Made by a program: the position numbers and the translations under genes. A DNA stretch of 64,000 nucleotides from an uncultured Bacteroidota bacterium (lineage in GTDB: Bacteria > Bacteroidota > Bacteroidia > Bacteroidales > VadinHA17), in the NCBI GenBank assembly GCA_903824785.1, contig CAIJYD010000106.1, forward strand, positions 1-64,000. Direction: 5' to 3'. Shown here piece by piece: positions 1 to 64,000 of this stretch. Numbering within the stretch: position 1 is the first letter of the stretch; each line of letters begins with the position of its first letter. The notes under the pieces are model-generated. The model had not been told where the DNA came from. It saw nothing but the letters and a program-made list of their open reading frames with translations, and ran no database searches.

Positions 1-30
1 ATAAAAAGGAGATAAAATATAATAAAAATA

Positions 31-64
31 AGAAGAGGGTTTGCCGTGCGGCAAAGCCTCTTCT
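31..64 (-). terminator. Intrinsic terminator of the etf/acyl-CoA dehydrogenase operon
   Basis: A long hairpin lies just past the stop codon of the acyl-CoA dehydrogenase gene. The arms 31-45 and 50-64 pair with one mismatch around a four-base loop (GTGC). Read on the minus strand the stem is followed by a T-rich stretch (positions 30 to 1). This fits a Rho-independent terminator that closes the five-gene minus-strand operon. Confidence 0.75.
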
Positions 65-82
65 GTCTGAAACAGGTTAATA

Positions 83-1861
83 TCAGAATTTGTACGAATT
101 ATCTTCTATCAGTTTACCGGCAATTCTCCGTCTGGCATCTTTAACATTTACACATTCCACCCTGGTAAGATTTTCTACTGCCTCAATCAGAACCGGGCAC
201 GATTCGGGTGAGCAGAATGCACTGATTGCCTCAAGAGCAGATTTTCTGACAATAGCGGCAGTGTCGAACAGGTTTACATCAACCATATCTTTATACAGCG
301 ACACCTCTCCTTTAATGGATTCCATCTTTTCAACCCGCAGAACAAGTGATTCAGACATATATGTTTCCATCATCATCTCAGCGATATTATTGAGAACCTC
401 CTGCTCGTAGATCAGATTCTTTTCGAATCGTTTTGAAGCACCATGAACAGAGATAAGAATAACCTTCTTGAAATTTTTGGTATATCTCGATTTTTCCTCA
501 AAAAAGCTTTCCCCTGCCCTCTTCCCATCTGTAATGTTCGCAAGGTCTGAATAGAGTTTTTCCGCCTCTCCGAAAAGATCGAAGTCGCCTTTCATGGCAC
601 GTTTCATTGCTGTATCTACCACAAGAAGGCGGTTTATCTCATTTGTTCCTTCAAAAATCCTGTTTATCCTTGAGTCGCGATAACCTCTTTCAACTGCCAT
701 CTCTGCAGAATAGCCCATTCCTCCGTGAATCTGCACCGCCTCATCAGCCACAAAATCGAGCATCTCGGAACCAAGCACTTTCAGAATTGCTGCCTCAACA
801 GCGTAGTGGCTTATTGCCTCAATTGAAGTTCTTCCATAATCGCCACCTTCTACCGTCAGCTGCTTTATAAGAGTGTCGATATCGCTGCTAACTCTGTAAA
901 CAGCTGACTCTGAAGCGAAAAGACGTATTACCTGCTGAGCCATTTTATGTTTCAAAGCTCCGAATGTTGAGATAAGCACCCCGAATTGTTTTCTTTCGTT
1001 GGCGTATTTTACTGTATCGTTAATTGCTTTTTTAGCTGCCCCGAGCACATTGGCTCCAAGTTTAAGGCGACCCATATGAAGGATACTGAGGGCAATCCTA
1101 AAACCTTCACCTCTTTTGCCAAGAAGGTTTTCGACAGGAACCTTAACATCATTGAAATAGATCTGAGCCGTGGAGGAACCTTTTATGCCCATTTTGTGCT
1201 CATCAGGACCGATAACGACACCCTGGTAGCTGCTCTCAACAATAAATGCGCTCAGTACCCTGTCGACATCTATTTTTGCAAATACTACCAGTGTATCGGC
1301 AAATCCTGCATTTGTGATCCACATCTTCTGTCCGTTAAGCAGATAATGTTTCCCGTCTTCAGTAAGCCTGGCATTTGTCTTGCCCGAGTTAGCATCACTT
1401 CCGGCACCCGGTTCTGTAAGGCAGTAAGCTCCGATAAATTCTCCGGAAGCCAGTTTTGTAACATAACGTTCCCTCTGATCCTTGGTTCCGTAATACATAA
1501 TGGGTAAAGTGCCAATGCCACAATGAGCCATATATGCCACAGAAAATGAATATCCTGCTCCTGTTGTCTCAGCAACAAGCATTTGTGTTACGAAAGACTG
1601 CCCGAATCCACCCAGTTCTTCAGGTATTGAGATCCCCATCAGGCCAAGGTCGCCTGATTTTTTAAGCATGATTTTCATCAGCTCCCTGTCGCTTTTTTCA
1701 ACTTTCTCAAGATTGGGATAGACTTCGGTTTCCAGAAAATCGCTGCAGGTCTGCGCAATCATTCTCTGTTCTTCATTGAATTCCTCCGGGATGAAAATAT
1801 CTTTCGATTTAACTTCGCTTACAAGAAATTCACCGCTTTTCAAGAGTTTAATGTTTTCCAT
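83..1861 (-). CDS. Acyl-CoA dehydrogenase with C-terminal extension
   Basis: A 592-residue FAD enzyme of the acyl-CoA dehydrogenase family that oxidises acyl-CoA to enoyl-CoA and gives its electrons to ETF. Visible family motifs are YCLTEPGAGSDA (about residues 146-157), MWITNAG (about 180) and YRDSRINRIFEGT, in which Glu404 occupies the position of the catalytic base. The family core ends near residue 425. The last 165 residues form a helical extension like that of VLCAD/ACAD9 and the roughly 600-residue Bacteroidota enzymes. It is the last gene of a minus-strand operon that also encodes ETF and a membrane Fe-S oxidoreductase, so its electrons probably go to menaquinone. Chain-length preference cannot be read from the sequence. 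ATG start; a terminator follows at 31-64. Confidence 0.93.
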   Translation of the reverse strand: MENIKLLKSGEFLVSEVKSKDIFIPEEFNEEQRMIAQTCSDFLETEVYPNLEKVEKSDRELMKIMLKKSGDLGLMGISIPEELGGFGQSFVTQMLVAETTGAGYSFSVAYMAHCGIGTLPIMYYGTKDQRERYVTKLASGEFIGAYCLTEPGAGSDANSGKTNARLTEDGKHYLLNGQKMWITNAGFADTLVVFAKIDVDRVLSAFIVESSYQGVVIGPDEHKMGIKGSSTAQIYFNDVKVPVENLLGKRGEGFRIALSILHMGRLKLGANVLGAAKKAINDTVKYANERKQFGVLISTFGALKHKMAQQVIRLFASESAVYRVSSDIDTLIKQLTVEGGDYGRTSIEAISHYAVEAAILKVLGSEMLDFVADEAVQIHGGMGYSAEMAVERGYRDSRINRIFEGTNEINRLLVVDTAMKRAMKGDFDLFGEAEKLYSDLANITDGKRAGESFFEEKSRYTKNFKKVILISVHGASKRFEKNLIYEQEVLNNIAEMMMETYMSESLVLRVEKMESIKGEVSLYKDMVDVNLFDTAAIVRKSALEAISAFCSPESCPVLIEAVENLTRVECVNVKDARRRIAGKLIEDNSYKF

Positions 1862-1888
1862 TGTTATCAGATAGTTATGTATATTAAT

Positions 1889-2683
1889 CTATAGTTCAAG
1901 TGATTGTGCAATAAGTTCAGCAATGTCAAGATTTTTTATCTCTGTCTCTTTGTTTTTATATTTCAGCCCGTCAGTAAGCATGGTCATACAGAATGGACAA
2001 GCAGTTGCTATTACTTTTGCGTCAGTATTCAGTGCCTCCTCTGTTCTTTCAATAAAGATCTCCTTGTCGCCCTTCTCAGCCTCTTTAAACATCTGACCGC
2101 CACCGGCACCACAGCATAAGGTAAAGCTTCTGTTCCTTTTCATCTCAACCAGATTCCCGGTTAGTTTTTTAAGAATGGAACGAGGTTCTTCGTATATGTC
2201 ATTGGCTCTTCCGAGGTAGCAGGGATCGTGATAAGTGACTGAAATATTCTTTAATGAGTCGGTGTCTATCTTTAACTTACCCTCTTCCATATTCCTGTTT
2301 AAGAATTGCAGATAGCTGATAACCTCATACTTCCCGCCAAGATCTGGATATTCATTTTTGAAAATATTGAAACAATGCGGGCAGATGGTAATGATCTTTG
2401 TTACTTCATACATTCTGAATACCTCGATTAACTGCAAGGCCTGCATCTGATAAAGCATTTCGTTTCCGGCCCGTCGGGCAGGATCGCCGGTGCAGGTCTC
2501 TTCCTTTCCCAGAACTGCATAACTGATATTAAGATGGGTAAGGATCTTTGCAAATGCCCTGACAACTTTTTTATATCTGTCATCAAATGCTCCTGCACAG
2601 CCTACCCAGAAAAGGTATTCCGGTTTTTCTCCCTTTGCAAAGAGATCTGCCATTACCGGGACTTCAATTTTTCTGGTTTCCAT
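1889..2683 (-). CDS. CCG-domain (HdrB-like) Fe-S oxidoreductase subunit
   Basis: A 264-residue soluble protein with two cysteine-rich CCG domains, as in HdrB and GlpC. The first holds VGCAGAFDDR, CTGDPAR and CPHCFNIFKNEYP; the second holds YHDPCYLGR, LCCGAGGGQMF and CPFCMTML. In known relatives these cysteines bind unusual [4Fe-4S] clusters. No signal peptide or membrane segment is seen, so it should sit on the cytoplasmic face. It lies between the membrane ferredoxin subunit (88 bp upstream in transcription) and the acyl-CoA dehydrogenase (27 bp downstream). In many bacteria the two modules are fused as one DUF224-type protein; here they are split. The inferred role is the catalytic half of an ETF:menaquinone oxidoreductase. 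Confidence 0.88.
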   Translation of the reverse strand: METRKIEVPVMADLFAKGEKPEYLFWVGCAGAFDDRYKKVVRAFAKILTHLNISYAVLGKEETCTGDPARRAGNEMLYQMQALQLIEVFRMYEVTKIITICPHCFNIFKNEYPDLGGKYEVISYLQFLNRNMEEGKLKIDTDSLKNISVTYHDPCYLGRANDIYEEPRSILKKLTGNLVEMKRNRSFTLCCGAGGGQMFKEAEKGDKEIFIERTEEALNTDAKVIATACPFCMTMLTDGLKYKNKETEIKNLDIAELIAQSLEL

Positions 2684-2771
2684 TATATGTTATTCAATTA
2701 AGTATTTCTTCGCCTTTCCCCTGTACGGGAAATTTTACCACCCTTTCTTTTAAGAGTTGAATGGCAGTGAT

Positions 2772-4091
2772 TTATTTAAAGTTCATCTCCAGATCCCTTG
2801 CCCACGACAACCTCTCTTCGGCAGAGTATTGCCAAGGTGCTCCATTGTTTTCAATGTTACTGAAGACTGCTTTAAGTTCGCCCGGAGCAGAAGCTTCCTC
2901 CATAACCAGATAACGACGTATATCAACTATCAGCGTTGGCTGGTTAATATTAACCGGACACTCTTTGGCACAGGCGTTGCAGGTAGTGCAAGCCCAGATC
3001 TCCTCTTCTGAGATATAATCCCTTAGAAGCGACCTGTTATCACTGAAATCCCTTCCGTTCTTAACCATCAGGGGACCTTTCTCTTTCATCCTTGCCCGGA
3101 GGTCCATCATAACCTTTCTGGGCGAGAGCTTCTTGCCGGTAATATTTGCAGGACAAACAGATGTACACCTGCCACACTCGGTACAGGCGAGAGAATCAAA
3201 GTAATTTTTCCAGGAAGCATCTTCCGCATCCTTTACACCAAACCGTTCAACCGGAGCATCTGAAGGCTGAGCTGCAAATGCTGTTGCAGGATCGAGCATA
3301 AGCTTAACCTCTCTGGTAATACTATCCATGTTGGGAAGCTTACCGAGAGGTTCAAGCCGTGACAGAAAAACATTCGGCACAGACATGAACACATGGAAAT
3401 GTTTTGAATATGGAAGATAGTTGGCAAAGAGGAATATCCCAAGTATATGAGTCCACCAGGAACCCTCGTATAACAGTCTGAAACCACCTGCAGAAAGGTC
3501 AGGTAAAAGATTAAAAAGAAGAGTTCCGATCGGGTAAATCCCATAGATTGGTTCTTCAGTAATAGTCTGGTATCCGATATATCCGGCATTCATTGCCAGA
3601 AGGGATACCATCAGTAAGAGTATAAATGAAAGAGAGATATTTGCATCGGTATGCGATCGTCTCTTCATTTCAGTTCCTTCAAAACGTTTAATATGAAAAA
3701 AGAGACGGCGACTCAAGAAAATGATTATTGAAATGGCGACCAGAAGGGCAAAGAGATCTCCTGAGGCTATTATTATATTATATACCGGACCAAGAAATCT
3801 GAGAACTCTCTCTGAACCTGTCAAACCGTCGATAACCATCTCGAGGCTTCCGAAAAGTATCACACAAAAGCCCCAGAAAACCAGAGCGTGAAAGAAACCC
3901 AATACCGGCTTCCGGAATATTTTTGTCTGACCGAAGGCAACAGTAAGCATGATACTGATTCTTTTGCCAAAGTCCTTTATGGGAAATGCCGGTCTTGTAA
4001 ATTTAAAGAAACTGACGATCCTCTTAACTGTATAAGAGAATATTCCAATAGTTACAAGCAGCGTAATTGCAAATACTATCTGTTTTACCAT
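2772..4091 (-). CDS. Membrane ferredoxin/NarI-like Fe-S oxidoreductase subunit
   Basis: A 439-residue protein with an N-terminal half of about six hydrophobic segments resembling a cytochrome b (NarI/HdrE-like) domain, followed by a cytoplasmic dicluster ferredoxin domain. The motifs CTECGRCTSVCP (from residue 303) and CTTCNACAKECP (from 368) are two complete CX2CX2CX3C cluster-binding sites, as in HdrC/GlpC. The end, RLSWARDL, is typical of this family. Its neighbours are ETF on one side and an HdrB-like subunit on the other. The inference is a membrane complex that takes electrons from reduced ETF and passes them to menaquinone, replacing the ETF:quinone oxidoreductase of mitochondria. Which histidines bind haem was not assigned. 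Confidence 0.87.
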   Translation of the reverse strand: MVKQIVFAITLLVTIGIFSYTVKRIVSFFKFTRPAFPIKDFGKRISIMLTVAFGQTKIFRKPVLGFFHALVFWGFCVILFGSLEMVIDGLTGSERVLRFLGPVYNIIIASGDLFALLVAISIIIFLSRRLFFHIKRFEGTEMKRRSHTDANISLSFILLLMVSLLAMNAGYIGYQTITEEPIYGIYPIGTLLFNLLPDLSAGGFRLLYEGSWWTHILGIFLFANYLPYSKHFHVFMSVPNVFLSRLEPLGKLPNMDSITREVKLMLDPATAFAAQPSDAPVERFGVKDAEDASWKNYFDSLACTECGRCTSVCPANITGKKLSPRKVMMDLRARMKEKGPLMVKNGRDFSDNRSLLRDYISEEEIWACTTCNACAKECPVNINQPTLIVDIRRYLVMEEASAPGELKAVFSNIENNGAPWQYSAEERLSWARDLEMNFK

Positions 4092-4122
4092 TATTACAAA
4101 TCTGGATAATTAAAAATATTTT

Positions 4123-4142
4123 TTTGCCACGAAGTCACAAAG
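4123..4142. repeat. Short dispersed-repeat motif (GCCACGAAGTCACAAAG)
   Basis: The 143-bp gap between etfA and the membrane subunit holds the sequence TTTGCCACGAAGTCACAAAG. Variants of GCCACGAAGNCACAAAG are, from memory, a recurring intergenic motif in many bacterial genomes. Only one copy is present in this window, so repetition cannot be shown here. The rest of the gap has a weak dyad around CCGG (4144-4151 and 4215-4223), and no gene was seen. Confidence 0.3.
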
Positions 4143-4234
4143 AGTCCGGTGATAATATGTTTCCCTGTTATGTTCCATTCAAATGACAGAAGTTTGTCCA
4201 TATTTGAATTCTTATCGCCTTTGGGCCGGATTCT

Positions 4235-5203
4235 TTATTTTTTAATTTCTTTGACAGCAGCAACAAGTTTTGGAAGAACCTTCATTGCATCGCCGACAAT
4301 ACCGTACTGTGCCGCTTCAAAAACAGGGGCATCCTTATCACTGTTTATGGCAACGATATATTTCGATGAGCTGATTCCGGCAAGGTGCTGGGTAGCACCC
4401 GATATGCCAACAGCGATATAGAGGTTCGGGGCAATTATTTTACCTGTTTGTCCGGTGTGCTCATCGTGAGGGCGCCACCCTTCATCCGAGACTGGGCGGG
4501 AACAGGCTGTTGCAGCACCAAGTAATGTTGCAAGTTCAATAAGCGGTGACCAGTTATCGGCCGATTTCATTCCTCTTCCGCCGGAGACAACAATGTCAGC
4601 ATCTGTAAGTACTATTTTGCCCGATTGCTTCTGAACATCCTTAACCGATGTCTTCAACAGGGATGGATCAACAGAGATATTCAGAATCTCAATAGTTGCG
4701 TTATTGGCTGTTTCAATCAGATCAAAGGAGTTTTGCGCCAGAGTGATGATCTTAACCGCGGACTTTATAATAACATGTGCGAATGCATTTCCTGAGTAGG
4801 TTCTTTTGTAAACTGTAAATGGATCGACGTTGAGAGGAAGCCTGCTCACACCTGACCCCACACCTGCTTTCAGTCTGACGGAAACCCTCGGAGCAACAGC
4901 TTTCCCGGTATTATTATTTGCAAATACAATTACTGAAGCACCCTCTTTGACGGATATTTCAGAGATTACACTTGCATAAGCCTGACTATCAAGAGAAACC
5001 AGCTGGTCGTTATTGACACTGATAATCTTAACTGCGCCATAATTTCCAAGTTTCTTTAATTCATTCTCCTCAACCCTGCCTATTGAAACGGCGGCAACAG
5101 TTGTATTAAGCAATTTGGCAACGCCTGCTGCATAAGAGACCAGTTCAAAAGAAAGTTTCTTGAATTTTCCGTCCCAATTCTCGGTATATACTAATACTGA
5201 CAT
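4235..5203 (-). CDS. etfA: Electron transfer flavoprotein alpha subunit
   Basis: A 322-residue ETF alpha subunit, which carries the FAD of the ETF heterodimer. The C-terminal FAD domain is clear: VVSGGRGMK, the [20 protein letters not shown] segment and the signature [17 protein letters not shown], ending in the expected helical tail. Length is normal for the family. It follows etfB with a 32-bp gap on the minus strand, the usual order, and precedes the Fe-S oxidoreductase genes. With EtfB it would accept electrons from the acyl-CoA dehydrogenase encoded at the end of the same operon. ATG start, no signal peptide: cytoplasmic. Confidence 0.95.
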
Positions 5204-5235
5204 ATCGTAGTAATTTACTGTTTATTAAATAATTA

Positions 5236-5985
5236 TCAGATAACTTTTGCCTCGTTCTGAAGAAGATCAATCAGCTGTTCAGCGTTGTCTGCATCAATAT
5301 ATTTGCAGGCAGTACGCGGAGCCGGTTTCTCAAATACGGAGATCAGCGTCAGAGGTTCCACCGCAACCGGATCGATCAGTTTAACAGGTTTCGATCTGGC
5401 CATCATAATACCACGCATAGCAGCTATCCGGGGCTCTTTGGCAATACCCTTCTGAACAATGGCAACAAACGGAGCGGAGAGTGCAATTATCTCTTTCCCT
5501 CCATCTATTTCACGGGTAAGAACCGGTTGTCCGTTTTCAATATTTATTCCTGAAACAGCTGAAACGGAAGGGATCCCAAGAAATTCCGCAACCATTCCAC
5601 CTACCACTGAACCGTTATAATCGCTTGATTCGATACCGCACAAGATGATGTCGAACTGATCATTTTTAACTACCTCTGCAATCTGAGATGCAACATACCA
5701 AGCATCAGGCGATTCAGCATTGACCCTTATGCCATCATCGGCTCCGATAGCAAGAGCTTTACGGATTGTGGGTTCTGAGGCAGCATTACCAACGTGGATC
5801 ACAGTGACTGATTTTATGCCGGTTGCTGCATCGTCCTTAAGTTCAAGGGCACGGGTGAGAGATAATTCGTCCCACGGATTAATAACCCATTGAACACCGG
5901 TAGTGTCAATTGAACTATTTCCACCGGCAAATTTAATCTTTGTCGTTGTGTCGGGAACATTACTGATACAAACCAGGATTTTCAT
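5236..5985 (-). CDS. etfB: Electron transfer flavoprotein beta subunit
   Basis: A 249-residue ETF beta subunit that binds AMP (or a second FAD in bifurcating forms) and pairs with EtfA. Visible features are the N-terminal MKILVCISNVPDTTTKI, NPWDELSLTRALELKD, and the ETF beta signature region around LTREIDGGKEIIALSAPFV followed by PRIAAMRGIMMARSKP. It is the first gene of the five-gene minus-strand operon and follows a well-matched promoter (6065-6095), giving a leader of roughly 70 nt. The operon context (acyl-CoA dehydrogenase plus HdrB/C-like complex) supports respiratory beta-oxidation. Whether it bifurcates electrons cannot be decided by eye. Confidence 0.95.
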   Translation of the reverse strand: MKILVCISNVPDTTTKIKFAGGNSSIDTTGVQWVINPWDELSLTRALELKDDAATGIKSVTVIHVGNAASEPTIRKALAIGADDGIRVNAESPDAWYVASQIAEVVKNDQFDIILCGIESSDYNGSVVGGMVAEFLGIPSVSAVSGINIENGQPVLTREIDGGKEIIALSAPFVAIVQKGIAKEPRIAAMRGIMMARSKPVKLIDPVAVEPLTLISVFEKPAPRTACKYIDADNAEQLIDLLQNEAKVI

Positions 5986-6064
5986 TTAACTATGGTATTA
6001 GTTATTTAACTTATACTTAACAGGTTAATAGGATAAATAATCAATTTTCCATCCTATACGGCGG

Positions 6065-6095
6065 CAAATATAATAATTAATGGTTCACAATCAAA
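6065..6095 (-). promoter_or_regulatory. Bacteroidota-type promoter of the etf operon
   Basis: On the minus strand TTTG (6095-6092) and TATATTTG (6072-6065) are separated by 19 nt. This matches the Bacteroidota sigma-ABfr consensus (TTTG, 19-21 nt, TAnnTTTG) at every fixed base. The expected start is near 6058, leaving a leader of about 70 nt before etfB. The rest of the 336-bp gap up to 6321 holds a 10-bp palindrome (GGAGATCTCC, around 6220) but no gene. Confidence 0.65.
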
Positions 6096-6321
6096 TCTGA
6101 AAAAAATCAAAATTATCACATATTCGAAATCAATCAGGAATACAACTGCTTATAATCCTGAGGTTTATTGAAATTGCAGGTATGAAAATAAAAAGATGGT
6201 CGAATCCGGAGGCTACCAGGGAGATCTCCTCCCTAACTATTTTTCAGAACTGTACAAGAAATAGAAATATAAAAATTAAATTCGCCTCTCGAAAATAAGC
6301 ATATAATCAAAAGATAAAACA

Positions 6322-7245
6322 TTGAGTAACAGAGTAAAAACTTATATAGCCTTAGTTTTGGCGATGATCTTCTGGGCCTTTTCATTCATCTGGTTCAAGA
6401 TTGCCAATCAGACATTCCCCCCAATCACAATAGTTTTTATCAGACTTTTATTTTCAGTCATTCTGCTTACAACATACCTGATTGTTACAAAAAGCTTTAT
6501 GAAGATAAAAAAAGGCGACCTTAAGCTTTTTGTGATGCTGGCAGTGTTTGAGCCCTTCCTCTACTTCCTTGGCGAGAGTTTCGGACTCACCTATGTATCG
6601 GCAACAGTCTGTTCAGTTTTGATATCAACAATACCCGTATTTGCTACAATTGGGGCCTGGCTGATTTTCAGGGAGAAGCTTAAAGTGATAAATTATGCCG
6701 GAATTATCCTCTCATTTATCGGAGTGCTTATATTCATCATTAACAGGGACGGAGGCTTTTCATATAATATTAAAGGACTGGCACTTTTACTGGTAGCAGT
6801 TCTTTCAGCAGTAGGATACAATCTGACACTCAGCCGTCTGGTAGGATCATACAGCCCTGTTTATATTGTAAATGTTCAGAACCTTATCGGGGCAACCCTT
6901 TTCCTTCCCATTTTCCTGATTTCAGATTTCACCAATTTCTTAAATACCCCTTTCACTTTCCGGATGTTCCTTCCGATACTCGAGCTTGCTGCTTTTGCAT
7001 CATGCGGTGCATTCATCCTCTTTGCATATTCGGTAAGGAATATTGGAATACTGAAGGCAAATGTCTTTACAAATTGTATACCGGTTTTCACAGCACTCTT
7101 CTCATTCATTTTACTTGGAGAAAAACTGACCCTGCAGAATGTCATTGGAATGGCTGTTGTCATTGCCGGACTTTTCATGTCGCAAATGAACAGCAGGTCT
7201 AAGAGCCTTGATGATGCGCTGGCTCTTACAGGAAAAACAGCTTAA
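6322..7245 (+). CDS. EamA/DMT-family permease
   Basis: A 307-residue integral membrane protein with two EamA repeats of five membrane helices each, the drug/metabolite transporter architecture. The repeats are recognisable by FWAFSFIWFKIANQTFPP near the N-terminus and by the end of each half (LSFIGVLIFI and MAVVIAGLFMSQ). The start is a TTG, followed by SNRVKTY; the next in-frame ATG lies inside the first helix and would remove part of it, so TTG is preferred. Substrate is unknown; family members export amino acids, nucleosides and other small metabolites. It is alone between the divergent etf operon and porQ. Confidence 0.85.
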   Translation: MSNRVKTYIALVLAMIFWAFSFIWFKIANQTFPPITIVFIRLLFSVILLTTYLIVTKSFMKIKKGDLKLFVMLAVFEPFLYFLGESFGLTYVSATVCSVLISTIPVFATIGAWLIFREKLKVINYAGIILSFIGVLIFIINRDGGFSYNIKGLALLLVAVLSAVGYNLTLSRLVGSYSPVYIVNVQNLIGATLFLPIFLISDFTNFLNTPFTFRMFLPILELAAFASCGAFILFAYSVRNIGILKANVFTNCIPVFTALFSFILLGEKLTLQNVIGMAVVIAGLFMSQMNSRSKSLDDALALTGKTA

Positions 7246-7264
7246 CTGTTTAAATAAAACATAG

Positions 7265-7272
7265 TATATTTG
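7265..7272 (+). promoter_or_regulatory. porQ: Minus-7 box of the porQ promoter
   Basis: TATATTTG at 7265-7272 matches the Bacteroidota minus-7 consensus TAnnTTTG exactly and ends 16 nt before the porQ ATG. No good TTTG minus-33 element is present at the expected spacing, so this is a moderate call. Confidence 0.45.
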
Positions 7273-7288
7273 TCATTCATTAATAACC

Positions 7289-8323
7289 ATGAGGAAAAAG
7301 GTTCTGAATATTCTCTTCTTCAGCATTATGATGGCGCCTGCTTTTTCCCAGACAGGAGGCGATAATGTATATGAATTTTTAAACCTCACTCATTCCGGAC
7401 TCATCTCTTCACTTGGGGGTACGAATGTTTCACTGCCCGGAAATAATCTGAATCTCGCATATCACAATCCGGCCCTGCTGAATAAGGAAATGAATAAGTC
7501 CCTGGCACTGAACTATGTAAATTATTTTGCCGGAATCAATTACGGACTGGCAATGTACTCCGGATCATGTGCGGGAGCCGGCAATTTTGCTGCCGGTGTT
7601 ACCTATCTGAATTACGGGTCATTTACCGAGACTGATCCTTCGGGAGTCATTACAGGCAAGTTCAATGCTGCGGAATATGCCTTTTCAATGATTTATTCGC
7701 GTGAAATTGATTCACTTTTCTCTATAGGGGTGAACTTCAAACCTGTATTATCCAATCTTGAAAAGTATACCTCTTTCGGATTTGCGTTTGATCTGGGGGC
7801 ATCGTGGCACAATCGAAGTAATCTTTTTTCAGCAGGCATGGTGATTAAAAATGCCGGATACCAGGTTACAACATACGCCGGAGAGACCCGTCAGAAGCTG
7901 CCGTTTGAGATTCAGGCGGGCCTCTCCAGAAGGCTGGCCCACGCACCATTCCGATTCTCCCTGACTCTCAGACATCTTGAAAAGTTCAATCTCACCCACC
8001 AGTACACGGCGCCTGCCTCATCCGCTACAGATATTCCGGCCTCTAAGGAATTTCTTGAGAACATGATGAGGCATGTTATTATTGGAGCTGAACTGATCCC
8101 TCATAAAAATTTTTATTTCTCAGGCGGGTATAACTACCAGCGTAGAAGCGAACTGAAGGTTGATTCAAAAGTCTCAACTGTAGGATTTTCCTGGGGATTC
8201 GGGATAAATACTTCCTGGATGAATGTGGAATTCGGACGAGCCACCTTCCATCTTGCAGGATCATCAAGCCATGTTTCCCTGGTTATAAGACCAGATAAGA
8301 TTTATAAAAGATATCGCAGTTAA
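7289..8323 (+). CDS. porQ: Type IX secretion system protein PorQ
   Basis: A 344-residue outer-membrane beta-barrel protein with a signal peptide (MRKKVLNILFFSIMMAPAFS, cleavage near AFS-QT). After it comes the PorQ-type start GGDNVYEFLNLTHSGLISSLGG followed by NLAYHNPALLN, then repeating amphipathic beta strands ending in an aromatic-rich C-terminus. PorQ works with PorU/PorV/PorZ in attaching type IX cargo at the cell surface. The position directly before cmk and ispH supports the name, because porQ-cmk linkage recurs in Bacteroidota. No other type IX component was seen, and no clear type IX sorting domain was noticed on the exported enzymes in this window. Confidence 0.85.
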   Translation: MRKKVLNILFFSIMMAPAFSQTGGDNVYEFLNLTHSGLISSLGGTNVSLPGNNLNLAYHNPALLNKEMNKSLALNYVNYFAGINYGLAMYSGSCAGAGNFAAGVTYLNYGSFTETDPSGVITGKFNAAEYAFSMIYSREIDSLFSIGVNFKPVLSNLEKYTSFGFAFDLGASWHNRSNLFSAGMVIKNAGYQVTTYAGETRQKLPFEIQAGLSRRLAHAPFRFSLTLRHLEKFNLTHQYTAPASSATDIPASKEFLENMMRHVIIGAELIPHKNFYFSGGYNYQRRSELKVDSKVSTVGFSWGFGINTSWMNVEFGRATFHLAGSSSHVSLVIRPDKIYKRYRS

Positions 8324-8383
8324 ACATTTATAATCCCTTAACCCTGAGGGAATTTTGCAGGGTATAATCCGGTTTAAAAAATT

Positions 8384-9079
8384 ATGAAGAATAAACTTAT
8401 TATTGCAATTGACGGATACTCATCGTGTGGTAAGAGCACTTTTGCCAGGGCTATTGCGGAAGAATTAAACTACATATACATCGACAGCGGAGCAATGTAC
8501 CGTACGGTTACTCTCTACTGCATGAGAAGAAATTTTATTGGGAACGGAGGAGTGAATACCGAAGGGATACTCTCTGAACTCAATGATATTAATATTGACT
8601 TTGTCTATAATTCAGATACCAATATTTATGAGACATTCCTCAACTCCGAGAATGTCGAAACTGAGATCAGGAGTATGGAAGTAAGTGCACATGTCAGCAG
8701 GATAAGCCAGGTACCGGAAGTTCGATCGAGGTTGGTTGAGTTGCAAAGAGAGATTGGTGCTTCAAGGGGAATTGTAATGGACGGAAGGGATATCGGGACT
8801 GTAGTATTTCCTGATGCAGATATAAAGATCTTCATGACAGCCACTGCTGACATAAGGGCTAAAAGAAGATTCGATGAACTGAAAGAGAAAGGTATATTAA
8901 TTGATTTTGAAGAGATCAAGAGAAATATTATAGCACGCGATATCGCTGATGAGAACAGGGATATCAGTCCGCTCAGAAGAGCTGATGATGCTGTAATACT
9001 CGATAACAGCAGAATGAATGTTGGGGAACAGATGTCGTGGGTTAAAAAGTTAATTGAAAAAAAGAGAGATGGTTGTTGA
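8384..9079 (+). CDS. cmk: Cytidylate kinase
   Basis: A 231-residue (d)CMP kinase that phosphorylates CMP and dCMP with ATP. The P-loop GYSSCGKST lies at residues 11-19, followed by the nucleotide-binding stretch YIDSGAMYRTVTLY, then MDGRDIGTVVFPDADIKIFMTA and the lid region RRFDELKEKG with DENRDISPLRRADDAVILD. All parts of the family are present and the length is usual. It sits 60 bp after porQ and overlaps the start of ispH by 11 nt, so the three are likely co-transcribed. Confidence 0.95.
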   Translation: MKNKLIIAIDGYSSCGKSTFARAIAEELNYIYIDSGAMYRTVTLYCMRRNFIGNGGVNTEGILSELNDINIDFVYNSDTNIYETFLNSENVETEIRSMEVSAHVSRISQVPEVRSRLVELQREIGASRGIVMDGRDIGTVVFPDADIKIFMTATADIRAKRRFDELKEKGILIDFEEIKRNIIARDIADENRDISPLRRADDAVILDNSRMNVGEQMSWVKKLIEKKRDGC

Positions 9080-9944
9080 GATTGATAGCCAGTCGGGGTT
9101 TTGTTTTGGAGTTGAAAATGCAGTTGAAATTGCAGAAAAGGCTCTTTTAAAAGGAGAAAAAGTGTTTTCTCTTGGTCCCATTGTTCATAATGATAAGGAA
9201 GTGGAGCGTCTTTCATCACTGGGGCTCACGTCAATAGATCATGATAAATTCAGAAATCTGAAAAACTGTAAGGTTCTTATAAGGGCCCACGGGGAGCCAC
9301 CTGAAACGTACCAGACTGCAGATAATAATAATATCACAATAATTGAAGCTACTTGTCCCATTGTGAAAAGGTTGCAGTCAAAGATTAAGCAGACCTGGCT
9401 CAGAACAAAGGAGGGAAACGGCCAGGTGGTGATATTCGGAAAGCCCGGACACGCAGAGGTAGTCGGATTGCTGGGGCAAACCAATAATGAAGGAATTCTG
9501 GTTGCCGGACCTGAAGATCTCGGGAAAATTGATGTAACAAAACCGGTATATCTTTTTTCGCAGACAACAATGAGTGTAAAGGACTATAATAACTTCACGG
9601 ATATTCTATGTTCCAGGATGAAGGAAAACGGAATCTCAGATACAGAAAAGAATCTTATTATCAATAAAACAATATGCGGGCAGGTTTCAAACAGGGAGCC
9701 TAATCTTAAAGCGTTTGCACGAAAGCACGATACTATCGTTTTTGTAAGTGGAAGAGAAAGTTCAAATGGCAAAATGCTCTATTCGATTTGCAAAACGATT
9801 AATAAAGACACCCATTTTGTCGCATCCCCTGAAGAACTCGACAAGTCATGGTTTACCGGCAAAAACTCCGTTGGGATCTGTGGTGCTACATCCACTCCCA
9901 AATGGCTGATTGAAAATATACGCGACATCATTTCAAATATCTGA
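9069..9944 (+). CDS. ispH: 4-hydroxy-3-methylbut-2-enyl diphosphate reductase
   Basis: IspH (LytB), the last enzyme of the non-mevalonate isoprenoid pathway, which reduces HMBPP to IPP and DMAPP with a [4Fe-4S] cluster. The three cluster cysteines are visible: Cys12 (GFCFGV), Cys96 (EATCPIV) and Cys203 (KTICGQVSNRE), along with the conserved RAHGEPP and GKPGHAE histidine motifs. The ATG at 9069 is preferred (291 residues): it overlaps the end of cmk by 11 nt and follows an A/G-rich stretch. An in-frame TTG at 9054 would add five residues. No electron donor gene is adjacent. Confidence 0.94.
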   Translation: MVVEIDSQSGFCFGVENAVEIAEKALLKGEKVFSLGPIVHNDKEVERLSSLGLTSIDHDKFRNLKNCKVLIRAHGEPPETYQTADNNNITIIEATCPIVKRLQSKIKQTWLRTKEGNGQVVIFGKPGHAEVVGLLGQTNNEGILVAGPEDLGKIDVTKPVYLFSQTTMSVKDYNNFTDILCSRMKENGISDTEKNLIINKTICGQVSNREPNLKAFARKHDTIVFVSGRESSNGKMLYSICKTINKDTHFVASPEELDKSWFTGKNSVGICGATSTPKWLIENIRDIISNI

Positions 9945-9963
9945 CTTCAGCAAAGTTCCGTTA

Positions 9964-9995
9964 TTTGTAGGGCAGCAATAAAAATATTACCTTTG
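9964..9995 (+). promoter_or_regulatory. pfkA: Bacteroidota-type promoter of pfkA
   Basis: TTTG at 9964-9967 and TACCTTTG at 9988-9995 are separated by 20 nt, matching both parts of the Bacteroidota housekeeping promoter. The box ends 25 nt before the pfkA ATG, so the leader would be short, with a start near 10002. Confidence 0.65.
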
Positions 9996-10020
9996 TTGGC
10001 TTATTTTACAAAATAAAATT

Positions 10021-11001
10021 ATGGCAAAAGTTAAGAGAATCGGCGTGCTTACATCCGGAGGAGATGCACCCGGAATGAATGCTGCTATCAGGGCAGTAAC
10101 GAGAACAGCTGTTTTTAACGGACTGGAAGTAATAGGAATCCGTCAGGGATACCAGGGGATGATAGATGCAAATTTCAAACCACTTCAGTCTAATAGTGTA
10201 AGCGATATTATCCAGAAAGGCGGAACAATTCTAAAGACGGCAAGATGTGAAGGATTCAGGACTCCTGAAGGAAGGCTTCAGGCATACAATAATCTGAAGG
10301 AGGCACAGATAGACGGTGTGGTTGTGATAGGTGGTGACGGATCGTTTACAGGTGCAAGAATATTCAATGAGGAGTTTGATATTCCTTTCGTGGGGATCCC
10401 CGGAACAATTGATAATGACATTTACGGTACCGATTATACAATTGGTTACGATACAGCTCTTAACACTGTTATTGAAGCTGTTGATAAGATAAGAGACACT
10501 GCGAGCGCACACAACAGGATGTTTTTTGTTGAAGTGATGGGTGCAGAGGCAGGGTTTATCGCTCTTTACAGCGGAATAGCAACAGGTGCGGAGGCAATCA
10601 TTATCCCTGAAACAAAGGGAGCAGAACAGAACGTAAAAGCGCTTATTGAAGCAGGCAACTCCCGTGCAAAATCGAGCAATATCATTATTGTTGCTGAAGG
10701 TCACGAGGAGGGCGGTGCATTTGCTATTGCCGAGAAAGTAAAGAACGATTTCAAGGATTACGACGTAAGAGTTTCAGTCCTCGGCCATCTCCAGCGCGGC
10801 GGATCTCCTTCAGCGATTGACAGAGTTAATGCAAGCCGGTTGGGACATGCTGCTGTTGAGGCTCTTATCGATGACCAGAAAAGTGTTATGGTTGGAATAA
10901 TGAATGGAGAGATCACTCTCGTTCCTTTCCGCAGAGCAGTTAAACTTCATAAAGATGTTAACCACAACCTTGTGGAATTGGCAAAAATATTATCTGTATA
11001 G
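10021..11001 (+). CDS. pfkA: ATP-dependent 6-phosphofructokinase
   Basis: A 326-residue phosphofructokinase that converts fructose 6-phosphate and ATP to fructose 1,6-bisphosphate in glycolysis. Motifs in order: LTSGGDAPGMNAAIRA (ATP site), GGDGS (104-108), PGTIDNDIYGTDYTIGYDTA with the catalytic Asp near 131, MGAEAGFIA, and LGHLQRGGSPSAIDR near the C-terminus. GGDGS together with PGTIDND (rather than GGDD and PKTIDND) indicates the ATP-dependent and not the pyrophosphate-dependent type. It has its own promoter, and a DUF362 ferredoxin gene follows only 13 bp downstream. Confidence 0.96.
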   Translation: MAKVKRIGVLTSGGDAPGMNAAIRAVTRTAVFNGLEVIGIRQGYQGMIDANFKPLQSNSVSDIIQKGGTILKTARCEGFRTPEGRLQAYNNLKEAQIDGVVVIGGDGSFTGARIFNEEFDIPFVGIPGTIDNDIYGTDYTIGYDTALNTVIEAVDKIRDTASAHNRMFFVEVMGAEAGFIALYSGIATGAEAIIIPETKGAEQNVKALIEAGNSRAKSSNIIIVAEGHEEGGAFAIAEKVKNDFKDYDVRVSVLGHLQRGGSPSAIDRVNASRLGHAAVEALIDDQKSVMVGIMNGEITLVPFRRAVKLHKDVNHNLVELAKILSV

Positions 11002-11014
11002 AAAAACATAAAAC

Positions 11015-12133
11015 ATGTCAGGATCTAAAGTCTATTTTACAAATCTAAGGGCAAAACCATCACAGAATCTTTTAAAAAAACTTGAGACTCTCGTTGTTAA
11101 AGCCGGCATCGAAAAAATTGATTTCCATAATAAATTAGTCGCAATTAAAATCCATTTCGGAGAACCGGGGAACATGGCCTATCTCAGACCAAACTACTCA
11201 GCCCGGATTGTGAAAATATTAAAAGCAAAGGGAGCAATACCGTTCCTTACCGACTGCAATACCCTTTATCATGGAAGGCGGTCGAATGCTCCATCACATC
11301 TTGAGGTGGCTTTTGAGAATGGATATAACCCTCTTGCCACTGATTGTCAGGTAATTATTGCTGACGGGATAAGAGGCAACGACTTCCATGAGATTGAATT
11401 AAATATGGAATACTGCGCTACTGCAAAGATTGGAAGTGCAATTGCCGGTTCAGACATAATAATTACCATGAACCATTTCAAAGGCCACGAGATGACCGGA
11501 TTCGGGGGAGCTTTAAAAACCCTGGGAATGGGTTGTGCCTCAGTGCCAGGCAAATTATTTCTTCATTCAGGCGCATCTCCAGAGATATTTGAAGAAAACT
11601 GTACCGGTTGCAAAATTTGTGAGAAATACTGCGCCCACGATGCTATTAAGGTTGAAGCTGATAAGATTGCACGTATAGATTATGACAAATGTGTTGGCTG
11701 CGGACAATGTGTTGCTGTTTGCCAGTATGATTCAGCAAGGGTTGTATGGCAAAACTCATCGGAGACAGTCTGCAAAAGAGTTGCTGAATATTCTCTGGCG
11801 GTAGTAAAAGACAAACCGGCTTTTCATATTAATTTCATCATGAATGTCTCTCCCGATTGCGACTGCTGGGGCTTTAATGATTATCCGCTTGTTCCGGATA
11901 TTGGCATAGCAGCCTCCTTCGATCCTATTGCACTAGATCAGGCCTGTGCCGATATGGTAAAGGCAGCCCCTGCATTAGCCGGCAGTAAAATCTGCGATGA
12001 TCATAACCATGGTGACCATAAAGGGGAAGATAAATTTAAAATGGCACATCCTGATACCTTTTGGCAGGCAGGACTTGACCATGGCGTAAAGATAGGTCTG
12101 GGAAAAAGGGACTATGAATTGATAACTGTTTAA
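11015..12133 (+). CDS. DUF362 domain protein with dicluster ferredoxin
   Basis: A 372-residue protein with an N-terminal DUF362 domain (KVYFTNLRAKPSQNLLKKLE, KIHFGEPGNMAYLRPN, MNHFKGHEMTGFGGALKTLG). A ferredoxin insert near residue 190 carries two four-cysteine motifs, CTGCKICEKYC and CVGCGQCVAVC, each followed by a Pro-free variant of the usual CP. DUF362 continues after it (FIMNVSPDCDCWGFND). DUF362 proteins are uncharacterised Fe-S proteins common in anaerobes; a redox role is inferred. It probably shares a transcript with pfkA (13-bp gap). No signal peptide, so cytoplasmic. Confidence 0.85.
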   Translation: MSGSKVYFTNLRAKPSQNLLKKLETLVVKAGIEKIDFHNKLVAIKIHFGEPGNMAYLRPNYSARIVKILKAKGAIPFLTDCNTLYHGRRSNAPSHLEVAFENGYNPLATDCQVIIADGIRGNDFHEIELNMEYCATAKIGSAIAGSDIIITMNHFKGHEMTGFGGALKTLGMGCASVPGKLFLHSGASPEIFEENCTGCKICEKYCAHDAIKVEADKIARIDYDKCVGCGQCVAVCQYDSARVVWQNSSETVCKRVAEYSLAVVKDKPAFHINFIMNVSPDCDCWGFNDYPLVPDIGIAASFDPIALDQACADMVKAAPALAGSKICDDHNHGDHKGEDKFKMAHPDTFWQAGLDHGVKIGLGKRDYELITV

Positions 12134-12220
12134 CTGTCAATTATATTACAACGAGTATTTGTTTTGATTGAAATATCTTCTCCGCATAACTAACCTCTTC
12201 CTAAATACACCGAAAACCTG

Positions 12221-13069
12221 ATGAATGCTAAAGTAAGCATAGCCCGTCTGTCAATAATCTCCAATACATTACTGATTATTATGAAGTTAGCCGCTGGTCT
12301 CATCAGCGGGTCGGTCAGCATTATTTCTGAAGCTATCCATTCCTCAATGGATCTGATTGCAGCTGTTATTGCTTTTCTTTCGGTCAGGGTTTCTGATAAC
12401 CCGCCCGACACCAGGCATCCTTACGGACATGGAAAGGTTGAAAATATTTCAGGAGTAATTGAAGCTCTTCTTATTTTTGTTGCAGCAATCTGGATTATTT
12501 ATGAAGCTGTCAGAAAACTCTTTGGTGAGTCCATCGAACTTAATGCAATTGGCTTGGGTTCTGTTGTGATGCTGATCTCTGCTATAGTTAACTTTTTTGT
12601 CTCACGAAGGCTGTACAAAGTAGCCCGAGAAACAAATTCTATGGCCCTCGAAGCTGATGCCCTTCATCTTAAAACAGACGTTTATACCTCTCTCGGAGTA
12701 GCTGTAGGTCTTGGTCTTATTATAATTACAGGAATTAACTGGCTCGATCCGGTTGTAGCAATAATTGTTGCTTTATTCATTATCTCCGAATCGTATCATC
12801 TGCTGAAAAGAGCCTTCACTCCTCTTCTCGATACCGCCTGGCCTGATGAAGAGATTTCAGAACTTGAGAAAACTTTAAATCTGCTGGAGGTCAGTTATCA
12901 TGATCTGCGTACACGGTTAGCCGGAAACTACCGCTTTATTGATCTTCATATTCTGATACCTGAAGATGTATCGGTTGGAAGTGCCCACGCCTATTGCGAC
13001 AAAATCGAGAATGAGCTGATAAAGACCTATAAAAACCTTACTGTGACCATTCACGTAGAACCAAGCTAA
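12221..13069 (+). CDS. Cation diffusion facilitator (metal efflux)
   Basis: A 282-residue CDF transporter that exchanges divalent metal cations, probably Zn2+ or Fe2+/Mn2+, for protons. Membrane helix 2 carries SEAIHSSMDLIAA (the HxxxD site) and helix 5 carries EADALHLKTDVYTSLGV (second HxxxD site); the DxRHPYGHGKVE loop between helices 2 and 3 is typical. The C-terminal cytoplasmic domain (about 205-282) has the ferredoxin-like fold pattern ending in VTIHVEPS. The stop codon region overlaps the convergent adaptor gene by 4 bp. The metal cannot be assigned from sequence. Confidence 0.9.
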   Translation: MNAKVSIARLSIISNTLLIIMKLAAGLISGSVSIISEAIHSSMDLIAAVIAFLSVRVSDNPPDTRHPYGHGKVENISGVIEALLIFVAAIWIIYEAVRKLFGESIELNAIGLGSVVMLISAIVNFFVSRRLYKVARETNSMALEADALHLKTDVYTSLGVAVGLGLIIITGINWLDPVVAIIVALFIISESYHLLKRAFTPLLDTAWPDEEISELEKTLNLLEVSYHDLRTRLAGNYRFIDLHILIPEDVSVGSAHAYCDKIENELIKTYKNLTVTIHVEPS

Positions 13070-14391
13070 AGAGCCACAATCTTCTTCCTGTATTTTTCCC
13101 ACACAGCTTTCCTTGCCTTTTCACGCTCTTTCATAACAGGAATAATGTCTGCTCCGCTTAACCTGAAGCTTTCCGGCTTTCCGGGATTATTACGATAGAG
13201 CATTGTCCCTGCCTTCAGCCCTTTTTCAATAATAACATTTTTTTCATTCGATTCTCCCAGAAGAACTATCTGTTTGAGACCATTTTTTGTATATACATAA
13301 GTTATACTGTCGACTCCGGCCTGAACACATTCAATAGGAACATAAACCGCCGACTCAAAAATTTTGATTTCTATCTTGTTACCAGTTGTCATTGAAGGCC
13401 TTAGCAAAGGATCAGAACCATCTATCTTTATCTGCACTTCGAAAACCTTATCGTCGGTATTTGGCAGTTTTTCACCAATGTTGGCGACATATGTCACTAA
13501 CCCGCTGAATAACTTTTCCGGAAAAGCATCAATAGTGATGTTTGCTCTCTGACCGGGTTTGATCTTATTTATATCTATCTCATTTACAAACGTTCTGGAC
13601 AACATCGATCTCAGATCAGGCAGAGTTGCTACAACACGATCCATCGGGTTGATTGTTGACCCAACCTTCCTTTTATTTCCCATCCACTCTTTTTTATAGA
13701 CAATCATACCTGACGAAGGTGCGGTTATGGTAAACCCTGAAAGAACCTCCTCCAGATCATTTACTCTTTTTGCTACACGTGAAATCCAGTAGTTCTGGTT
13801 GAATATATCTGTCTTGTTCTGAGCCAGCCTGCGGGTATAACTTCTCTCCCTCTGCTCAAGTACACGCTGAGACTTATCAAGTTCTATCTCTGCCTGCCGT
13901 ATAATGGGAAGAGATTCATACTTGGAATTGTGAAGAGTCATTGCCGCCTCCTCAACTATATACTGCTGGTTTCTTATCTCATCCCTGAAGCCACTGAGAA
14001 CCACTGCACTGTCCAGTAATTTCAATTCAAGGTTAGTCCTTAAGGTGATTAGTCTTTCCATCTCATCTTTCAGACTATTATTAAGCCCTGTCCTGTCAAG
14101 GGTTGCAACATAATCTCCCTCATTTACCATAGTTCCTTCAGGAATAAGATCCTGTATCTTTATGTTCATCGACCTGATATCCCTGCCTTGTCCGAACTCC
14201 GGCCCTTTGATGTCAACAGATTTTTCAGAAATCAACTCACCTGTAGCGGTTAACGCTATTTCAAACTCACCACTCTTAACCTCCGTGAATAGATCAACCG
14301 GCCCTTTTTTTGATGTCATCCTGTTGAAGACATACAATAAAATGAACGTACCAACAACTACAATCCCTGTGATAACAAGCGTTTTCTTCAT
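13066..14391 (-). CDS. HlyD/RND-type periplasmic adaptor protein
   Basis: A 441-residue membrane-fusion protein anchored by one N-terminal helix (about residues 5-24). It contains a broken biotinyl-lipoyl domain (TATGELISEKSVDIKGPE and the later ITAPSSGMIVYKKEW), a long coiled-coil hairpin (about 110-215), a beta-barrel domain with VNEIDINKIKPGQ and a C-terminal membrane-proximal domain. Such proteins link an inner-membrane efflux pump to an outer-membrane channel. Here neither the pump (RND or ABC) nor a TolC-like gene is adjacent, which is unusual for the family. Convergent with the CDF gene, with a 4-bp overlap of the 3' ends. Confidence 0.83.
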   Translation of the reverse strand: MKKTLVITGIVVVGTFILLYVFNRMTSKKGPVDLFTEVKSGEFEIALTATGELISEKSVDIKGPEFGQGRDIRSMNIKIQDLIPEGTMVNEGDYVATLDRTGLNNSLKDEMERLITLRTNLELKLLDSAVVLSGFRDEIRNQQYIVEEAAMTLHNSKYESLPIIRQAEIELDKSQRVLEQRERSYTRRLAQNKTDIFNQNYWISRVAKRVNDLEEVLSGFTITAPSSGMIVYKKEWMGNKRKVGSTINPMDRVVATLPDLRSMLSRTFVNEIDINKIKPGQRANITIDAFPEKLFSGLVTYVANIGEKLPNTDDKVFEVQIKIDGSDPLLRPSMTTGNKIEIKIFESAVYVPIECVQAGVDSITYVYTKNGLKQIVLLGESNEKNVIIEKGLKAGTMLYRNNPGKPESFRLSGADIIPVMKEREKARKAVWEKYRKKIVAL

Positions 14392-14777
14392 CTCTGTAAA
14401 CTATTCAATATTCACTATTTAATAAAATATCCACCGCAAAATTATCAAAATAAAACTAAAGGGCACTCAATAAATAATAATTAACATCAGTTAACATACC
14501 AACTGTCAGCCTGCATCTTAATTAATCCTTCCAAGTAAAAATATATTGATATATTTGTTTTGGAAACAAAACGCAGGTTCTGTTGCCCGCTGATTCAGGA
14601 TTTCAAAAAATCCAGGAAAAGCAAACTCAGGACAATAAAATGATTCAAGGTAATTATATCATTTATTTGCTTTTACTGAGTGTTAATATTATAACCGAAT
14701 AGGTTTCTATGACATGATCATCAACAGAAAACAGAACATATTACCCCTTTGTGGACAAATAGATCAAATTGAAAAAT
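14392..14777. other. Divergent intergenic region, no gene seen
   Basis: About 386 bp between the divergent adaptor and nitrilase-family genes. It is AT-rich with no convincing reading frame. TATATTTG at 14550-14557 matches the minus-7 consensus for the plus strand but lies about 220 nt before the next ATG and lacks a clear minus-33 element. Nothing else was recognised. Confidence 0.4.
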
Positions 14778-16133
14778 ATGAAAAAATCATCAGATTATTT
14801 TCGCTTGTTAATGGGTCTTGCCCTGTTTCTGGTGCTTTGCACCGGTAACGAGGCAGCCAGTCAGGTATTGAACCCCGGATTCGAATCCTCATCAGTAACT
14901 CCGGAAAAGTGGATCATAACAGGTCCGATAGCCTCAATGATGCCTGTTACTACTATCGCTTCCGATATCCGTTACAGCGGTAAAACCGGACTGAAGATGG
15001 AAAGCAATAATCCAAATTGCCATGGCAGAGCAGTACAAACGGTAGCAGTTACAGGAGGAAAGAGCTATCTCTTTTCTGCCCGGTTCAGGACAGATAAGGT
15101 TAAGTCGGTTAATAAATCTGTAATGATACGGATCAGGTGGCTTAAGGAGAAAGAAATGGTTGGTTATAACTTCATTTACGACATCACAGAAGAGAACAAA
15201 GGTTGGTTTCTGGCATCAGAGAAGATCAGGGCAATTCCCGGGGCAACCTCTGCAGAGATCTCTCTTGAATTCCGCTGGACCACCGGAACAGTCTGGTGGG
15301 ACGATATTTCCCTTGAAAACTGCCCTGATGAAGCTCCGCGCAATATTACGGTAGGAACAGTTTACTTCCGTCCTCCCGGACCAACAGTTGAAAAGAACAT
15401 CAGTCTGATGAGCGATCTGCTCGATGAGGCCGGAAAAGCCGGATGCACCATTGTTTGTCTCCCGGAAGGATGGCCCACCTGTAATACCGGGTTAGGTATG
15501 ACAAAGGTAGAGTCCAATACCCTTGGCGGCAGCGCCTCGGTAATGATGTCTCAAAAAGCGAAACAGTACGGAATGTACATTGTATCGGGCTTATACAGCT
15601 GGTCAGGCGATACACTTAAGAATGTGGCAGCCCTTTATGGCCGCCAGGGGAAAATAGAGGCAGTGTATGAGAAAGTTCATTTGCCCGATGCCGAAACTGA
15701 ACAGGGTGCTGTACCAGGGAATTCACTTCCGGTATTTACAACCGATTTCGGCAGGATCGGCATCCTGATCTGCTGGGACAATGCATTCCCTGAAGTATCC
15801 AGGATACTGGCACTTAACGGAGCAGAGATATTGTTTTGTCCGGTTTGGGGAGATGTTCGGGGAACAGATCTGTGGAAAATTACCCCAAGAATCCGGGCAG
15901 CTGACAATGGTGTCTATTTTGTAACCTCTATCTTCGATGGCCACAGCCTTATAGTTAATCCTGCCGGAGATATTCTCGGTGAGAGCGGAACTCAGGGAAC
16001 TCTCATTACTGCAAATATCGATTTAAACTTCAACCCTCCATGGGACTGGATTGGCAATGCAGGCCGGGGAGTATGGAAGAGTACGTGGCGTAAAGACCGC
16101 CGTTCGGATATTTTTGGAACTTTGGGGAATTAA
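14778..16133 (+). CDS. Exported carbon-nitrogen hydrolase with N-terminal CBM-like domain
   Basis: A nitrilase-superfamily amidase preceded by a signal peptide (SDYFRLLMGLALFLVLC) and a roughly 150-residue beta-sandwich resembling carbohydrate-binding modules of the CBM4/9/22 type (LNPGFESSSVTPEKW at its start, TTGTVWWDDISLEN at its end). The hydrolase domain begins near residue 190 and shows the catalytic triad: Glu in VCLPEGWPT (about 230), Lys in VYEKVHLPDAE (about 299) and Cys in ILICWDNAFPE (about 332). It should hydrolyse an amide or nitrile in the periplasm or outside; the substrate is unknown. ATG at 14778 is preferred over the TTG nine bases earlier. A Tat amidohydrolase gene follows 9 bp downstream, suggesting joint action on one compound. 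Confidence 0.85.
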   Translation: MKKSSDYFRLLMGLALFLVLCTGNEAASQVLNPGFESSSVTPEKWIITGPIASMMPVTTIASDIRYSGKTGLKMESNNPNCHGRAVQTVAVTGGKSYLFSARFRTDKVKSVNKSVMIRIRWLKEKEMVGYNFIYDITEENKGWFLASEKIRAIPGATSAEISLEFRWTTGTVWWDDISLENCPDEAPRNITVGTVYFRPPGPTVEKNISLMSDLLDEAGKAGCTIVCLPEGWPTCNTGLGMTKVESNTLGGSASVMMSQKAKQYGMYIVSGLYSWSGDTLKNVAALYGRQGKIEAVYEKVHLPDAETEQGAVPGNSLPVFTTDFGRIGILICWDNAFPEVSRILALNGAEILFCPVWGDVRGTDLWKITPRIRAADNGVYFVTSIFDGHSLIVNPAGDILGESGTQGTLITANIDLNFNPPWDWIGNAGRGVWKSTWRKDRRSDIFGTLGN

Positions 16134-16142
16134 AAAGAAATA

Positions 16143-17288
16143 ATGGTAACAAGAAGAGAATTTATCAGGAAAGCAAGTATAGCTGCAGGAGCTATTACAT
16201 TAACAGGTCTGGCACAATGCAGATCAGGCCAGGCAGGATCAGGAAACAAACCGGCAGGCGGTCGCGTAATTGACGCACACATCCATCTTACACCCGGAAA
16301 AGTGAAAAAGGCATTACAGGCTATGGAAGAGAACAGCATACGGTACGCCGTTGTTATTGCATCAATAGCCGGATCGGACCCAAATCTGTATGTCGGGGAT
16401 AAAGCATTTTACGAGATACTTGATTCAATAAAGCCCTATCCAAATCGTCTGGCACTACATTATACTTATGACTGGTCGCTGGCAGAAACTGATCCTGAGT
16501 TTTTTAACAAAGCTCCTGATATGCTCGAAAAAGCTGTTAATGCCGGAGCCATTGCTTTAAAAAATCTTAAGCAACTGGGGCTTGTCGCCAGAGACTTTGA
16601 AGGTAAGCTGATTGCAATTGACGATACCCGCCTGTTTCCGATATGGGAGCGGGCCGAGAAGCTTGGCATACCGGTGGCATTTCATACCGGTGATCCGGTG
16701 GCATTTTTTAAGCCTTGGGAGCCTGCCAATGAGCGCTGGGATGAACTGAAGCTGCATCCTGAATGGTCATTCTCCGACCGCAGCAAGTACCCTCCGCTTG
16801 AAACTCTTTTTGAACAGGCTAACAATGTGTACCGGAAATTTACCGGAATCCGTTTCGTTTCAGTCCATGTCGGAGGTTATTCTGAAAACCTTGCAGCGGT
16901 AAGCAGATGGCTCGATGAGATACCCAACCTGTCGGTCGATACGGCAGCAAGGATCGGAGAACTGGGGAAACATCCTTCACAGGAGGGGTATGACTTTTTC
17001 AACAAATACCGCGACCGGATAATGTTCGGTACCGATATGGCATACTGGAACGAATGTGATGTCGAAGGAGCCGGTCCTTGTAAAGATTTCACCGCCGAGG
17101 AGATCAAAAAGTTTTATGATATACACTGGCGCTATTTTCAGACCCGCGATAAAAAGTTCGACCATCCGACGCCAATCCAGGGAAACTGGAAAATTGACGG
17201 AATAGGTTTGAATGAAGAGGTCGCCGGAAAAATTTACTGGGACAACGCCTTCAGGTTCTATAAGCTTGACAGGTTCGGTGTGGCATAA
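16143..17288 (+). CDS. Tat-exported amidohydrolase (metal-dependent TIM barrel)
   Basis: A 381-residue protein with a twin-arginine signal (TRREFIRKASIAAGA) and a possible lipobox cysteine (LAQC) near residue 26. The rest is an amidohydrolase-2 type barrel (PF04909-like): DAHIHL after strand 1, AFHTGDPVAFF, VSVHVGGYSENL and MFGTDMAYW, which supply the expected metal-binding His and Asp residues. It lies 9 bp after the exported nitrilase-family gene, so the two probably form an operon and hydrolyse amide, lactone or carboxylate compounds outside the cytoplasm. No specific reaction can be assigned. Confidence 0.84.
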   Translation: MVTRREFIRKASIAAGAITLTGLAQCRSGQAGSGNKPAGGRVIDAHIHLTPGKVKKALQAMEENSIRYAVVIASIAGSDPNLYVGDKAFYEILDSIKPYPNRLALHYTYDWSLAETDPEFFNKAPDMLEKAVNAGAIALKNLKQLGLVARDFEGKLIAIDDTRLFPIWERAEKLGIPVAFHTGDPVAFFKPWEPANERWDELKLHPEWSFSDRSKYPPLETLFEQANNVYRKFTGIRFVSVHVGGYSENLAAVSRWLDEIPNLSVDTAARIGELGKHPSQEGYDFFNKYRDRIMFGTDMAYWNECDVEGAGPCKDFTAEEIKKFYDIHWRYFQTRDKKFDHPTPIQGNWKIDGIGLNEEVAGKIYWDNAFRFYKLDRFGVA

Positions 17289-17329
17289 TACGAAATAGTT
17301 TCCAGGTGCAGATGTTTCCGATGATCATG

Positions 17330-18409
17330 TTAATATAATCTCCTGTTCGTAATGAGCCCTCTCTTCTCAAGTTCATCATGAAGCAACAGACAATTCTTCA
17401 TCTCATAATCCGGTTCCATATGGTAGGCAATCTGAAGCGGACCGCCCTGATTATCAGAAAGCGTTTTGTCGAGCCAGCTGATAACATCCTTTTCAGGAAC
17501 TCCTTCCATTAATAATTCCATGGGAGGAGCAAGATTTATCTCAAAATCGCAACCCATTATATCACGGATCTTTTTTATGGAGGTCCCTGAACCTGTGTCG
17601 ATAATATTTAAATTATGAACATGTGTCATTGGCTCCATGATATGATCGGAGATACCACAGGAATGAATACGTACGTCACCAAGCTTCTCTCCGAGTTGGC
17701 TTATATAGGGTACAATAAACTCTTCATATATCTCCGGTGAAATCATGGTACCTGCACATTCTCCCACATGTACGGAAGTGACAGACAGATTCCCCAGTTT
17801 TGCAAAATGATGAATAAGGATAACATAAGCATCAACTATCCACTGATGGATGGCATGAGCAAGCTCCGGATCGGACATCATTATGATCATAATGTTATCG
17901 CCGGTAAGCTTAAGTGAGGTGGTAATAATTCCATGAATGGTAGCTCTCCCCGATTCATCCCAGAAAAACGGCGGAATTACCTTAAGATCAGGACGGCTGT
18001 CATTGATCAGCTTCATCTGTCTTTCAAGATCTTTAACCAGAGAATGGTCGAGTATTACCCCGGGAGGAGGCAGCTCTTTTTTGTCTGAAATAAATTCCAG
18101 AGGCCTGCCTGTTACATCAGCATCCTTGTCTTCGAAAAATGAGAATTGTGCTCCCAGGATGGTAGCAAGGATCATATTCGGCTGAATTGCCCCGACAAGC
18201 ACATGATTCTCTTTAACAAATTTTGCCTGAGGCAGATTGGCTTCCATGTTATAAATGGCATGCCGCGGGAACTTCTCACTGACATATTTATTGATATTGG
18301 TATCCTGTTCCCAGCGGTATATGGGATCGAGGTAATACTGGTCATTAAAAACAAAACCTCCGTGTTTATGGAGCCATCCTTTGGAAACACTTGCTTCAAT
18401 CTTTATCAT
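17330..18409 (-). CDS. Uroporphyrinogen decarboxylase-like (URO-D superfamily) protein
   Basis: A 359-residue URO-D superfamily protein, closer in context to the MtaA/CmuA methyltransferase-like branch than to haem-synthesis HemE: no haem genes are nearby and the HemE N-terminal motifs are absent. Candidate metal-binding residues are SVHVGECAG (about 212-220) and RIHSCGISDH (about 248), an HxC pair as in Zn-dependent methyltransferases. It is the last gene of a minus-strand set (FucP-type permease, GH109-like protein, this gene; 34-bp gap). A second, distant homologue lies at 56599-57687 in the other catabolic island. Substrate unknown. Confidence 0.75.
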   Translation of the reverse strand: MIKIEASVSKGWLHKHGGFVFNDQYYLDPIYRWEQDTNINKYVSEKFPRHAIYNMEANLPQAKFVKENHVLVGAIQPNMILATILGAQFSFFEDKDADVTGRPLEFISDKKELPPPGVILDHSLVKDLERQMKLINDSRPDLKVIPPFFWDESGRATIHGIITTSLKLTGDNIMIIMMSDPELAHAIHQWIVDAYVILIHHFAKLGNLSVTSVHVGECAGTMISPEIYEEFIVPYISQLGEKLGDVRIHSCGISDHIMEPMTHVHNLNIIDTGSGTSIKKIRDIMGCDFEINLAPPMELLMEGVPEKDVISWLDKTLSDNQGGPLQIAYHMEPDYEMKNCLLLHDELEKRGLITNRRLY

Positions 18410-18443
18410 CTTTTAAAATATAAATATTATTAACTAAACTTGC

Positions 18444-19754
18444 TCATAGAATCTTATCCATTGCAAAATACGGTTGGTTGGTTTGCCATTTTCCTTTTGT
18501 GAAATCGGGAAACGGAACCGGCGCGTTTTTCTCAATGGAGATCCCTGAAAGCTCGACGATGGCAGTCATCACAGCCGAATCATACACATCAATAGGAGTT
18601 GGACCTTTCGCCCTTACTGCATCTGTAAACTGCCCAAGCATAACAACATCGGTACCACCGTGCGATAATGATGACAGATCGGCCTGCCACCATTTGTGAT
18701 TATACTTCTCCTCATAAGGTTTCCATGGCTCCCACTGATGATACTGTGGACTTTTGCCGGTGAGGTAAATTGAACTTTTTTCCTCATCATAAACGCCTTT
18801 CAGACCCTGAAGCATCCACCGGTTGGAATAGGGTCGCGGCAGCTGCAGGTCGTAATTAATGACAAGTGTCTTTCCCATTTTTGTCTTCAGAAGAGATGTC
18901 ACAATATCTCCCTGACGGTATTTCAGGTTGGCGTTCGGATGGTTCTCCCCGAACTCCCTTTTAAAATAGGCATTAATCCCTTTTGAAGCCGAGGCAGAGG
19001 AATAGATCTCAGTAAAAACATCACCTCTGTTAATATCCATCCAGCTGATTACAGGCCCCACGCTATGGGTCGGATACTGATCTCTGTTGTACTTAAGCAG
19101 ATATTCAGCCGGCCATTTCTGATCACCTGTTTTACTGTCGAAAAACCAATGGTCGATACAATCGTGCGAATGAGCACAATGGCAGTGTACAATATCTCCG
19201 AACAGACCCAGCCGTTTCATGTTAAGGGCGGCAAGATTATCCTGCCTGAAGCTCCAGTTCTCGAGCATCATACATGGGATCCCTGTCTTTTCAGAGGTCT
19301 CTACCAACTGCCAGGTATCATCAATGGTTAATGCAGCAGGTACCTCAATACCAGGATAAATGCCATTTTTCATGGCATGAAGGGCAATGGCAGTATGTGA
19401 ATCCCAATATGTTGCAATGATAACTGCATCCAGCTTTTCCTTATCAAGCATCTCCTTGTAGGCGAATTTATCCTTACTGTAAATAGCAGGGCGTTTTCTA
19501 CCGGCCGCTTCACAGATATTGGCGGCATTTACTGCTTTGCTTTCCGTAAGATCACATAATGCAACAATCTCGATGCCATCAATGGTCAGCAGATTATTTA
19601 CATGACCGGTTCCGCGGTTTCCGTTACCTACAACAGCTATTCTTACTGTTTTAACAGCCTGTGCCATGGCAATAGCCTGATTTGATAAAACAGTTAGTCC
19701 GGCAGTTGCCAGAGCCCCTGTTTTTAAGAAATTTCTTCTGGTTAAATTCTTCAT
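18444..19754 (-). CDS. Tat-exported Gfo/Idh/MocA protein, GH109-like
   Basis: A 436-residue protein with a twin-arginine signal (TRRNFLKTGALATAGL), a Rossmann domain (VRIAVVGNGNRGTGHVNNLL, EIVALCDL) and a C-terminal Gfo/Idh/MocA domain. The C-terminal half resembles family GH109, the NAD-dependent alpha-N-acetylgalactosaminidases: YPTHSVGPVISWMDINRGD, NHPNANLKYRQGD, LPRPYSNRWMLQGLKG, PIDVYDSAVMTAI and FPDFTKGKW. The GH109 motif usually written ATPWEWH reads ATYWDSH here, so activity on GalNAc is uncertain. The gene follows a sugar permease and precedes a URO-D-like gene. A clear paralogue is at 53270-54571. Function is inferred: glycoside cleavage or sugar oxidation outside the cytoplasm. Confidence 0.82.
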   Translation of the reverse strand: MKNLTRRNFLKTGALATAGLTVLSNQAIAMAQAVKTVRIAVVGNGNRGTGHVNNLLTIDGIEIVALCDLTESKAVNAANICEAAGRKRPAIYSKDKFAYKEMLDKEKLDAVIIATYWDSHTAIALHAMKNGIYPGIEVPAALTIDDTWQLVETSEKTGIPCMMLENWSFRQDNLAALNMKRLGLFGDIVHCHCAHSHDCIDHWFFDSKTGDQKWPAEYLLKYNRDQYPTHSVGPVISWMDINRGDVFTEIYSSASASKGINAYFKREFGENHPNANLKYRQGDIVTSLLKTKMGKTLVINYDLQLPRPYSNRWMLQGLKGVYDEEKSSIYLTGKSPQYHQWEPWKPYEEKYNHKWWQADLSSLSHGGTDVVMLGQFTDAVRAKGPTPIDVYDSAVMTAIVELSGISIEKNAPVPFPDFTKGKWQTNQPYFAMDKIL

Positions 19755-19833
19755 ATCAGCTGAGTTTAGAATGTAAATATTCTGATAAAATTATTTATTG
19801 TTCTGAAACAAATTCAACAGGTTATTCTCTCTC

Positions 19834-21126
19834 CTATGCCTCTTTCACCCGTTTCCCGATCTTATGTCCGGCGACTGCATAATAGAGAATAAAAAAGTAA
19901 CATGGAATAACCACCAGATAAGCCTGCTGAGGTGTGAAGATATCTGCCATACGGCCATATAATAATGGAAGAAGGGCACCGCCCAGGTTACCCATTATCA
20001 GAAGGGATGAGCCGATACGTGTAAAACGGCCGAGTCCTTCAATAGCCAGCGGCCATACTGAAGGCCATATCAATGAGTTTGCCAGCCCAAGCAGAGCGAT
20101 AAAAACCACCGAGATCATTTTCGGCGATCCTACTGCAAATGCGGTAAGGGCAATACCAAGTATCGCGCAGATAAGCAGTGCCTTGCTTTGTGAAATATAC
20201 CGCGGAATAGCAATAACACCGATGGTATATCCTATTATTGAGGCTATCATCACCAGTGATGTAAAGTGTTTTGCAATTGAGATCGGAATTCCCTGGCTCA
20301 GCCCGTAACTGATAATGGTATCGCCGGCAACAATCTCAAGTCCAACATCACAAAAGATAGCCAGTACACCTAACAGAAGGTAAGGAAACTGGAAAATGGA
20401 TGTCTTGGAACCATAAAATTTCTCATCCTCTCCTGTGTTTTCAACGTTTGGATCAATCTCCGGCAACCTTGATATTTTTAATAGTATCCCTATAACCGCA
20501 AGTATAACAGCCATTCCGAGATAAGGAATTATTACTCTCGAAGCCAGATCGTTCAAGGCTGCAGCTTTCTGTGCAACATCCATTGTTTTAAGACTTTCCA
20601 GAAGGGCATCCCCGTCTTTTAAAGCCATTACACCAAAAATGAAAGTAGCAATAACCCCGGCAGATTTATTCGCAATTCCCATTATGCTTATCCTCTGGGC
20701 AGCACTTTCAATGGGACCAAGCATTGTAATATAGGGGTTTGCCGCTGTCTGAAGAATAGCAAGTCCGGTCCCCATTATAAACAGACCTGAAAGAAAAAGA
20801 GAATAGGTTCTTGTCATTGCTGCCGGAATAAAGAAAAGAGCACCTCCTGCCATGATCAGCAAGCCGAGCATCATTCCCGTTTTCAACCCGGTTTTTTTTA
20901 ACAGCCATGAGGAGGGAATTGCCATTATCACATAGGCAACATAAAATGAAAAGGCTACCAGATAAGATTCAAAATGGTTCAGTTCACATGAAATCTTGAG
21001 ATATGGTATCAGAATACCATTCAGCCAGGTAACAAAACCAAAAATAAAGAATAATAATCCGATCGTTCCGACCGTCATCCAGTTTGCCTGAGCAGAGCTT
21101 TTTACAGAGTTAATTTTTGCAGCCAT
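19834..21126 (-). CDS. FucP-family sugar MFS transporter
   Basis: A 430-residue major facilitator with twelve predicted membrane helices, of the FucP/glucose-galactose (FHS) branch. Recognisable parts are FFIFGFVTWLNGILIPYLK in helix 1, the AFSFYVAYVIMAIPSSWLLKK loop between helices 2 and 3, GTGLAILQTAANPYI in helix 4 and ANSLIWPSVWPLAIEGLGRFT in the C-terminal half. Family members import L-fucose, hexoses or N-acetylglucosamine by proton symport. It is the first gene of a minus-strand operon with a GH109-like protein, so a GalNAc-like or deoxy sugar is a reasonable guess but only that. Confidence 0.87.
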   Translation of the reverse strand: MAAKINSVKSSAQANWMTVGTIGLLFFIFGFVTWLNGILIPYLKISCELNHFESYLVAFSFYVAYVIMAIPSSWLLKKTGLKTGMMLGLLIMAGGALFFIPAAMTRTYSLFLSGLFIMGTGLAILQTAANPYITMLGPIESAAQRISIMGIANKSAGVIATFIFGVMALKDGDALLESLKTMDVAQKAAALNDLASRVIIPYLGMAVILAVIGILLKISRLPEIDPNVENTGEDEKFYGSKTSIFQFPYLLLGVLAIFCDVGLEIVAGDTIISYGLSQGIPISIAKHFTSLVMIASIIGYTIGVIAIPRYISQSKALLICAILGIALTAFAVGSPKMISVVFIALLGLANSLIWPSVWPLAIEGLGRFTRIGSSLLIMGNLGGALLPLLYGRMADIFTPQQAYLVVIPCYFFILYYAVAGHKIGKRVKEA

Positions 21127-21253
21127 TATTGAAATTTATAGATTTTTTTCAGGATACAATATAGCAAAAAATGGCTTTCAGAAACAGACCCGGCATATAA
21201 CTTTATTTTTCAACTCATCCGAATTACTTCACGGATTCAAAAACAAGCGGTAA

Positions 21254-21505
21254 ACAGTTTTCGGATCAGTTTCTGATGAAAGACCCCCTTTCAGCTTTCG
21301 TATCGATATTCTGGGATTACAAACCTCTGTTATCAAAGTTAAAAAGTTTGCTTGTAAAGCATTAAAAGGACGTGGAGTTAATTCAGGCTTGCGATTGGTT
21401 TATGCTCACTTTCAAAAGGAAGAAAAAATAATCTTTATTGAATTGTATCATAAAAATGATAAAGAATCCGAAGACCGGCAAAGAATAACTGACAGTTTTA
21501 AATAG
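21254..21505 (+). pseudogene. Remnant of a RelE/ParE-type toxin gene
   Basis: This frame is open from a stop at 21251 to a stop at 21503-21505 and contains no ATG. Its second half reads KFACKALKGRGVNSGLRLVY, then IIFIELYHKNDKESEDRQRI. This is the pattern of the C-terminal half of RelE-family toxins (basic KALKG.G..SG.R..YA block, then hydrophobic FIELY.K.DKE.ED). The N-terminal half is missing or unrecognisable and no antitoxin gene is adjacent, so it is probably a decayed toxin. The flanks (21127-21253 and 21506-21799) show no gene. Confidence 0.5.
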
Positions 21506-21799
21506 GTTAGAATAAGTCAGACAAAAACAAACATTCCGACCATTTCTGCTTTGCAAAGGGAGGAGAAAGGCAACGTGTGTGAAACAATTAACACAATAAT
21601 CATCTGCTGCAAATAAAAACCCTCAATTTTAAAATTCCCAAATTATTCAGATCATTCACCATGAAAATATATTCACTAACTTTACCTTATTAATAAATTA
21701 ACCACTCTGAAACCTGAAAAGATTTCAGGTCAGTTAAGAATATTGATAAAAATCCATGCGCATTAAAAATGATCCCTTTACTCATATTAAATAATAAAC

Positions 21800-21805
21800 G
21801 GAGGT
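21800..21805 (+). promoter_or_regulatory. Strong Shine-Dalgarno site deciding the start of the beta-helix gene
   Basis: GGAGGT at 21800-21805 lies 7 nt before the ATG at 21813. Purine-rich sites of this strength are uncommon in Bacteroidota, so it both supports the ATG over the TTG at 21807 and may mean strong translation. Confidence 0.55.
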
Positions 21806-21812
21806 ATTGATT

Positions 21813-23090
21813 ATGAAACACAAATCAGTCGGGGTATTAACCATTGCAATCTTCTGCATCTCCCTGAGCTCATCTGTTTACTGTCAGAATATCGGACTGG
21901 TAGACGTGAAATATGCTGAACAGGTTATCACTGTCGGAGGTGCTGATGCCGATATTCCCGGTTACACATCAGGGGCAATCCAGCTGGCTTTGGATGCAAT
22001 TAAGACCAGGGGTGGCGGTACCGTAAAACTTGGTCCCGGAATTTATAAGATCACCGGCCCTGTCCGTATCCCGGATAATAGTTCCCTGACAGGAGTGGGA
22101 AAAGAGACCATATTGCAGAAATGTGACGGATTTAAAACCAGTTTTATAATTGATGCCGACTGGGGAATGTTGAAAGCAGTTGTTAAGGATGTCTCCGGTT
22201 TTAAAAAGGGCATGGGCATCCAGTTGTTTGACGATCAGCATAATCAAGGCTGGGATGTTACTACAGCCATAATAACTGACATTAAAGAGAATGTTATCTA
22301 TTTTGACAATAATACCAATTATGATTATCTCGCTTCGCTGAACGGTACAATCACAAACGGCTGTTCCATCGTTGAAGCTGTTGGTGTTGAAAATGTTAAA
22401 ATTTCCGGACTGGTTGTTGAAGGCAATAAAAAAACAAACGACTATATAAATGGCTGCCGCGGTGGCGGAATATATATCCACAAATCAAAAAACTGTACTG
22501 TGGAGAATGTAATGGTGAATGAGTTCAACGGAGATTCTTTCAGCTGGCAGATCACAGAAAAGATAACTGTAAAAGGATGTGAAGCATCGAACGGAAACGG
22601 TCTGGGGTTTCATCCCGGAACAGGATCTGACCATTCCATAGTGGAGAACTGCGTCAGTCACAATAATAAAGGAGACGGGATCTATCTCTGCTGGAGGGTG
22701 CAGAACGGGATTTTCAGAAACAATACAATCTATGCCAACGGCGATAATGGAATCTCAATCGGACATAAGGATACCGATAATATCTTTGAAAATAACCATG
22801 TCTACGAGAATGCAAATCAGGGTGTTCTTTTCAGAAATGAGACAGAAGAAAACAGCGGTCACAGGAATACTTTTACCAATAACATCATTGAAAACAACGG
22901 TATCGCCAAAGAGTCAGCAGGTTTTTACATAGGTGGGGAAACACATGATATCACCATCACCGGTAATACTATCCGCTCCGACGGCAAGGGAAAACAGGCA
23001 ACAGCAATTTTAGTTGGCAAGAAATCAACTAAAATAATTTCAAAGGATAATAAGATAACAGGATCAAAAGAGATAGTATATGAAAAATAA
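21813..23090 (+). CDS. Secreted right-handed parallel beta-helix protein
   Basis: A 425-residue protein with a signal peptide (ending near SSSVYCQ-N) and a right-handed parallel beta-helix. The start, TSGAIQLALDAIKTRGGGTVKLGPG, is the typical cap of pectate-lyase-like proteins. Repeats of 20-25 residues follow with Asn-rich turns (FRNNTIYANGDNGISIGHKD, FENNHVYENANQGVLF, TNNIIENNG). This fold is used by polysaccharide lyases, epimerases and some glycosidases; no family-specific active site was recognised. It overlaps the following SGNH hydrolase gene by 11 nt, so the two are translationally coupled and may act on the same plant or algal polysaccharide. Confidence 0.82.
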   Translation: MKHKSVGVLTIAIFCISLSSSVYCQNIGLVDVKYAEQVITVGGADADIPGYTSGAIQLALDAIKTRGGGTVKLGPGIYKITGPVRIPDNSSLTGVGKETILQKCDGFKTSFIIDADWGMLKAVVKDVSGFKKGMGIQLFDDQHNQGWDVTTAIITDIKENVIYFDNNTNYDYLASLNGTITNGCSIVEAVGVENVKISGLVVEGNKKTNDYINGCRGGGIYIHKSKNCTVENVMVNEFNGDSFSWQITEKITVKGCEASNGNGLGFHPGTGSDHSIVENCVSHNNKGDGIYLCWRVQNGIFRNNTIYANGDNGISIGHKDTDNIFENNHVYENANQGVLFRNETEENSGHRNTFTNNIIENNGIAKESAGFYIGGETHDITITGNTIRSDGKGKQATAILVGKKSTKIISKDNKITGSKEIVYEK

Positions 23091-24207
23091 CTTTAATAAA
23101 CCAACCGTTAACTCAGTAACCATCAGGATAATTATTGCCTTTATCTTCTCCGGGCTGCTCCTCTTTTCAGGAAATGCATCCGGCCAGACGGCAGCCACAA
23201 CCGAAGCTCTGAAATACTACGACGGACAGTTATTTACCATCATTGGTAAAATTCATTCTGAAAAAAACTATACTCGTTTCCCCGAAAAATATAAAGCCAC
23301 CCTGCGGAAGGAGGTATGGAATCTGGGGCAGCATTCCACAGGCATTTCAATCCGTTTCAGAACCAACTCCCCCGACATTGCGGTACGCTGGGTTACAAAA
23401 AGTGAAAACACTATGGATCATATGGCTTCAACAGGGATGAAAGGAGTTGACCTCTATGCCATCGTGGATGGCAGGTGGAAATATGTCGGTACAGGGCGGG
23501 TGAAAGGCAAACGCAATGAATTTACTATTGTGAAATCGGCAGGGGAAGTTTACAGGGAATACTTACTTAACCTTCCGTTATATGATGGTATCGACTCATT
23601 ATCGATCGGCATAAACAGCAAATCTGAGATCTCGGTTCCTCAGGAAAAATACCTCATCGATAAAAAACCGGTTATCTACTATGGGAGCAGTATTGCTCAG
23701 GGAGGTTGTGCCTCCAGGCCGGGGATGGCATTTACCAATATCCTGGAACGCGCCATGGACCGCAGTTTTATCAATATGGGTTTCAGTGGCAGCGGTACTT
23801 TTGATATATCGGTAGGTGAAGCAATGTGTGTACCCGACGCCGCACTCTATATCATTGACTGTAACCCGAATACCCAGACAGAACTTATTTATGACCGTGC
23901 AGTGGAACTGGTGAAATATTTAAAAAGCAAAAAACCGGATGTTCCTGTGTTACTTGTTGAAGCCTTTTATTACGAAAATGGCTTTGCCACACCATTGGAA
24001 TCAGGGAACGAAAAAAAGAATATTGAACTTCGCAGAGCCTTTAAAACGTTGGAGGAATCGGGGATAAAAGAGCTCTATTTCAAGAGTGGCGCCGGCCTTA
24101 TCGGAGACGATCATGAAGGTACTGTGGATGGTGTCCATCCAAACGATCTTGGAATGGTTCGTATTGCAGAAGCTTTGCAACCCGCAATTCAGAATATTCT
24201 GAAATAA
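23080..24207 (+). CDS. Secreted SGNH/GDSL hydrolase (esterase)
   Basis: A 375-residue exported esterase. After a signal peptide (IAFIFSGLLLFSGNASGQ) there is an N-terminal beta-sandwich of about 140 residues (NLGQHSTGISIRFRTNSPDI, WKYVGTGRVKGKRNE), then the SGNH hydrolase domain. Block I is YYGSSIAQGGCA with the catalytic Ser, block II is MGFSGSGTFD, block III is IIDCNPNT and block V is VDGVHPNDLGM with the Asp-x-x-His pair. The two-domain layout is that of SsfX3-like and carbohydrate-deacetylase-like SGNH enzymes. It overlaps the beta-helix gene by 11 nt and converges on the GH106-like gene with a 3-bp gap. Likely removes acyl groups from a glycan. Confidence 0.87.
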   Translation: MKNNFNKPTVNSVTIRIIIAFIFSGLLLFSGNASGQTAATTEALKYYDGQLFTIIGKIHSEKNYTRFPEKYKATLRKEVWNLGQHSTGISIRFRTNSPDIAVRWVTKSENTMDHMASTGMKGVDLYAIVDGRWKYVGTGRVKGKRNEFTIVKSAGEVYREYLLNLPLYDGIDSLSIGINSKSEISVPQEKYLIDKKPVIYYGSSIAQGGCASRPGMAFTNILERAMDRSFINMGFSGSGTFDISVGEAMCVPDAALYIIDCNPNTQTELIYDRAVELVKYLKSKKPDVPVLLVEAFYYENGFATPLESGNEKKNIELRRAFKTLEESGIKELYFKSGAGLIGDDHEGTVDGVHPNDLGMVRIAEALQPAIQNILK

Positions 24208-24210
24208 CAG

Positions 24211-26493
24211 CTATTCCTCTTTTTCTTCAACCAGAAATAAAGAATGATAGGGCTTCAGACTTAACTTCACCTTTGTGTGCGGTAAATCTGAAGCCCTATC
24301 TTTTTTACTTTCTGTCAATAGCTTTTTACTGCTCCCTGTATGAGGATCCCACCCTTCCAGTCTGATATCACCACGGAGGAGGAGCTCGGTTTCGATAGAT
24401 GAACTTCCTGTATTAGCGAAATAGTACACGTTGCGGTTGTCAACAACTTTATGAATGTATTGCAGATCGCTGCATTGCGGATAATCCACATCAAATTCAT
24501 TTACTGTCTGTTGGAGAATATCCCTTAGCTTCTGCCCGTCCGGCTCAGCAATAAAACAGGCTTTCCCTCCATTATTATTGTATCTGATCTTTCCGGTCTC
24601 CTTCTCCCCTCCCGGAAAAACGGATTTCACCATTTGTAATATTTCTTTATCCCGGCCGGTTTCTGCTGATCGGTAAGGAAGCCTGGTAGTAAAGATCACC
24701 GTTCCTCCCTGATTATAGAAATCAGTGATTTTCTGTAGATTGCTTATTGATATTGTCTTGCACGAGGGTGCAATAAGTACTTTATAATCCTCCCGGTTGG
24801 TAATATTCTGAAGATGAAGCTGCCCTTCGGAAATAGTGCATTTCTCATCGAGAACTTCAGGATGAAGAAACGTGAAATCTTTCCCCGCTGCATTTGTGAG
24901 CCAGTTGGCAACATCAACATAATCTATCTCTTTAATGGCATCTTTATAGAATTCATTTGAAGGATCAGCAGGGCCATCAATGTTGGAAGGGCCTGTCCTG
25001 TCATCGAAAATGTGACCTCCCTGCAATGATGCTATCGGATAAACCACCGCTATGTCCGCAATGTGGCGGCCATTATTCTGCAACATCACATTAAGCCGCG
25101 CCAGGAAACGGGTAAAAAACTGCAGGCTGTCGGCATAAAGAGGATTACGGTACGATAGCTCAGGTTTATAGGTAACTTTCGTATTGTCGTACCAGACTGC
25201 ATGCGGGATAAGCATATTAATACCCTTTGTATACTGATCCATTGCGATGGAAAAAATCTGATTCCAGTTAAGGTCTCCCGGGGTATCATAGTCGGGCATT
25301 GCTCCATAGGTTTCCGACATAACAAACTTTTTATCCCAGTTATATGCTGCCGAGCTGACCAGTTTATAGAATCGTTCGGCCGGACGATGCCCTCCGATTT
25401 TATCAATGCCCGGAATTTCGAGATATTTAAATGACTTCAAAAGGTCGCCGGAAGAGTTCACCGGAACCAGTGCCTCTTCAGGTGCATTATGACCTGTAGC
25501 AGTTATTCCATGAGCTACCGACCAGTCACTCACTTCCTTCGTAAAACCATTGCCATACAACTCTGCACGGAAACCAAACAGGTAATTCCGGTCCGACTGT
25601 GCAGAGGAGCCGGTATCGTACCACATGGAAGGGTATAACAACACCGGACTGAAACCATATTTCAACAGGAATTTTTCGTTGAAACTGTCTGTCCACATAC
25701 GGAATTCAGCATGAAACATTGATGGCTCATCGAAGAAAGTTCCGCCGATCACTGTTCCGAAATATCCTTTGAAACGGTTATAATATACCTCATGTGCCAT
25801 TGAAATAAAATTCCTTACAGCTTCAGGATCTAGATAATCAGCAAGAGGGACCCCATCTGTTACACAACTGAAAATCATAATTTTCCATTTTCCTGCAGGA
25901 GCTTTCCATCTTACCGTTCCGCCGGAGACCATCTCAGTAAGGTCGATCCTTTTCAGACTCGTTGTTTCCATAGCGACAATGCCCATAAGCTTTCCATCCG
26001 GAATCTTTTTCTCATAAACTGCCGGGCCACTTATATCCTCCTCTGCTTTATCGAGCCGCTTTATGGTCTGCAATGGATATTTAAGCTGGAAACGAGGTTT
26101 GCCGTCTCCTTCAGCAAAAGCGCCTACAGAACCACTGGGAAAACCAAACTCATCGTACAGGCTGATAGTCATTCCCAGCTCTTTAGCTTTTTCCAGCATT
26201 ATGCCATACACCTTTAAATAATCTTCAGAGAGATATTCCGGACTGAAATTCTTCCCGAACGGTACTACACCAAAACCTCCGTAACCACACTTATCGCGCA
26301 TGGCCTGCATCTGTTGCACAATTCCTTCACCTGTAACAGTGGTATTATTCCAGAACCAGAGAGGACGGGGCCAGAACTGAATAGACGGGTTTTTGAACTT
26401 TTCTTGAGAGAAGGTCTGCCCGGCGGCAATAGTTGCATTCATCAACAGAACGGCAACAATGATCATTACCGGCCAAAAATTGTTTTTTATCAT
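24211..26493 (-). CDS. Secreted GH106-like glycoside hydrolase
   Basis: A 760-residue exported protein (signal peptide MIVAVLLMNATIAAG region) related to the GH106 alpha-L-rhamnosidase superfamily. Family-type features are RPLWFWNNTTVTGEGIVQQM, GYGGFGVVPFG, the segment LGMTISLYDEFGFPSGSVG, and later GTFFDEPSMFHAEF and FVMSETYGAMPDYDTPGDLN, which carry conserved acidic residues. It is shorter than typical GH106 enzymes (about 1,000 residues) and seems to lack their C-terminal beta domains, so it may belong to a related, less studied group. A minus-7 match (TAATTTTG, minus strand 26530-26523) lies about 30 nt upstream of the ATG. Its 3' coding end contains the terminator of the convergent SGNH gene. 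Confidence 0.75.
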   Translation of the reverse strand: MIKNNFWPVMIIVAVLLMNATIAAGQTFSQEKFKNPSIQFWPRPLWFWNNTTVTGEGIVQQMQAMRDKCGYGGFGVVPFGKNFSPEYLSEDYLKVYGIMLEKAKELGMTISLYDEFGFPSGSVGAFAEGDGKPRFQLKYPLQTIKRLDKAEEDISGPAVYEKKIPDGKLMGIVAMETTSLKRIDLTEMVSGGTVRWKAPAGKWKIMIFSCVTDGVPLADYLDPEAVRNFISMAHEVYYNRFKGYFGTVIGGTFFDEPSMFHAEFRMWTDSFNEKFLLKYGFSPVLLYPSMWYDTGSSAQSDRNYLFGFRAELYGNGFTKEVSDWSVAHGITATGHNAPEEALVPVNSSGDLLKSFKYLEIPGIDKIGGHRPAERFYKLVSSAAYNWDKKFVMSETYGAMPDYDTPGDLNWNQIFSIAMDQYTKGINMLIPHAVWYDNTKVTYKPELSYRNPLYADSLQFFTRFLARLNVMLQNNGRHIADIAVVYPIASLQGGHIFDDRTGPSNIDGPADPSNEFYKDAIKEIDYVDVANWLTNAAGKDFTFLHPEVLDEKCTISEGQLHLQNITNREDYKVLIAPSCKTISISNLQKITDFYNQGGTVIFTTRLPYRSAETGRDKEILQMVKSVFPGGEKETGKIRYNNNGGKACFIAEPDGQKLRDILQQTVNEFDVDYPQCSDLQYIHKVVDNRNVYYFANTGSSSIETELLLRGDIRLEGWDPHTGSSKKLLTESKKDRASDLPHTKVKLSLKPYHSLFLVEEKEE
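24246..24306 (+). terminator. Intrinsic terminator of the beta-helix/SGNH operon inside the convergent gene
   Basis: Arms 24246-24259 and 24287-24300 are perfect 14-bp inverted complements (GATAGGGCTTCAGA and TCTGAAGCCCTATC) with a 27-nt loop, directly followed by six T (24301-24306). It starts 38 bp after the SGNH stop codon and lies wholly within the last codons of the minus-strand glycosidase gene. The reverse direction lacks a T run, so it works mainly for the plus strand. Confidence 0.75.
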
Positions 26494-26816
26494 CTCTGTG
26501 GGTACATATTTATAAATAGTGCCAAAATTAATTTTCTCATCATATCCGATAAAGGTAGAAATAAAGAATTATTTAAAAGTATCCTTCACCAATACTTTCC
26601 CCGGATGGCTTTAAAACAAAATTACAATAATGTATATATTTGATTTACAGTGCTATATATAATATTCCAGACTCAAGGCGTTTTTATTCTGATTTCATAC
26701 CTCAATATTTCACTTAGAATGGTATTTTTGAATTGTGAACAAAAATTATCAGCAATGGCCTGAATAATTCATCCGGGCGAGATAACGGGTAATAATACTT
26801 AACCAAAAGAAAGAAA
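26494..26816. other. Divergent intergenic region with candidate minus-7 boxes
   Basis: This 323-bp AT-rich region separates the divergent glycosidase and alpha/beta hydrolase genes. Apart from the glycosidase box (26523-26530) there is a plus-strand TATATTTG at 26635-26642 and a minus-strand TAATTTTG at 26624-26617. None has a good minus-33 partner, and such matches are expected by chance in AT-rich DNA. No gene was seen. Confidence 0.35.
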
Positions 26817-28121
26817 ATGGAAAACAGCAGAAGAAAATTCCTCAAATATGCCGGGATGGCTGGTCTGAGTATAGCAGGCAGCAAGTTTTCACAAGGTCTG
26901 GCTTCAGTTCCTGATTCGTCACCTGTTTTTTCAGATTCAATAACCGGCATTAATACAAATACAATGAAAGAAAAAGAGGAGAACCTCTCCATCATAGGTC
27001 AGTACGGAAAGTGGGCTTCATCGCTTAACGACAATAAAATACCCTCATTATCCTTCAGGAGGAAAGAGTGGAGTGATCTGAAAAAATGGAAGACAGCTGC
27101 AGAAGCAAAGGTTAAGGATAGACTTGCGATACCTGATATTGGTGGCATACCGGTGGTAACCGTGAAAAAACAATATATCTATGACGGTTTGCAGATTGAG
27201 GAACTCAGCTGGCAGCTCCCGTACGGACGGCCTACTGATGCAATTCTGCTTAAACCTGTAGGAGCAACTACTCCTTTACCGGGGATTCTGGCTTTTCATG
27301 ACCATGGAGGAAATAAATATTTCGGAACACGTAAGATCACCAAAACAGGCGATGTACAGCATCCACTTATGCAGGAACATCAGAAGTTGTATTACAGTGG
27401 CCGGGCATGGGCGAATGAGATTGCGAGAAAAGGTTATGTTGTTCTGGTATCAGATGCTTTTCCATTTGCAAGCCGCCGGGTTATGATGCAGGATATCCCC
27501 GTGAGTTTTCGCGAGGGGCATAATGATGAAAACCCTGAAGATCCTAAAAACATCGAAGCCTATAACATATGGGCAAGGAACCATGAAGATACAATGGCAA
27601 AATCTCTCTTCAGTGCCGGAACTACCTGGCCTGGAGTATTCTTTGCCGAAGACCGGATAGCGCTCGACATTCTTTGTTCACGGAAAGATGTTGACAAAGA
27701 GAAGATCGGATGCGGTGGTTTGTCAGGAGGTGGTATGCGTACTGTCTTTATGGGTGGGCTCGATCCTCGCATCAAATGTGCAATTGCAGTCGGATTTATG
27801 ACAACATGGAAAGATTTCGTTCTCAATAAATCATTTACCCACACCTGGATGACATACGTTCCGGTTCTTCCGAATGAGCTTGATTTTCCTGAGATCCTTG
27901 GATTGCGTGTTCCACTTGCTACCATGGTACTTAATGATACACATGATGAACTGTATACTGTTCCTGAAATGGAGGCAGCTGACAAGATTCTTAAAGAGGT
28001 TTATCAGAAGGCTAATGCCGCAGACAGATATAAATGTTCGTTTTACCCGGGTGAGCATAAGTTCGATTCAGATATGCAGAACGAAGCTTTTAACTGGTTC
28101 GACAAGTGGCTGAAACATTAA
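26817..28121 (+). CDS. Tat-exported alpha/beta hydrolase (acetyl xylan esterase/DLH-like)
   Basis: A 434-residue alpha/beta hydrolase with a twin-arginine signal (SRRKFLKYAGMAGLSIAG). The fold is recognisable from GILAFHDHGGNKYFG (oxyanion region), the nucleophile elbow GCGGLSGGGMRT (Ser), NDTHDELYTVPEM (acid) and YPGEHKFDSDMQNEA (His). It resembles the large ABHD/acetyl-xylan-esterase-like hydrolases found beside glycoside hydrolases in Bacteroidota. Its ATG is correctly placed for the Tat signal. The neighbours are exported glycan-acting enzymes, so deacylation of a glycan is likely; the precise ester is unknown. Confidence 0.83.
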   Translation: MENSRRKFLKYAGMAGLSIAGSKFSQGLASVPDSSPVFSDSITGINTNTMKEKEENLSIIGQYGKWASSLNDNKIPSLSFRRKEWSDLKKWKTAAEAKVKDRLAIPDIGGIPVVTVKKQYIYDGLQIEELSWQLPYGRPTDAILLKPVGATTPLPGILAFHDHGGNKYFGTRKITKTGDVQHPLMQEHQKLYYSGRAWANEIARKGYVVLVSDAFPFASRRVMMQDIPVSFREGHNDENPEDPKNIEAYNIWARNHEDTMAKSLFSAGTTWPGVFFAEDRIALDILCSRKDVDKEKIGCGGLSGGGMRTVFMGGLDPRIKCAIAVGFMTTWKDFVLNKSFTHTWMTYVPVLPNELDFPEILGLRVPLATMVLNDTHDELYTVPEMEAADKILKEVYQKANAADRYKCSFYPGEHKFDSDMQNEAFNWFDKWLKH

Positions 28122-28181
28122 CGTTCAGATTGAAACGGCAACCGATTTAAAAGCTTTATTCTGTTCAGAAGATCTGAAATA

Positions 28182-29192
28182 CTAAATCAGTTTCGATTCT
28201 GCAAGAATCCTTTTCAGGGTTTCTAAGTCTTTTTTCATGGCAGAGAGTACATCTTCTCTCTTCATTGTTAATACCGTTGCCCCATGCTCTGCTCCACCAA
28301 GCGGGTATTCATAATGAAGCGATAAAGGACCATTGAAATTCAGCTGTTTCAATAATCCCAGGTACTTTTTATAGTTAACCATCCCTTCTCCCAATGGCAC
28401 GGTTTCAGAGGACCATTTCCCATCCTTTTTTAACCAGATATAATCTTTTATATCAATCGACCTGACGTACGGGAATATCAGTTTAAGTCCAACAGGCCAG
28501 GCATTGGCCCCCTCTACTGTTGCGTGAAAGATATCGTATTGCGATCCCAGCCACTTCGAGTTAATGCTTTTCAGGGCAGCTGCCAGATCCCATACCGAAG
28601 CTCCGAAATAGATTCCTTCGGCAGCAATTCCGGAGTGGTTCTGATATTCGCCCGAAACCGAATATTTTGAATTGAGTTCTGCCAGCTTACTCAGCCTGAG
28701 CTGTATTGAGGTAATATTTTCCTCAACGGATATGGCATCACTGTAATGCATATATCCCATCCTGTAATGGTGAATTCCAAGTGAGGCTGCCGTCTTAAGG
28801 ATCTTCTCCGACAGCGGGTCACCGGCATCGTTTATCCCTGTGGTAATCATATAAATATTCAGGCCCCTCTTCCGGACAGCTTCCATTGCTTTAGGCAGAT
28901 CTTCCTCAACCCTCTCAGGCAGCACATGTCCGCCGGGACGTACTGTAAGGTCCAATCCATCAAACCCCATATCGGCTGAAACAGCAGCCATTTCATTATA
29001 ATCGAGCCAGTGAAGGTGTTTGGAAAAAATACTTATCCTGAAAGCATCCTTATCTTTTGCCAGTGGCAAAACCGGAAATCCTGTCGTATATGCCTTATTA
29101 CTATCAGCTTTGATAATTGAATTCAATCCGGCAGATATTCCTGCAGTTGCCAGTATCGATTTTGAAATAAAATTTCTTCTTGAAGTTTTCAT
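28182..29192 (-). CDS. Tat-exported sugar phosphate isomerase/epimerase-like TIM barrel
   Basis: A 336-residue xylose-isomerase-like (AP endonuclease 2 superfamily) TIM barrel with a twin-arginine signal (TSRRNFISKSILATAGISAG). Barrel motifs include FRISIFSKHLHWLDYNEMA, MGFDGLDLTVRPGGHVLPE, YSVSGEYQNHSG, SQYDIFHATVEGANAW and LSLHYEYPLGG, which provide candidate metal-binding Glu, Asp and His residues. Such exported forms are common beside Gfo/Idh/MocA proteins in Bacteroidota and Planctomycetes. Substrate unknown. It converges on the alpha/beta hydrolase gene with a 60-bp gap. Confidence 0.83.
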   Translation of the reverse strand: MKTSRRNFISKSILATAGISAGLNSIIKADSNKAYTTGFPVLPLAKDKDAFRISIFSKHLHWLDYNEMAAVSADMGFDGLDLTVRPGGHVLPERVEEDLPKAMEAVRKRGLNIYMITTGINDAGDPLSEKILKTAASLGIHHYRMGYMHYSDAISVEENITSIQLRLSKLAELNSKYSVSGEYQNHSGIAAEGIYFGASVWDLAAALKSINSKWLGSQYDIFHATVEGANAWPVGLKLIFPYVRSIDIKDYIWLKKDGKWSSETVPLGEGMVNYKKYLGLLKQLNFNGPLSLHYEYPLGGAEHGATVLTMKREDVLSAMKKDLETLKRILAESKLI

Positions 29193-29484
29193 TTTGATTA
29201 CTAATTATTTAATGCCACATAAAACGTTCGGTCTCACCATATATATTACTTATTCCGAAAATTTCTTATCAAACCGGAGAAGAAAATCACGAATCTGAAA
29301 TATTTCAGTTAAAGATAGGTTGAAAAAATAATAACTTTAACCAATATAATGAAAATAAATTCCGGCTGTCTTACCTGAGAAAAAGAACCTTTATCGATTA
29401 TCTTTAAAGTGAAAATTTCCTTTAAAAAACAAGAGCTACCGGAACAATAAAAAAGCTAAGAAAAGCCAATAGAAAAACTGAAGT

Positions 29485-31920
29485 ATGATTATAAAACAAA
29501 AATTGATGAAGCCTGAGAGAAAATCATTTACCGCAATTGTCAGCTGCCTGCTGATTATTTTTATCTCCGTTCAATCCTGTTCCGGCATTAAAACAGAAAA
29601 ACCGTCTGATGTAAAGTGGGATAAGGTGGGGCCGGGCGGTGGCGGTGCTATTTTTATCCCCACATTTTCCAGCATAAATCCCGACAGATTCCTGCTTCGC
29701 TGCGATATGACAGGCACATACCTTACAAAAGACGGAGGAGCCTCATACAGTCAGATCAATTTTGCCGGAGGAGCCTCTTCATTTGCCTGGGATCCCATCG
29801 ACTCGAATATTGTTTATGTCGGTTCCTCATCACTCAACAGGTCAGCCGACGAAGGGAAAACGTGGGAACAGATATTTCCTGCAAAAGATGAGGTGATAAG
29901 CCAACTGTTTATAGGCGATCATGCCGATTTCAGCCTGGAAGTATCACCCGGGTCATTATACCCTTCGGGATCAGGAAAAATAAGTGCCATACGGGTCGAT
30001 CCTGTAAAACCCGGCCGGATTTATTTCACCATGGGGCGCTACTTTTTTTACACCTCTGATTCGGGAAAAAGCTGGAAGAGAGAATCGCTTGAACACTCTC
30101 CCGGTTTCATTTATACAAATAAAAGTATTCTGAAAGATGATGTTTATATTTTTACCCCTTCCTCTGTTTACCTGTTTAATAAAACATCGCAGAAAATAAG
30201 CCGTAAGGAGCTCCCGGAGGCTATGTCTCCTGCATTCTCTTTTACAGGTGGAACTGAAGCGAAAACAGGAAAAGTTATTTTCTATGCACTTCATCACGAT
30301 CAGTCCGAAGCAATTCAGGATGAGTTCGGGCACAGTGAACTATGGATGTCGGATGATTGCGGCAACAGCTGGAAACATGTTTTGAATCCTGTTGTTACCA
30401 ATGAGATTGCCGGAATAAAACCAAGCTTTTCAATGGTTGCCTGTGCTGAGTCGGATGCAGGCCAGGCATATCTTATCAGCAACCGTTATGAAGAAAAGAA
30501 AAAAGAGAAAGGTTTTATATACTGGTATGGAGCATTCAAAACAGGCGATGCAGGAAACAGCTGGGAATGGGTATGGAAAGGTGGAGGCGGTTCAGGACAG
30601 TATGCTGTAAAGGACGGCATCGGAGTCTCAAATCTCAAAGATGCATGGGCGGAGGAAGCTTTCGGTGGGGAGTATATAAGGCTGATGGATGCAGGGGTCG
30701 CTCCGTCCGATGGCAATATCGCCATTGTGACCGATTGGTACCGCACAATGAAAACAACAGATGGAGGAAAAAGCTGGAATGAGATTTACAGTAAGAAGCA
30801 ACCCGACGGTACCTTTATAAGCAGAGGGCTGGATGTAACCACATCATATGGTGTTCATTTCGACCCTTTCGACAGCAGTCACATTGCCATAAGCTATACC
30901 GACATAGGTTATCATCACTCCTTCAACGGAGGCAAAAGCTGGGCAAGATCAGCTGATGGAATCCCTGCCGCCTGGGTAAACACCTGTTACTGGATGGTCT
31001 TCGATCCTGATATTAAAGGAAAGGTCTGGTCTGCATGGTCGTACCTTCATGATTTTCCGAGAGGAAAGATGACCCGCAACCCTAAATGGAAAGAGGTTGG
31101 AAAAGGTGGAGTTTGTCTATCCGTTGATGGTGGAAAAACATGGAAACCATCAATAGACGGATTGGGATCTGATTCACCGGCTACCTCAATAGTTCTTGAC
31201 CCGGAATCAGCTCCGGGAAATCGCACTCTTTATGCCTCTGTTTACAGTAAAGGAGTGTTTAAATCGACCGACGACGGCAAAACATGGCAACTCAAAAACA
31301 AAGGCATTGAAGAGAATACCTGTGCCTTTGAACTGACATTAACAGAAAAAGGAGTTCTGTTCCTTACAGTGAGTGCAACGCCGGAGCATAAGGATGGAAA
31401 AAAGGGGATGTCGTTTTACTCCGGAGCTGTTTACCGGTCGTCGGATGGTGCAGAAACATGGATTAAGCTCAATGTCGCCAATGGCAACATCTTCCCGAAC
31501 GGAATAGATTATGACCGAAAAAATCCCGACCGGATCTATCTTGGCTGCTGGGCCGATATTGAACTGAGTGACCTCGTTGGCGGTGATGTGGTAAGAGCTA
31601 ATGGCGGAAATAAACCGATTGACATGCCCGGAGGAATTTTCCTTTCCGAAGATGGTGGTGATACCTGGAGATCGATCTTCGATGATAATCAGTATGTCTA
31701 TGATGTTACTGTCGATCCTTACCACCCGGGAAGAGTTTATTGCTGCACATTCAATCAGGCAGCATATCTCAGCAATGATTACGGTAAATCGTGGAAAAAA
31801 ATAAAAGGTTATGATTTCCACTGGGGACACCGGATTGTTATTGATCAGAATAACCCCGATAAAATATACATCACCACATTCGGATCGAGCGTCTGGCATG
31901 GAGTAGCTGTTACTGAATAA
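29485..31920 (+). CDS. Lipoprotein with Asp-box beta-propeller repeats (GH74/VPS10-like)
   Basis: An 811-residue surface lipoprotein. The signal ends in a lipobox (ISVQSC-SG). The mature protein holds about a dozen Asp-box motifs of the form SxDxGxTW: SADEGKTW, TSDSGKSW, SDDCGNSW, TGDAGNSW, TTDGGKSW, SFNGGKSW, SVDGGKTW, STDDGKTW, SSDGAETW, SEDGGDTW and SNDYGKSW. That many repeats fits two seven-bladed propellers as in GH74 xyloglucanases or VPS10-like sortilins. No catalytic residues were assigned, so a binding or a hydrolase role are both possible. It leads a plus-strand run of five genes ending with the DUF5009 pair. Confidence 0.82.
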   Translation: MIIKQKLMKPERKSFTAIVSCLLIIFISVQSCSGIKTEKPSDVKWDKVGPGGGGAIFIPTFSSINPDRFLLRCDMTGTYLTKDGGASYSQINFAGGASSFAWDPIDSNIVYVGSSSLNRSADEGKTWEQIFPAKDEVISQLFIGDHADFSLEVSPGSLYPSGSGKISAIRVDPVKPGRIYFTMGRYFFYTSDSGKSWKRESLEHSPGFIYTNKSILKDDVYIFTPSSVYLFNKTSQKISRKELPEAMSPAFSFTGGTEAKTGKVIFYALHHDQSEAIQDEFGHSELWMSDDCGNSWKHVLNPVVTNEIAGIKPSFSMVACAESDAGQAYLISNRYEEKKKEKGFIYWYGAFKTGDAGNSWEWVWKGGGGSGQYAVKDGIGVSNLKDAWAEEAFGGEYIRLMDAGVAPSDGNIAIVTDWYRTMKTTDGGKSWNEIYSKKQPDGTFISRGLDVTTSYGVHFDPFDSSHIAISYTDIGYHHSFNGGKSWARSADGIPAAWVNTCYWMVFDPDIKGKVWSAWSYLHDFPRGKMTRNPKWKEVGKGGVCLSVDGGKTWKPSIDGLGSDSPATSIVLDPESAPGNRTLYASVYSKGVFKSTDDGKTWQLKNKGIEENTCAFELTLTEKGVLFLTVSATPEHKDGKKGMSFYSGAVYRSSDGAETWIKLNVANGNIFPNGIDYDRKNPDRIYLGCWADIELSDLVGGDVVRANGGNKPIDMPGGIFLSEDGGDTWRSIFDDNQYVYDVTVDPYHPGRVYCCTFNQAAYLSNDYGKSWKKIKGYDFHWGHRIVIDQNNPDKIYITTFGSSVWHGVAVTE

Positions 31921-32042
31921 GGCGTTTGGAGTGAACCAGAGTTAGTAATAAAGATTTAATTATTAAACCGATTGATTTTGCACTTTTTCAATATCTTTAA
32001 TCCATATTTTTTTATCAGACAATCAAGAAATAATCACTGAAT

Positions 32043-33176
32043 ATGAAAAGACCCGTTTTACTAATCCTCTTTCTCCTGCTTCCCCTTCTTAATAGCAACA
32101 CATTTCTTTTGCTGGCAGATGATGTAAAGACCCTTGAAACAGGAGCTGCGGCACCTGCGTTTTCATTACCCGGTGTCGACGGGAAAACTTATACTCTCAA
32201 CAGTTTCAAAGAATCGAAAATACTGGTGATAATCTTTATGGCCAACCATTGTCCTACAGCCCAGGCTTATGAAGAGAGGATCATTAAACTCTATCAGGAT
32301 TTTCATCCAAAGGGGGTGGCGATTGTTCAGGTCTCCCCGAATAATCCACCGGCGGTATGTCTGGAAGAGATAGGATACAGCGACCTTGGAGATTCTTTTG
32401 AAGAGATGAAAATAAGGGCCGCCGATAAGAAATATCCCATGCCATATCTGTACGATGGAGATAAACAGGAGATGGCAAAAGCCTATGGCCCAACCACCAC
32501 ACCTCATGTATTTATCTTTGACAGTCAGCGCAAACTGCGCTTCTGCGGTCGTATCGACGAGATGGAGAATCCGTACGAAAAGGCGCTTCAGCCTGATACA
32601 CGGAATGCCATAAATGCATTACTTGAAGGAAAACCTGTTCCTGTTGAAAGAACAAAAACCTTTGGCTGCTCAATTAAATGGGCAAGTAAAGCCGAATGGA
32701 GAGTCAAGCTTGATACAGACTGGAAAAACAAACCTGTCGAAGTAACTGAAGCTGATATAAATGGCGTAAAAGAAATACTGGCAAATAACACAAAGAAATA
32801 CCGCCTTGTGAATGTGTGGGCTACGTGGTGCGGTCCGTGTGTAATAGAATTTCCTGAATTCATTACCCTGCAACGGATGTATGGCGCACGCAACTTTGAG
32901 TTTGTCTCCATAAGCACCGACGGGATAAAGAAAAAAGAAAAAGTGTTGGAGTTCCTGAAAGATAAAAATGCAGCAACAAAAAATTATCTCTACTCTGCCG
33001 AGAATAAATATCCATTCATTGAAGCTGTAGATAAAAACTGGTCGGGGGCCTTGCCATATACTATGCTTATAGCTCCCGGAGGTGAGATTGTTTATTCAAC
33101 TCAGGGTGTGGTTGATCTGATGAAGCTGAAAAAGGAGATAATGCAGAAAATCGGAAGGTTCTTTGCTGATGATTGA
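32043..33176 (+). CDS. Exported double thioredoxin-fold protein (redoxin plus TlpA-like)
   Basis: A 377-residue protein with a signal peptide (PVLLILFLLLPLLNSNTFLL) and two thioredoxin folds. Domain 1 (about 35-190) is peroxiredoxin-like: APAFSLPGVDGKTYTL, then FMANHCPTAQAYEERI with a single Cys instead of CxxC, and TTTPHVFIFD. Domain 2 (about 225-375) is TlpA-like: LVNVWATWCGPCVIEFPEF with an intact CGPC pair, and ALPYTMLIAPGG with the cis-Pro. The combination suggests a periplasmic thiol or peroxide redox role. It sits between the Asp-box lipoprotein and a TIM-barrel enzyme on the plus strand (122-bp and 63-bp gaps). Confidence 0.83.
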   Translation: MKRPVLLILFLLLPLLNSNTFLLLADDVKTLETGAAAPAFSLPGVDGKTYTLNSFKESKILVIIFMANHCPTAQAYEERIIKLYQDFHPKGVAIVQVSPNNPPAVCLEEIGYSDLGDSFEEMKIRAADKKYPMPYLYDGDKQEMAKAYGPTTTPHVFIFDSQRKLRFCGRIDEMENPYEKALQPDTRNAINALLEGKPVPVERTKTFGCSIKWASKAEWRVKLDTDWKNKPVEVTEADINGVKEILANNTKKYRLVNVWATWCGPCVIEFPEFITLQRMYGARNFEFVSISTDGIKKKEKVLEFLKDKNAATKNYLYSAENKYPFIEAVDKNWSGALPYTMLIAPGGEIVYSTQGVVDLMKLKKEIMQKIGRFFADD

Positions 33177-33239
33177 AAATAACAACAATGCAAACTTTAT
33201 ACTCTAATTTTATTGCCGAAGACTCTTAAAATCAGTGTT

Positions 33240-34190
33240 ATGGAAAACAGAATATCCCGACGTCATTTCTCCAGGCTATCACTTACCGGAGCTGCTGCAC
33301 TGGTAACACTAAACTCCGCTGAACTGAGAGCTGAAACGCAATCCGGTTCTCAATGTATCCGGCTTGGAGGCCCGGTATCAGGCGATTTCAAAGACCCTCA
33401 GGAGTGGATAAAAGCTCTTAAAGCGAAAGGTTACAGCGCAGCATATTGCCCCGTTTCACCCGGGACAGATATCGCGATAATAAAAGCTTTTGAGAAAGCT
33501 GCCAAAGAAGCAAATATTTTAATTTCTGAAGTTGGAGCCTGGAGCAACCCGATAAGTAAAGTGGAAAAAGAGAGGAAAGAGGCTATACGAAAATGCAAAG
33601 ACTCGCTCTCTCTTGCCGATCAGATTGGTGCCGGCTGCTGCGTTAATATCAGCGGATCGCGTGGAGAAAAATGGGATGGACCCCACTCTGAAAACTACTC
33701 GCGCGAGACATTTGAAATGATAGTACAAACCACCCGGGAGATAATTGATGAGGTAAAACCCCTGCGCACCTTTTATACACTTGAAACGATGCCCTGGGCT
33801 CTCCCCGATTCACCCGATTCATATCTTGAGCTTATTAAAGCCATTGACAGAAAACAATTTGCCGTGCATCTCGATCCGGTAAACATGATCAATTCCCCCC
33901 GAAGATATTATAATAACGGACCATTTATCAAAGAATGTTTTGATAAACTGGGACCCTATATTAAGAATTGCCACGCAAAGGATATTCTCCTTGGAACCAA
34001 CCTTACCGTTCACCTCGATGAAGTAATACCCGGAACAGGAGGGCTCGATTACAGGGTATTCCTGACTGAATTAAGCAAGCTGAAAAATGTCCCTCTGATG
34101 CTCGAACATCTAAAGACAAGTGAAGATTATGATAAGGCAGCAGCCAATGTAAGGAAAGCCGGTGCAGAAGCCGGAATAAAATTTTGCTGA
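33240..34190 (+). CDS. Tat-exported sugar isomerase/epimerase-like TIM barrel
   Basis: A 316-residue xylose-isomerase-like TIM barrel. The ATG at 33240 is chosen over an upstream TTG (33213) because it places a twin-arginine signal (SRRHFSRLSLTGAAALVTL) at the N-terminus. Barrel motifs are KGYSAAYCPVSPGTD, ISEVGAWSNPIS, CVNISGSRGEKWDGPH, FYTLETMPWALPDS (Glu), FAVHLDPVNMINSP (His, Asp), NCHAKDILLG and PLMLEHLKTSEDYD (Glu). These are the metal-binding positions of the family. It is only distantly related to the barrel at 28182-29192. Probably in one transcript with the neighbouring thioredoxin-fold and DUF5009 genes. Confidence 0.83.
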   Translation: MENRISRRHFSRLSLTGAAALVTLNSAELRAETQSGSQCIRLGGPVSGDFKDPQEWIKALKAKGYSAAYCPVSPGTDIAIIKAFEKAAKEANILISEVGAWSNPISKVEKERKEAIRKCKDSLSLADQIGAGCCVNISGSRGEKWDGPHSENYSRETFEMIVQTTREIIDEVKPLRTFYTLETMPWALPDSPDSYLELIKAIDRKQFAVHLDPVNMINSPRRYYNNGPFIKECFDKLGPYIKNCHAKDILLGTNLTVHLDEVIPGTGGLDYRVFLTELSKLKNVPLMLEHLKTSEDYDKAAANVRKAGAEAGIKFC

Positions 34191-34242
34191 GGCCATTAAA
34201 GCCGTCACCTGAAAAATAAAAAGTCAAACTTAAAATAATTAT

Positions 34243-35358
34243 ATGAGCAAACAGATTCAATTAAATCAGGAACAGACACGGATCCTTTCAATAGATTTCT
34301 TTCGTGGTCTTACAATGTTCCTTCTGATAGGCGAAAGCACCCGGCTTTATGAACACATAAGTACCATTAAGAATAGTAGCTTTATGCAATTCCTCGGGAC
34401 ACAACTCAGTCATCATGAATGGAATGGATTACATTTCTGGGATCTTATACAACCTTTCTTTATGTTTATTGTCGGGGTAGCAATCCCATTTGCTGTCGCC
34501 AACAGGATAAAAAAAGGAGATACCGATAAGATGATTTTGTACCATGCCATTAAGCGCGCGCTGCTGTTACTGTTTCTGGGCTGGGCTCTTTATTGTGTCG
34601 GACCGGGTAAAATTGTTTTCAGGTTTCAGAACGTTCTTGCACAGTTATCTGTAACATACCTTATTGCCTTCCTGATAATGAAAAAAAGCTTCTCCTTTCA
34701 GCTTATTTTCACTTTAATAATTCTTCTGCTAACGGATCTTGCATACAGGTTTTTCCCGGTTGAAAACTTTAATCACCCCTGGGAGGCGTATCAAAATCTC
34801 GGAGCCTGGGTCAATAATAAGATCGAGGGTGTTGACAAAGCAAGCATCTGGGCTTCGCTGAATGCCATACCTACAACCGCTCACACTGTCTGGGGGGTTC
34901 TGTTCGGTCAGCTCCTGATGAGTACCCGGACGGTAAAACAGAAAATACAGATAATGGTAATTGCCGGAATCGCAGGGCTGATAATAGGTTACTCACTCGA
35001 TTTATTGAGTATCACTCCTATCATTAAAAAGATTGCCACAGCTTCATTTGTATTTGCAAGCGGAGGATGGGCAATTCTTGCTCTTGCCTTCTGCTACTGG
35101 ATTATTGATGTCAAAAAACTCTTTACGAAAGGATCAGTATTTTTTATGATAGTTGGAATGAACTGCATAATTATTTACCTCTTCTTTGAGGTGGCAGGTG
35201 CCGATTTTGTAAGCAGACTTTTTATCCCGTTCACAACTGCATTATTCTCATGTGGAGGGGAACTTACCATTGAAATAATGACCAGTTTAGCTACCTGGGC
35301 AGCATTATGGTATATGTGCTACTGGCTTTATAAAAACAGGATTTTCATTAAAATATAA
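34243..35358 (+). CDS. DUF5009/HGSNAT-like membrane protein, first copy
   Basis: A 371-residue integral membrane protein with about ten helices, related to heparan-alpha-glucosaminide N-acetyltransferase (HGSNAT) and DUF5009. The family start RILSIDFFRGLTMFLLIGES is present, followed by LSHHEWNGLHFWDLIQPFFM, whose His and Asp residues are conserved in the family. HGSNAT moves acetyl groups across a membrane onto terminal glucosamine; by analogy this protein could acetylate a sugar in the periplasm, an inference only. A paralogue follows 66 bp downstream. The shared opening (QIQLNQEQTRILSIDFFRG versus PIQLNKEQDRILSIDFFRG) shows tandem duplication. Confidence 0.82.
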   Translation: MSKQIQLNQEQTRILSIDFFRGLTMFLLIGESTRLYEHISTIKNSSFMQFLGTQLSHHEWNGLHFWDLIQPFFMFIVGVAIPFAVANRIKKGDTDKMILYHAIKRALLLLFLGWALYCVGPGKIVFRFQNVLAQLSVTYLIAFLIMKKSFSFQLIFTLIILLLTDLAYRFFPVENFNHPWEAYQNLGAWVNNKIEGVDKASIWASLNAIPTTAHTVWGVLFGQLLMSTRTVKQKIQIMVIAGIAGLIIGYSLDLLSITPIIKKIATASFVFASGGWAILALAFCYWIIDVKKLFTKGSVFFMIVGMNCIIIYLFFEVAGADFVSRLFIPFTTALFSCGGELTIEIMTSLATWAALWYMCYWLYKNRIFIKI

Positions 35359-35424
35359 AACACTTGGTACTTGAAACAATATAAATTGTACTGAAATAAT
35401 TATCACTAAACTAATCTGGAATAT

Positions 35425-36525
35425 ATGAGCACTCCGATTCAATTGAATAAAGAACAGGACCGCATCCTTTCGATAGACTTTTTCCGTGGTTTTACTATGT
35501 TCATGCTGGTAACAGGAATTGCCACCATTTTCAACGGATTGGTTGAAGAGGGAAAAGGCGGTGCCTTTATAACATTAATAGCCGGTCAACTGGAGCACGC
35601 GGAATGGAACGGGCTCTTTGCCTGGGATCTTATTCAGCCCTTTTTTATGTTTATAGTTGGTGTTGCAATGCCCTTCTCTCTTGCAAAACGGCTGGCACGC
35701 GGCGACAGCAACAAAAAAGCTTTTTATCATGCCCTCACACGCTCATTCTGGCTTTTGGTCCTCGGCTTTATGTTAGGATCCGATAATAAGTCCGTTGGCT
35801 TCCAGAATGTACTTGCGCAATTATCGGTTACATATTTAATTGCCTATCTGCTTATGCAGAAAGATATTAAATGGCAGTTAGTGATCTCTTTTGCCCTGAT
35901 CCTTTTTACTGATCTGATCTACCGTTTCTGGTCTGTAGATGGTTTTAATCAGCCCTTTACCCCTGATCATAATTTTGGTGCCTGGGTTGATCAGGTAACT
36001 GTCGGAAATCTGAGCACCGGTCACTGGGTTTCATTTAATGCCATTCCTACTGCCGCTCATACAATTTGGGGAGTCATTGTCGGTATGGTTCTGATGAATG
36101 AGTGGTCGCAGAAAAAGAAGGTGCTGGTACTTCTCATAACAGGGGTGGTTGCTGTAATTATCGGATACTGTATGAATCCTTTTATTCCTATTATCAAACG
36201 TATCTGTACAAGTTCATTTATTATTGTCAGCGGAGGCTGGTGCTTAATTGCAATGTCATTCTCATACTGGCTTATCGACGTAATGAAATACAGAAAATTT
36301 GCCATCTTCTTCGCAATAGTCGGGATGAATCCTATTTTTATTTACCTCTTTTCCAATCTTGGCGGAAAGCAATTGCTTCACCGTGTTGTGGAGCCGTTTA
36401 CATCGCGGCTTTTCGGCTGGGGTGGCGAATTAACTGTTAGCATGATAACAATCGCAATTGTGGCTGCCATGGTCTGGTATATCACATATTTTCTATATAA
36501 ACGGAAGATCTTTATAAGAATATAG
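35425..36525 (+). CDS. DUF5009/HGSNAT-like membrane protein, second copy
   Basis: A 366-residue paralogue of the preceding gene with the same ten-helix layout. It keeps RILSIDFFRGFTMFMLVTGI, the loop LEHAEWNGLFAWDLIQPFFM, FNAIPTAAHTIWGV and a C-terminal GGELTVSMITIAIVAAMVWY matching the first copy. The two have drifted clearly in the loops, so the duplication is not recent and the copies may have different acceptors or form a heteromer. It ends the plus-strand run that begins with the Asp-box lipoprotein. The vapBC pair lies 74 bp beyond on the opposite strand. Confidence 0.82.
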   Translation: MSTPIQLNKEQDRILSIDFFRGFTMFMLVTGIATIFNGLVEEGKGGAFITLIAGQLEHAEWNGLFAWDLIQPFFMFIVGVAMPFSLAKRLARGDSNKKAFYHALTRSFWLLVLGFMLGSDNKSVGFQNVLAQLSVTYLIAYLLMQKDIKWQLVISFALILFTDLIYRFWSVDGFNQPFTPDHNFGAWVDQVTVGNLSTGHWVSFNAIPTAAHTIWGVIVGMVLMNEWSQKKKVLVLLITGVVAVIIGYCMNPFIPIIKRICTSSFIIVSGGWCLIAMSFSYWLIDVMKYRKFAIFFAIVGMNPIFIYLFSNLGGKQLLHRVVEPFTSRLFGWGGELTVSMITIAIVAAMVWYITYFLYKRKIFIRI

Positions 36526-36599
36526 CCTTAACTTTTTCTCACAGTATTGGCCAAAGGATAATTCTCTTCTTCATAAAATTGAGTAAAGCCTATTGAGGA

Positions 36600-36989
36600 T
36601 TATTTGTAATTCTCAACTATAATATCAAAATCCCTGTCTCTGTGCAGGATTTTCAAAGAATATTTAATAGAATAGTAAGCAATCAAACAATCGTTACTTT
36701 TTCGTATTGTGATTCCTTTTTTTCTTAGTTTTCTGTATATTTTGACTGCTCCCAGGGCAGCTTCGATAGCATCATCATTTAATACATTTAAGGCAAACAA
36801 ATATTCTTTAACCTGCCGGTATTCTTTTTCGCTTTTTATACCCTGTAATATTTCCTGTATTATTACTGGGCAAATATATATCGGGAAATCGTTCTCAAGA
36901 TAATAATTGAAAACATTGACCTCATCAGAATCGACGCCATTTAAAAAGTCAATCCAGATGCTTGTATCAATTAACAGAGGCTCATTCAT
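36600..36989 (-). CDS. vapC: VapC-type PIN-domain toxin
   Basis: A 129-residue PIN-domain ribonuclease, the toxin of a type II toxin-antitoxin pair. The acidic active-site residues are all visible: Asp8 in LLIDTSIWIDF, Glu in VIIQEILQGI (about 46), Asp in SNDCLIAYY (about 99) and Asp in LHRDRDFD (about 119). Length is typical. VapC toxins cut tRNA or rRNA when freed from VapB. The start codon overlaps the end of vapB by 8 nt, the usual coupling. Nothing suggests inactivation. Confidence 0.9.
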   Translation of the reverse strand: MNEPLLIDTSIWIDFLNGVDSDEVNVFNYYLENDFPIYICPVIIQEILQGIKSEKEYRQVKEYLFALNVLNDDAIEAALGAVKIYRKLRKKGITIRKSNDCLIAYYSIKYSLKILHRDRDFDIIVENYK

Positions 36990-37182
36990 TGCTACGCATC
37001 TCGGATAAATTCCCTTCCCACTTAACTCTACCTTTTAATTTCAAAATACCTCTTCTTTTATTAAGTCTTATTAATTCTCTTAATGATTGATGAACCACCT
37101 CTCTTATTGTATCAATTTTAGTTATCTCCATAGCCTCTCTTACAAGGTCAACATCTAATTCTATATTTGTTCTTCTATACAT
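36982..37182 (-). CDS. vapB: VapB-type antitoxin
   Basis: A 66-residue antitoxin of the VapB family: RRTNIELDVDLVREAMEITK (ribbon-helix-helix type DNA-binding N-terminus), IREVVHQSLRELI, and a C-terminal toxin-binding tail (GRVKWEGNLSEMR). The frame is open to an earlier ATG at 37230, but the ATG at 37182 is preferred. It gives the family's usual N-terminus, and the region before it (37199-37232) holds the promoter and an inverted repeat. VapB normally represses its own promoter together with VapC. Confidence 0.85.
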   Translation of the reverse strand: MYRRTNIELDVDLVREAMEITKIDTIREVVHQSLRELIRLNKRRGILKLKGRVKWEGNLSEMRSNE

Positions 37183-37198
37183 AATAATTGTGTTTTTT

Positions 37199-37232
37199 AT
37201 GTGTACACAAATATATGAATATTCGTACACAT
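37199..37232 (-). promoter_or_regulatory. vapBC promoter with inverted-repeat operator
   Basis: ATGTGTAC (37199-37206) and GTACACAT (37225-37232) are perfect 8-bp inverted complements separated by 18 bp. Between them, on the minus strand, TATATTTG (37215-37208) matches the minus-7 consensus exactly. The start would fall near 37200, about 20 nt before the vapB ATG. An operator enclosing the minus-7 box fits VapBC autorepression. Confidence 0.6.
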
Positions 37233-37494
37233 TCAGAAACTATTTAACTCTTTTTGTTTATATAGCATAACAACTGAAGAAGCTTTATTTTTGTTGCAGG
37301 GTGCTGCCGGTCTTCGTCCATTTACTACTCTTGCTCTGGCAACATCTCACACCCCATCTTTTGTTTAGACTTCCCTCTTTACACATCTTTCTTAGTCAAG
37401 GTTGTTACTAAAACAATGTTTCATAAATAACTGATTTATAACTCAATGAAATCCCTCCCTGATACTCTGGATGACATTCATATTTGATGACAGG
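37233..37494. other. Intergenic region, no gene recognised
   Basis: Between the vapBC operator and the terminator at 37495. A plus-strand frame around 37290-37370 translates without stops for about 25 codons, but it matches nothing recognised and has no start. Treated as non-coding. Confidence 0.35.
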
Positions 37495-37533
37495 AAAAAA
37501 GGAGAGCCGATTCGCAACGCTAATCGGCTCTCC
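37495..37533 (-). terminator. Intrinsic terminator of the DUF5107-TPR gene
   Basis: GGAGAGCCGATT (37501-37512) and AATCGGCTCTCC (37522-37533) are perfect 12-bp complements with a 9-nt loop. The plus-strand base run AAAAAA at 37495-37500 becomes a T run on the minus strand right after the stem. It ends transcription of the large minus-strand gene whose stop is at 37636. A short T run on the other side may give some bidirectional effect. Confidence 0.8.
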
Positions 37534-37555
37534 TTTCTGTACCCCCACATCGCCA

Positions 37556-37591
37556 GTGTTATCCCGAACAAAGCGAGGAATCTCCCGGAGG
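37556..37591. repeat. Dispersed intergenic repeat (CCCGAACAAAGCGAGGAATCT type)
   Basis: The stretch GTTATCCCGAACAAAGCGAG with GAATCTCCCGGAGG after it matches a widespread intergenic repeat whose usual core is TCATNCCGAACGAAGNGAGGAATCT. It lies between the terminator and the stop codon of the DUF5107-TPR gene. This is recognition from memory; only one copy is in the window. Confidence 0.4.
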
Positions 37592-37635
37592 CATTTGCCC
37601 GGCTTGGTGGGGTAATATCATCTTTTACTGAAAGA

Positions 37636-40600
37636 CTATTTATTAGTTACTTCATTTAGCTTCTTCAGAATAAGAAAAGCTGTATTTTTCTCAAATCCTT
37701 TTTCAAGACCTGCTGTTACCGCCTCATCTTTTTTACTTGCTGCAATCACCCATTTCTGGATCGGATTACCAGGATTACGCATTTTCGTAATCATGGTATT
37801 TGCTGCTTCTGTTTCTCCCTTTTCATTAAGAAGTCTGAGAGCCAGAATATTACTGAATGATGGTGAGAGATTCTGGTTCGTATAATCAATTATTGACTTA
37901 CGCAACACTTCTGTTTCACCTGTACGTTTCAGTTTTTCCAGGCAGAAAATTGATAGATAATCCTGTATTCTGATATCAACATCATAAGGTTTTCCAACAC
38001 CAAGGGTTTCCGGCCACTCTTTTGATTTCTCAATCATCTTAATAGCATCGGCATACTTAGCTTTTTTGATCAGGTCCATTGCAAGAAACAGACTGGCTTG
38101 TTCAAAGACAACCTTTCCCTGTCTGGCTCCTTCGGATGGCAGAATATTCATCCCTTCAAGTGTTTTAAGGCTTTTTGCATATTGTCCGTTATTAATCTGG
38201 GCTATTGCAAACTGTATTCCGATTTCAGGATTATCCTTGTGTTTTTTGATTGCTTCGGTGGCAAGGGTTAATGTCATCTGATAGTTCTGACGGGCTTCAT
38301 AATAATCAATCAGCTTGATAATTGTACGCCAGTCGTCCGGAGCCAGTTTTTGTGCAAGCTCAAGATCGGCAAGCTCCTGCTTTCCATCCCTTGGGCGGAG
38401 AAGGGCTGCACGGGTCAGGTAAAATGGTGCATAATCGGGTTCCTGACCACAGGCTGTGAATAATTTCGAAGCGTCAGCATCACGTTGTACTGCCGTATAG
38501 TTCATGGCAAGATAATACTTAAACTTCCAGCTGCTGTTCTTTGAAATTGCCCATAGAAGAGCAGAAACGGACTCAGTTCTGTATGGAAAAACATATTCCG
38601 GAGATGAGGTGGCCACCTGGTTCAAAAGAGTTGCATCATCTTTAAAATAGGCTTTCCACAATGTTATCTCAGGTTTGTCGGGGGCTTTATCAAGCACAAG
38701 CAATGCGTCACTTTTCTGTCCCATCTTAAAGTAATTCAGAGATAGCTCAATGTAGGTCTGATAAGGCATTTCATTCGTAATGGAAGAGGTGAAACGCAAT
38801 AAATTTGCAGCTGAAGGATGAAGCATATTTCTCTCAAAATCAGCAAAATGATTAAGCGGATCGATGTCACTTATTGTTTGAATAAACTTATCGGCCATAG
38901 CTGTCTCGCCTTCCTTGCGGTAAAGAACTGCCAATACTTCCAGCGCATTGAAGTTAGTGCGGTTGTAATCGAGGGCCAGATTGGCATAATGTTCGGTAAG
39001 CTGATTTTTCCCAAGACTCATCTCGATGGTTGCCATCTGGGCATAAGCTGTTGACCGGTATTCAGGAAAACGTGCCGCCCAGCCTAACGATTCAAGTGCA
39101 TCGGTTGTGTTTCCCATTGCCTGATAGGTTATCCCGGCGAAAAAATTTGCACCCGGATTATAAGTGTCAAGCTGCAGCGCATTGTTGGCAAAGTAAAGAG
39201 CCGAGTCGTATTGAATACTGCGATAGTATAACTCTGCCAGTGCCGACATGGCATCAATATAAAGCGGATCTTTCAGGAGACAACTTTTGAAAAGCTCTTT
39301 GGCTTTCTTATAATTTCTTCCCTCCTTAAGTTCCATACCCTCCTGATAAAGAGTTGTTGGGGTAACAAGATCTGTTGGCATTGCTGAAACAAAAGGCCGG
39401 CTTATCAGCTTTCTTTTGGAAGGGCTGTATTGCAAATCCATTCCATCTACAACAACCTCATAATCTGCGTTTGCACTCAAAGGAACGGAAGTTTTATAAA
39501 CATCCATCGGTTTGAATTTTACATCTTCTGTAAAAAGAACTTTCCCTTCCGATCTGACAGTCAGTTTTCCCTGAGCAAAAGCCAGGGCGTTAATGCCGAT
39601 CTGAAGTTTTCCGTTTTCAGGTTTAACATTCAATACTCCAATTGGTGAAACATCTTTCAGTCCGCCAATCTCTTTTACAGGAAACCATAATTCTGTCCAT
39701 CTGTCTGTAAGCCCCGGATTGAAAGGGGTCTGTGATATTGGTGTTTTAAATGCAGAAGATCCACCATACTGGTTGAACATACGACCAGCCTGAAACTCCA
39801 TATACTGTCCGTCAGAATCTGTCAGAAGATCCTCCCAGATAGCACCATTACGCGCCTGAGACCATAGCCATAGTTTATGACCCGGCATCTCATCGTATAA
39901 AGCCCAGTGGCCAAAACCAAACTCTGATTTATGATAATATCCTCCCATAAAATCATTATACTCACCGACAATATGCGCTGAGCGGTCCGATCCCCAGGCA
40001 TTGTTGGCATACATAGCCAGATTACGTCCATCCCTGTTTACAGGCCAAAGACCCTGTTCGCCTCCATGGCCAACCTCCTGGCTTCCGGGATATGAGAATT
40101 CAAGATCGGCAGTAACAACAGCTGCTGCTGTCATCCAGTTATAATATGTCTGAGGCAGCGGGGTCGGATTGCTCCACAAAGCTCTTGTCTCAAAATATGC
40201 CTTGTCTTTGGGCAGTCTTATTTCGACAGCCCACTTTGTACGTGAAGGGAGATCGAGGCTTCCTACAAAACAACTGACACTTCCATCGGCGTTTTCAACT
40301 GTTTTGTAATCAACCGGAACACAGGTTGACGGGTTGTGTCCGATAAATCCAAAGTTAAATTCAATACCTCCTGAAGTCCATGGACCACGCATTGATATGT
40401 TCCTGTATTTCATTACTTCATTCCTGTAAATGAACTCTTTACCGGTCGATTTTTCTATAGCTCCCCACACTTTACCCCCGTCTGATGGAAGAACATAAAC
40501 CTCGATATAATCATTCTCGAGCTTTATTACGTTCCATTTTTGCATCTGCCCTTTAAGGGTGTAACCACTGAATGAATGATAAGGATAGATCTCATCCCTT

Positions 40601-40743
40601 CTTTCAGCTAAAATAGGCACCGGGCTCGGTTCACTGTACGGATAGGTCAGTATGTCTCTCGCTTCCACCTTTATAGTGGCTTTCTGGCCGGTAAGTACCT
40701 GAGACAAAATCATAAAAGCAAATAACAAATTCCTTTTAAGCAT
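37636..40743 (-). CDS. Exported DUF5107 protein with TPR repeats
   Basis: A 1,035-residue protein with a signal peptide (MLKRNLLFAFMILSQVLTGQ). The N-terminal 360 residues form a DUF5107 domain (VIKLENDYIEVYVLPSDGGK, SGGIEFNFGFIGHNPSTC, YYNWMTAAA), which has the look of a galactose-mutarotase-like beta-sandwich. After a linker come many TPR helices, e.g. LYQEGMELKEGRNYKKAKEL and AMSALAELYYRSIQYDSALY. DUF5107-TPR proteins occur widely beside carbohydrate catabolic genes; activity is unknown. It is divergent from a Gfo/Idh gene, with a 10-bp inverted repeat in the shared upstream region, and is followed by a strong terminator. Confidence 0.85.
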   Translation of the reverse strand: MLKRNLLFAFMILSQVLTGQKATIKVEARDILTYPYSEPSPVPILAERRDEIYPYHSFSGYTLKGQMQKWNVIKLENDYIEVYVLPSDGGKVWGAIEKSTGKEFIYRNEVMKYRNISMRGPWTSGGIEFNFGFIGHNPSTCVPVDYKTVENADGSVSCFVGSLDLPSRTKWAVEIRLPKDKAYFETRALWSNPTPLPQTYYNWMTAAAVVTADLEFSYPGSQEVGHGGEQGLWPVNRDGRNLAMYANNAWGSDRSAHIVGEYNDFMGGYYHKSEFGFGHWALYDEMPGHKLWLWSQARNGAIWEDLLTDSDGQYMEFQAGRMFNQYGGSSAFKTPISQTPFNPGLTDRWTELWFPVKEIGGLKDVSPIGVLNVKPENGKLQIGINALAFAQGKLTVRSEGKVLFTEDVKFKPMDVYKTSVPLSANADYEVVVDGMDLQYSPSKRKLISRPFVSAMPTDLVTPTTLYQEGMELKEGRNYKKAKELFKSCLLKDPLYIDAMSALAELYYRSIQYDSALYFANNALQLDTYNPGANFFAGITYQAMGNTTDALESLGWAARFPEYRSTAYAQMATIEMSLGKNQLTEHYANLALDYNRTNFNALEVLAVLYRKEGETAMADKFIQTISDIDPLNHFADFERNMLHPSAANLLRFTSSITNEMPYQTYIELSLNYFKMGQKSDALLVLDKAPDKPEITLWKAYFKDDATLLNQVATSSPEYVFPYRTESVSALLWAISKNSSWKFKYYLAMNYTAVQRDADASKLFTACGQEPDYAPFYLTRAALLRPRDGKQELADLELAQKLAPDDWRTIIKLIDYYEARQNYQMTLTLATEAIKKHKDNPEIGIQFAIAQINNGQYAKSLKTLEGMNILPSEGARQGKVVFEQASLFLAMDLIKKAKYADAIKMIEKSKEWPETLGVGKPYDVDIRIQDYLSIFCLEKLKRTGETEVLRKSIIDYTNQNLSPSFSNILALRLLNEKGETEAANTMITKMRNPGNPIQKWVIAASKKDEAVTAGLEKGFEKNTAFLILKKLNEVTNK

Positions 40744-40885
40744 AGTTGTATGTATTTAGGTTGAGATTAATTTAAGTTTACTGAATATTGAAATATTGTT
40801 TCAGAATAATAATCAAATATACATTTATCCTCAAATTTAAACAACTTAACGGAAGAGTCAATTTTTTAAATTGAATTATTCAAAC

Positions 40886-40933
40886 GATTGACAACAATAA
40901 CAACCCTCTAAATCGGATCGGGCGTTGTCAATC
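40886..40933. promoter_or_regulatory. 10-bp inverted repeat in a divergent promoter region
   Basis: GATTGACAAC (40886-40895) and GTTGTCAATC (40924-40933) are perfect complements 28 bp apart. They lie between the divergent DUF5107-TPR and Gfo/Idh genes. Downstream, TATTTTTG at 40968-40975 matches the minus-7 consensus 22 nt before the Gfo/Idh ATG. No T run follows, so an operator is more likely than a terminator. Confidence 0.45.
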
Positions 40934-40997
40934 AGCTTTTGAAAGTTTCTCTTCTCAATATTTCAGCTATTTTTGAAAGAAATTCAAAATCTTTACC

Positions 40998-42092
40998 ATG
41001 AACCACGAAAAAGCTGTTGTCGGATTTATAGGTGCAGGTGGCATAGCACGCTCGCATGCCTTTTCTCTCAATTCGCTGCGTTATTTTTATAACGATGCAC
41101 CCGAAATTGAATTTGAGGCTGTCAGTTCAGCTACAGGAGTAAGCCGGTCGGCTTTTGCAAAAAGATATGGATTCAAAAACTCTCCCAGTTTTGAGGAATT
41201 TATTTCATCAGATAATATAGATGCCGTTTTTATCCTCGGTCCGAATAAAGTACATTATGAACATCTGAAAGCAGTTATTGAGATGCCTTCCGTGAAAAGG
41301 ATCTATCTCGAAAAGCCGGTCTGTTCAAACGCTGAGGAGGAGAAAAACATTGGTCTGCTTGCCATAAAGCATAGTGAAATAAAAATCCAGGTTGGTTTTC
41401 AGTTCATTTTTACTTCTGCTATCCGTGAAGCGCTATCATTCTGGAAATCGGGGAAACTGGGAAAACCACTTCACTTCGATATTAAATATTACCACAGCGA
41501 CTATTTGCAAAAAGAGTATCGCGACCGCCGGGCATCGCGACTTACACCTGCTCCCGATGGAGGAGCTATGGCCGATCTGGGATCGCATGCCATAAGTCTG
41601 CTTATTGCATTTCTGGGGAGCAGGCTGCGTATCACAAGCGCACTGCAGGCAGGTCATTTTGAAGACGTTCCATCAGATTCTGATCTCTTCAGCCTGATTT
41701 CGCTATATGACGATTCAACCCGGGCTGCAGGGACACTCTCTGCAAGCCGTATCAGCTCCGGAACCGGTGATTATTTCTCGTTTGAACTTTATGCAGAAAA
41801 GGGGGCACTTCGATATTCTTCTGCTTCGGCCGACAGTTACGAAGTTTACCTCGGAGAGTCGGGGCTCTGGAGCAGACAGATGACAGGAAGCAATTACATC
41901 CCTGTCACAAGCTTTCCTTCAGGACATGTCCCGCCGGGATGGCTGCGGTCTATGATCCATGCTCATTATGTCTTCCTTACCGGCAACGATCCTGTTTCGT
42001 TTGTGCCCGATATACAACACGGACTGGCAGTACAGAAATTAGTTACAGAAACGGCAGTCCGCTTAAAGGAGTTCAGGCTGGCCACCGGTTGA
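40998..42092 (+). CDS. Gfo/Idh/MocA family oxidoreductase (cytoplasmic)
   Basis: A 364-residue NAD(P)-dependent oxidoreductase. The Rossmann start VVGFIGAGGIARSHAFSLNS lies near residue 8 with no signal peptide, unlike the other Gfo/Idh proteins in this window, so it should be cytoplasmic. Further features are AVFILGPNKVHYEHLKAV, the catalytic-lysine motif YLEKPVCSNAEEE, QVGFQFIFTSAIREAL and the C-terminal GGAMADLGSHAISLLIAFLG. Substrate is probably a sugar or inositol derivative; it cannot be specified. It is divergent from the DUF5107-TPR gene and converges on the FISUMP gene. Confidence 0.88.
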   Translation: MNHEKAVVGFIGAGGIARSHAFSLNSLRYFYNDAPEIEFEAVSSATGVSRSAFAKRYGFKNSPSFEEFISSDNIDAVFILGPNKVHYEHLKAVIEMPSVKRIYLEKPVCSNAEEEKNIGLLAIKHSEIKIQVGFQFIFTSAIREALSFWKSGKLGKPLHFDIKYYHSDYLQKEYRDRRASRLTPAPDGGAMADLGSHAISLLIAFLGSRLRITSALQAGHFEDVPSDSDLFSLISLYDDSTRAAGTLSASRISSGTGDYFSFELYAEKGALRYSSASADSYEVYLGESGLWSRQMTGSNYIPVTSFPSGHVPPGWLRSMIHAHYVFLTGNDPVSFVPDIQHGLAVQKLVTETAVRLKEFRLATG

Positions 42093-42110
42093 GAAAATAA
42101 TTATTGCTTT

Positions 42111-42137
42111 TCAGAAGGTGATCTGGTCACTTTCTGA
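42111..42137 (+). terminator. Hairpin between convergent Gfo/Idh and FISUMP genes
   Basis: TCAGAAGGTGA (42111-42121) pairs with TCACTTTCTGA (42127-42137), with one G-T pair and a 5-nt loop, followed by TTGAATTTTT. It begins 18 bp after the Gfo/Idh stop. The T tract is imperfect, so it is a moderate terminator call. Confidence 0.5.
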
Positions 42138-42151
42138 TTGAATTTTTCATT

Positions 42152-43003
42152 TCACAAAGGTTTGGAGGAGTCCATAATACAGCGAACGGAAAACCCGTTT
42201 TCCCTGGTATGATAATCCCTGAAGACATGACTGTAATAGTAGCCCATATAGTAATGCCATGCATTGTTATCATCGTTCCCTGTTGAGCTCCACCAGCTGC
42301 AGTATGTACCAACGTGGAAGAACTCGCCTGTATCAGTTCGGTAACCGCCGGGGCGAGCTGTAAAACCACTCTCATTGGTTGCTTTTATTTTCGTCTTCTG
42401 CCAGTGTAGCGTACCGGTTTCCTTAATTTTTACACCTGCATCGCTTACTCCTCCCAGATAATTTAATAGCACGATCCACTCATTATCGCTGGGGATATGC
42501 CAACCTGCCGGGCACAGCTTCCCGGTGTTTACTGCATGCCAGTTGTATAACGCCCCATAAACATTTTTATAAACCGGTCCATCGTTGTTATACCAGCTAT
42601 ATCCGGGCGTCTGAATTCTCTCCGCATTTTCTAAGTCAGCCCGTGACTTTTTATGGACATCAATCATTGCAATTTCTTTATTATCATTAAACCTGGTGAC
42701 TTTTAAATTTTCTGTAATCCAGACCTGGGTACCGATTTTAACTGTTCCGTAACTATTACCATCTGCATCATTTACTGAAGGAACCAGTCTGTAAGGTTTT
42801 TCAATTCGAAGTTCTGTCATAGCCTTTTTATCCGGATTACCTTTTTTAAAAATATCTGCAGGAATGGCCTCTCCTGTTTCCCCGGCTGCAAGTATATTAT
42901 TGCTGTTAATACCGGTTCTCTGAGAACTCAGTTCTCTGGTACCCGACAGGAGAAGGCAGGCAATTATGAGCAGTGCCGCCTTAATTACAAATAGCTGTTT
43001 CAT
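42152..43003 (-). CDS. Exported FISUMP-domain protein
   Basis: A 283-residue protein with a signal peptide (AALLIIACLLLSGTREL) and one FISUMP domain (Fibrobacter succinogenes major paralogous domain). Family motifs: YGTVKIGTQVWITENLKVTR, YSWYNNDG, YGALYNWHAVNTGKLCPAGW, HIPSDNEW, GFTARPGGYR and the C-terminal GFSVRCIMD, with the CPxGWH-type core intact. FISUMP proteins are surface-exposed and of unknown function, often seen as lipoproteins. Three LytTR-type binding repeats lie 234-283 bp upstream, so expression is probably driven by the LytTR regulator encoded at 48841-49593. Confidence 0.85.
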   Translation of the reverse strand: MKQLFVIKAALLIIACLLLSGTRELSSQRTGINSNNILAAGETGEAIPADIFKKGNPDKKAMTELRIEKPYRLVPSVNDADGNSYGTVKIGTQVWITENLKVTRFNDNKEIAMIDVHKKSRADLENAERIQTPGYSWYNNDGPVYKNVYGALYNWHAVNTGKLCPAGWHIPSDNEWIVLLNYLGGVSDAGVKIKETGTLHWQKTKIKATNESGFTARPGGYRTDTGEFFHVGTYCSWWSSTGNDDNNAWHYYMGYYYSHVFRDYHTRENGFSVRCIMDSSKPL

Positions 43004-43235
43004 TGTTTATTGCATTTTTAATACGTTGGATATTTCACAACGCCATATGTGTTTTACTGTTGAACTTTCATTAACCGGATATATTCCATTAGTTCTTAAC
43101 CTTGCCCTGTTTAATCATAGCCATAATTACTGAAACACAATATGGCCCGATTTTACAACTGCTGTTATAAAACTGTAAATGACTTTATTTCCCGCCTTTA
43201 AATTAAAATAAATAATTTAAACCAGCAAAAAATTA

Positions 43236-43286
43236 TTTAACGGGCAGCATTTCGTGATGAACGGCAGTATCTGATTAGTTAACGGG
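43236..43286 (-). promoter_or_regulatory. Triple LytTR-type direct repeat upstream of the FISUMP gene
   Basis: Read on the minus strand there are three 9-bp direct repeats, CCCGTTAAC (43286-43278), GCCGTTCAT (43265-43257) and CCCGTTAAA (43244-43236), separated by exactly 12 bp each. Nine-bp repeats with 12-bp spacers are the known binding layout of LytTR-domain regulators. The rest of the 362-bp gap (43004-43365) shows no gene. Confidence 0.65.
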
Positions 43287-43365
43287 AAAATGAACAGGTA
43301 ATATTTCCTGCCGGAAAGTAAAGGAAATATCCTTTTTCCGCTGGCGCGGATTTGTGAAAGGCGCT

Positions 43366-45453
43366 CTATGTTTTGCTGCCAGGGAATGTAAAATGAAATA
43401 CCGACCCCTTGCCATAAACACTTTCAACCCAGATAGCACCTCCGTGTTTTTCTGCAAGTTCTTTACAAATCAATAATCCCAGACCTGTTCCTGTTTCTCC
43501 TTCTGTTCCGGTTGTTGTATTTATTTGCGAAATGTCGAACAGACCGGCTAATGTTTCATGTTTTATCCCCAATCCATTGTCAGAAACCGAAATTGTAACA
43601 TTTTTTGATTTTTGTTCTGCTGAAATATTTATGGCTCCATCCATATTAGTAAATTTTATTGCATTCGAAACAAGATTACGGATAATAGTTTTCAGCATAT
43701 CGGTATCAGCAAAGATTGTTGTCTCTTCCTTCACCAAAACGGATAAGACGATTCTCTTTGCCTCAGCCTCCGGGGTAAGAAATTTAATACAATCCAGACA
43801 TGTCTCTTTCAGATTGAGGTTTTGCGGTCTGAATGGAATTTTTCCAAATTGCGATCTTGACCAGATGAGGATGTCTTCCTGCAGATTATGTGCCTTAATT
43901 GCTGACTGATTAATGTGTTTCGCGATAACTTCAATTTCATCCTGATCATAAGTACGGATGTTTTCCTTTAACAATTCTGATAAGCCCAGAAGTGCATTGA
44001 AAGGGCTCCGCAAATCGTGACCGAGAATTGATAAAAAACGATCTTTGTCGGAATTGAGTTTCTGAAGTTCGAGGTTCTGGTTTTTAATCAACAGTTCAGC
44101 CCTTTTCCGCTCCGTGACATCAGTTGTAACGATAACACATTTGGCGTCAGGTAGTGATATCGGAGCTGCACTCACCTCCGTCCAGATTGTGTTTCCGTCG
44201 TCCTTCACTATTCCCACTTCAACATTACGTATAACTCTCTGTTCATCTATTGCGAGGGAGCTTGGAAATTCCGCGAACTTCATCGGCTTGTTATCCTGAT
44301 TAATATATTTTCTATCCGTAAACAATCCGTTCTGCAAACTATCTTCCGATATTCCTAAGATATGAGACAAGGCCTTATTAGACTCGGAGATATTCCCTTT
44401 TTTATCAAGAATTGAAACACCCACCGGCAAAATTTCATAAAGTGTCCTCCACTTCTCTTCGCTCTCCATCAGAGCCTTTTCGGCCTGCTTGCGGAGAGTG
44501 ATATCCTGCAACTGGGCTAAAGTGGCAAACGGAGTCCTTCCATCTGATTCAAAGATCAAGGTTGAATTCCACAACACGGTTCGTATTGTCCCATCTCGAT
44601 GCCTTATTTCTATTTCAACTGCTTCTGACTTCATACCTGCCAGTGAGCTATTAATCAGATCCATTGAATTTGCCACTGATGGTGGCGGAAAAAGAGCATT
44701 AAGTGATTCTCCTATGACTTCCGCCTCACTCCGGCCGGTTAGGAATTCAAAAGCGCGGTTTACACGGGTTATGAGGAATCGCTTATTCCATATTATAATA
44801 GGCCCGTTGGCATTATCTATAATATTCTCAAGATATGAGTTTGTTTCGTGAAGGGCATCTTTGAGCTGAAGAAGTTTGCTGTTGGCAACAACTAATTCTG
44901 CCGCAGCATGCTTCCGTTCTGTGATATCAACCATAGTCAGAAAACATTGTTCTCCAATTCCTGTAACAATACCGGTAAGGATAACATAGATTGTATTTCC
45001 TTTTACCGAAAGAGCTACTTCACATATTTCGCTCCTTGTGCTGCTGAATATTTTTTCAAAAAAAAGATTAAAGATTGTTTTAAAATCATCCGCTACAAAA
45101 AGGCCAAACCTGCTCTTTTTGAGTCGCTGACGCTCTTTACAAAGCATCATTGCCCCCGTAAGATTCAATTCAACAATATCACCTTCTCTTGAAAGCGTAA
45201 AAATTCCTGATGGTGCAAAGGCGTAAAGTTCGGTGTACTTCTTTGATGCAATAACTGCTTTTTCTTTTACCAGTTTAAGTTCTTCATTCTGTTTTCTTAT
45301 TTCTTCAATGGAGGATTCCAGCACCTCAACTAATTTCAACCTGTTAGCAGCAAGAAAGAGCTCTTCACTTTGCATCCTAAGCTCTTCCTTGTACACATCC
45401 ATTTCGTGTAAAAATTTCAGATTTTCTGATCCGGAGATATTTCCTTTTTTCAT
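43366..45453 (-). CDS. Soluble multi-PAS histidine kinase
   Basis: A 695-residue kinase from the ATG at 45453, which follows AAAGGAACGA; the frame is open further upstream but without support. No membrane segment is seen. An N-terminal coiled coil is followed by three PAS domains (starting near YTELYAFAPSGIFTL, LENIIDNANGPIIIW and WRTLYEILPVGVSIL), each ending in a DITERK/DITLRK-type motif. The HisKA motif ILGHDLRSPFNALLG carries the phospho-acceptor His (about 479), and the HATPase has NLVSNAIKF, SDNGLGI and TGTGLGL. There is no receiver domain and no adjacent dedicated regulator. Paired LytTR-type repeats (45588-45617) lie about 135 bp upstream, suggesting control by the neighbouring LytTR regulator. 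Confidence 0.87.
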   Translation of the reverse strand: MKKGNISGSENLKFLHEMDVYKEELRMQSEELFLAANRLKLVEVLESSIEEIRKQNEELKLVKEKAVIASKKYTELYAFAPSGIFTLSREGDIVELNLTGAMMLCKERQRLKKSRFGLFVADDFKTIFNLFFEKIFSSTRSEICEVALSVKGNTIYVILTGIVTGIGEQCFLTMVDITERKHAAAELVVANSKLLQLKDALHETNSYLENIIDNANGPIIIWNKRFLITRVNRAFEFLTGRSEAEVIGESLNALFPPPSVANSMDLINSSLAGMKSEAVEIEIRHRDGTIRTVLWNSTLIFESDGRTPFATLAQLQDITLRKQAEKALMESEEKWRTLYEILPVGVSILDKKGNISESNKALSHILGISEDSLQNGLFTDRKYINQDNKPMKFAEFPSSLAIDEQRVIRNVEVGIVKDDGNTIWTEVSAAPISLPDAKCVIVTTDVTERKRAELLIKNQNLELQKLNSDKDRFLSILGHDLRSPFNALLGLSELLKENIRTYDQDEIEVIAKHINQSAIKAHNLQEDILIWSRSQFGKIPFRPQNLNLKETCLDCIKFLTPEAEAKRIVLSVLVKEETTIFADTDMLKTIIRNLVSNAIKFTNMDGAINISAEQKSKNVTISVSDNGLGIKHETLAGLFDISQINTTTGTEGETGTGLGLLICKELAEKHGGAIWVESVYGKGSVFHFTFPGSKT

Positions 45454-45587
45454 TCGTTCCTTTTTAGATAATTTGCAGCGTATTATCGTTAGAAAAAGAG
45501 TAAACAAAAATTATTTAACCTTATAACATAAAGATAGAGGAATTATTATATTGTTAAAAAAAATATTTTATCGGGTTGATTTTGATG

Positions 45588-45617
45588 ATTAACGGGGCCT
45601 GCCAGACAATTAACGGG
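45588..45617 (-). promoter_or_regulatory. Paired LytTR-type direct repeat upstream of the PAS kinase gene
   Basis: On the minus strand CCCGTTAAT occurs twice (45617-45609 and 45596-45588), identical in all nine positions and separated by exactly 12 bp. A minus-7-like TATCTTTA (45536-45529) lies about 50 bp downstream, so the repeats would sit at an activator position. They lie between the stop codon of the sensor kinase gene (45630) and the PAS kinase ATG. Confidence 0.72.
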
Positions 45618-45629
45618 AAAAGAGACTCC

Positions 45630-48600
45630 TCAAATTTCTATTTTTATCTGAACTTTCGTACCGGAGGGCAACCCGTTTTCGTCTAAAAGATCGATAGTTT
45701 CTGATTGAATGCCGAAAAGGGCCATCCTCTGGAATGTATTCTGAGAACCATGAGATTTATGCCCCCTTCTAGTAGCATTGTTTATCTCTTTTGACTTTGC
45801 CCGGCCGATACCATTATCTTCGACTAAACAATAAAGGCAGGAGTCACCTTCCGGTATTTCAAAGCGGATAACTAAATTCCCCTCCCTCTCCAGATGCCTT
45901 ATGCCGTGAAGAATCGAATTTTCAACAAATGGCTGGATAAGCATCGGAGGCAGAAAGATCTCTTCAGTATCAATAGCGGAATCTGTTTCAACCAGATATG
46001 TAAGATTCAGAATACGACGTCCCTCAAGCCCCAGATAAGTTTTAAGGTATCTTATCTCTTCTGAAAGGGTTATGGTGTTTCTGGATGAGTTGTCGAGGGT
46101 CTGCCTGATAAGCAACGCAAACTCAGACATATAATCCAATGATGCTTTTGTATCTTGTAAAAGAATATATTTCTGAATGGAATTAAAGGCATTAAAGATA
46201 AAATGGGGATTCATCTGAGCTTTTAATGCTCCCATTTTTAATTCGGATATTTTCCGTTCAGTTTCCGATTCTCTTTTTATTGCCCTGATCCGGACTTTCA
46301 GAACCAGGTAGATAATTGAGAATCCTGCCAATGAAGCCAGACTGATAAACCACCAGCTTTTCCACCATGGTGGCATTATCCGGAAAGGATATTCAATTTC
46401 AGTAATATTACCCGGAGATGATATTAACCTGCCTCTGATTCTGAGTGTATATCTGCCATTATTGATATATGAGAAAACAGCTTTTGGCTCCGCCGAAAAA
46501 GGAGTCCATTCCTTCATAATCCCATCGAGCTTATAACTGTATTGGGCCTTTGCAGGTTCAGCATATTGCAAAAGATGATAATAAAATGTCAATGTGTTCT
46601 TATTGTAAGGAAGCCGGAACCCACCTTCCGGAAGGCCGGTTCTGTTATCTGTTTTAAATTCTGAAGGCCATTGTGATTTGATATAATTTATTTCCAGATT
46701 GTCTATTATCAGTCTGTTTGTCTCACCCGAATTTTTAACCAGTTCATCGGGATTAATTTTAATCAGGTTATTCTCCGATATTACGAAGATGTTCCCGGCT
46801 GAATCAAGTATTGCCTTAAACGAGAGCTTGTCAATAAAACCATTTTCTTCATTGAAAAAGGAAACCTCTCTCTTCCCGTTATTATAGAATTCCGGTAGAT
46901 CAACCATATTCAAACCTTTGTTTGTGGCAAACCAGAGGCGGTTTTGACGATCAGTCAGAACCCAGCGGATATCCGTTCCTGTAATACCGTCCTGAGGTCC
47001 AATCTGGGAAATAACATTTGCAGAGTCATTCCTGACATTAATGAAATAGATGAAACCGGTATTTGTGCCGGCGATAAGATTGTTAAGGTAATCCTTTGTT
47101 AAAGCGGAGAAAGAGAGATCGGCTTTCTTTCCTAAATCACTAAATCTGGTAAGTTTGCCTGACTGGTATTTAAACAAGCCGTCAGTATTGTTGTATATCC
47201 AATGTATATCATTATCCTCCAGTTCTTTACAAATAGAAGCAAATGAAGCGTTTTTCCTTAACAGAAACCTATCCAATTCTCTGATACCCGGAATAGAATA
47301 CCGCGACAACATATAATAAGTTATTACCAAAATAATTGAATCCTGTTCAATGAAGTATGGATAGCCTCTATCAATGGCCATAAGATCAATGCACTTTGTG
47401 CTGTTTAAATAAGAAATCCCGGCATTTGTCTTTATTAACAGGTTGCCGGAGCTATCCTCATAAAAATTATAATAATCGGTTATTCCGGTTTTAACCAATC
47501 TTGATAACTCCTCCGGTTTATAGAGCGACCCCGGGGGTAAGATCTTTCCTTTCAGGATGTAGGGATTGGTATCTTTATAGATCCCTCTCCTGATAAGCAT
47601 ATTGTATTTTTCAAAACTACCTGATGGATCAGTATAAAAAGAATATTTTCTTTTTATAAAATCTCTGTATGTTTTTTGGATAACAGTTAATGAAATGGCA
47701 GACATCACAGAGTCGCGCTTAAAGATCCTGTTCCCGGCAGAGATCCACAGGTTTTCCTTTGAATCCTTAAAAATGTCATGTATTAATGGCTTTTCAGGAT
47801 TAATGTCCGAAGCAGAAGTGTATTCTATGCCTGACATTGAATACTGATAAATACCTTTATCCATTGTCCCGATCCAGAGAACATTTTCTTCCTCATCAAA
47901 ATATAAACACCAGCACTCCTGAGAATTCACCCCCAGTTTATCGCTGTAAAATTCAGCTTTATAATTCCTTACTTTATAAATACCTCCCTTTGATTTGTTG
48001 TTACCGATATTCCCATCGTTCCATGAAGCCATCCAGAGGTTTTTATCGTTGTCTTCAGCAATATCGAATACCTGTCCGACATTGTCATTGCAAATGATCG
48101 AATCTTTGGTAAAGAATTTCACACCTAAGATATGGTCTCCGATTATTGTATCGTTGCCCGATGAAATGAATGAACAGGTTGTCTGGTGCGAATGATAATG
48201 ATACCGGTGATCTTTGGGAAGATAACTGAATACACCTGTTCTCGGATTGAAACTGATAAACTGTGGATTTTCATAATAGGTTAGGATGTAGATAACGCTG
48301 TCGCAATCGATAAAATCTGTGACCTGCATAAAATTACTCTTTGAAATTGCGGTATCCTGGAAAGATGTAAATACAGAGTCTTTAAAAAAGGAAAATCCGA
48401 ATTCTGTTCCGATAAGCATCCCATTATTCTTCGGTGAATATTCTATCTTTCTTACATTATCATTTACCAGTCCGTCGGCCGTGGAATAATTATGAAATGA
48501 TTTACCATCAAATTTTGAGATCCCGTTTCCGTAGCAGGCAAGCCACAGATTCTTTTGATTATCTTCAGCAATTGACCAGATCTTGTTTCCCGGGAGCCCG

Positions 48601-48836
48601 TCGTTGAGTGTATAAACTTTATAATTAAAACCGTCAAACCGGCACAATCCTGCTTCCGTTCCGAACCAATAATATCCCTGAGAGTCTTTAAAAATATCAT
48701 AAACAGTATTCGAAGGAAGACCCTCATTGATTGTTAAATTCCTGACAAAATGCTTTTGTGAAAGGCCATTGAAATTAATAAATAATAAAATATTCAGGAT
48801 TGTTGCAGCCCTTATGACAGAGAGATGCAGTTTCAT
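45630..48836 (-). CDS. Reg_prop/Y_Y_Y sensor histidine kinase (LytS-type)
   Basis: A 1,068-residue membrane sensor. A signal peptide precedes a periplasmic double beta-propeller of Reg_prop repeats (GLPSNTVYDIFKDSQGYYWF, GLPGNKIWSIAEDNQKNLWL, VLTDRQNRLWFATNKGLNM), then a Y_Y_Y domain (YSYKLDGIMKEWTPF) and one membrane helix (WFISLASLAGFSIIYLVLK). The cytoplasmic kinase is the LytS/His_kinase type: LKAQMNPHFIFNAFNSIQKY with His878, VENSILHGIRH and VEDNGIGRAKS. Such sensors usually detect glycan fragments. The response regulator gene lies 4 bp upstream on the same strand, so the two form a classic pair. No receiver or AraC domain is fused, unlike hybrid sensors of the phylum. Confidence 0.92.
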   Translation of the reverse strand: MKLHLSVIRAATILNILLFINFNGLSQKHFVRNLTINEGLPSNTVYDIFKDSQGYYWFGTEAGLCRFDGFNYKVYTLNDGLPGNKIWSIAEDNQKNLWLACYGNGISKFDGKSFHNYSTADGLVNDNVRKIEYSPKNNGMLIGTEFGFSFFKDSVFTSFQDTAISKSNFMQVTDFIDCDSVIYILTYYENPQFISFNPRTGVFSYLPKDHRYHYHSHQTTCSFISSGNDTIIGDHILGVKFFTKDSIICNDNVGQVFDIAEDNDKNLWMASWNDGNIGNNKSKGGIYKVRNYKAEFYSDKLGVNSQECWCLYFDEEENVLWIGTMDKGIYQYSMSGIEYTSASDINPEKPLIHDIFKDSKENLWISAGNRIFKRDSVMSAISLTVIQKTYRDFIKRKYSFYTDPSGSFEKYNMLIRRGIYKDTNPYILKGKILPPGSLYKPEELSRLVKTGITDYYNFYEDSSGNLLIKTNAGISYLNSTKCIDLMAIDRGYPYFIEQDSIILVITYYMLSRYSIPGIRELDRFLLRKNASFASICKELEDNDIHWIYNNTDGLFKYQSGKLTRFSDLGKKADLSFSALTKDYLNNLIAGTNTGFIYFINVRNDSANVISQIGPQDGITGTDIRWVLTDRQNRLWFATNKGLNMVDLPEFYNNGKREVSFFNEENGFIDKLSFKAILDSAGNIFVISENNLIKINPDELVKNSGETNRLIIDNLEINYIKSQWPSEFKTDNRTGLPEGGFRLPYNKNTLTFYYHLLQYAEPAKAQYSYKLDGIMKEWTPFSAEPKAVFSYINNGRYTLRIRGRLISSPGNITEIEYPFRIMPPWWKSWWFISLASLAGFSIIYLVLKVRIRAIKRESETERKISELKMGALKAQMNPHFIFNAFNSIQKYILLQDTKASLDYMSEFALLIRQTLDNSSRNTITLSEEIRYLKTYLGLEGRRILNLTYLVETDSAIDTEEIFLPPMLIQPFVENSILHGIRHLEREGNLVIRFEIPEGDSCLYCLVEDNGIGRAKSKEINNATRRGHKSHGSQNTFQRMALFGIQSETIDLLDENGLPSGTKVQIKIEI

Positions 48837-48840
48837 GAGT

Positions 48841-49593
48841 CTAAAGGTTTTTTAAAATATTTTCGAGTTCTGCAACTCTCCTTTTGGAAACTTCAACCAC
48901 CTTGTCATTATCCAGCGATAGCTCATTTTTCATCCTGTCGAACCTTCTTACATGAGTCAGGTTTACAAGAAATGACTTATGAGTTCTGAAAAATACTGCA
49001 ACCGGCAATCTCTCTTCAATCTCTTTTAATGTAGATGCCACAGAAATGGATTTTCCGTCGAGAGTATAAATAACTGAATAATTACTGTCAGCTTTACAAT
49101 AAAGGATAGAGCTGATTTTTAAGATGTTATATCCCTGATTTGCATTAAAAAGGATATTTTTATTCATATCAAGGTCAATAGAAAGATTATTGACAAAAGT
49201 GTCGATAAATAATTTTGAATAGCTGACATTATGCTTTTTGAACCTGTCAATGGTTTCTCCTAATTGTTTATAATCAACAGGTTTTAGCAAATAATCGAGG
49301 GCAGCAAGTTTGAATGCAGTAAGAGCATATTCCTGATAAGCAGTTATGAAAACCACTTCAAAGTCAAGATTGTGCCCAAAATAATCGAAAAGTTTGATGC
49401 CGCTCTCATTAGGCATTTCAATATCGAGAAATACCATATCTGGTTTCAACGAATTTATTGACCTGACGGCTTCTTTTACGCTGGAAACTGAATCAATTAT
49501 TTCAAGATCTTTATCATAAAACTGTTTTACAATAAGCCGGATTGATTCTCTGGCATCTGGTTCATCATCAACAATAATTGCACGTATTTTCAT
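48841..49593 (-). CDS. LytTR-family response regulator
   Basis: A 250-residue regulator. The receiver domain has the acidic pair in VDDEPDA (Asp9, Asp10), the phospho-acceptor Asp57 in MVFLDIEMP, Thr in FITAYQEYA and Lys in YLLKPVD. The C-terminal LytTR DNA-binding domain begins near residue 150 (ILYCKADSNYSVIYTLDGKS) and continues with ERLPVAVFFRTHKSFLVNL and VEVSKRRVAELENIL. It is followed 4 bp later by its LytS-type kinase. LytTR proteins bind 9-bp direct repeats with 12-bp spacers; exactly such sites precede the two genes that follow this pair, at 45588-45617 and 43236-43286. Confidence 0.93.
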   Translation of the reverse strand: MKIRAIIVDDEPDARESIRLIVKQFYDKDLEIIDSVSSVKEAVRSINSLKPDMVFLDIEMPNESGIKLFDYFGHNLDFEVVFITAYQEYALTAFKLAALDYLLKPVDYKQLGETIDRFKKHNVSYSKLFIDTFVNNLSIDLDMNKNILFNANQGYNILKISSILYCKADSNYSVIYTLDGKSISVASTLKEIEERLPVAVFFRTHKSFLVNLTHVRRFDRMKNELSLDNDKVVEVSKRRVAELENILKNL

Positions 49594-49792
49594 AAAAATT
49601 GCCCTTCCCCCCTTTTAATTCATAGCCTACGATCGCCAGCAAGTTACAGGTCCCCGAGCCCGGTATTTTAAAGTCTGAGAAAACATAGTTGAGAAAATTA
49701 GCAAAAATTATCAAATGTTAATCTATAAAATACAATATAATTTCAAAGAATATGTTTTAATACAATCTGTCAGAAAAACACAAAACACTCTT

Positions 49793-50097
49793 ATGCAATA
49801 ATTCTTTCAATAGCCATTGTGTTTATTATCGGGAGTTGTACAAAAAACTCTGTGGATACGAGCTCATTATATACCCACACCAGTGCAGATGTTACTGCAA
49901 ATGCAACATTAACGGAGTTGCAACAGGGCAGAACCTTGTATATAAATAACGGTAACAGGTGTTATGGGCTATACCCTCCTGAAAATTTTGCCGCGGCACA
50001 ATGGAAAAGCATTTTAAGTGTGATGACCCGGAATACAAATATGTCACCTTCGGAAGTTAAGTTGGTTACCAAGTATGTTAGCAAGGGTAATCAATAA
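49793..50097 (+). pseudogene. Degenerate cytochrome c lipoprotein gene
   Basis: The frame ending at 50095-50097 encodes a lipoprotein-like N-terminus (AIILSIAIVFIIGSC) and a small domain LQQGRTLYINNGNRCYGLYP, then SILSVMTRNTNMSPSEVKLV. This is the pattern of small Bacteroidota c-type cytochromes in which NNCxxCHGLY would bind haem. Here CxxCH reads GNRCY: Cys to Gly (GGT) and His to Tyr (TAT), each one base away. The in-frame start is also lost: the only nearby ATG (49793) is in another frame and meets a stop after two codons. A GTG at 49819 would cut off most of the signal peptide. Confidence 0.6.
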
Positions 50098-50286
50098 CGA
50101 GCAGAATATTTCTCAGGATCTGAGCTTCTCTGAAGCAGGCATACAATAAACCAGGAAGAGGAATTACTGCCCCATTTTCTGAAATATATTAAAAAGAAGA
50201 GAGGATCATTATTTAGTTCTGGTTTGTATCCCTTATCTTTATCTGTTGATTCATTAATTATTACAGAATAATTTAAAACTTTCATT

Positions 50287-50739
50287 ATGTCACTTGCCGA
50301 AAAAATTGCCAGCGATCTTATAATTGCCATGAAAGCAAAGGATAAAGTTTCTCTGGAGGCGATAAGGGCTGCGAAAACTGCCTTTGTACTTGCCCGGTCC
50401 GAAAAGGGTGCAGATGCTGTACTTTCTGCCGGGGATGAATTAAAAATCATTCAGAAGCTGGTCAAGCAAAGGAGGGAATCTGCAGCAATTTACAAGGAGC
50501 AGAACAGGCCAGATTTATATGAGAAAGAGATAACTGAAGCGGAAGTTCTTGAGAAATATCTCCCTGCAAAAATGGGTGATGATGAGCTGGTTCAGATTAT
50601 TAAAGGCATTATTGAAAAAGTTGGTGCAAAATCAGTTGCTGATCTGGGGAAAGTTATGGGAGTTGCTTCAAAAGAGCTTGCAGGAAAAGCTGACGGGAAA
50701 GAGATCTCAGCCAAAGTTAAGGAGTTGCTTGGGGCATAA
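50287..50739 (+). CDS. GatB/YqeY domain-containing protein
   Basis: A 150-residue protein of the YqeY family, homologous to the C-terminal tRNA-binding tail domain of the GatB amidotransferase subunit. Typical parts are MSLAEKIASDLIIAMKAKD, LEAIRAAKTAF, IIQKLVKQRRESAAIYKEQN, EAEVLEKYLPAKMGDDELVQ and the C-terminal GKVMGVASKELAGKADGKEI. The full family length is present. Its role is not firmly known; a link to tRNA-dependent amidation is inferred. ATG start; it stands alone, with a decayed cytochrome gene before it and a repeat-rich region after it. Confidence 0.9.
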   Translation: MSLAEKIASDLIIAMKAKDKVSLEAIRAAKTAFVLARSEKGADAVLSAGDELKIIQKLVKQRRESAAIYKEQNRPDLYEKEITEAEVLEKYLPAKMGDDELVQIIKGIIEKVGAKSVADLGKVMGVASKELAGKADGKEISAKVKELLGA

Positions 50740-50836
50740 CATCAAAAGAGTGGAAAATAATTAGGCTGATTAATTCCTAAACTTTAAATTAAGCATAATT
50801 TTTCAATTTTGAGGGTATCATTATTTTCAAGTTGTT

Positions 50837-51231
50837 CGTGGGTTGCACCCACGGTTAATCAGATAGTGCCACATCGCGGCACTATTTATATTGAAATCAA
50901 ACGCATCATTAGTGATTTTGATTTATCAATTCTCCATTCGCTGTAAGCGATATGGTTTTGTAGGAAATGAGTCCACAATAGTATATTTACCTCGTAGAGG
51001 TTTTACATATAGCCGTTCACAAATAGCAGATGTTTATTAGTACGTAGAAAATCAGGAATCCCACCATAAAAAGAGAACTTTCCGTGAGGAATATATATAC
51101 ATTCTTACTAAAAATGAGATAGAATTTGACCAACAATATCTATTTGATTTTCGGAATGATTGCCTATAACCTCTACGAGGTATATTGACGGATGTATTCT
51201 TGTTTCTACAATACGTAAAGTCCTACGGACT
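50837..51231. repeat. REP-like hairpin cluster with mirrored arms
   Basis: Two larger hairpins open the cluster: CGTGGGT-TGC-ACCCACG (50837-50853) and ATAGTGCC/GGCACTAT (50863-50885). Four 13-nt hairpins with a 5-bp stem and a GTA or TAC loop follow: 50938-50950, 50989-51001, 51169-51181 and 51219-51231. The first two are GTA, the last two TAC, so the halves are in opposite orientation, with hairpin centres about 50 bp apart in each. TTGTAGRAA follows the outer hairpin in each sense orientation. ACCTCGTAGAGGT (50989) and ACCTCTACGAGGT (51169) are exact reverse complements. No gene is present in 50740-51350. Confidence 0.65.
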
Positions 51232-51354
51232 ATTCGCTTTTTATGCTATTGTTGGTTTACAATCTGACTTCTGAATTTTTGAACATTCCTTTGAACCAAT
51301 CAATTAAAAAATGGAATATTCTACCGTACTAATTGTTTGAAGCTGGGAAAAGCA

Positions 51355-51472
51355 GGGGTGAGTTTTTTATCGGACTTTAGCCTGGTGCTTAACCTGAAAA
51401 CAGAGTTAAATAGAAGTTTTTCTTCAAAAGGAGGGGGCGAGTTTTTTATCCGACTTTTATCTGGTGTTTAAC
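51355..51472 (+). repeat. 39-nt imperfect direct repeat
   Basis: Copies at 51355-51393 and 51434-51472 (79 bp apart) share 33 of 39 bases: GGGGYGAGTTTTTTATCSGA followed by CTTT, then CTGGTGYTTAAC. The unit is followed by about 180 bp of AT-rich DNA with no gene before the sulfatase start. Origin unknown; could be decayed mobile DNA or terminator-like sequence. Confidence 0.55.
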
Positions 51473-51656
51473 TAAGTCCGGAAGCAATAGTTTCAGTTTT
51501 TTGTGTATCATTGTGCAAAGGGGTTATTTTGTTATAACGACTTTAAATATAGCTGAATAAGTTATAAATAAAGAACAAAAACCCTTTTTATGAATAATTA
51601 AGGCTAATTTATTGAAATATATAGGTTTAGATAATAATTGAGTAAACGAATTAATA

Positions 51657-53081
51657 ATGAAAAAAATACGACAAAAAGTATTTATATTAAGTTGTGTTTG
51701 TGCGTTGCCTGCACTTGTATTTTCAAAGGAAAAACCCAATTTTATAATTATTATAGCAGATGATGTTAGCTGGAATGATATTGGATGCTACGGAAATGAT
51801 GTGGTTAAAACACCAAATATAGATCGGTTTGCACTGGAAGGGTTGCGCTTTACAAATGCTTATTTAACTGCCAGTTCATGCAGTCCGAGCCGTTGTAGTA
51901 TTATTTCCGGGAAATATCCTCATTCGGATGGTGCCGCTGAACTCCATACTCCACTTCCTGAAAAAGAGGTAAATACTCTTTATCCTCTTTTATTAAAAGA
52001 AAACAACTATTATACAGCGCAAGCAGGGAAGTGGCATTTTGGAGCAGCTGCACATCGGGCTTTTGATCGTTACACTGACAATAACGGATATGATAATGGC
52101 GATGGTGGTGAAGCCAATTGGGTGAGATTTATTAAGGAAAGGCCTAAAGACAAACCTTTCTTTTTTTGGTTGGCTTCGTATGATGCCCACCGTCCCTGGG
52201 GAGCAGATACATTTAAGATTACACACAATCCGGCAAAAATAATTCCTCCACCTTATTTCGCTGATACGCCGGAAACCCAAGAGGATATAGCTTCATATTA
52301 TAATGAAATCGGGCGCTTCGATTATTATGTAGGTAAAGTTAGGGAGGAACTGGAGAGGGAAGGTGTTTTAGACAATACAGTAATTATAGTGATGGCCGAT
52401 AATGGCCGACCTTTTCCACGGTGTAAAACGAGGGTTTACGATAGCGGAATGAAAACTCCGCTCGTTGTATTCTGGCCTAAAGGAATTCGAAGCAAAGGCT
52501 CCCAAACTGAGAGTATGATTAGCGCCATCGATATAGCCCCTACCATATTGGAATTGGCAGGTATAAAACCTCCTGATGAATACCAGGGTGTAAGTTTTGT
52601 TCAAGTTTTGAATAATCCAGCAACAGAAATCAGAACTGCAGTTTTTTCCGAGCACAACTGGCACGATTATGAAGCCCATGAACGGATGATGCGGACAAAA
52701 GATTATTTGTATGTTCTGAATGCAAGGCCCAATTTGACCAATTGTGGCCCTGCTGATTCAAAATCATCGCCTGCTCAACATGCATTGAACCAAATCAGGG
52801 ATAAAGAACAGTTAACAATGGCACAGACCGACGTATTTATCACGCCTCGTCCGGCAGAGGAACTATTCGATGTCAGAAATGATCCTGAACAAATTTTGAA
52901 TTTGGCTTCCTTACCCAAATATCAGGAAAAAATAAACGAAATGCGGAGTCTATTAAAGAGTTGGCAATACAAAACCGATGATTCAACTCCTGACAAGCTG
53001 ACCCCAGATTGGTTTGACCGGGAATCAGGCGAGGCACTTAAAATTGAAAGAATAAGAGGAACGATGCCGGGATTAAAATAA
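51657..53081 (+). CDS. Exported sulfatase (Cys-type, FGly-dependent)
   Basis: A 474-residue type I sulfatase with a signal peptide (VFILSCVCALPALVFS). The metal site begins with FIIIIADDVSWNDIGCYGND (Asp35, Asp36). The activation motif is C-S-P-S-R at residues 75-79 (SSCSPSRCSIISGKYP); its Cys must be oxidised to formylglycine by a maturase, which is not encoded in this window. Further family parts are AQAGKWHFG, NTVIIVMADNGRPFP and SMISAIDIAPTILELAG. It removes sulfate from a glycan or small sulfate ester; specificity is unknown. Base composition is more AT-rich than the surrounding enzymes and it sits between repeats and gene debris, which may mean recent arrival. Confidence 0.92.
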   Translation: MKKIRQKVFILSCVCALPALVFSKEKPNFIIIIADDVSWNDIGCYGNDVVKTPNIDRFALEGLRFTNAYLTASSCSPSRCSIISGKYPHSDGAAELHTPLPEKEVNTLYPLLLKENNYYTAQAGKWHFGAAAHRAFDRYTDNNGYDNGDGGEANWVRFIKERPKDKPFFFWLASYDAHRPWGADTFKITHNPAKIIPPPYFADTPETQEDIASYYNEIGRFDYYVGKVREELEREGVLDNTVIIVMADNGRPFPRCKTRVYDSGMKTPLVVFWPKGIRSKGSQTESMISAIDIAPTILELAGIKPPDEYQGVSFVQVLNNPATEIRTAVFSEHNWHDYEAHERMMRTKDYLYVLNARPNLTNCGPADSKSSPAQHALNQIRDKEQLTMAQTDVFITPRPAEELFDVRNDPEQILNLASLPKYQEKINEMRSLLKSWQYKTDDSTPDKLTPDWFDRESGEALKIERIRGTMPGLK

Positions 53082-53096
53082 TGTTAAGATAATTGA

Positions 53097-53231
53097 ACTT
53101 CAGGAAGAAATGGAAGGAATGGCCAAGTCTCCAAGGCTCCGAATGTCGTATTTGTCCTGGCAGATGAATGGCGTTCACAGGATATTGGTTATAATGGGAA
53201 CAAAGATATGATTACTCCCAATCTCGATTGA
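53097..53231 (+). pseudogene. N-terminal remnant of a second sulfatase gene
   Basis: From 53097 the plus frame is open to a TGA at 53229-53231 and reads APNVVFVLADEWRSQDIGYN, followed by GNKDMITPNLD and the stop. This is the metal-binding start of a sulfatase (PNVVFVLADEW, TPNLD). It differs from the intact sulfatase upstream (FIIIIADDVSWNDIGCYGND), so it is not a simple copy of it. There is no start codon or signal peptide and no continuation, so it is a fragment. Confidence 0.6.
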
Positions 53232-53269
53232 AAAAACGACTCAGCCTTTGGGGTTTCAAAAACCTAATT

Positions 53270-54571
53270 TTACTCAACCGCAAAACGGGGGCTGTTTGTC
53301 TGCCATTTACCCCTGGTAAAATCGGGGAAAAGCACCGGACTATTTTTTTCTATTGAAATACCAGACAATTCGATTACGGCGCTCATAACAGCTGAATCGT
53401 ACACATCAACAGGCGCAGGGCCTTTTGATCGTACTGCACCCACAAACTGACTGAGCATAACGAAATCAGTTCCATCATTGAATTTCGAAGAGTAATCGTA
53501 CTGCCACCATTTGTGACAATATTTCTCTTCATAAGGTTTAAAGGGTTCCCACTGATGATATTCCGGACTTTTAAATTCAAGAAATACCCCATCTTTTTCC
53601 TCATTATAGATCCCCTTGGTACCCTGGAGCATCCAGCTGTTCGCAAATGGTCTGGGCAACTGTATATCAGTATTTAAAATAACTGTTTTTCCTGCTTTTG
53701 TTTTCAGGACTGAAGTAATAACATCACCCTGGTTGTAATGAAGGTTCCCGGCCGGGTGATTCACTCCGAACTCACGTTTAAAGAAAGCATTGATTCCTTT
53801 TGAGGCTGATGCCGTTGAGTATATTTCTGTGAAGATATCTCCCCTGTTGATATCCATCCAGCTCATTAAAGGAGCCAGGCTCTGGGTAGGGAACTGATCT
53901 CTGTTATATTTCAGAAGGTACTCTGCAGCCCAGTTTGGTTCACCATTTTTACGGTCGTAGAACCAGAAATCAACCAGATCGTGTCCATGGGCTCCATGGC
54001 AATGAACTATTTCGCCAAACAAACCGAGTCGTTTCATATTGAGCAATGCCAGGTTATCCTTTCTGAAACAAGCGTTTTCCAGCATCATAACCGGAATCCC
54101 TGTTTTTTCTGAAGTGTCAACAAGCTGCCACAAATCATTAACAGATAAGGCTGCCGGCACCTCAACTGCGGGATAAATTGCATTTTTCATGGCATAAACA
54201 GCAATTTCGGCATGACTATTCCAATATGTTGCAATAATAACTGCGTCAAGATTTTCCTTATCAAGCATCTCCTTATATGAATTCTCATCGCCGTTATATA
54301 TTGATGGCCGCTTCCTGCCGGCATTTTCACACATACTTGCAGCATTCATGGTTCTGCTGTCAACCAGATCGCAAACGGCAGTTATCTCCGCTCCTTCAAT
54401 TGTGAGAAGTGTACTAATATGCCTGGCACCCCGGTTTCCTGCACCAATGACTCCTATTCTGATACTTTTAACCAGATCGTCAGGTTTAAAAGCTGAGCCA
54501 TTTAACAAGCCTACACCCGCAGCAGCCAGTGACCCTGTTTTTAGAAAATTTCTCCTTGATACTTTTCCCAT
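53270..54571 (-). CDS. Tat-exported Gfo/Idh/MocA protein, GH109-like (second copy)
   Basis: A 433-residue paralogue of the protein at 18444-19754, with the same layout: twin-arginine signal (SRRNFLKTGSLAAAGVGL), Rossmann domain (IRIGVIGAGNRGARHISTLL, EITAVCDL) and GH109-like C-terminal region (FPTQSLAPLMSWMDINRGD, NHPAGNLHYNQGD, LPRPFANSWMLQGTKG, PVDVYDSAVMSAV, FPDFTRGKW). The motif ATYWNSH replaces ATPWEWH of characterised GH109 enzymes, as in the other copy. No permease or URO-D gene is directly adjacent here, but a URO-D-like gene is 2 kb away. Its gene converges on the sulfatase gene and its remnant. An NAD-dependent glycosidase or a dehydrogenase are both possible. Confidence 0.82.
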   Translation of the reverse strand: MGKVSRRNFLKTGSLAAAGVGLLNGSAFKPDDLVKSIRIGVIGAGNRGARHISTLLTIEGAEITAVCDLVDSRTMNAASMCENAGRKRPSIYNGDENSYKEMLDKENLDAVIIATYWNSHAEIAVYAMKNAIYPAVEVPAALSVNDLWQLVDTSEKTGIPVMMLENACFRKDNLALLNMKRLGLFGEIVHCHGAHGHDLVDFWFYDRKNGEPNWAAEYLLKYNRDQFPTQSLAPLMSWMDINRGDIFTEIYSTASASKGINAFFKREFGVNHPAGNLHYNQGDVITSVLKTKAGKTVILNTDIQLPRPFANSWMLQGTKGIYNEEKDGVFLEFKSPEYHQWEPFKPYEEKYCHKWWQYDYSSKFNDGTDFVMLSQFVGAVRSKGPAPVDVYDSAVMSAVIELSGISIEKNSPVLFPDFTRGKWQTNSPRFAVE

Positions 54572-54615
54572 CTGTTTATATTGTTTTTTATTAAAATCGC
54601 ATGAAACCCGAAAGG

Positions 54616-54822
54616 TCAGCCCAAAGTAAACCTCACATTATTAACTTCATTAAGATCACTTTGTTCGGTTAAAGATGAAATATTTTCATATTTCCCGACT
54701 TCGACAGTGTCAAGGATTATTTCTGCATCCTTTCACGTCAGATCTGAATGGTTTCCGCCGAAACCGGATAAATCCTCTTCGTTAAAATATCCACTAAGGA
54801 TTAGAACAAAAACCTTAAAACG
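54616..54822 (-). pseudogene. Possible decayed coding sequence
   Basis: On the minus strand a frame of 69 codons reads like protein but is broken by one TGA: FNEEDLSGFGGNHSDLT, stop, then KDAEIILDTVEVGKYENISS and a C-terminal VNNVRFTLG before the final stop at 54618-54616. The amino-acid mix and even codon use suggest former coding DNA. No family was recognised and there is no start codon. Confidence 0.3.
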
Positions 54823-55178
54823 CTAAAACATATCATAATAACTTCTTTTAAAAGGAATAGTTAACTTATTTTATCAGAAGAGGTCGTTTCCACCCAAAAA
54901 CTATTGAATATTTTCAAAATACGATAAACAATTTAAAAGTTTTTCCTATTTTTAATCAAAATTAACACAGACATTTGACCATAAAAAAATCAGTCAGGAG
55001 TTTTTAATCTAAGAAATTTTTGGATGAAATTTATGCGTTTGTTTAAAACAAATAACATAGGTAAATACTAAGATTAAATATTGATATGAACCGAAAATGT
55101 TTTGCGGAAAACGAGAAATTGAATGAAGCAACTTATTTAAGAGGCTTATCCAATCTTAATAAATCCGTTTTCTTTAGG
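54823..55178. other. Intergenic region before the DUF1573 gene
   Basis: AT-rich sequence with no recognised gene. The frame of the following gene is open back to an ATG at 55086, but that N-terminal part looks uncoded: it lacks a signal peptide and precedes a proper signal sequence starting at 55179. No promoter match with both elements was found. Confidence 0.35.
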
Positions 55179-56288
55179 ATGAAAAGATTATTGTTATTTA
55201 TTGCTCTGATAATCTCTGTCAGCACTTCAAATGCACAGTTCTCGAAGGCAAAAATAGAACTCTCGGCCATAGAGCACGATTTTGGAACTTTCAAGGAAGA
55301 GGCGGGGAGACAGTCTTTTGATTTTATTATCACTAATTCAGGTACTGATCCTCTTATTATCGTTAACGTTGCGGTATCTTGCGGATGTACTAAACCTGAG
55401 TGGCCAAGGCATCCAATACCGGCTGGAGGGAAAAGTAAAATCACCGCTGTCTATGATCCGTTTGACAGACCTGGAAAGTTCAGTAAGACGCTTACTGTTT
55501 TTACTAATACCAGACCGGATATAGTTGTTCTTACTATTACTGGAGAAGTTATTCCACGCGAAAAAACTATTGAAGAATTATACCCTTTCGCTATTGGCGG
55601 GATAAGGACTGAAAGCCAGACCTTTGCCTTCTCCTCTATAAATAAAACAGAGAAGAAAATCAAGACAATGCCAATTATTAATGCATCCTCTGTCCCTGTA
55701 AAAGTGGAATTCATTGTACTACCAAAACAACCACATCTGACTTTTAAAATCTCATCCGAAATACTTAAGCCCGGTGAAAAAGGTTTTATTGAAGGAACCT
55801 ATGATGCAACAAAAAATAGTGCCTGGGGTAATATTAATGAAACAATAAAAATGAAGATTAATGGCATTATCCAGGAAAACAATTTGGATTTTTATATCTC
55901 AGCAACTCTGGTGGAAGATTTTTCTTTACTTTCAAAAGAAGATATTTTGAATGGTCCTACTTTAAAGATGGCCTCCCCAAATGTTGACCTTGGAAAAATA
56001 AAGTACTCTACACAAAACCCAGTTGAGTTTAAATTTACGAACACTGGAAAAAAGGATTTGATTATCAGACATATAAGTTCCACTTGCGGATGCATAGTCA
56101 TTAAGCAAGGGAATCGGGGTGTAGGAATAAAACCTGGAGAATCAAGTTCTATCAAAGTGACTTTCAATTCGTCTGGCTATAATGGGAAAGTTACCAAAGT
56201 AATGTATGTTTATACGAATGATCCAAAAAACTCGGAGTTATTGCTCATATTGAATGCAGATGTTGAACCACCTATAACCACAAAATAG
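55179..56288 (+). CDS. Exported DUF1573 (ASPM-SPD2-Hydin-like) two-domain protein
   Basis: A 369-residue exported protein. The ATG at 55179 is chosen because it starts a signal peptide (MKRLLLFIALIISVSTSNAQ); an ATG 93 bp upstream would bury it. Two DUF1573 immunoglobulin-like domains are seen: one near the N-terminus (EHDFGTFKEEAGRQSFDFII, SCGCTKPEW, IPAGGKSKITAVYDP) and one at the C-terminus (VDLGKIKYSTQNPVEFKFTN, STCGCIVIKQG, IKPGESSSIKVTFNSSGYNG). Each has the conserved CGC motif. A less clear middle domain links them. The family is extracytoplasmic and of unknown function. It stands alone between two gaps. Confidence 0.87.
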   Translation: MKRLLLFIALIISVSTSNAQFSKAKIELSAIEHDFGTFKEEAGRQSFDFIITNSGTDPLIIVNVAVSCGCTKPEWPRHPIPAGGKSKITAVYDPFDRPGKFSKTLTVFTNTRPDIVVLTITGEVIPREKTIEELYPFAIGGIRTESQTFAFSSINKTEKKIKTMPIINASSVPVKVEFIVLPKQPHLTFKISSEILKPGEKGFIEGTYDATKNSAWGNINETIKMKINGIIQENNLDFYISATLVEDFSLLSKEDILNGPTLKMASPNVDLGKIKYSTQNPVEFKFTNTGKKDLIIRHISSTCGCIVIKQGNRGVGIKPGESSSIKVTFNSSGYNGKVTKVMYVYTNDPKNSELLLILNADVEPPITTK

Positions 56289-56598
56289 GTTAAATGTTCA
56301 CTGTAGTTTAAGCCAGGATTTCTGAAGCCTCAAAAGGTAAATACTGCCATTCTTATAAAAACAGAATAAAAAGGAGAATAGGCACTTCAGATAGTTTCAG
56401 AAAAGAAAAATAATTCTCAAGAAGTGTGTCCAGAACAATTGTCTCTTAGCTTCAAATAACAGCTGAAAACCCTTGGAGTATTGTCAATAATAATCTATAT
56501 TTGGAAACTGCTAATAAATTAGAAAAGAATACGATGTGGAATCCCAATTCTATATTCTAATTCGTTCAAGGGTTTAAAAACATAATAAATAAAAAACT
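56289..56598. other. Intergenic region, no gene recognised
   Basis: 310 bp of AT-rich sequence between the DUF1573 and URO-D-like genes. Every frame is closed by stops, and no terminator-like stem or promoter with both elements was found. Confidence 0.35.
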
Positions 56599-57687
56599 AT
56601 GGATAATAATAAGTGGGTTCTTGAATTGGAGGGGAAACCTGATTTTGAAATCGCAATGAAACGGATATACGCCTGGTACGAACAGGAAATGATTGATCGG
56701 CCTCCTATTCGTTTCTCGGCCCATAACGAAGAGTTTACATTTAAGGAGATTAAGTCTGCAAAAAAATGGACATCACTTAAAGACAGATGGTTTGATGCAG
56801 AGTTTCAGGTAGATTTTTACCTGGAATTAATTAAAGGTAAGAAGTTTTATGCAGAGACCTTTCCTGTCTTTTGGCCAAATCTGGGCCCTGCTCTCTATGC
56901 AGCATTTTATGGAACCGAAATGGAATATAAGGAAGTAACAACATTCTCAATACCAATAGTGATAGAATGGGATGATATCAGCACTATAAAGCTTAACAAA
57001 CAAAATCAGTATTTTATCAAACTTGAGGAGCTCACTAAATTAGCTCTCCAAAAATGTCAGGGTAAATTCATGGTGGGATTTACGGATTTGATGCCGGGAA
57101 TGGATTGCGTAGCTGCATGGCGCGAACCTCAGCAGTTGTGTATTGATCTTTGTTTGGATCCTGACAAAGTAAAAGAGATGGGAATTCTTGCTTCGCGTGA
57201 TTTTCATCCATTATTTGATCATTTTGACGATATGCTTAAAGCCCACAACCAATTGTCTGTAACATGGATGGGTATTCCATCATTCAGCAAAATGCATATT
57301 CCAAGCTGTGATTTTTCTGCCATGATCTCCACTGAACAATTTGAAGAATTTTGCCTTCCTCTTATTCAACATGAAGTTGAAGGCATAGAACATAATATTT
57401 TCCACCTTGACGGGAAAGGGGTAGCCCGGCATGTAGACCTGGTACTTCAAATGAAGGAAATAAACGCTGTTCAATGGGTACAGGGAATGGGCAAGGACAC
57501 GCCTATTATGCAATGGATTCCTCTTTTAAAGAAAATCCAGTCAGCTGGAAAATCGCTGGTGATAGATTTACAAGTTGATGAACTTGAGGATTTTATTAAG
57601 GCGATGGATCCCAAAGGATTAATGCTATGTATTTCGGCTGATGAAGCTATTCAGCCTGATATTATTAAAAGAATCGAAAAGTGGTGA
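56599..57687 (+). CDS. URO-D superfamily protein (second, divergent copy)
   Basis: A 362-residue URO-D-like barrel protein. The start KWVLELEGKPDFEIAMKRIY with DRPPIRFSAHNEE marks a subgroup different from the protein at 17330-18409. The middle region is GKFMVGFTDLMPGMDCVAAW and WMGIPSFSKMHIPSCDFSAM; the later motif HLDGKGVARHVDLVLQM replaces the HSCG-type HxC site, so a Zn-thiolate centre is less likely. The end has LMLCISADEAIQPD. It has no signal peptide. Such proteins often accompany exported sugar-modifying enzymes in Bacteroidota and Planctomycetes; the reaction is unknown. Confidence 0.72.
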   Translation: MDNNKWVLELEGKPDFEIAMKRIYAWYEQEMIDRPPIRFSAHNEEFTFKEIKSAKKWTSLKDRWFDAEFQVDFYLELIKGKKFYAETFPVFWPNLGPALYAAFYGTEMEYKEVTTFSIPIVIEWDDISTIKLNKQNQYFIKLEELTKLALQKCQGKFMVGFTDLMPGMDCVAAWREPQQLCIDLCLDPDKVKEMGILASRDFHPLFDHFDDMLKAHNQLSVTWMGIPSFSKMHIPSCDFSAMISTEQFEEFCLPLIQHEVEGIEHNIFHLDGKGVARHVDLVLQMKEINAVQWVQGMGKDTPIMQWIPLLKKIQSAGKSLVIDLQVDELEDFIKAMDPKGLMLCISADEAIQPDIIKRIEKW

Positions 57688-57928
57688 ATTATTATCCCGG
57701 TTTTTTGGTTTTAAATAAGGCGGTGCACTGAAAGTTATTTCACTTTCTTAATTTTACTTTTCACCGGGAAATTGTTTTACCAAAAAATTGATATAATAAT
57801 TTATTGAATATCCTTACATCGGGGAACCTATAAGCCACAACCTGCTGGTTAGACTAAGCGAATGCACCAGATGGGATTCGACCAATGCTTAACAATATTA
57901 CAAATCATAAATAACTAATTATATATCC

Positions 57929-58615
57929 ATGAAAACAAAATCCTTTCAGACGATTATTATCCTTCTATTCTTAACAGTTGGCTTTTCTGTTGATTCCTCA
58001 GCGCAGTCCAGATCAAAGAAAATAAGAAGTCCAAAGAATTCAAAAACCGAAACTATACATCTATTTAATGGAAAGGATTTGAATAACTGGATTTTTAAAC
58101 TAAAAGATCCATCTGCTGATCCATCAAAAGTATTCAAAGTTCAAAACGGTTTACTTCTTATCACAGGGACTCCTTTTGGTTACATGAGAACCAAAGACTC
58201 ATTTTCCGATTACACTCTGGATGTGGAATGGCGGTGGCCTGTAGAGCCAGGCAACAGCGGTGTATTTGTCCATACACAAGTACCTGATACAATCCCTCTG
58301 AAGGTTATTGAAGTCCAGCTGGCAGCTGGAAACGCTGGCGATTTTATGTGCGGACAAGGAGTTTCCATGAATGAATGTACAGACAAAACCAAAAGGACTG
58401 TAAAAAAACTTGCTCCCTCTTCAGAAAAACCGATAGGCGAATGGAATATCATGAAAGTTGTTTGCAAAGCCAATACAATAGAGGTAACCGTTAATGGTAC
58501 ATTCCAGAACAAGGGAACCAATGTGTCTTTGAGCAGCGGACATATCTGCCTTCAAAGCGAAGGTAAGAACATTGAATTTAGAAAAATTACGCTTACTCGG
58601 GATATTCATAAATAA
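57929..58615 (+). CDS. Exported DUF1080 protein (3-keto-glycoside hydrolase family)
   Basis: A 228-residue exported protein with a signal peptide (IIILLFLTVGFSVDSSAQ) and a DUF1080 (PF06439) concanavalin-like domain. Family motifs: IHLFNGKDLNNWIF, LLLITGTPFGYMRTKDSFSD, YTLDVEWRWP, NSGVFVHTQVPD, KVIEVQLAAGNAGDF, EWNIMKVVCKANTIEV and GHICLQSEGKNIEFRKI. Characterised members act on 3-keto-glycosides made by Gfo/Idh-type glycoside 3-dehydrogenases. That matches the many exported Gfo/Idh proteins in this window, so the pair may run a 3-keto route of glycoside cleavage (inference). Confidence 0.85.
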   Translation: MKTKSFQTIIILLFLTVGFSVDSSAQSRSKKIRSPKNSKTETIHLFNGKDLNNWIFKLKDPSADPSKVFKVQNGLLLITGTPFGYMRTKDSFSDYTLDVEWRWPVEPGNSGVFVHTQVPDTIPLKVIEVQLAAGNAGDFMCGQGVSMNECTDKTKRTVKKLAPSSEKPIGEWNIMKVVCKANTIEVTVNGTFQNKGTNVSLSSGHICLQSEGKNIEFRKITLTRDIHK

Positions 58616-58729
58616 TTTAATGCTTTTGATTAATACCCTTTTAGATCTAAATAATCCTGAGAAATCAAAAGAAATGCCATTACGCCTGAAAATCCAAGAC
58701 AAGAATTCAGCAAAACTATAATGCTGTTT

Positions 58730-59866
58730 TTAGTTAAGTTTATAAACTATATTTCTCGGAATCAATGCTTTCTCCTTAATAATGAGGAGAGAATCTTTCA
58801 TCTCAATTTTATCAACACCTTTATAATCTTCAGGAATTTTGGCCAAAAAAGCTGTAAAAGATTTACTGATAACCTCATCTGCATCAATAAAATCATAAAT
58901 ATTCTGACCAAATATTTTACCTTTTTTTGCTACAACAGGTAATGTTTCATGTAATCCGGTTGTCCCGAATTCCATTCCATAAGCCTCAGGGATACCATTT
59001 TGCATTAACCGCCAGAAGTTTATCCATGGATAATCTGCTATTTCCCAAATATATCCCAACATAATATTTTTCTTTGAATTGCAAGCAGTTACCCATCCAT
59101 ATTTGTCATCCTGATTGTATACAAAAGAAGATACCCTTGGCCATTTATTTCTAAATTGTCGGAAACTGACTTTTTCCCCATCGTGAATTCCAACAGGCCA
59201 TTTTAAAACAATTTCCTCCTGATTCATGCTGGCATCTTCTTTACCTTCAAATCCTTTTACGGTATTATTATCAAAAAGGGTTGTAGTGTCAAGAAATGGA
59301 GGAGCAATTGATACATGTTGCACAATATTAAAGATACGTCCATATTTATTCAGGTTTTTTATTTCCTCTGTGACAAAGTATACCGGATCTTTTTCAGATA
59401 ATTCAATTTTCCTTGTCAATTGCAACCCTCCCATTGGCAAGCTGCACATCATTAAACAGCTTATTTTCCCTTTCTGGGTAACCGGTTCGGCTAGCATTCT
59501 CCATACTTCTGTACTAGCCTCGCCATGGTGATGAAAACCATTTGCTTCTTCTGACGGGGTGGGAGGCCCCCAACGATCAAAACAAAGAAAATGTCCCATA
59601 AAAGGAGGATTCAATGTGTCTTTCATTCGCCAGTTAATCGGATTAATTGGGATATCCTTAAGATGGAAATCAAAAAATGCTCCACCTTTTAAGTTTACCA
59701 TAAGCACCACATTATTGGTTTCCAACTTTACAATGGTTTTTGCAACAGTATCTTTTTGAATAGATCCATTCAATACTTGATCAGATTTACTAACACTCTT
59801 CTTTTGCTGGCATGAGAAGCAAAAAGATAGTGTTACAATTATTAAACAAAAAGGGATTTTTATCAT
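58730..59866 (-). CDS. Lipoprotein of unknown function, mutarotase-like
   Basis: A 378-residue lipoprotein: signal peptide with lipobox LSFCFSC-QQ. The body looks like a galactose-mutarotase-type beta-sandwich: VVLMVNLKGGAFFDFHLKDI, FLCFDRWGPPTPSEEANGFH with HHGEAS after it, ISCLMMCSLPMGGLQLTRKI, ISIAPPFLD and the end region MEFGTTGLHETLPVVAKKGK. The His-rich FHHHGEAS segment is a possible active-site feature. No named family was assigned with certainty; DUF4380-like is one possibility. It lies on the minus strand downstream of an exported amidohydrolase gene (51-bp gap), and converges on the DUF1080 gene. Confidence 0.65.
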   Translation of the reverse strand: MIKIPFCLIIVTLSFCFSCQQKKSVSKSDQVLNGSIQKDTVAKTIVKLETNNVVLMVNLKGGAFFDFHLKDIPINPINWRMKDTLNPPFMGHFLCFDRWGPPTPSEEANGFHHHGEASTEVWRMLAEPVTQKGKISCLMMCSLPMGGLQLTRKIELSEKDPVYFVTEEIKNLNKYGRIFNIVQHVSIAPPFLDTTTLFDNNTVKGFEGKEDASMNQEEIVLKWPVGIHDGEKVSFRQFRNKWPRVSSFVYNQDDKYGWVTACNSKKNIMLGYIWEIADYPWINFWRLMQNGIPEAYGMEFGTTGLHETLPVVAKKGKIFGQNIYDFIDADEVISKSFTAFLAKIPEDYKGVDKIEMKDSLLIIKEKALIPRNIVYKLN

Positions 59867-59917
59867 ATTTGATATTTTGTGTTAACTAATCGGTTCCTTA
59901 AACATGCTAACTCTTTT

Positions 59918-61300
59918 TCAATGGGCATCATTGGGAGAGGTTAATGGCCTGGTGTTAAAAAATCTGGCAGAATTGTTCATCCAATGTCCAGTCTGATTGG
60001 ATATGTTTTTCGGTGTAACCGCAGGTGCTGGCAATACCGATTGTGGGTCACATACTATACCTTGATGAATCACACGAAATATAGTGCGGGTGTTGCGTAT
60101 ATCCTCCAGGGGATTGGCATTGAGGATTACCATATCAGCTATTTTGCCATTCTCAATACTCCCGAGGTTATTAGTCTGCTTAAGCGCATGAGCATTGTTT
60201 ATGGTGGCACATTTTAATGCAGCGGCTGGAGACAAACCTGACTCCACAAGAAGCACAAGTTCATCATGCAAAGCGAACCCAGGTGGACAATATGGCTCCG
60301 GAGTATCAGTTCCCGCAAGCAGAGTGACTCCTGCCCGATAAAGGGTATAGGTGAGGTTCTTATAAGTGTCCATCTTGCTCTTCCTTAACTGTCGGTTTTG
60401 TTCGTTAAATTTTGGATCAGTTCTATATTCATCCCAAACTGACAGCAATGTATCAGGCACATAGCAGTTGTCTGTACTTTGCCATACTTCTGGAAGGTCT
60501 GGCAAGTAAATCATGTTCTTGAAAACCACAAGCGTGGGATCGACCATCATCCCTTGTGCTGCCATTTTCCCGATCATTAGGGAATCGTTTGAAACGCCCC
60601 AGATATGCTCTATTACGTCAAGGCCCCAATCTATGGCATTTTTAGTCTTAACATACCGTAACGGCAGATGAGCAGAAACAGTTAACCCATGCCTATGTCC
60701 TTCCTCTATCACTTTTTTAAAAACAGTTGTATCAATCCCTACATACATTTTGAGGGTAGTAATACCATACGAAACCAATGTGTCGATATAACCGGGTACT
60801 CTGGCAGGATCATTAATTGTATATCCTGCGGTATGCATAGGATTTAAGCCATCTATAAGCGGACTACACATGAAAACGGTGGGACATGTTTCGCGATGTG
60901 TTTCAGCAAAATCAGCCACTTCTTTCTGAGGTACTATCTGGTCACCAATATCCCTGACAGAAGTGACACCATTTCCAAGGTAGAGAGGCAGAACATCCTC
61001 GCCTTTTACATTCACTTTATCGAGAAGGAAAACGAGATGTACATGCGCATCAATCAGGCCTGGTATTACATACTTATCCGAGCCATCTATAATCTGACAA
61101 TTGTATGGTAATTTAATAGGATTGTCTCGTGATCCAATTGCTGTAATTCGGTCTCCTGCAATAAGTATTGTACTATTGGGGAGCATTGAACCTGTAATCG
61201 GGTCAAATAGGTTCGTATTGGTAATTGCCAGCCGACTACAATATTGAAACAGAAAAGGTGCAAAAAGGGATATGAGAAATATTATCGATTTTGTTCTCAT
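59918..61300 (-). CDS. Exported amidohydrolase (imidazolonepropionase/prolidase-like)
   Basis: A 460-residue amidohydrolase-1 protein with a lipoprotein-type signal (IIFLISLFAPFLFQYC-S). The metal-dependent barrel shows the HxH of strand 1 in GLIDAHVHLVFL, a Lys in ITTLKMYVGID (possible carbamylated metal ligand), His residues in LTVSAHLPLRYV and DVIEHIWGV, and the Asp in TLLAGTDTPEPY. The small beta-sandwich halves flank it (NSTILIAGDRITAIG, GKIADMVILNANPLEDI). It is probably in one transcript with the lipoprotein gene at 58730 and the Gfo/Idh genes upstream. Relatives cleave cyclic amides or Xaa-Pro dipeptides; substrate not assigned. Confidence 0.88.
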   Translation of the reverse strand: MRTKSIIFLISLFAPFLFQYCSRLAITNTNLFDPITGSMLPNSTILIAGDRITAIGSRDNPIKLPYNCQIIDGSDKYVIPGLIDAHVHLVFLLDKVNVKGEDVLPLYLGNGVTSVRDIGDQIVPQKEVADFAETHRETCPTVFMCSPLIDGLNPMHTAGYTINDPARVPGYIDTLVSYGITTLKMYVGIDTTVFKKVIEEGHRHGLTVSAHLPLRYVKTKNAIDWGLDVIEHIWGVSNDSLMIGKMAAQGMMVDPTLVVFKNMIYLPDLPEVWQSTDNCYVPDTLLSVWDEYRTDPKFNEQNRQLRKSKMDTYKNLTYTLYRAGVTLLAGTDTPEPYCPPGFALHDELVLLVESGLSPAAALKCATINNAHALKQTNNLGSIENGKIADMVILNANPLEDIRNTRTIFRVIHQGIVCDPQSVLPAPAVTPKNISNQTGHWMNNSARFFNTRPLTSPNDAH

Positions 61301-61347
61301 TTGCTTATGCGAAAATTAAATGAATTCCATTTTAAGCACATAATAAA

Positions 61348-62568
61348 TTACAACTTATACTGAGGAATCTTCATTAGCTCTCCGTTTTTCAAGGCAGATT
61401 GATGTGCAATAATTCCGGGTACTGTCAGATTAAGAGCCATTGCAATATCTACCAGAGGCTTACGATCCTGAAGGATTGAAGTAATAAATTCATCCATCAG
61501 GCGCCCTTGCGATCCACCATGACCTCCTGCTTCCACTCCCGGGGGGAGTGGCGGGCGAGTTAGTTTAGGTAAAAACTTTTCTTGCCCTTCATATTTTTCA
61601 TAGAAAGAGCCCTTTTGTCCTCGAAGTCGCCCTACAACCCCATCATGACCCGGGGTATCCCAGCTTACTGCCATTCTGGACATTCCGCCTTCACTTGTCC
61701 GAAATTGTGCGATTTCAGTCCCAAATGGATTCTTAAATTTGTTATTTTCAGGCTTCAAATGGTCAACAATACTTGGTATTCCCAAACAGGAAACTTCAGT
61801 AAAACTTCCTCCGGTAGAACATATATAATAGGCGTTTGAATGTGTCGGATACCATTGCGGAGGCCCACCAACACGCCATTCTTTATAGGATGGCAGAGGT
61901 TTCGATGTATAATGATAATACTCCCCTTCTGAGTAGATGAGCTTACCAAATCCGTCAGCATTATAAATCTGCCGCATGGCATAAAGGTCTTCATAAAACA
62001 TTGATGTTTCGAACATCATGTAATTCAGACCGCTCTTTTTCACCTCCTCAAATAGTTTATCTGCATCTTCCAGAGATCCATATGCCGCCGGAACATTTAC
62101 AGCCACGTGCTTGCCATGCCTGAGTGCCTCAATGCAGTGCCTAGGATGACTGGGAGCATCTGTTGAAATCATTACGGCATCAATATTCTTATCTTTAACA
62201 AGTTCCTCAAGTGACGGATAGGTTTTATTACACCGGGTTACTTTAGCCAACTCAGCACAACGATCAGGGAAAAGGTCGCTGACTGCTACTACTTCAACAT
62301 TGGGATGATTCTGAAAACCAAAGGCTGCGCTGAATTTACATAATCCATACCCGACCAAACCAACGCGGATCTTACGGTCAGAAGAGGGAACCCATACCTG
62401 AGACGAATCTGGTTTCTCAGAAACACTTTCGAGTCCCATGATTTTCTCTGCCGGCTTACCTCCTCCTTTACAGCCAAACTGTTGCAGTCCTAGTGTTGCA
62501 AAGCCAAGCCCGGCCAATTTAAGAAAATTACGCCGCCCGGATGGATTAATATTCTCTTCCTTAATCAT
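61348..62568 (-). CDS. Tat-exported Gfo/Idh/MocA oxidoreductase, tandem copy A
   Basis: A 406-residue protein with a twin-arginine signal and lipobox (GRRNFLKLAGLGFATLGL, then QQFGC). The Rossmann domain (IRVGLVGYGLCKFSAAFGFQ, NVEVVAVSDLFPDRCAEL) is followed by AVMISTDAPSHPRHCIEAL and, in place of the EKP motif, HVAVNVPAAYGSLEDAD, so the usual catalytic Lys is replaced. The C-terminal part has GGHGGSQGRLMDEFITSILQ and ends LMKIPQYKL. It is clearly a duplicate of the gene at 62697 and, by its C-terminus, of the partial gene at 63973. Exported NAD-binding members may act on glycosides; function unknown. Confidence 0.86.
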   Translation of the reverse strand: MIKEENINPSGRRNFLKLAGLGFATLGLQQFGCKGGGKPAEKIMGLESVSEKPDSSQVWVPSSDRKIRVGLVGYGLCKFSAAFGFQNHPNVEVVAVSDLFPDRCAELAKVTRCNKTYPSLEELVKDKNIDAVMISTDAPSHPRHCIEALRHGKHVAVNVPAAYGSLEDADKLFEEVKKSGLNYMMFETSMFYEDLYAMRQIYNADGFGKLIYSEGEYYHYTSKPLPSYKEWRVGGPPQWYPTHSNAYYICSTGGSFTEVSCLGIPSIVDHLKPENNKFKNPFGTEIAQFRTSEGGMSRMAVSWDTPGHDGVVGRLRGQKGSFYEKYEGQEKFLPKLTRPPLPPGVEAGGHGGSQGRLMDEFITSILQDRKPLVDIAMALNLTVPGIIAHQSALKNGELMKIPQYKL

Positions 62569-62696
62569 AAATTGTATAGGTTAGATAAGTTAAAAAACTA
62601 TCGCTTAAAAGAACACATCAGGTTTATCTCTACATTCCCCTTAAACCTATTCCCTAAAGGATCAGATCCTGACCATCAATTAGTTAAAATCAGTTA

Positions 62697-63917
62697 TCAG
62701 AATTTATATTGTGGAATTTTCATCCATTCTCCACCCTTCATCGCTGATTCATGGGCAACAATACCTGAGACTGTCATATTCAGAGCTACGGCAACATCAA
62801 CCAGCGGTTTACGATTCTGAAGTATTGCTGTTACAAATTCATCCATAAGCCTGCCATGAGAACCCCCATGACCTCCTGCTTCAATGCCTGGAGGAAGTGA
62901 CGGACGAATCAGTCCCGGAAGATTTTTTTCAAGCCCCTCGTATTTTCCATAGAATGAACCTTTCTGTCCCCGAATACGACCGATTTCTCCACTAAAACCA
63001 GGAGTGTCGGCACTTCTTGACATCCGTGCCATTCCTCCTTCACTTGTGCGGAATAGTGCAATCTCTGTGGCAAACGGATTATTGTAACTGTTATTCCCTT
63101 TCTGGTAACGCTCCATAGTGCTGGGGGTTCCAAGACAGGATACTTCTGTAAAACTTCCATCCGTAACACCAATATAGTAAGCATTGGAGTGAGTCGGATA
63201 CCATTGTGGTGGCATACCATGACGCCAGTTTTTATAAGAATCTATCCCCTTTTCTGAATAGTGCCAATATTCACCTTCGGAATATATGAGTTTCCCAAAG
63301 CCACCTGCATTGTAAATCTGGCGCATAGCGTAAAGATCCTCATGAAAACATGAAGTCTCGAACATCATGTATGTTAGTCCGCTTTTCTTTACTGCTTCAT
63401 ATAACTTATCAGCCTCCTCCAAAGATCCGAAAACTGCAGGAACGTTTATAGCAACATGCTTCCCGTGTTTAAGGGCATCAATAGCGTGCCGGGCATGACT
63501 TGCAGCATCAGTAGAAATCATTACAGCTTCTATTTTGTCATCTTTTATAAGTTCCTCCAGTGATGGATAGGTCTTTTTACACCCGGTTACTTTCGCCAAT
63601 TCTGCGCAACGATCTGGGAAAAGGTCGCTAACTGCTACAATCTCTACGTTAGGATGGTTCTGAAAACCAAAGGCAGCACTGAATTTGCAGACACCGTATC
63701 CGATTAATCCTACCCGGATCTTTCGGTCCGAAACAGGAACCCACGGGTTTAAAATTTCAGGTTTTTCTGCAACATTCGAAAGGCCTTCAATGGCAGGAGC
63801 GGGTTTTTCTCCTCCTTTGCAGCCGATCTGCTGCAGCCCAAGTGCCGCTGCGCCAAGACCAGTAAGTTTAATGAATTTGCGCCGGCTTGAAAGATGATTA
63901 AAAGGGTTATTTCTCAT
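62697..63917 (-). CDS. Tat-exported Gfo/Idh/MocA oxidoreductase, tandem copy B
   Basis: A 406-residue duplicate of copy A with the same exact length: twin-arginine signal (SRRKFIKLTGLGAAALGL) and lipobox (QQIGC), Rossmann start (IRVGLIGYGVCKFSAAFGFQ), SDLFPDRCAELAKVTGCKKT, HVAINVPAVFGSLEEADK (no EKP), and the C-terminal GGHGGSHGRLMDEFVTAILQ ending WMKIPQYKF. Most positions match copy A by eye, including the unusual YGVCKFSAAFGFQNHPNVE stretch, so the duplication is fairly young. It lies 128 bp upstream of copy A on the same strand. A lipid-anchored or periplasmic NAD-dependent enzyme is inferred. Confidence 0.86.
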   Translation of the reverse strand: MRNNPFNHLSSRRKFIKLTGLGAAALGLQQIGCKGGEKPAPAIEGLSNVAEKPEILNPWVPVSDRKIRVGLIGYGVCKFSAAFGFQNHPNVEIVAVSDLFPDRCAELAKVTGCKKTYPSLEELIKDDKIEAVMISTDAASHARHAIDALKHGKHVAINVPAVFGSLEEADKLYEAVKKSGLTYMMFETSCFHEDLYAMRQIYNAGGFGKLIYSEGEYWHYSEKGIDSYKNWRHGMPPQWYPTHSNAYYIGVTDGSFTEVSCLGTPSTMERYQKGNNSYNNPFATEIALFRTSEGGMARMSRSADTPGFSGEIGRIRGQKGSFYGKYEGLEKNLPGLIRPSLPPGIEAGGHGGSHGRLMDEFVTAILQNRKPLVDVAVALNMTVSGIVAHESAMKGGEWMKIPQYKF

Positions 63918-63972
63918 ATGATTATTTTTTTATACCAATTTGTCTTTATTCACAGAAAATATTTTCGGTTCA

Positions 63973-64000
63973 TTAAAACTTATACTGCGGAATTTTCATC
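63973..64000 (-). CDS. C-terminal end of a third tandem Gfo/Idh/MocA gene (cut by window edge)
   Basis: The last 28 bases, read on the minus strand, encode MKIPQYKF followed by a stop at 63975-63973. This is the exact C-terminus of copy B (WMKIPQYKF), so a third member of the tandem family begins beyond the window. Its stop lies 55 bp upstream of the copy B start. Confidence 0.8.

Follow-up and report, generated by a model that had tools for sequence, protein, structure and literature searches.

Phased CCGTT repeats upstream of a PAS kinase gene and a FISUMP gene as candidate LytTR operators in an uncultured Bacteroidales bacterium

Genes and repeats at the locus

The stretch of DNA analysed here, hereafter the window, comprises 64,000 nucleotides of one contig of an uncultured Bacteroidales bacterium and carries on its minus strand, in this order, a LytTR regulator gene, a propeller sensor kinase gene, a first group of boxes (45617-45567), a PAS kinase gene, a second group of boxes (43286-43236) and a FISUMP gene (Table 1). 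The sensor kinase ORF lies directly behind the regulator ORF on the same strand, with 4 bp between the two, and their Pfam domains, a receiver and a LytTR domain with a linked histidine kinase, are those of a two-component regulator. The initial annotation had placed a LytTR gene about 3 kb away on the same strand, and we located it ~3.2 kb from the kinase-side boxes, which begin 13 bp past the stop codon of the sensor gene. We infer that the PAS kinase likely starts at the ATG at 45453, though its ORF runs from a TTG at 45507. The FISUMP protein matches PF09603 with 136.5 bits against a cut-off of 33.9; this domain (FISUMP, or Fib_succ_major) is named among retroelement target proteins in the available part of PMC4159848. 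A long tandem array of ORFs, by eye Gfo/Idh/MocA-type oxidoreductase-like and with twin-arginine-like leaders, extends from the last 3 kb of the window (L074 1349-19001, ~C106:61350-79000).

Table 1. Genes, repeat boxes and putative promoter boxes at the locus
Feature	Sequence	Position	Strand	Remarks
LytTR response regulator (receiver and LytTR DNA-binding domain), candidate binder		48841..49593	minus	Pfam PF00072 2.2e-20, PF04397 1.1e-21
Propeller sensor kinase (Reg_prop, Y_Y_Y, His_kinase)		45630..48836	minus	Pfam PF07494, PF07495, PF06580
Box 1, kinase-promoter triplet	CCCGTTAAT	45609-45617	minus	letter-by-letter check
Box 2, kinase-promoter triplet	CCCGTTAAT	45588-45596	minus	letter-by-letter check
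Box 3, kinase-promoter triplet, degenerate	CCCGATAAA	45567-45575	minus	
Putative -7 box, kinase site	TATCTTTA	45529..45536	minus	33 bp past box 3 core; 5/6 to TAnnTTTG
Soluble PAS histidine kinase		43366..45453	minus	Pfam PAS, HisKA, HATPase_c
Box 1, FISUMP-promoter triplet	CCCGTTAAC	43278-43286	minus	letter-by-letter check
Box 2, FISUMP-promoter triplet	GCCGTTCAT	43257-43265	minus	letter-by-letter check
Box 3, FISUMP-promoter triplet	CCCGTTAAA	43236-43244	minus	letter-by-letter check
Putative -7 box, FISUMP site	TAATTTAA	43198..43205	minus	33 bp past box 3 core; 4/6 to TAnnTTTG
FISUMP-domain protein, N-terminal signal-like segment (by eye)		42152..43003	minus	Pfam PF09603 1.7e-39

Five 9-bp boxes with 12-bp spacers had been described, in one group of two and one of three. 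All five are present on the minus strand, but the kinase-side group is a triplet as well, its third box, which has GAT instead of GTT, having been overlooked. The six boxes share a period of 21 bp, two turns of the helix, and a spacer of 12 bp throughout. Three CCGTT cores at period 21 with at least 14 of 15 matches occur at two places in the whole window, which are these two triplets, and no other period between 15 and 30 gave one there at the same threshold. None of 200 first-order Markov windows contained a CCGTT triplet at period 21. Chance is excluded as the source of the window triplets. The earlier remark that no further phased copies exist is true of the window, but more copies lie elsewhere in the genome.

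LytTR-type operators consist of direct repeats of ~9 bp with a GTT core, 11-13 bp apart and a few bp upstream of a -35/-33 element. The window boxes are direct repeats of this length at a spacer of 12 bp, with a GTT core in all except box 3 of the kinase site, in agreement with the LytTR-site layout first proposed for them. A putative promoter with an imperfect -7 box follows downstream.

Copies across the genome and their putative promoters

A scan of the whole genome for the repeats had been suggested. The triplet has intact boxes at five places, but exact CCGTT-N16-CCGTT pairs are not more frequent than the reversed pattern (20 versus 37); pairs at period 21 are therefore uninformative by themselves, and we dropped them as a marker and used triplets, or a pair combined with a -7 box, instead. 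A pattern search allowing up to three mismatches found seven places in this genome (two for the reversed control), and BLAST with 69 bases of the element found seven clear places, including a partial copy at C17:50733. A profile built from eight copies recovered those eight (67-94 bits) together with two weaker places on C73 (29-30 bits) and fragments. With ten matches genome-wide at E below 1e-5, six of them before FISUMP genes (C17:7326, C69, C17:50740, C106:43237, C73:75311 and C73:75725), the original notion of a small regulon inside the signalling cluster is too narrow. Three of the other four matches precede the PAS kinase gene, an ankyrin protein gene and a lipoprotein-like gene; behind the C30 copy no ORF of at least 80 aa was found within ~490 bp downstream. 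FISUMP matches in this genome number 32, several of which lie at the end of a contig that does not include their promoter. Behind the C99:14363 element (L068 13441-14411), the lipoprotein-like start and the main ORF are in different frames by eye, and this gene may be frameshifted. At C23:1057-1089 (L267) the initial part of the element is joined to DNA similar to the interior of a gene of FISUMP type, which may be a scar of recombination.

The Bacteroidetes housekeeping promoter has a -7 box, TAnnTTTG, with a TTG ~19-20 bp upstream. Summed over the eight copies, which as paralogues are not independent, the match to TAnnTTTG peaks at 33 bp (offsets 10-64). Seven of the eight have 4-5 of 6 matches at 32-34 bp and C30 has 3, although another offset outscores 32-34 bp in several copies; at the FISUMP site of the window, other offsets match equally well. 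For Bacteroides promoters, the available part of PMC6193735 gives TATCTTTG boxes.

Related sites in other Bacteroidales

A comparison with related genomes had also been suggested: at up to one mismatch none of 145 relatives had a window-like element, and the matches in three relative genomes are tandem or repeat arrays. The profile of the eight copies (R1), run over 146 genomes including this one, gave a best foreign E of ~1e-4 per genome; among eight foreign matches examined, none contained a CCGTT triplet and no convincing window-style element was found.

Orthologues of the regulator occur in two genomes, G017 and G036 (57% identity, grouped 100/100 in the tree). In G017, three GCGTT cores at period 21 (C213:3445-3491) lie 15 bp past the orthologous sensor gene; this triplet was spotted by eye post hoc with a changed core, the CCGTT scan there giving a coding match only, and is also listed by a motif-free scan. 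The only other exact GCGTT triplet among the collected loci belongs to a G165 repeat array. By eye, no ORF follows the G017 GCGTT triplet before a terminator-like sequence; the region (L211, ~3100-3491, minus strand) consists of a short stretch and then a GC-rich hairpin-like sequence with a T-run, possibly a regulated small RNA or a lost gene. A second G017 operon, encoding a TPR kinase and a LytTR regulator, is preceded by CCGTT x3 at period 21.

Two further candidates were rejected as operators. The G349 triplet (L341) lies inside an ORF; at this locus (G349:C73, 2663-6558, minus strand) a TPR-like kinase, a LytTR regulator and a FISUMP gene follow one another on one strand, and no CCGTT triplet was seen by eye before the FISUMP gene. 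The G165 repeats form arrays with palindromic parts and have no nearby downstream gene on their strand; at L339 (G165:C36, ~4655) and on other G165 contigs they appear as dispersed CCGTTTAA repeats of 21-bp period that are not promoter-like.

Exact CCGTT x3 at period 21 occurs in 54 of 393 Bacteroidales genomes (this one included), many matches being tandem or coding repeats. Dispersed series of triplets are found in G389, G404/G237 and G313/G453. All eight G389 sites examined have an exact TAnnTTTG at 36 bp, whereas no such box was found at 36 bp from the G313/G453 sites. One G313 locus (L331, G313:C8, 1-1760, minus strand) carries a CCGTT triplet ahead of a small gene, and the protein encoded next has an N-terminus (SYQAVVRNA..., by eye) like that of the FISUMP proteins of our genome; no TAnnTTTG box was found there at the usual distance.

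The combined pattern CCGTT-N16-CCGTT-N(32-37)-TAnnTTTG gave 88 matches (hand-summed) in 45 of the 393 genomes, compared with ~30 for the reversed control, and up to 12 matches per genome compared with at most 2. Our genome has no match because its own -7 boxes are imperfect. We examined 69 of the 88 matches, nine of which lie inside predicted genes and 60 outside, where some will be chance, for example one before a lipoyl synthase gene. Among 58 distinct sites, all preselected for a full -7 match, the gap to the -7 box is 36 bp in 37, 35 bp in 15 and of another length in 6 (35-36 bp in 52 of 58, with 32-37 allowed), and a TTG stands 22-24 bp before the -7 box in half of them (29/58). A third upstream box with at least 4 of 5 matches is present in 10 of the 58 sites, in 9 of them as an exact match; six neighbouring offsets give 0-2. 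Their consensus is tTTACCGTTAACTtatTtaatcCTACCGTTAACTgATTTgttcTTgat (capitals, at least 60%). By arithmetic, the distance from the end of the second 9-mer to the commonest TTG is ~10 bp, the same distance that the available part of PMC6193735 gives for the direct repeats of the LytTR Regulatory System (LRS).

LytTR genes adjoin 8 of the 60 sites but only 1 of 67 gaps taken as controls at the same loci (Fisher 0.013). A cruder count, with two loci truncated ahead of the LytTR gene, a longer overlapping ORF hiding one LytTR ORF and controls that flanked the same LytTR genes, gave 5/60 versus 3/66 (p 0.48). With LytTR genes expected at the density of five genomes (69 in 23.9 Mb), the adjacency has a Poisson probability of 1e-9. 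Four sites lie just downstream of response-regulator LytTR genes (L402, L417, L452 and L453) and four upstream of LytTR-only genes in G404 (L403, L404, L406 and L409, the last with a LytTR match 0.1 bit under the Pfam cut-off); since the G404 genes are alike and L402 and L417 (G404, G237) are related, there are about four independent cases. The LytTR-only proteins of G404 (123-166 aa), each encoded behind a promoter-like site with CCGTTAACT x2, are possibly an autoregulated small LytTR family.

Seen from the LytTR side (30 loci in four genomes), one LytTR gene in G389 and one in G404 are closely followed by a CCGTT pair, the latter being the L402 site, and another G404 LytTR locus has an ACGTT triplet. 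In G225 a CCGTT triplet lies just downstream of a LytTR gene. Among motif-free triplets in the intergenic DNA of LytTR loci, period 21 is the commonest (6 versus 0-4), and a second motif-free scan gave 10 versus 0-2 at other periods from five loci only, both peaks being partly due to short tandem arrays; scans with fixed cores in these loci gave small counts and no clear peak. In other Bacteroidales, then, the same or nearly the same repeats are associated with LytTR genes, but no control of FISUMP genes was seen.

We also considered what lies downstream of the sites in other genomes. The C-terminus is complete in 44 of the downstream genes, and 22 of these encode a type IX sorting domain, 19 of type A and 3 of type B, the latter being one orthologous gene in three genomes. 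Among comparison genes of the same loci, 11 of 100 (a random draw from 142) carry type A; type B was outside the 25 families displayed for them. The difference has a Fisher probability of 1.7e-6 with kinship ignored. Other downstream genes include four LytTR, two MotA/ExbB and one TonB gene. In other genomes 67 downstream genes, a few of them possibly incomplete at locus ends, gave no match to the FISUMP profile, and so the theme of exported proteins is common to these genomes and that of FISUMP proteins local. Besides these 67 genes, the G017 FISUMP gene ~8 kb from the orthologous regulator, which has no triplet in its upstream region, speaks against a theme specific to FISUMP.

Candidate regulators and competing explanations

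The operators of the AgrA/ComE/LytR family share with the window direct repeats of 9 bp that have a C-GTT core and lie 12 bp apart, and the vicinity of a receiver-LytTR gene; they stand upstream of a promoter, which in the window is putative. They have two boxes, whereas this genome has three; the putative promoter here is of the Bacteroidetes type, and the window sites are candidate binding sites. The available part of PMC6193735 describes LRS operons with 9-bp repeats, mostly 12 bp apart and typically 10 bp upstream of the -35 element. It also describes LRS-like operons of B. thetaiotaomicron and B. ovatus, in which direct repeats starting with ACCGG or ACCGT lie upstream of a TGTA/TGTG-19-TATCTTTG promoter beside a LytTR gene, an arrangement similar to the putative one here. 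According to the same part, these repeats are 11 bp long with an 11-bp gap, in contrast to 9 bp and 12-bp gaps in the window, and the partners are a membrane LytTR protein and NfeD/DUF2154 rather than a response regulator and a histidine kinase. An LRS is defined by a membrane inhibitor partner and autoregulation through upstream repeats; in the window the partner is a histidine kinase, and a search with the CCGTT core found no triplet upstream of the regulator operon (upstream of 49593).

Because the layout of repeats and promoter recurs in relatives, at times beside LytTR genes and often before secreted proteins, the element is probably a LytTR docking site. We consider it quite probable that the window triplets are LytTR-type activator operators whose likeliest regulator is the product of 48841-49593; we infer binding, activation as its direction and the identity of the acting LytTR protein.

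Position favours the neighbouring LytTR protein as the actor. It is tentatively possible that the triplets are LytTR operators on which another of the 10 LytTR-domain proteins of this genome acts, or which several of them share, with the propeller system a bystander or co-regulator. Besides the number of LytTR domains, the tree lends some support to this idea. CCGTT-adjacent regulators do not form one clade, an arrangement that we rejected (8 changes versus 8.8 when shuffled, with the window's own row unlabelled in the tree), and their scatter suggests that many LytTR proteins may read a CCGTT core; moreover, the tree places the LytTR regulator on contig C101 of this genome together with the G017 regulator that has CCGTT x3 in front of its operon. 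The C101 operon, however, has no triplet upstream, and the short distance between sensor gene and triplet in the window (13 bp) is matched at the orthologous G017 sensor (15 bp), both of which speak against another actor.

A further question is how far the repeats mark common descent. Six copies are 86-100% identical over 59-69 bp including the spacers, and a seventh is 93% identical over 42 bp; the common sequence of the FISUMP leaders reaches beyond the element, and the copies at C17:50740, C73 and C23 are partial or broken. As the spacers are conserved in most copies, duplication of promoter and gene explains part of the enrichment. It nevertheless seems unlikely to us that the element owes its presence mainly to recombination that spread a duplicated promoter segment along with FISUMP paralogues, several copies being relics in decay. 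The kinase element keeps 21 of 25 box columns but 12 of 24 spacer columns (Fisher 0.016), and the FISUMP element of the window 23/25 versus 16/24 (Fisher 0.037), while spacers are kept at least equally in C30 (boxes 21/25, spacers 21/24) and C69 (20/25 and 23/24), and C17, C99a and C99b show no preference for boxes over spacers. Intact copies also precede the kinase, ankyrin and lipoprotein-like genes, and other families, whose spacers differ, show the boxes and their period again, with a nearly constant distance to the -7 box. The same spacer conservation could indicate the longer footprint of a non-LytTR regulator binding phased CCGTT repeats, which we judge improbable in view of the LytTR genes that adjoin the sites in several lineages and of the resemblance of box sequence, spacing and promoter distance to published LytTR sites.

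If the triplets are LytTR-type activator operators, the propeller kinase would switch the response regulator 48841-49593, the most likely actor, by phosphorylation. The phosphorylated regulator would then bind the three 9-bp boxes, all of which would face the same side of the helix owing to the 21-bp phasing, and recruit RNA polymerase to weak promoters lying shortly downstream. Its targets would be the PAS kinase gene, the FISUMP gene and the genes behind three further intact sites, namely another FISUMP gene, the ankyrin gene and the small lipoprotein-like gene.

A wider reading, for which we see the case as evenly balanced, is that ACCGTTAAC-type boxes in 21-bp phase, 35-36 bp before TAnnTTTG, may be a promoter code used throughout Bacteroidales, by which LytTR regulators would control the exported proteome, chiefly type IX cargo, together with TonB/ExbB-type and LytTR genes; the window would hold a three-box version of this code for FISUMP proteins and a second kinase. 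The literature searched yielded no paper treating LytTR and FISUMP together and no report linking CCGTTAAC to Bacteroid- names. In a search largely outside subscription journals, the LRS-like Bacteroides operons were the only LytTR operators that we found reported for Bacteroidales, and we found no report connecting LytTR with FISUMP or with type IX cargo control. The five Bacteroidales genomes in which LytTR domains were counted have many of them, 7 to 20 each. If our reading is right, a promoter signature readable from sequence would provide target lists for LytTR systems, and FISUMP proteins and many other secreted proteins would gain a regulatory context.
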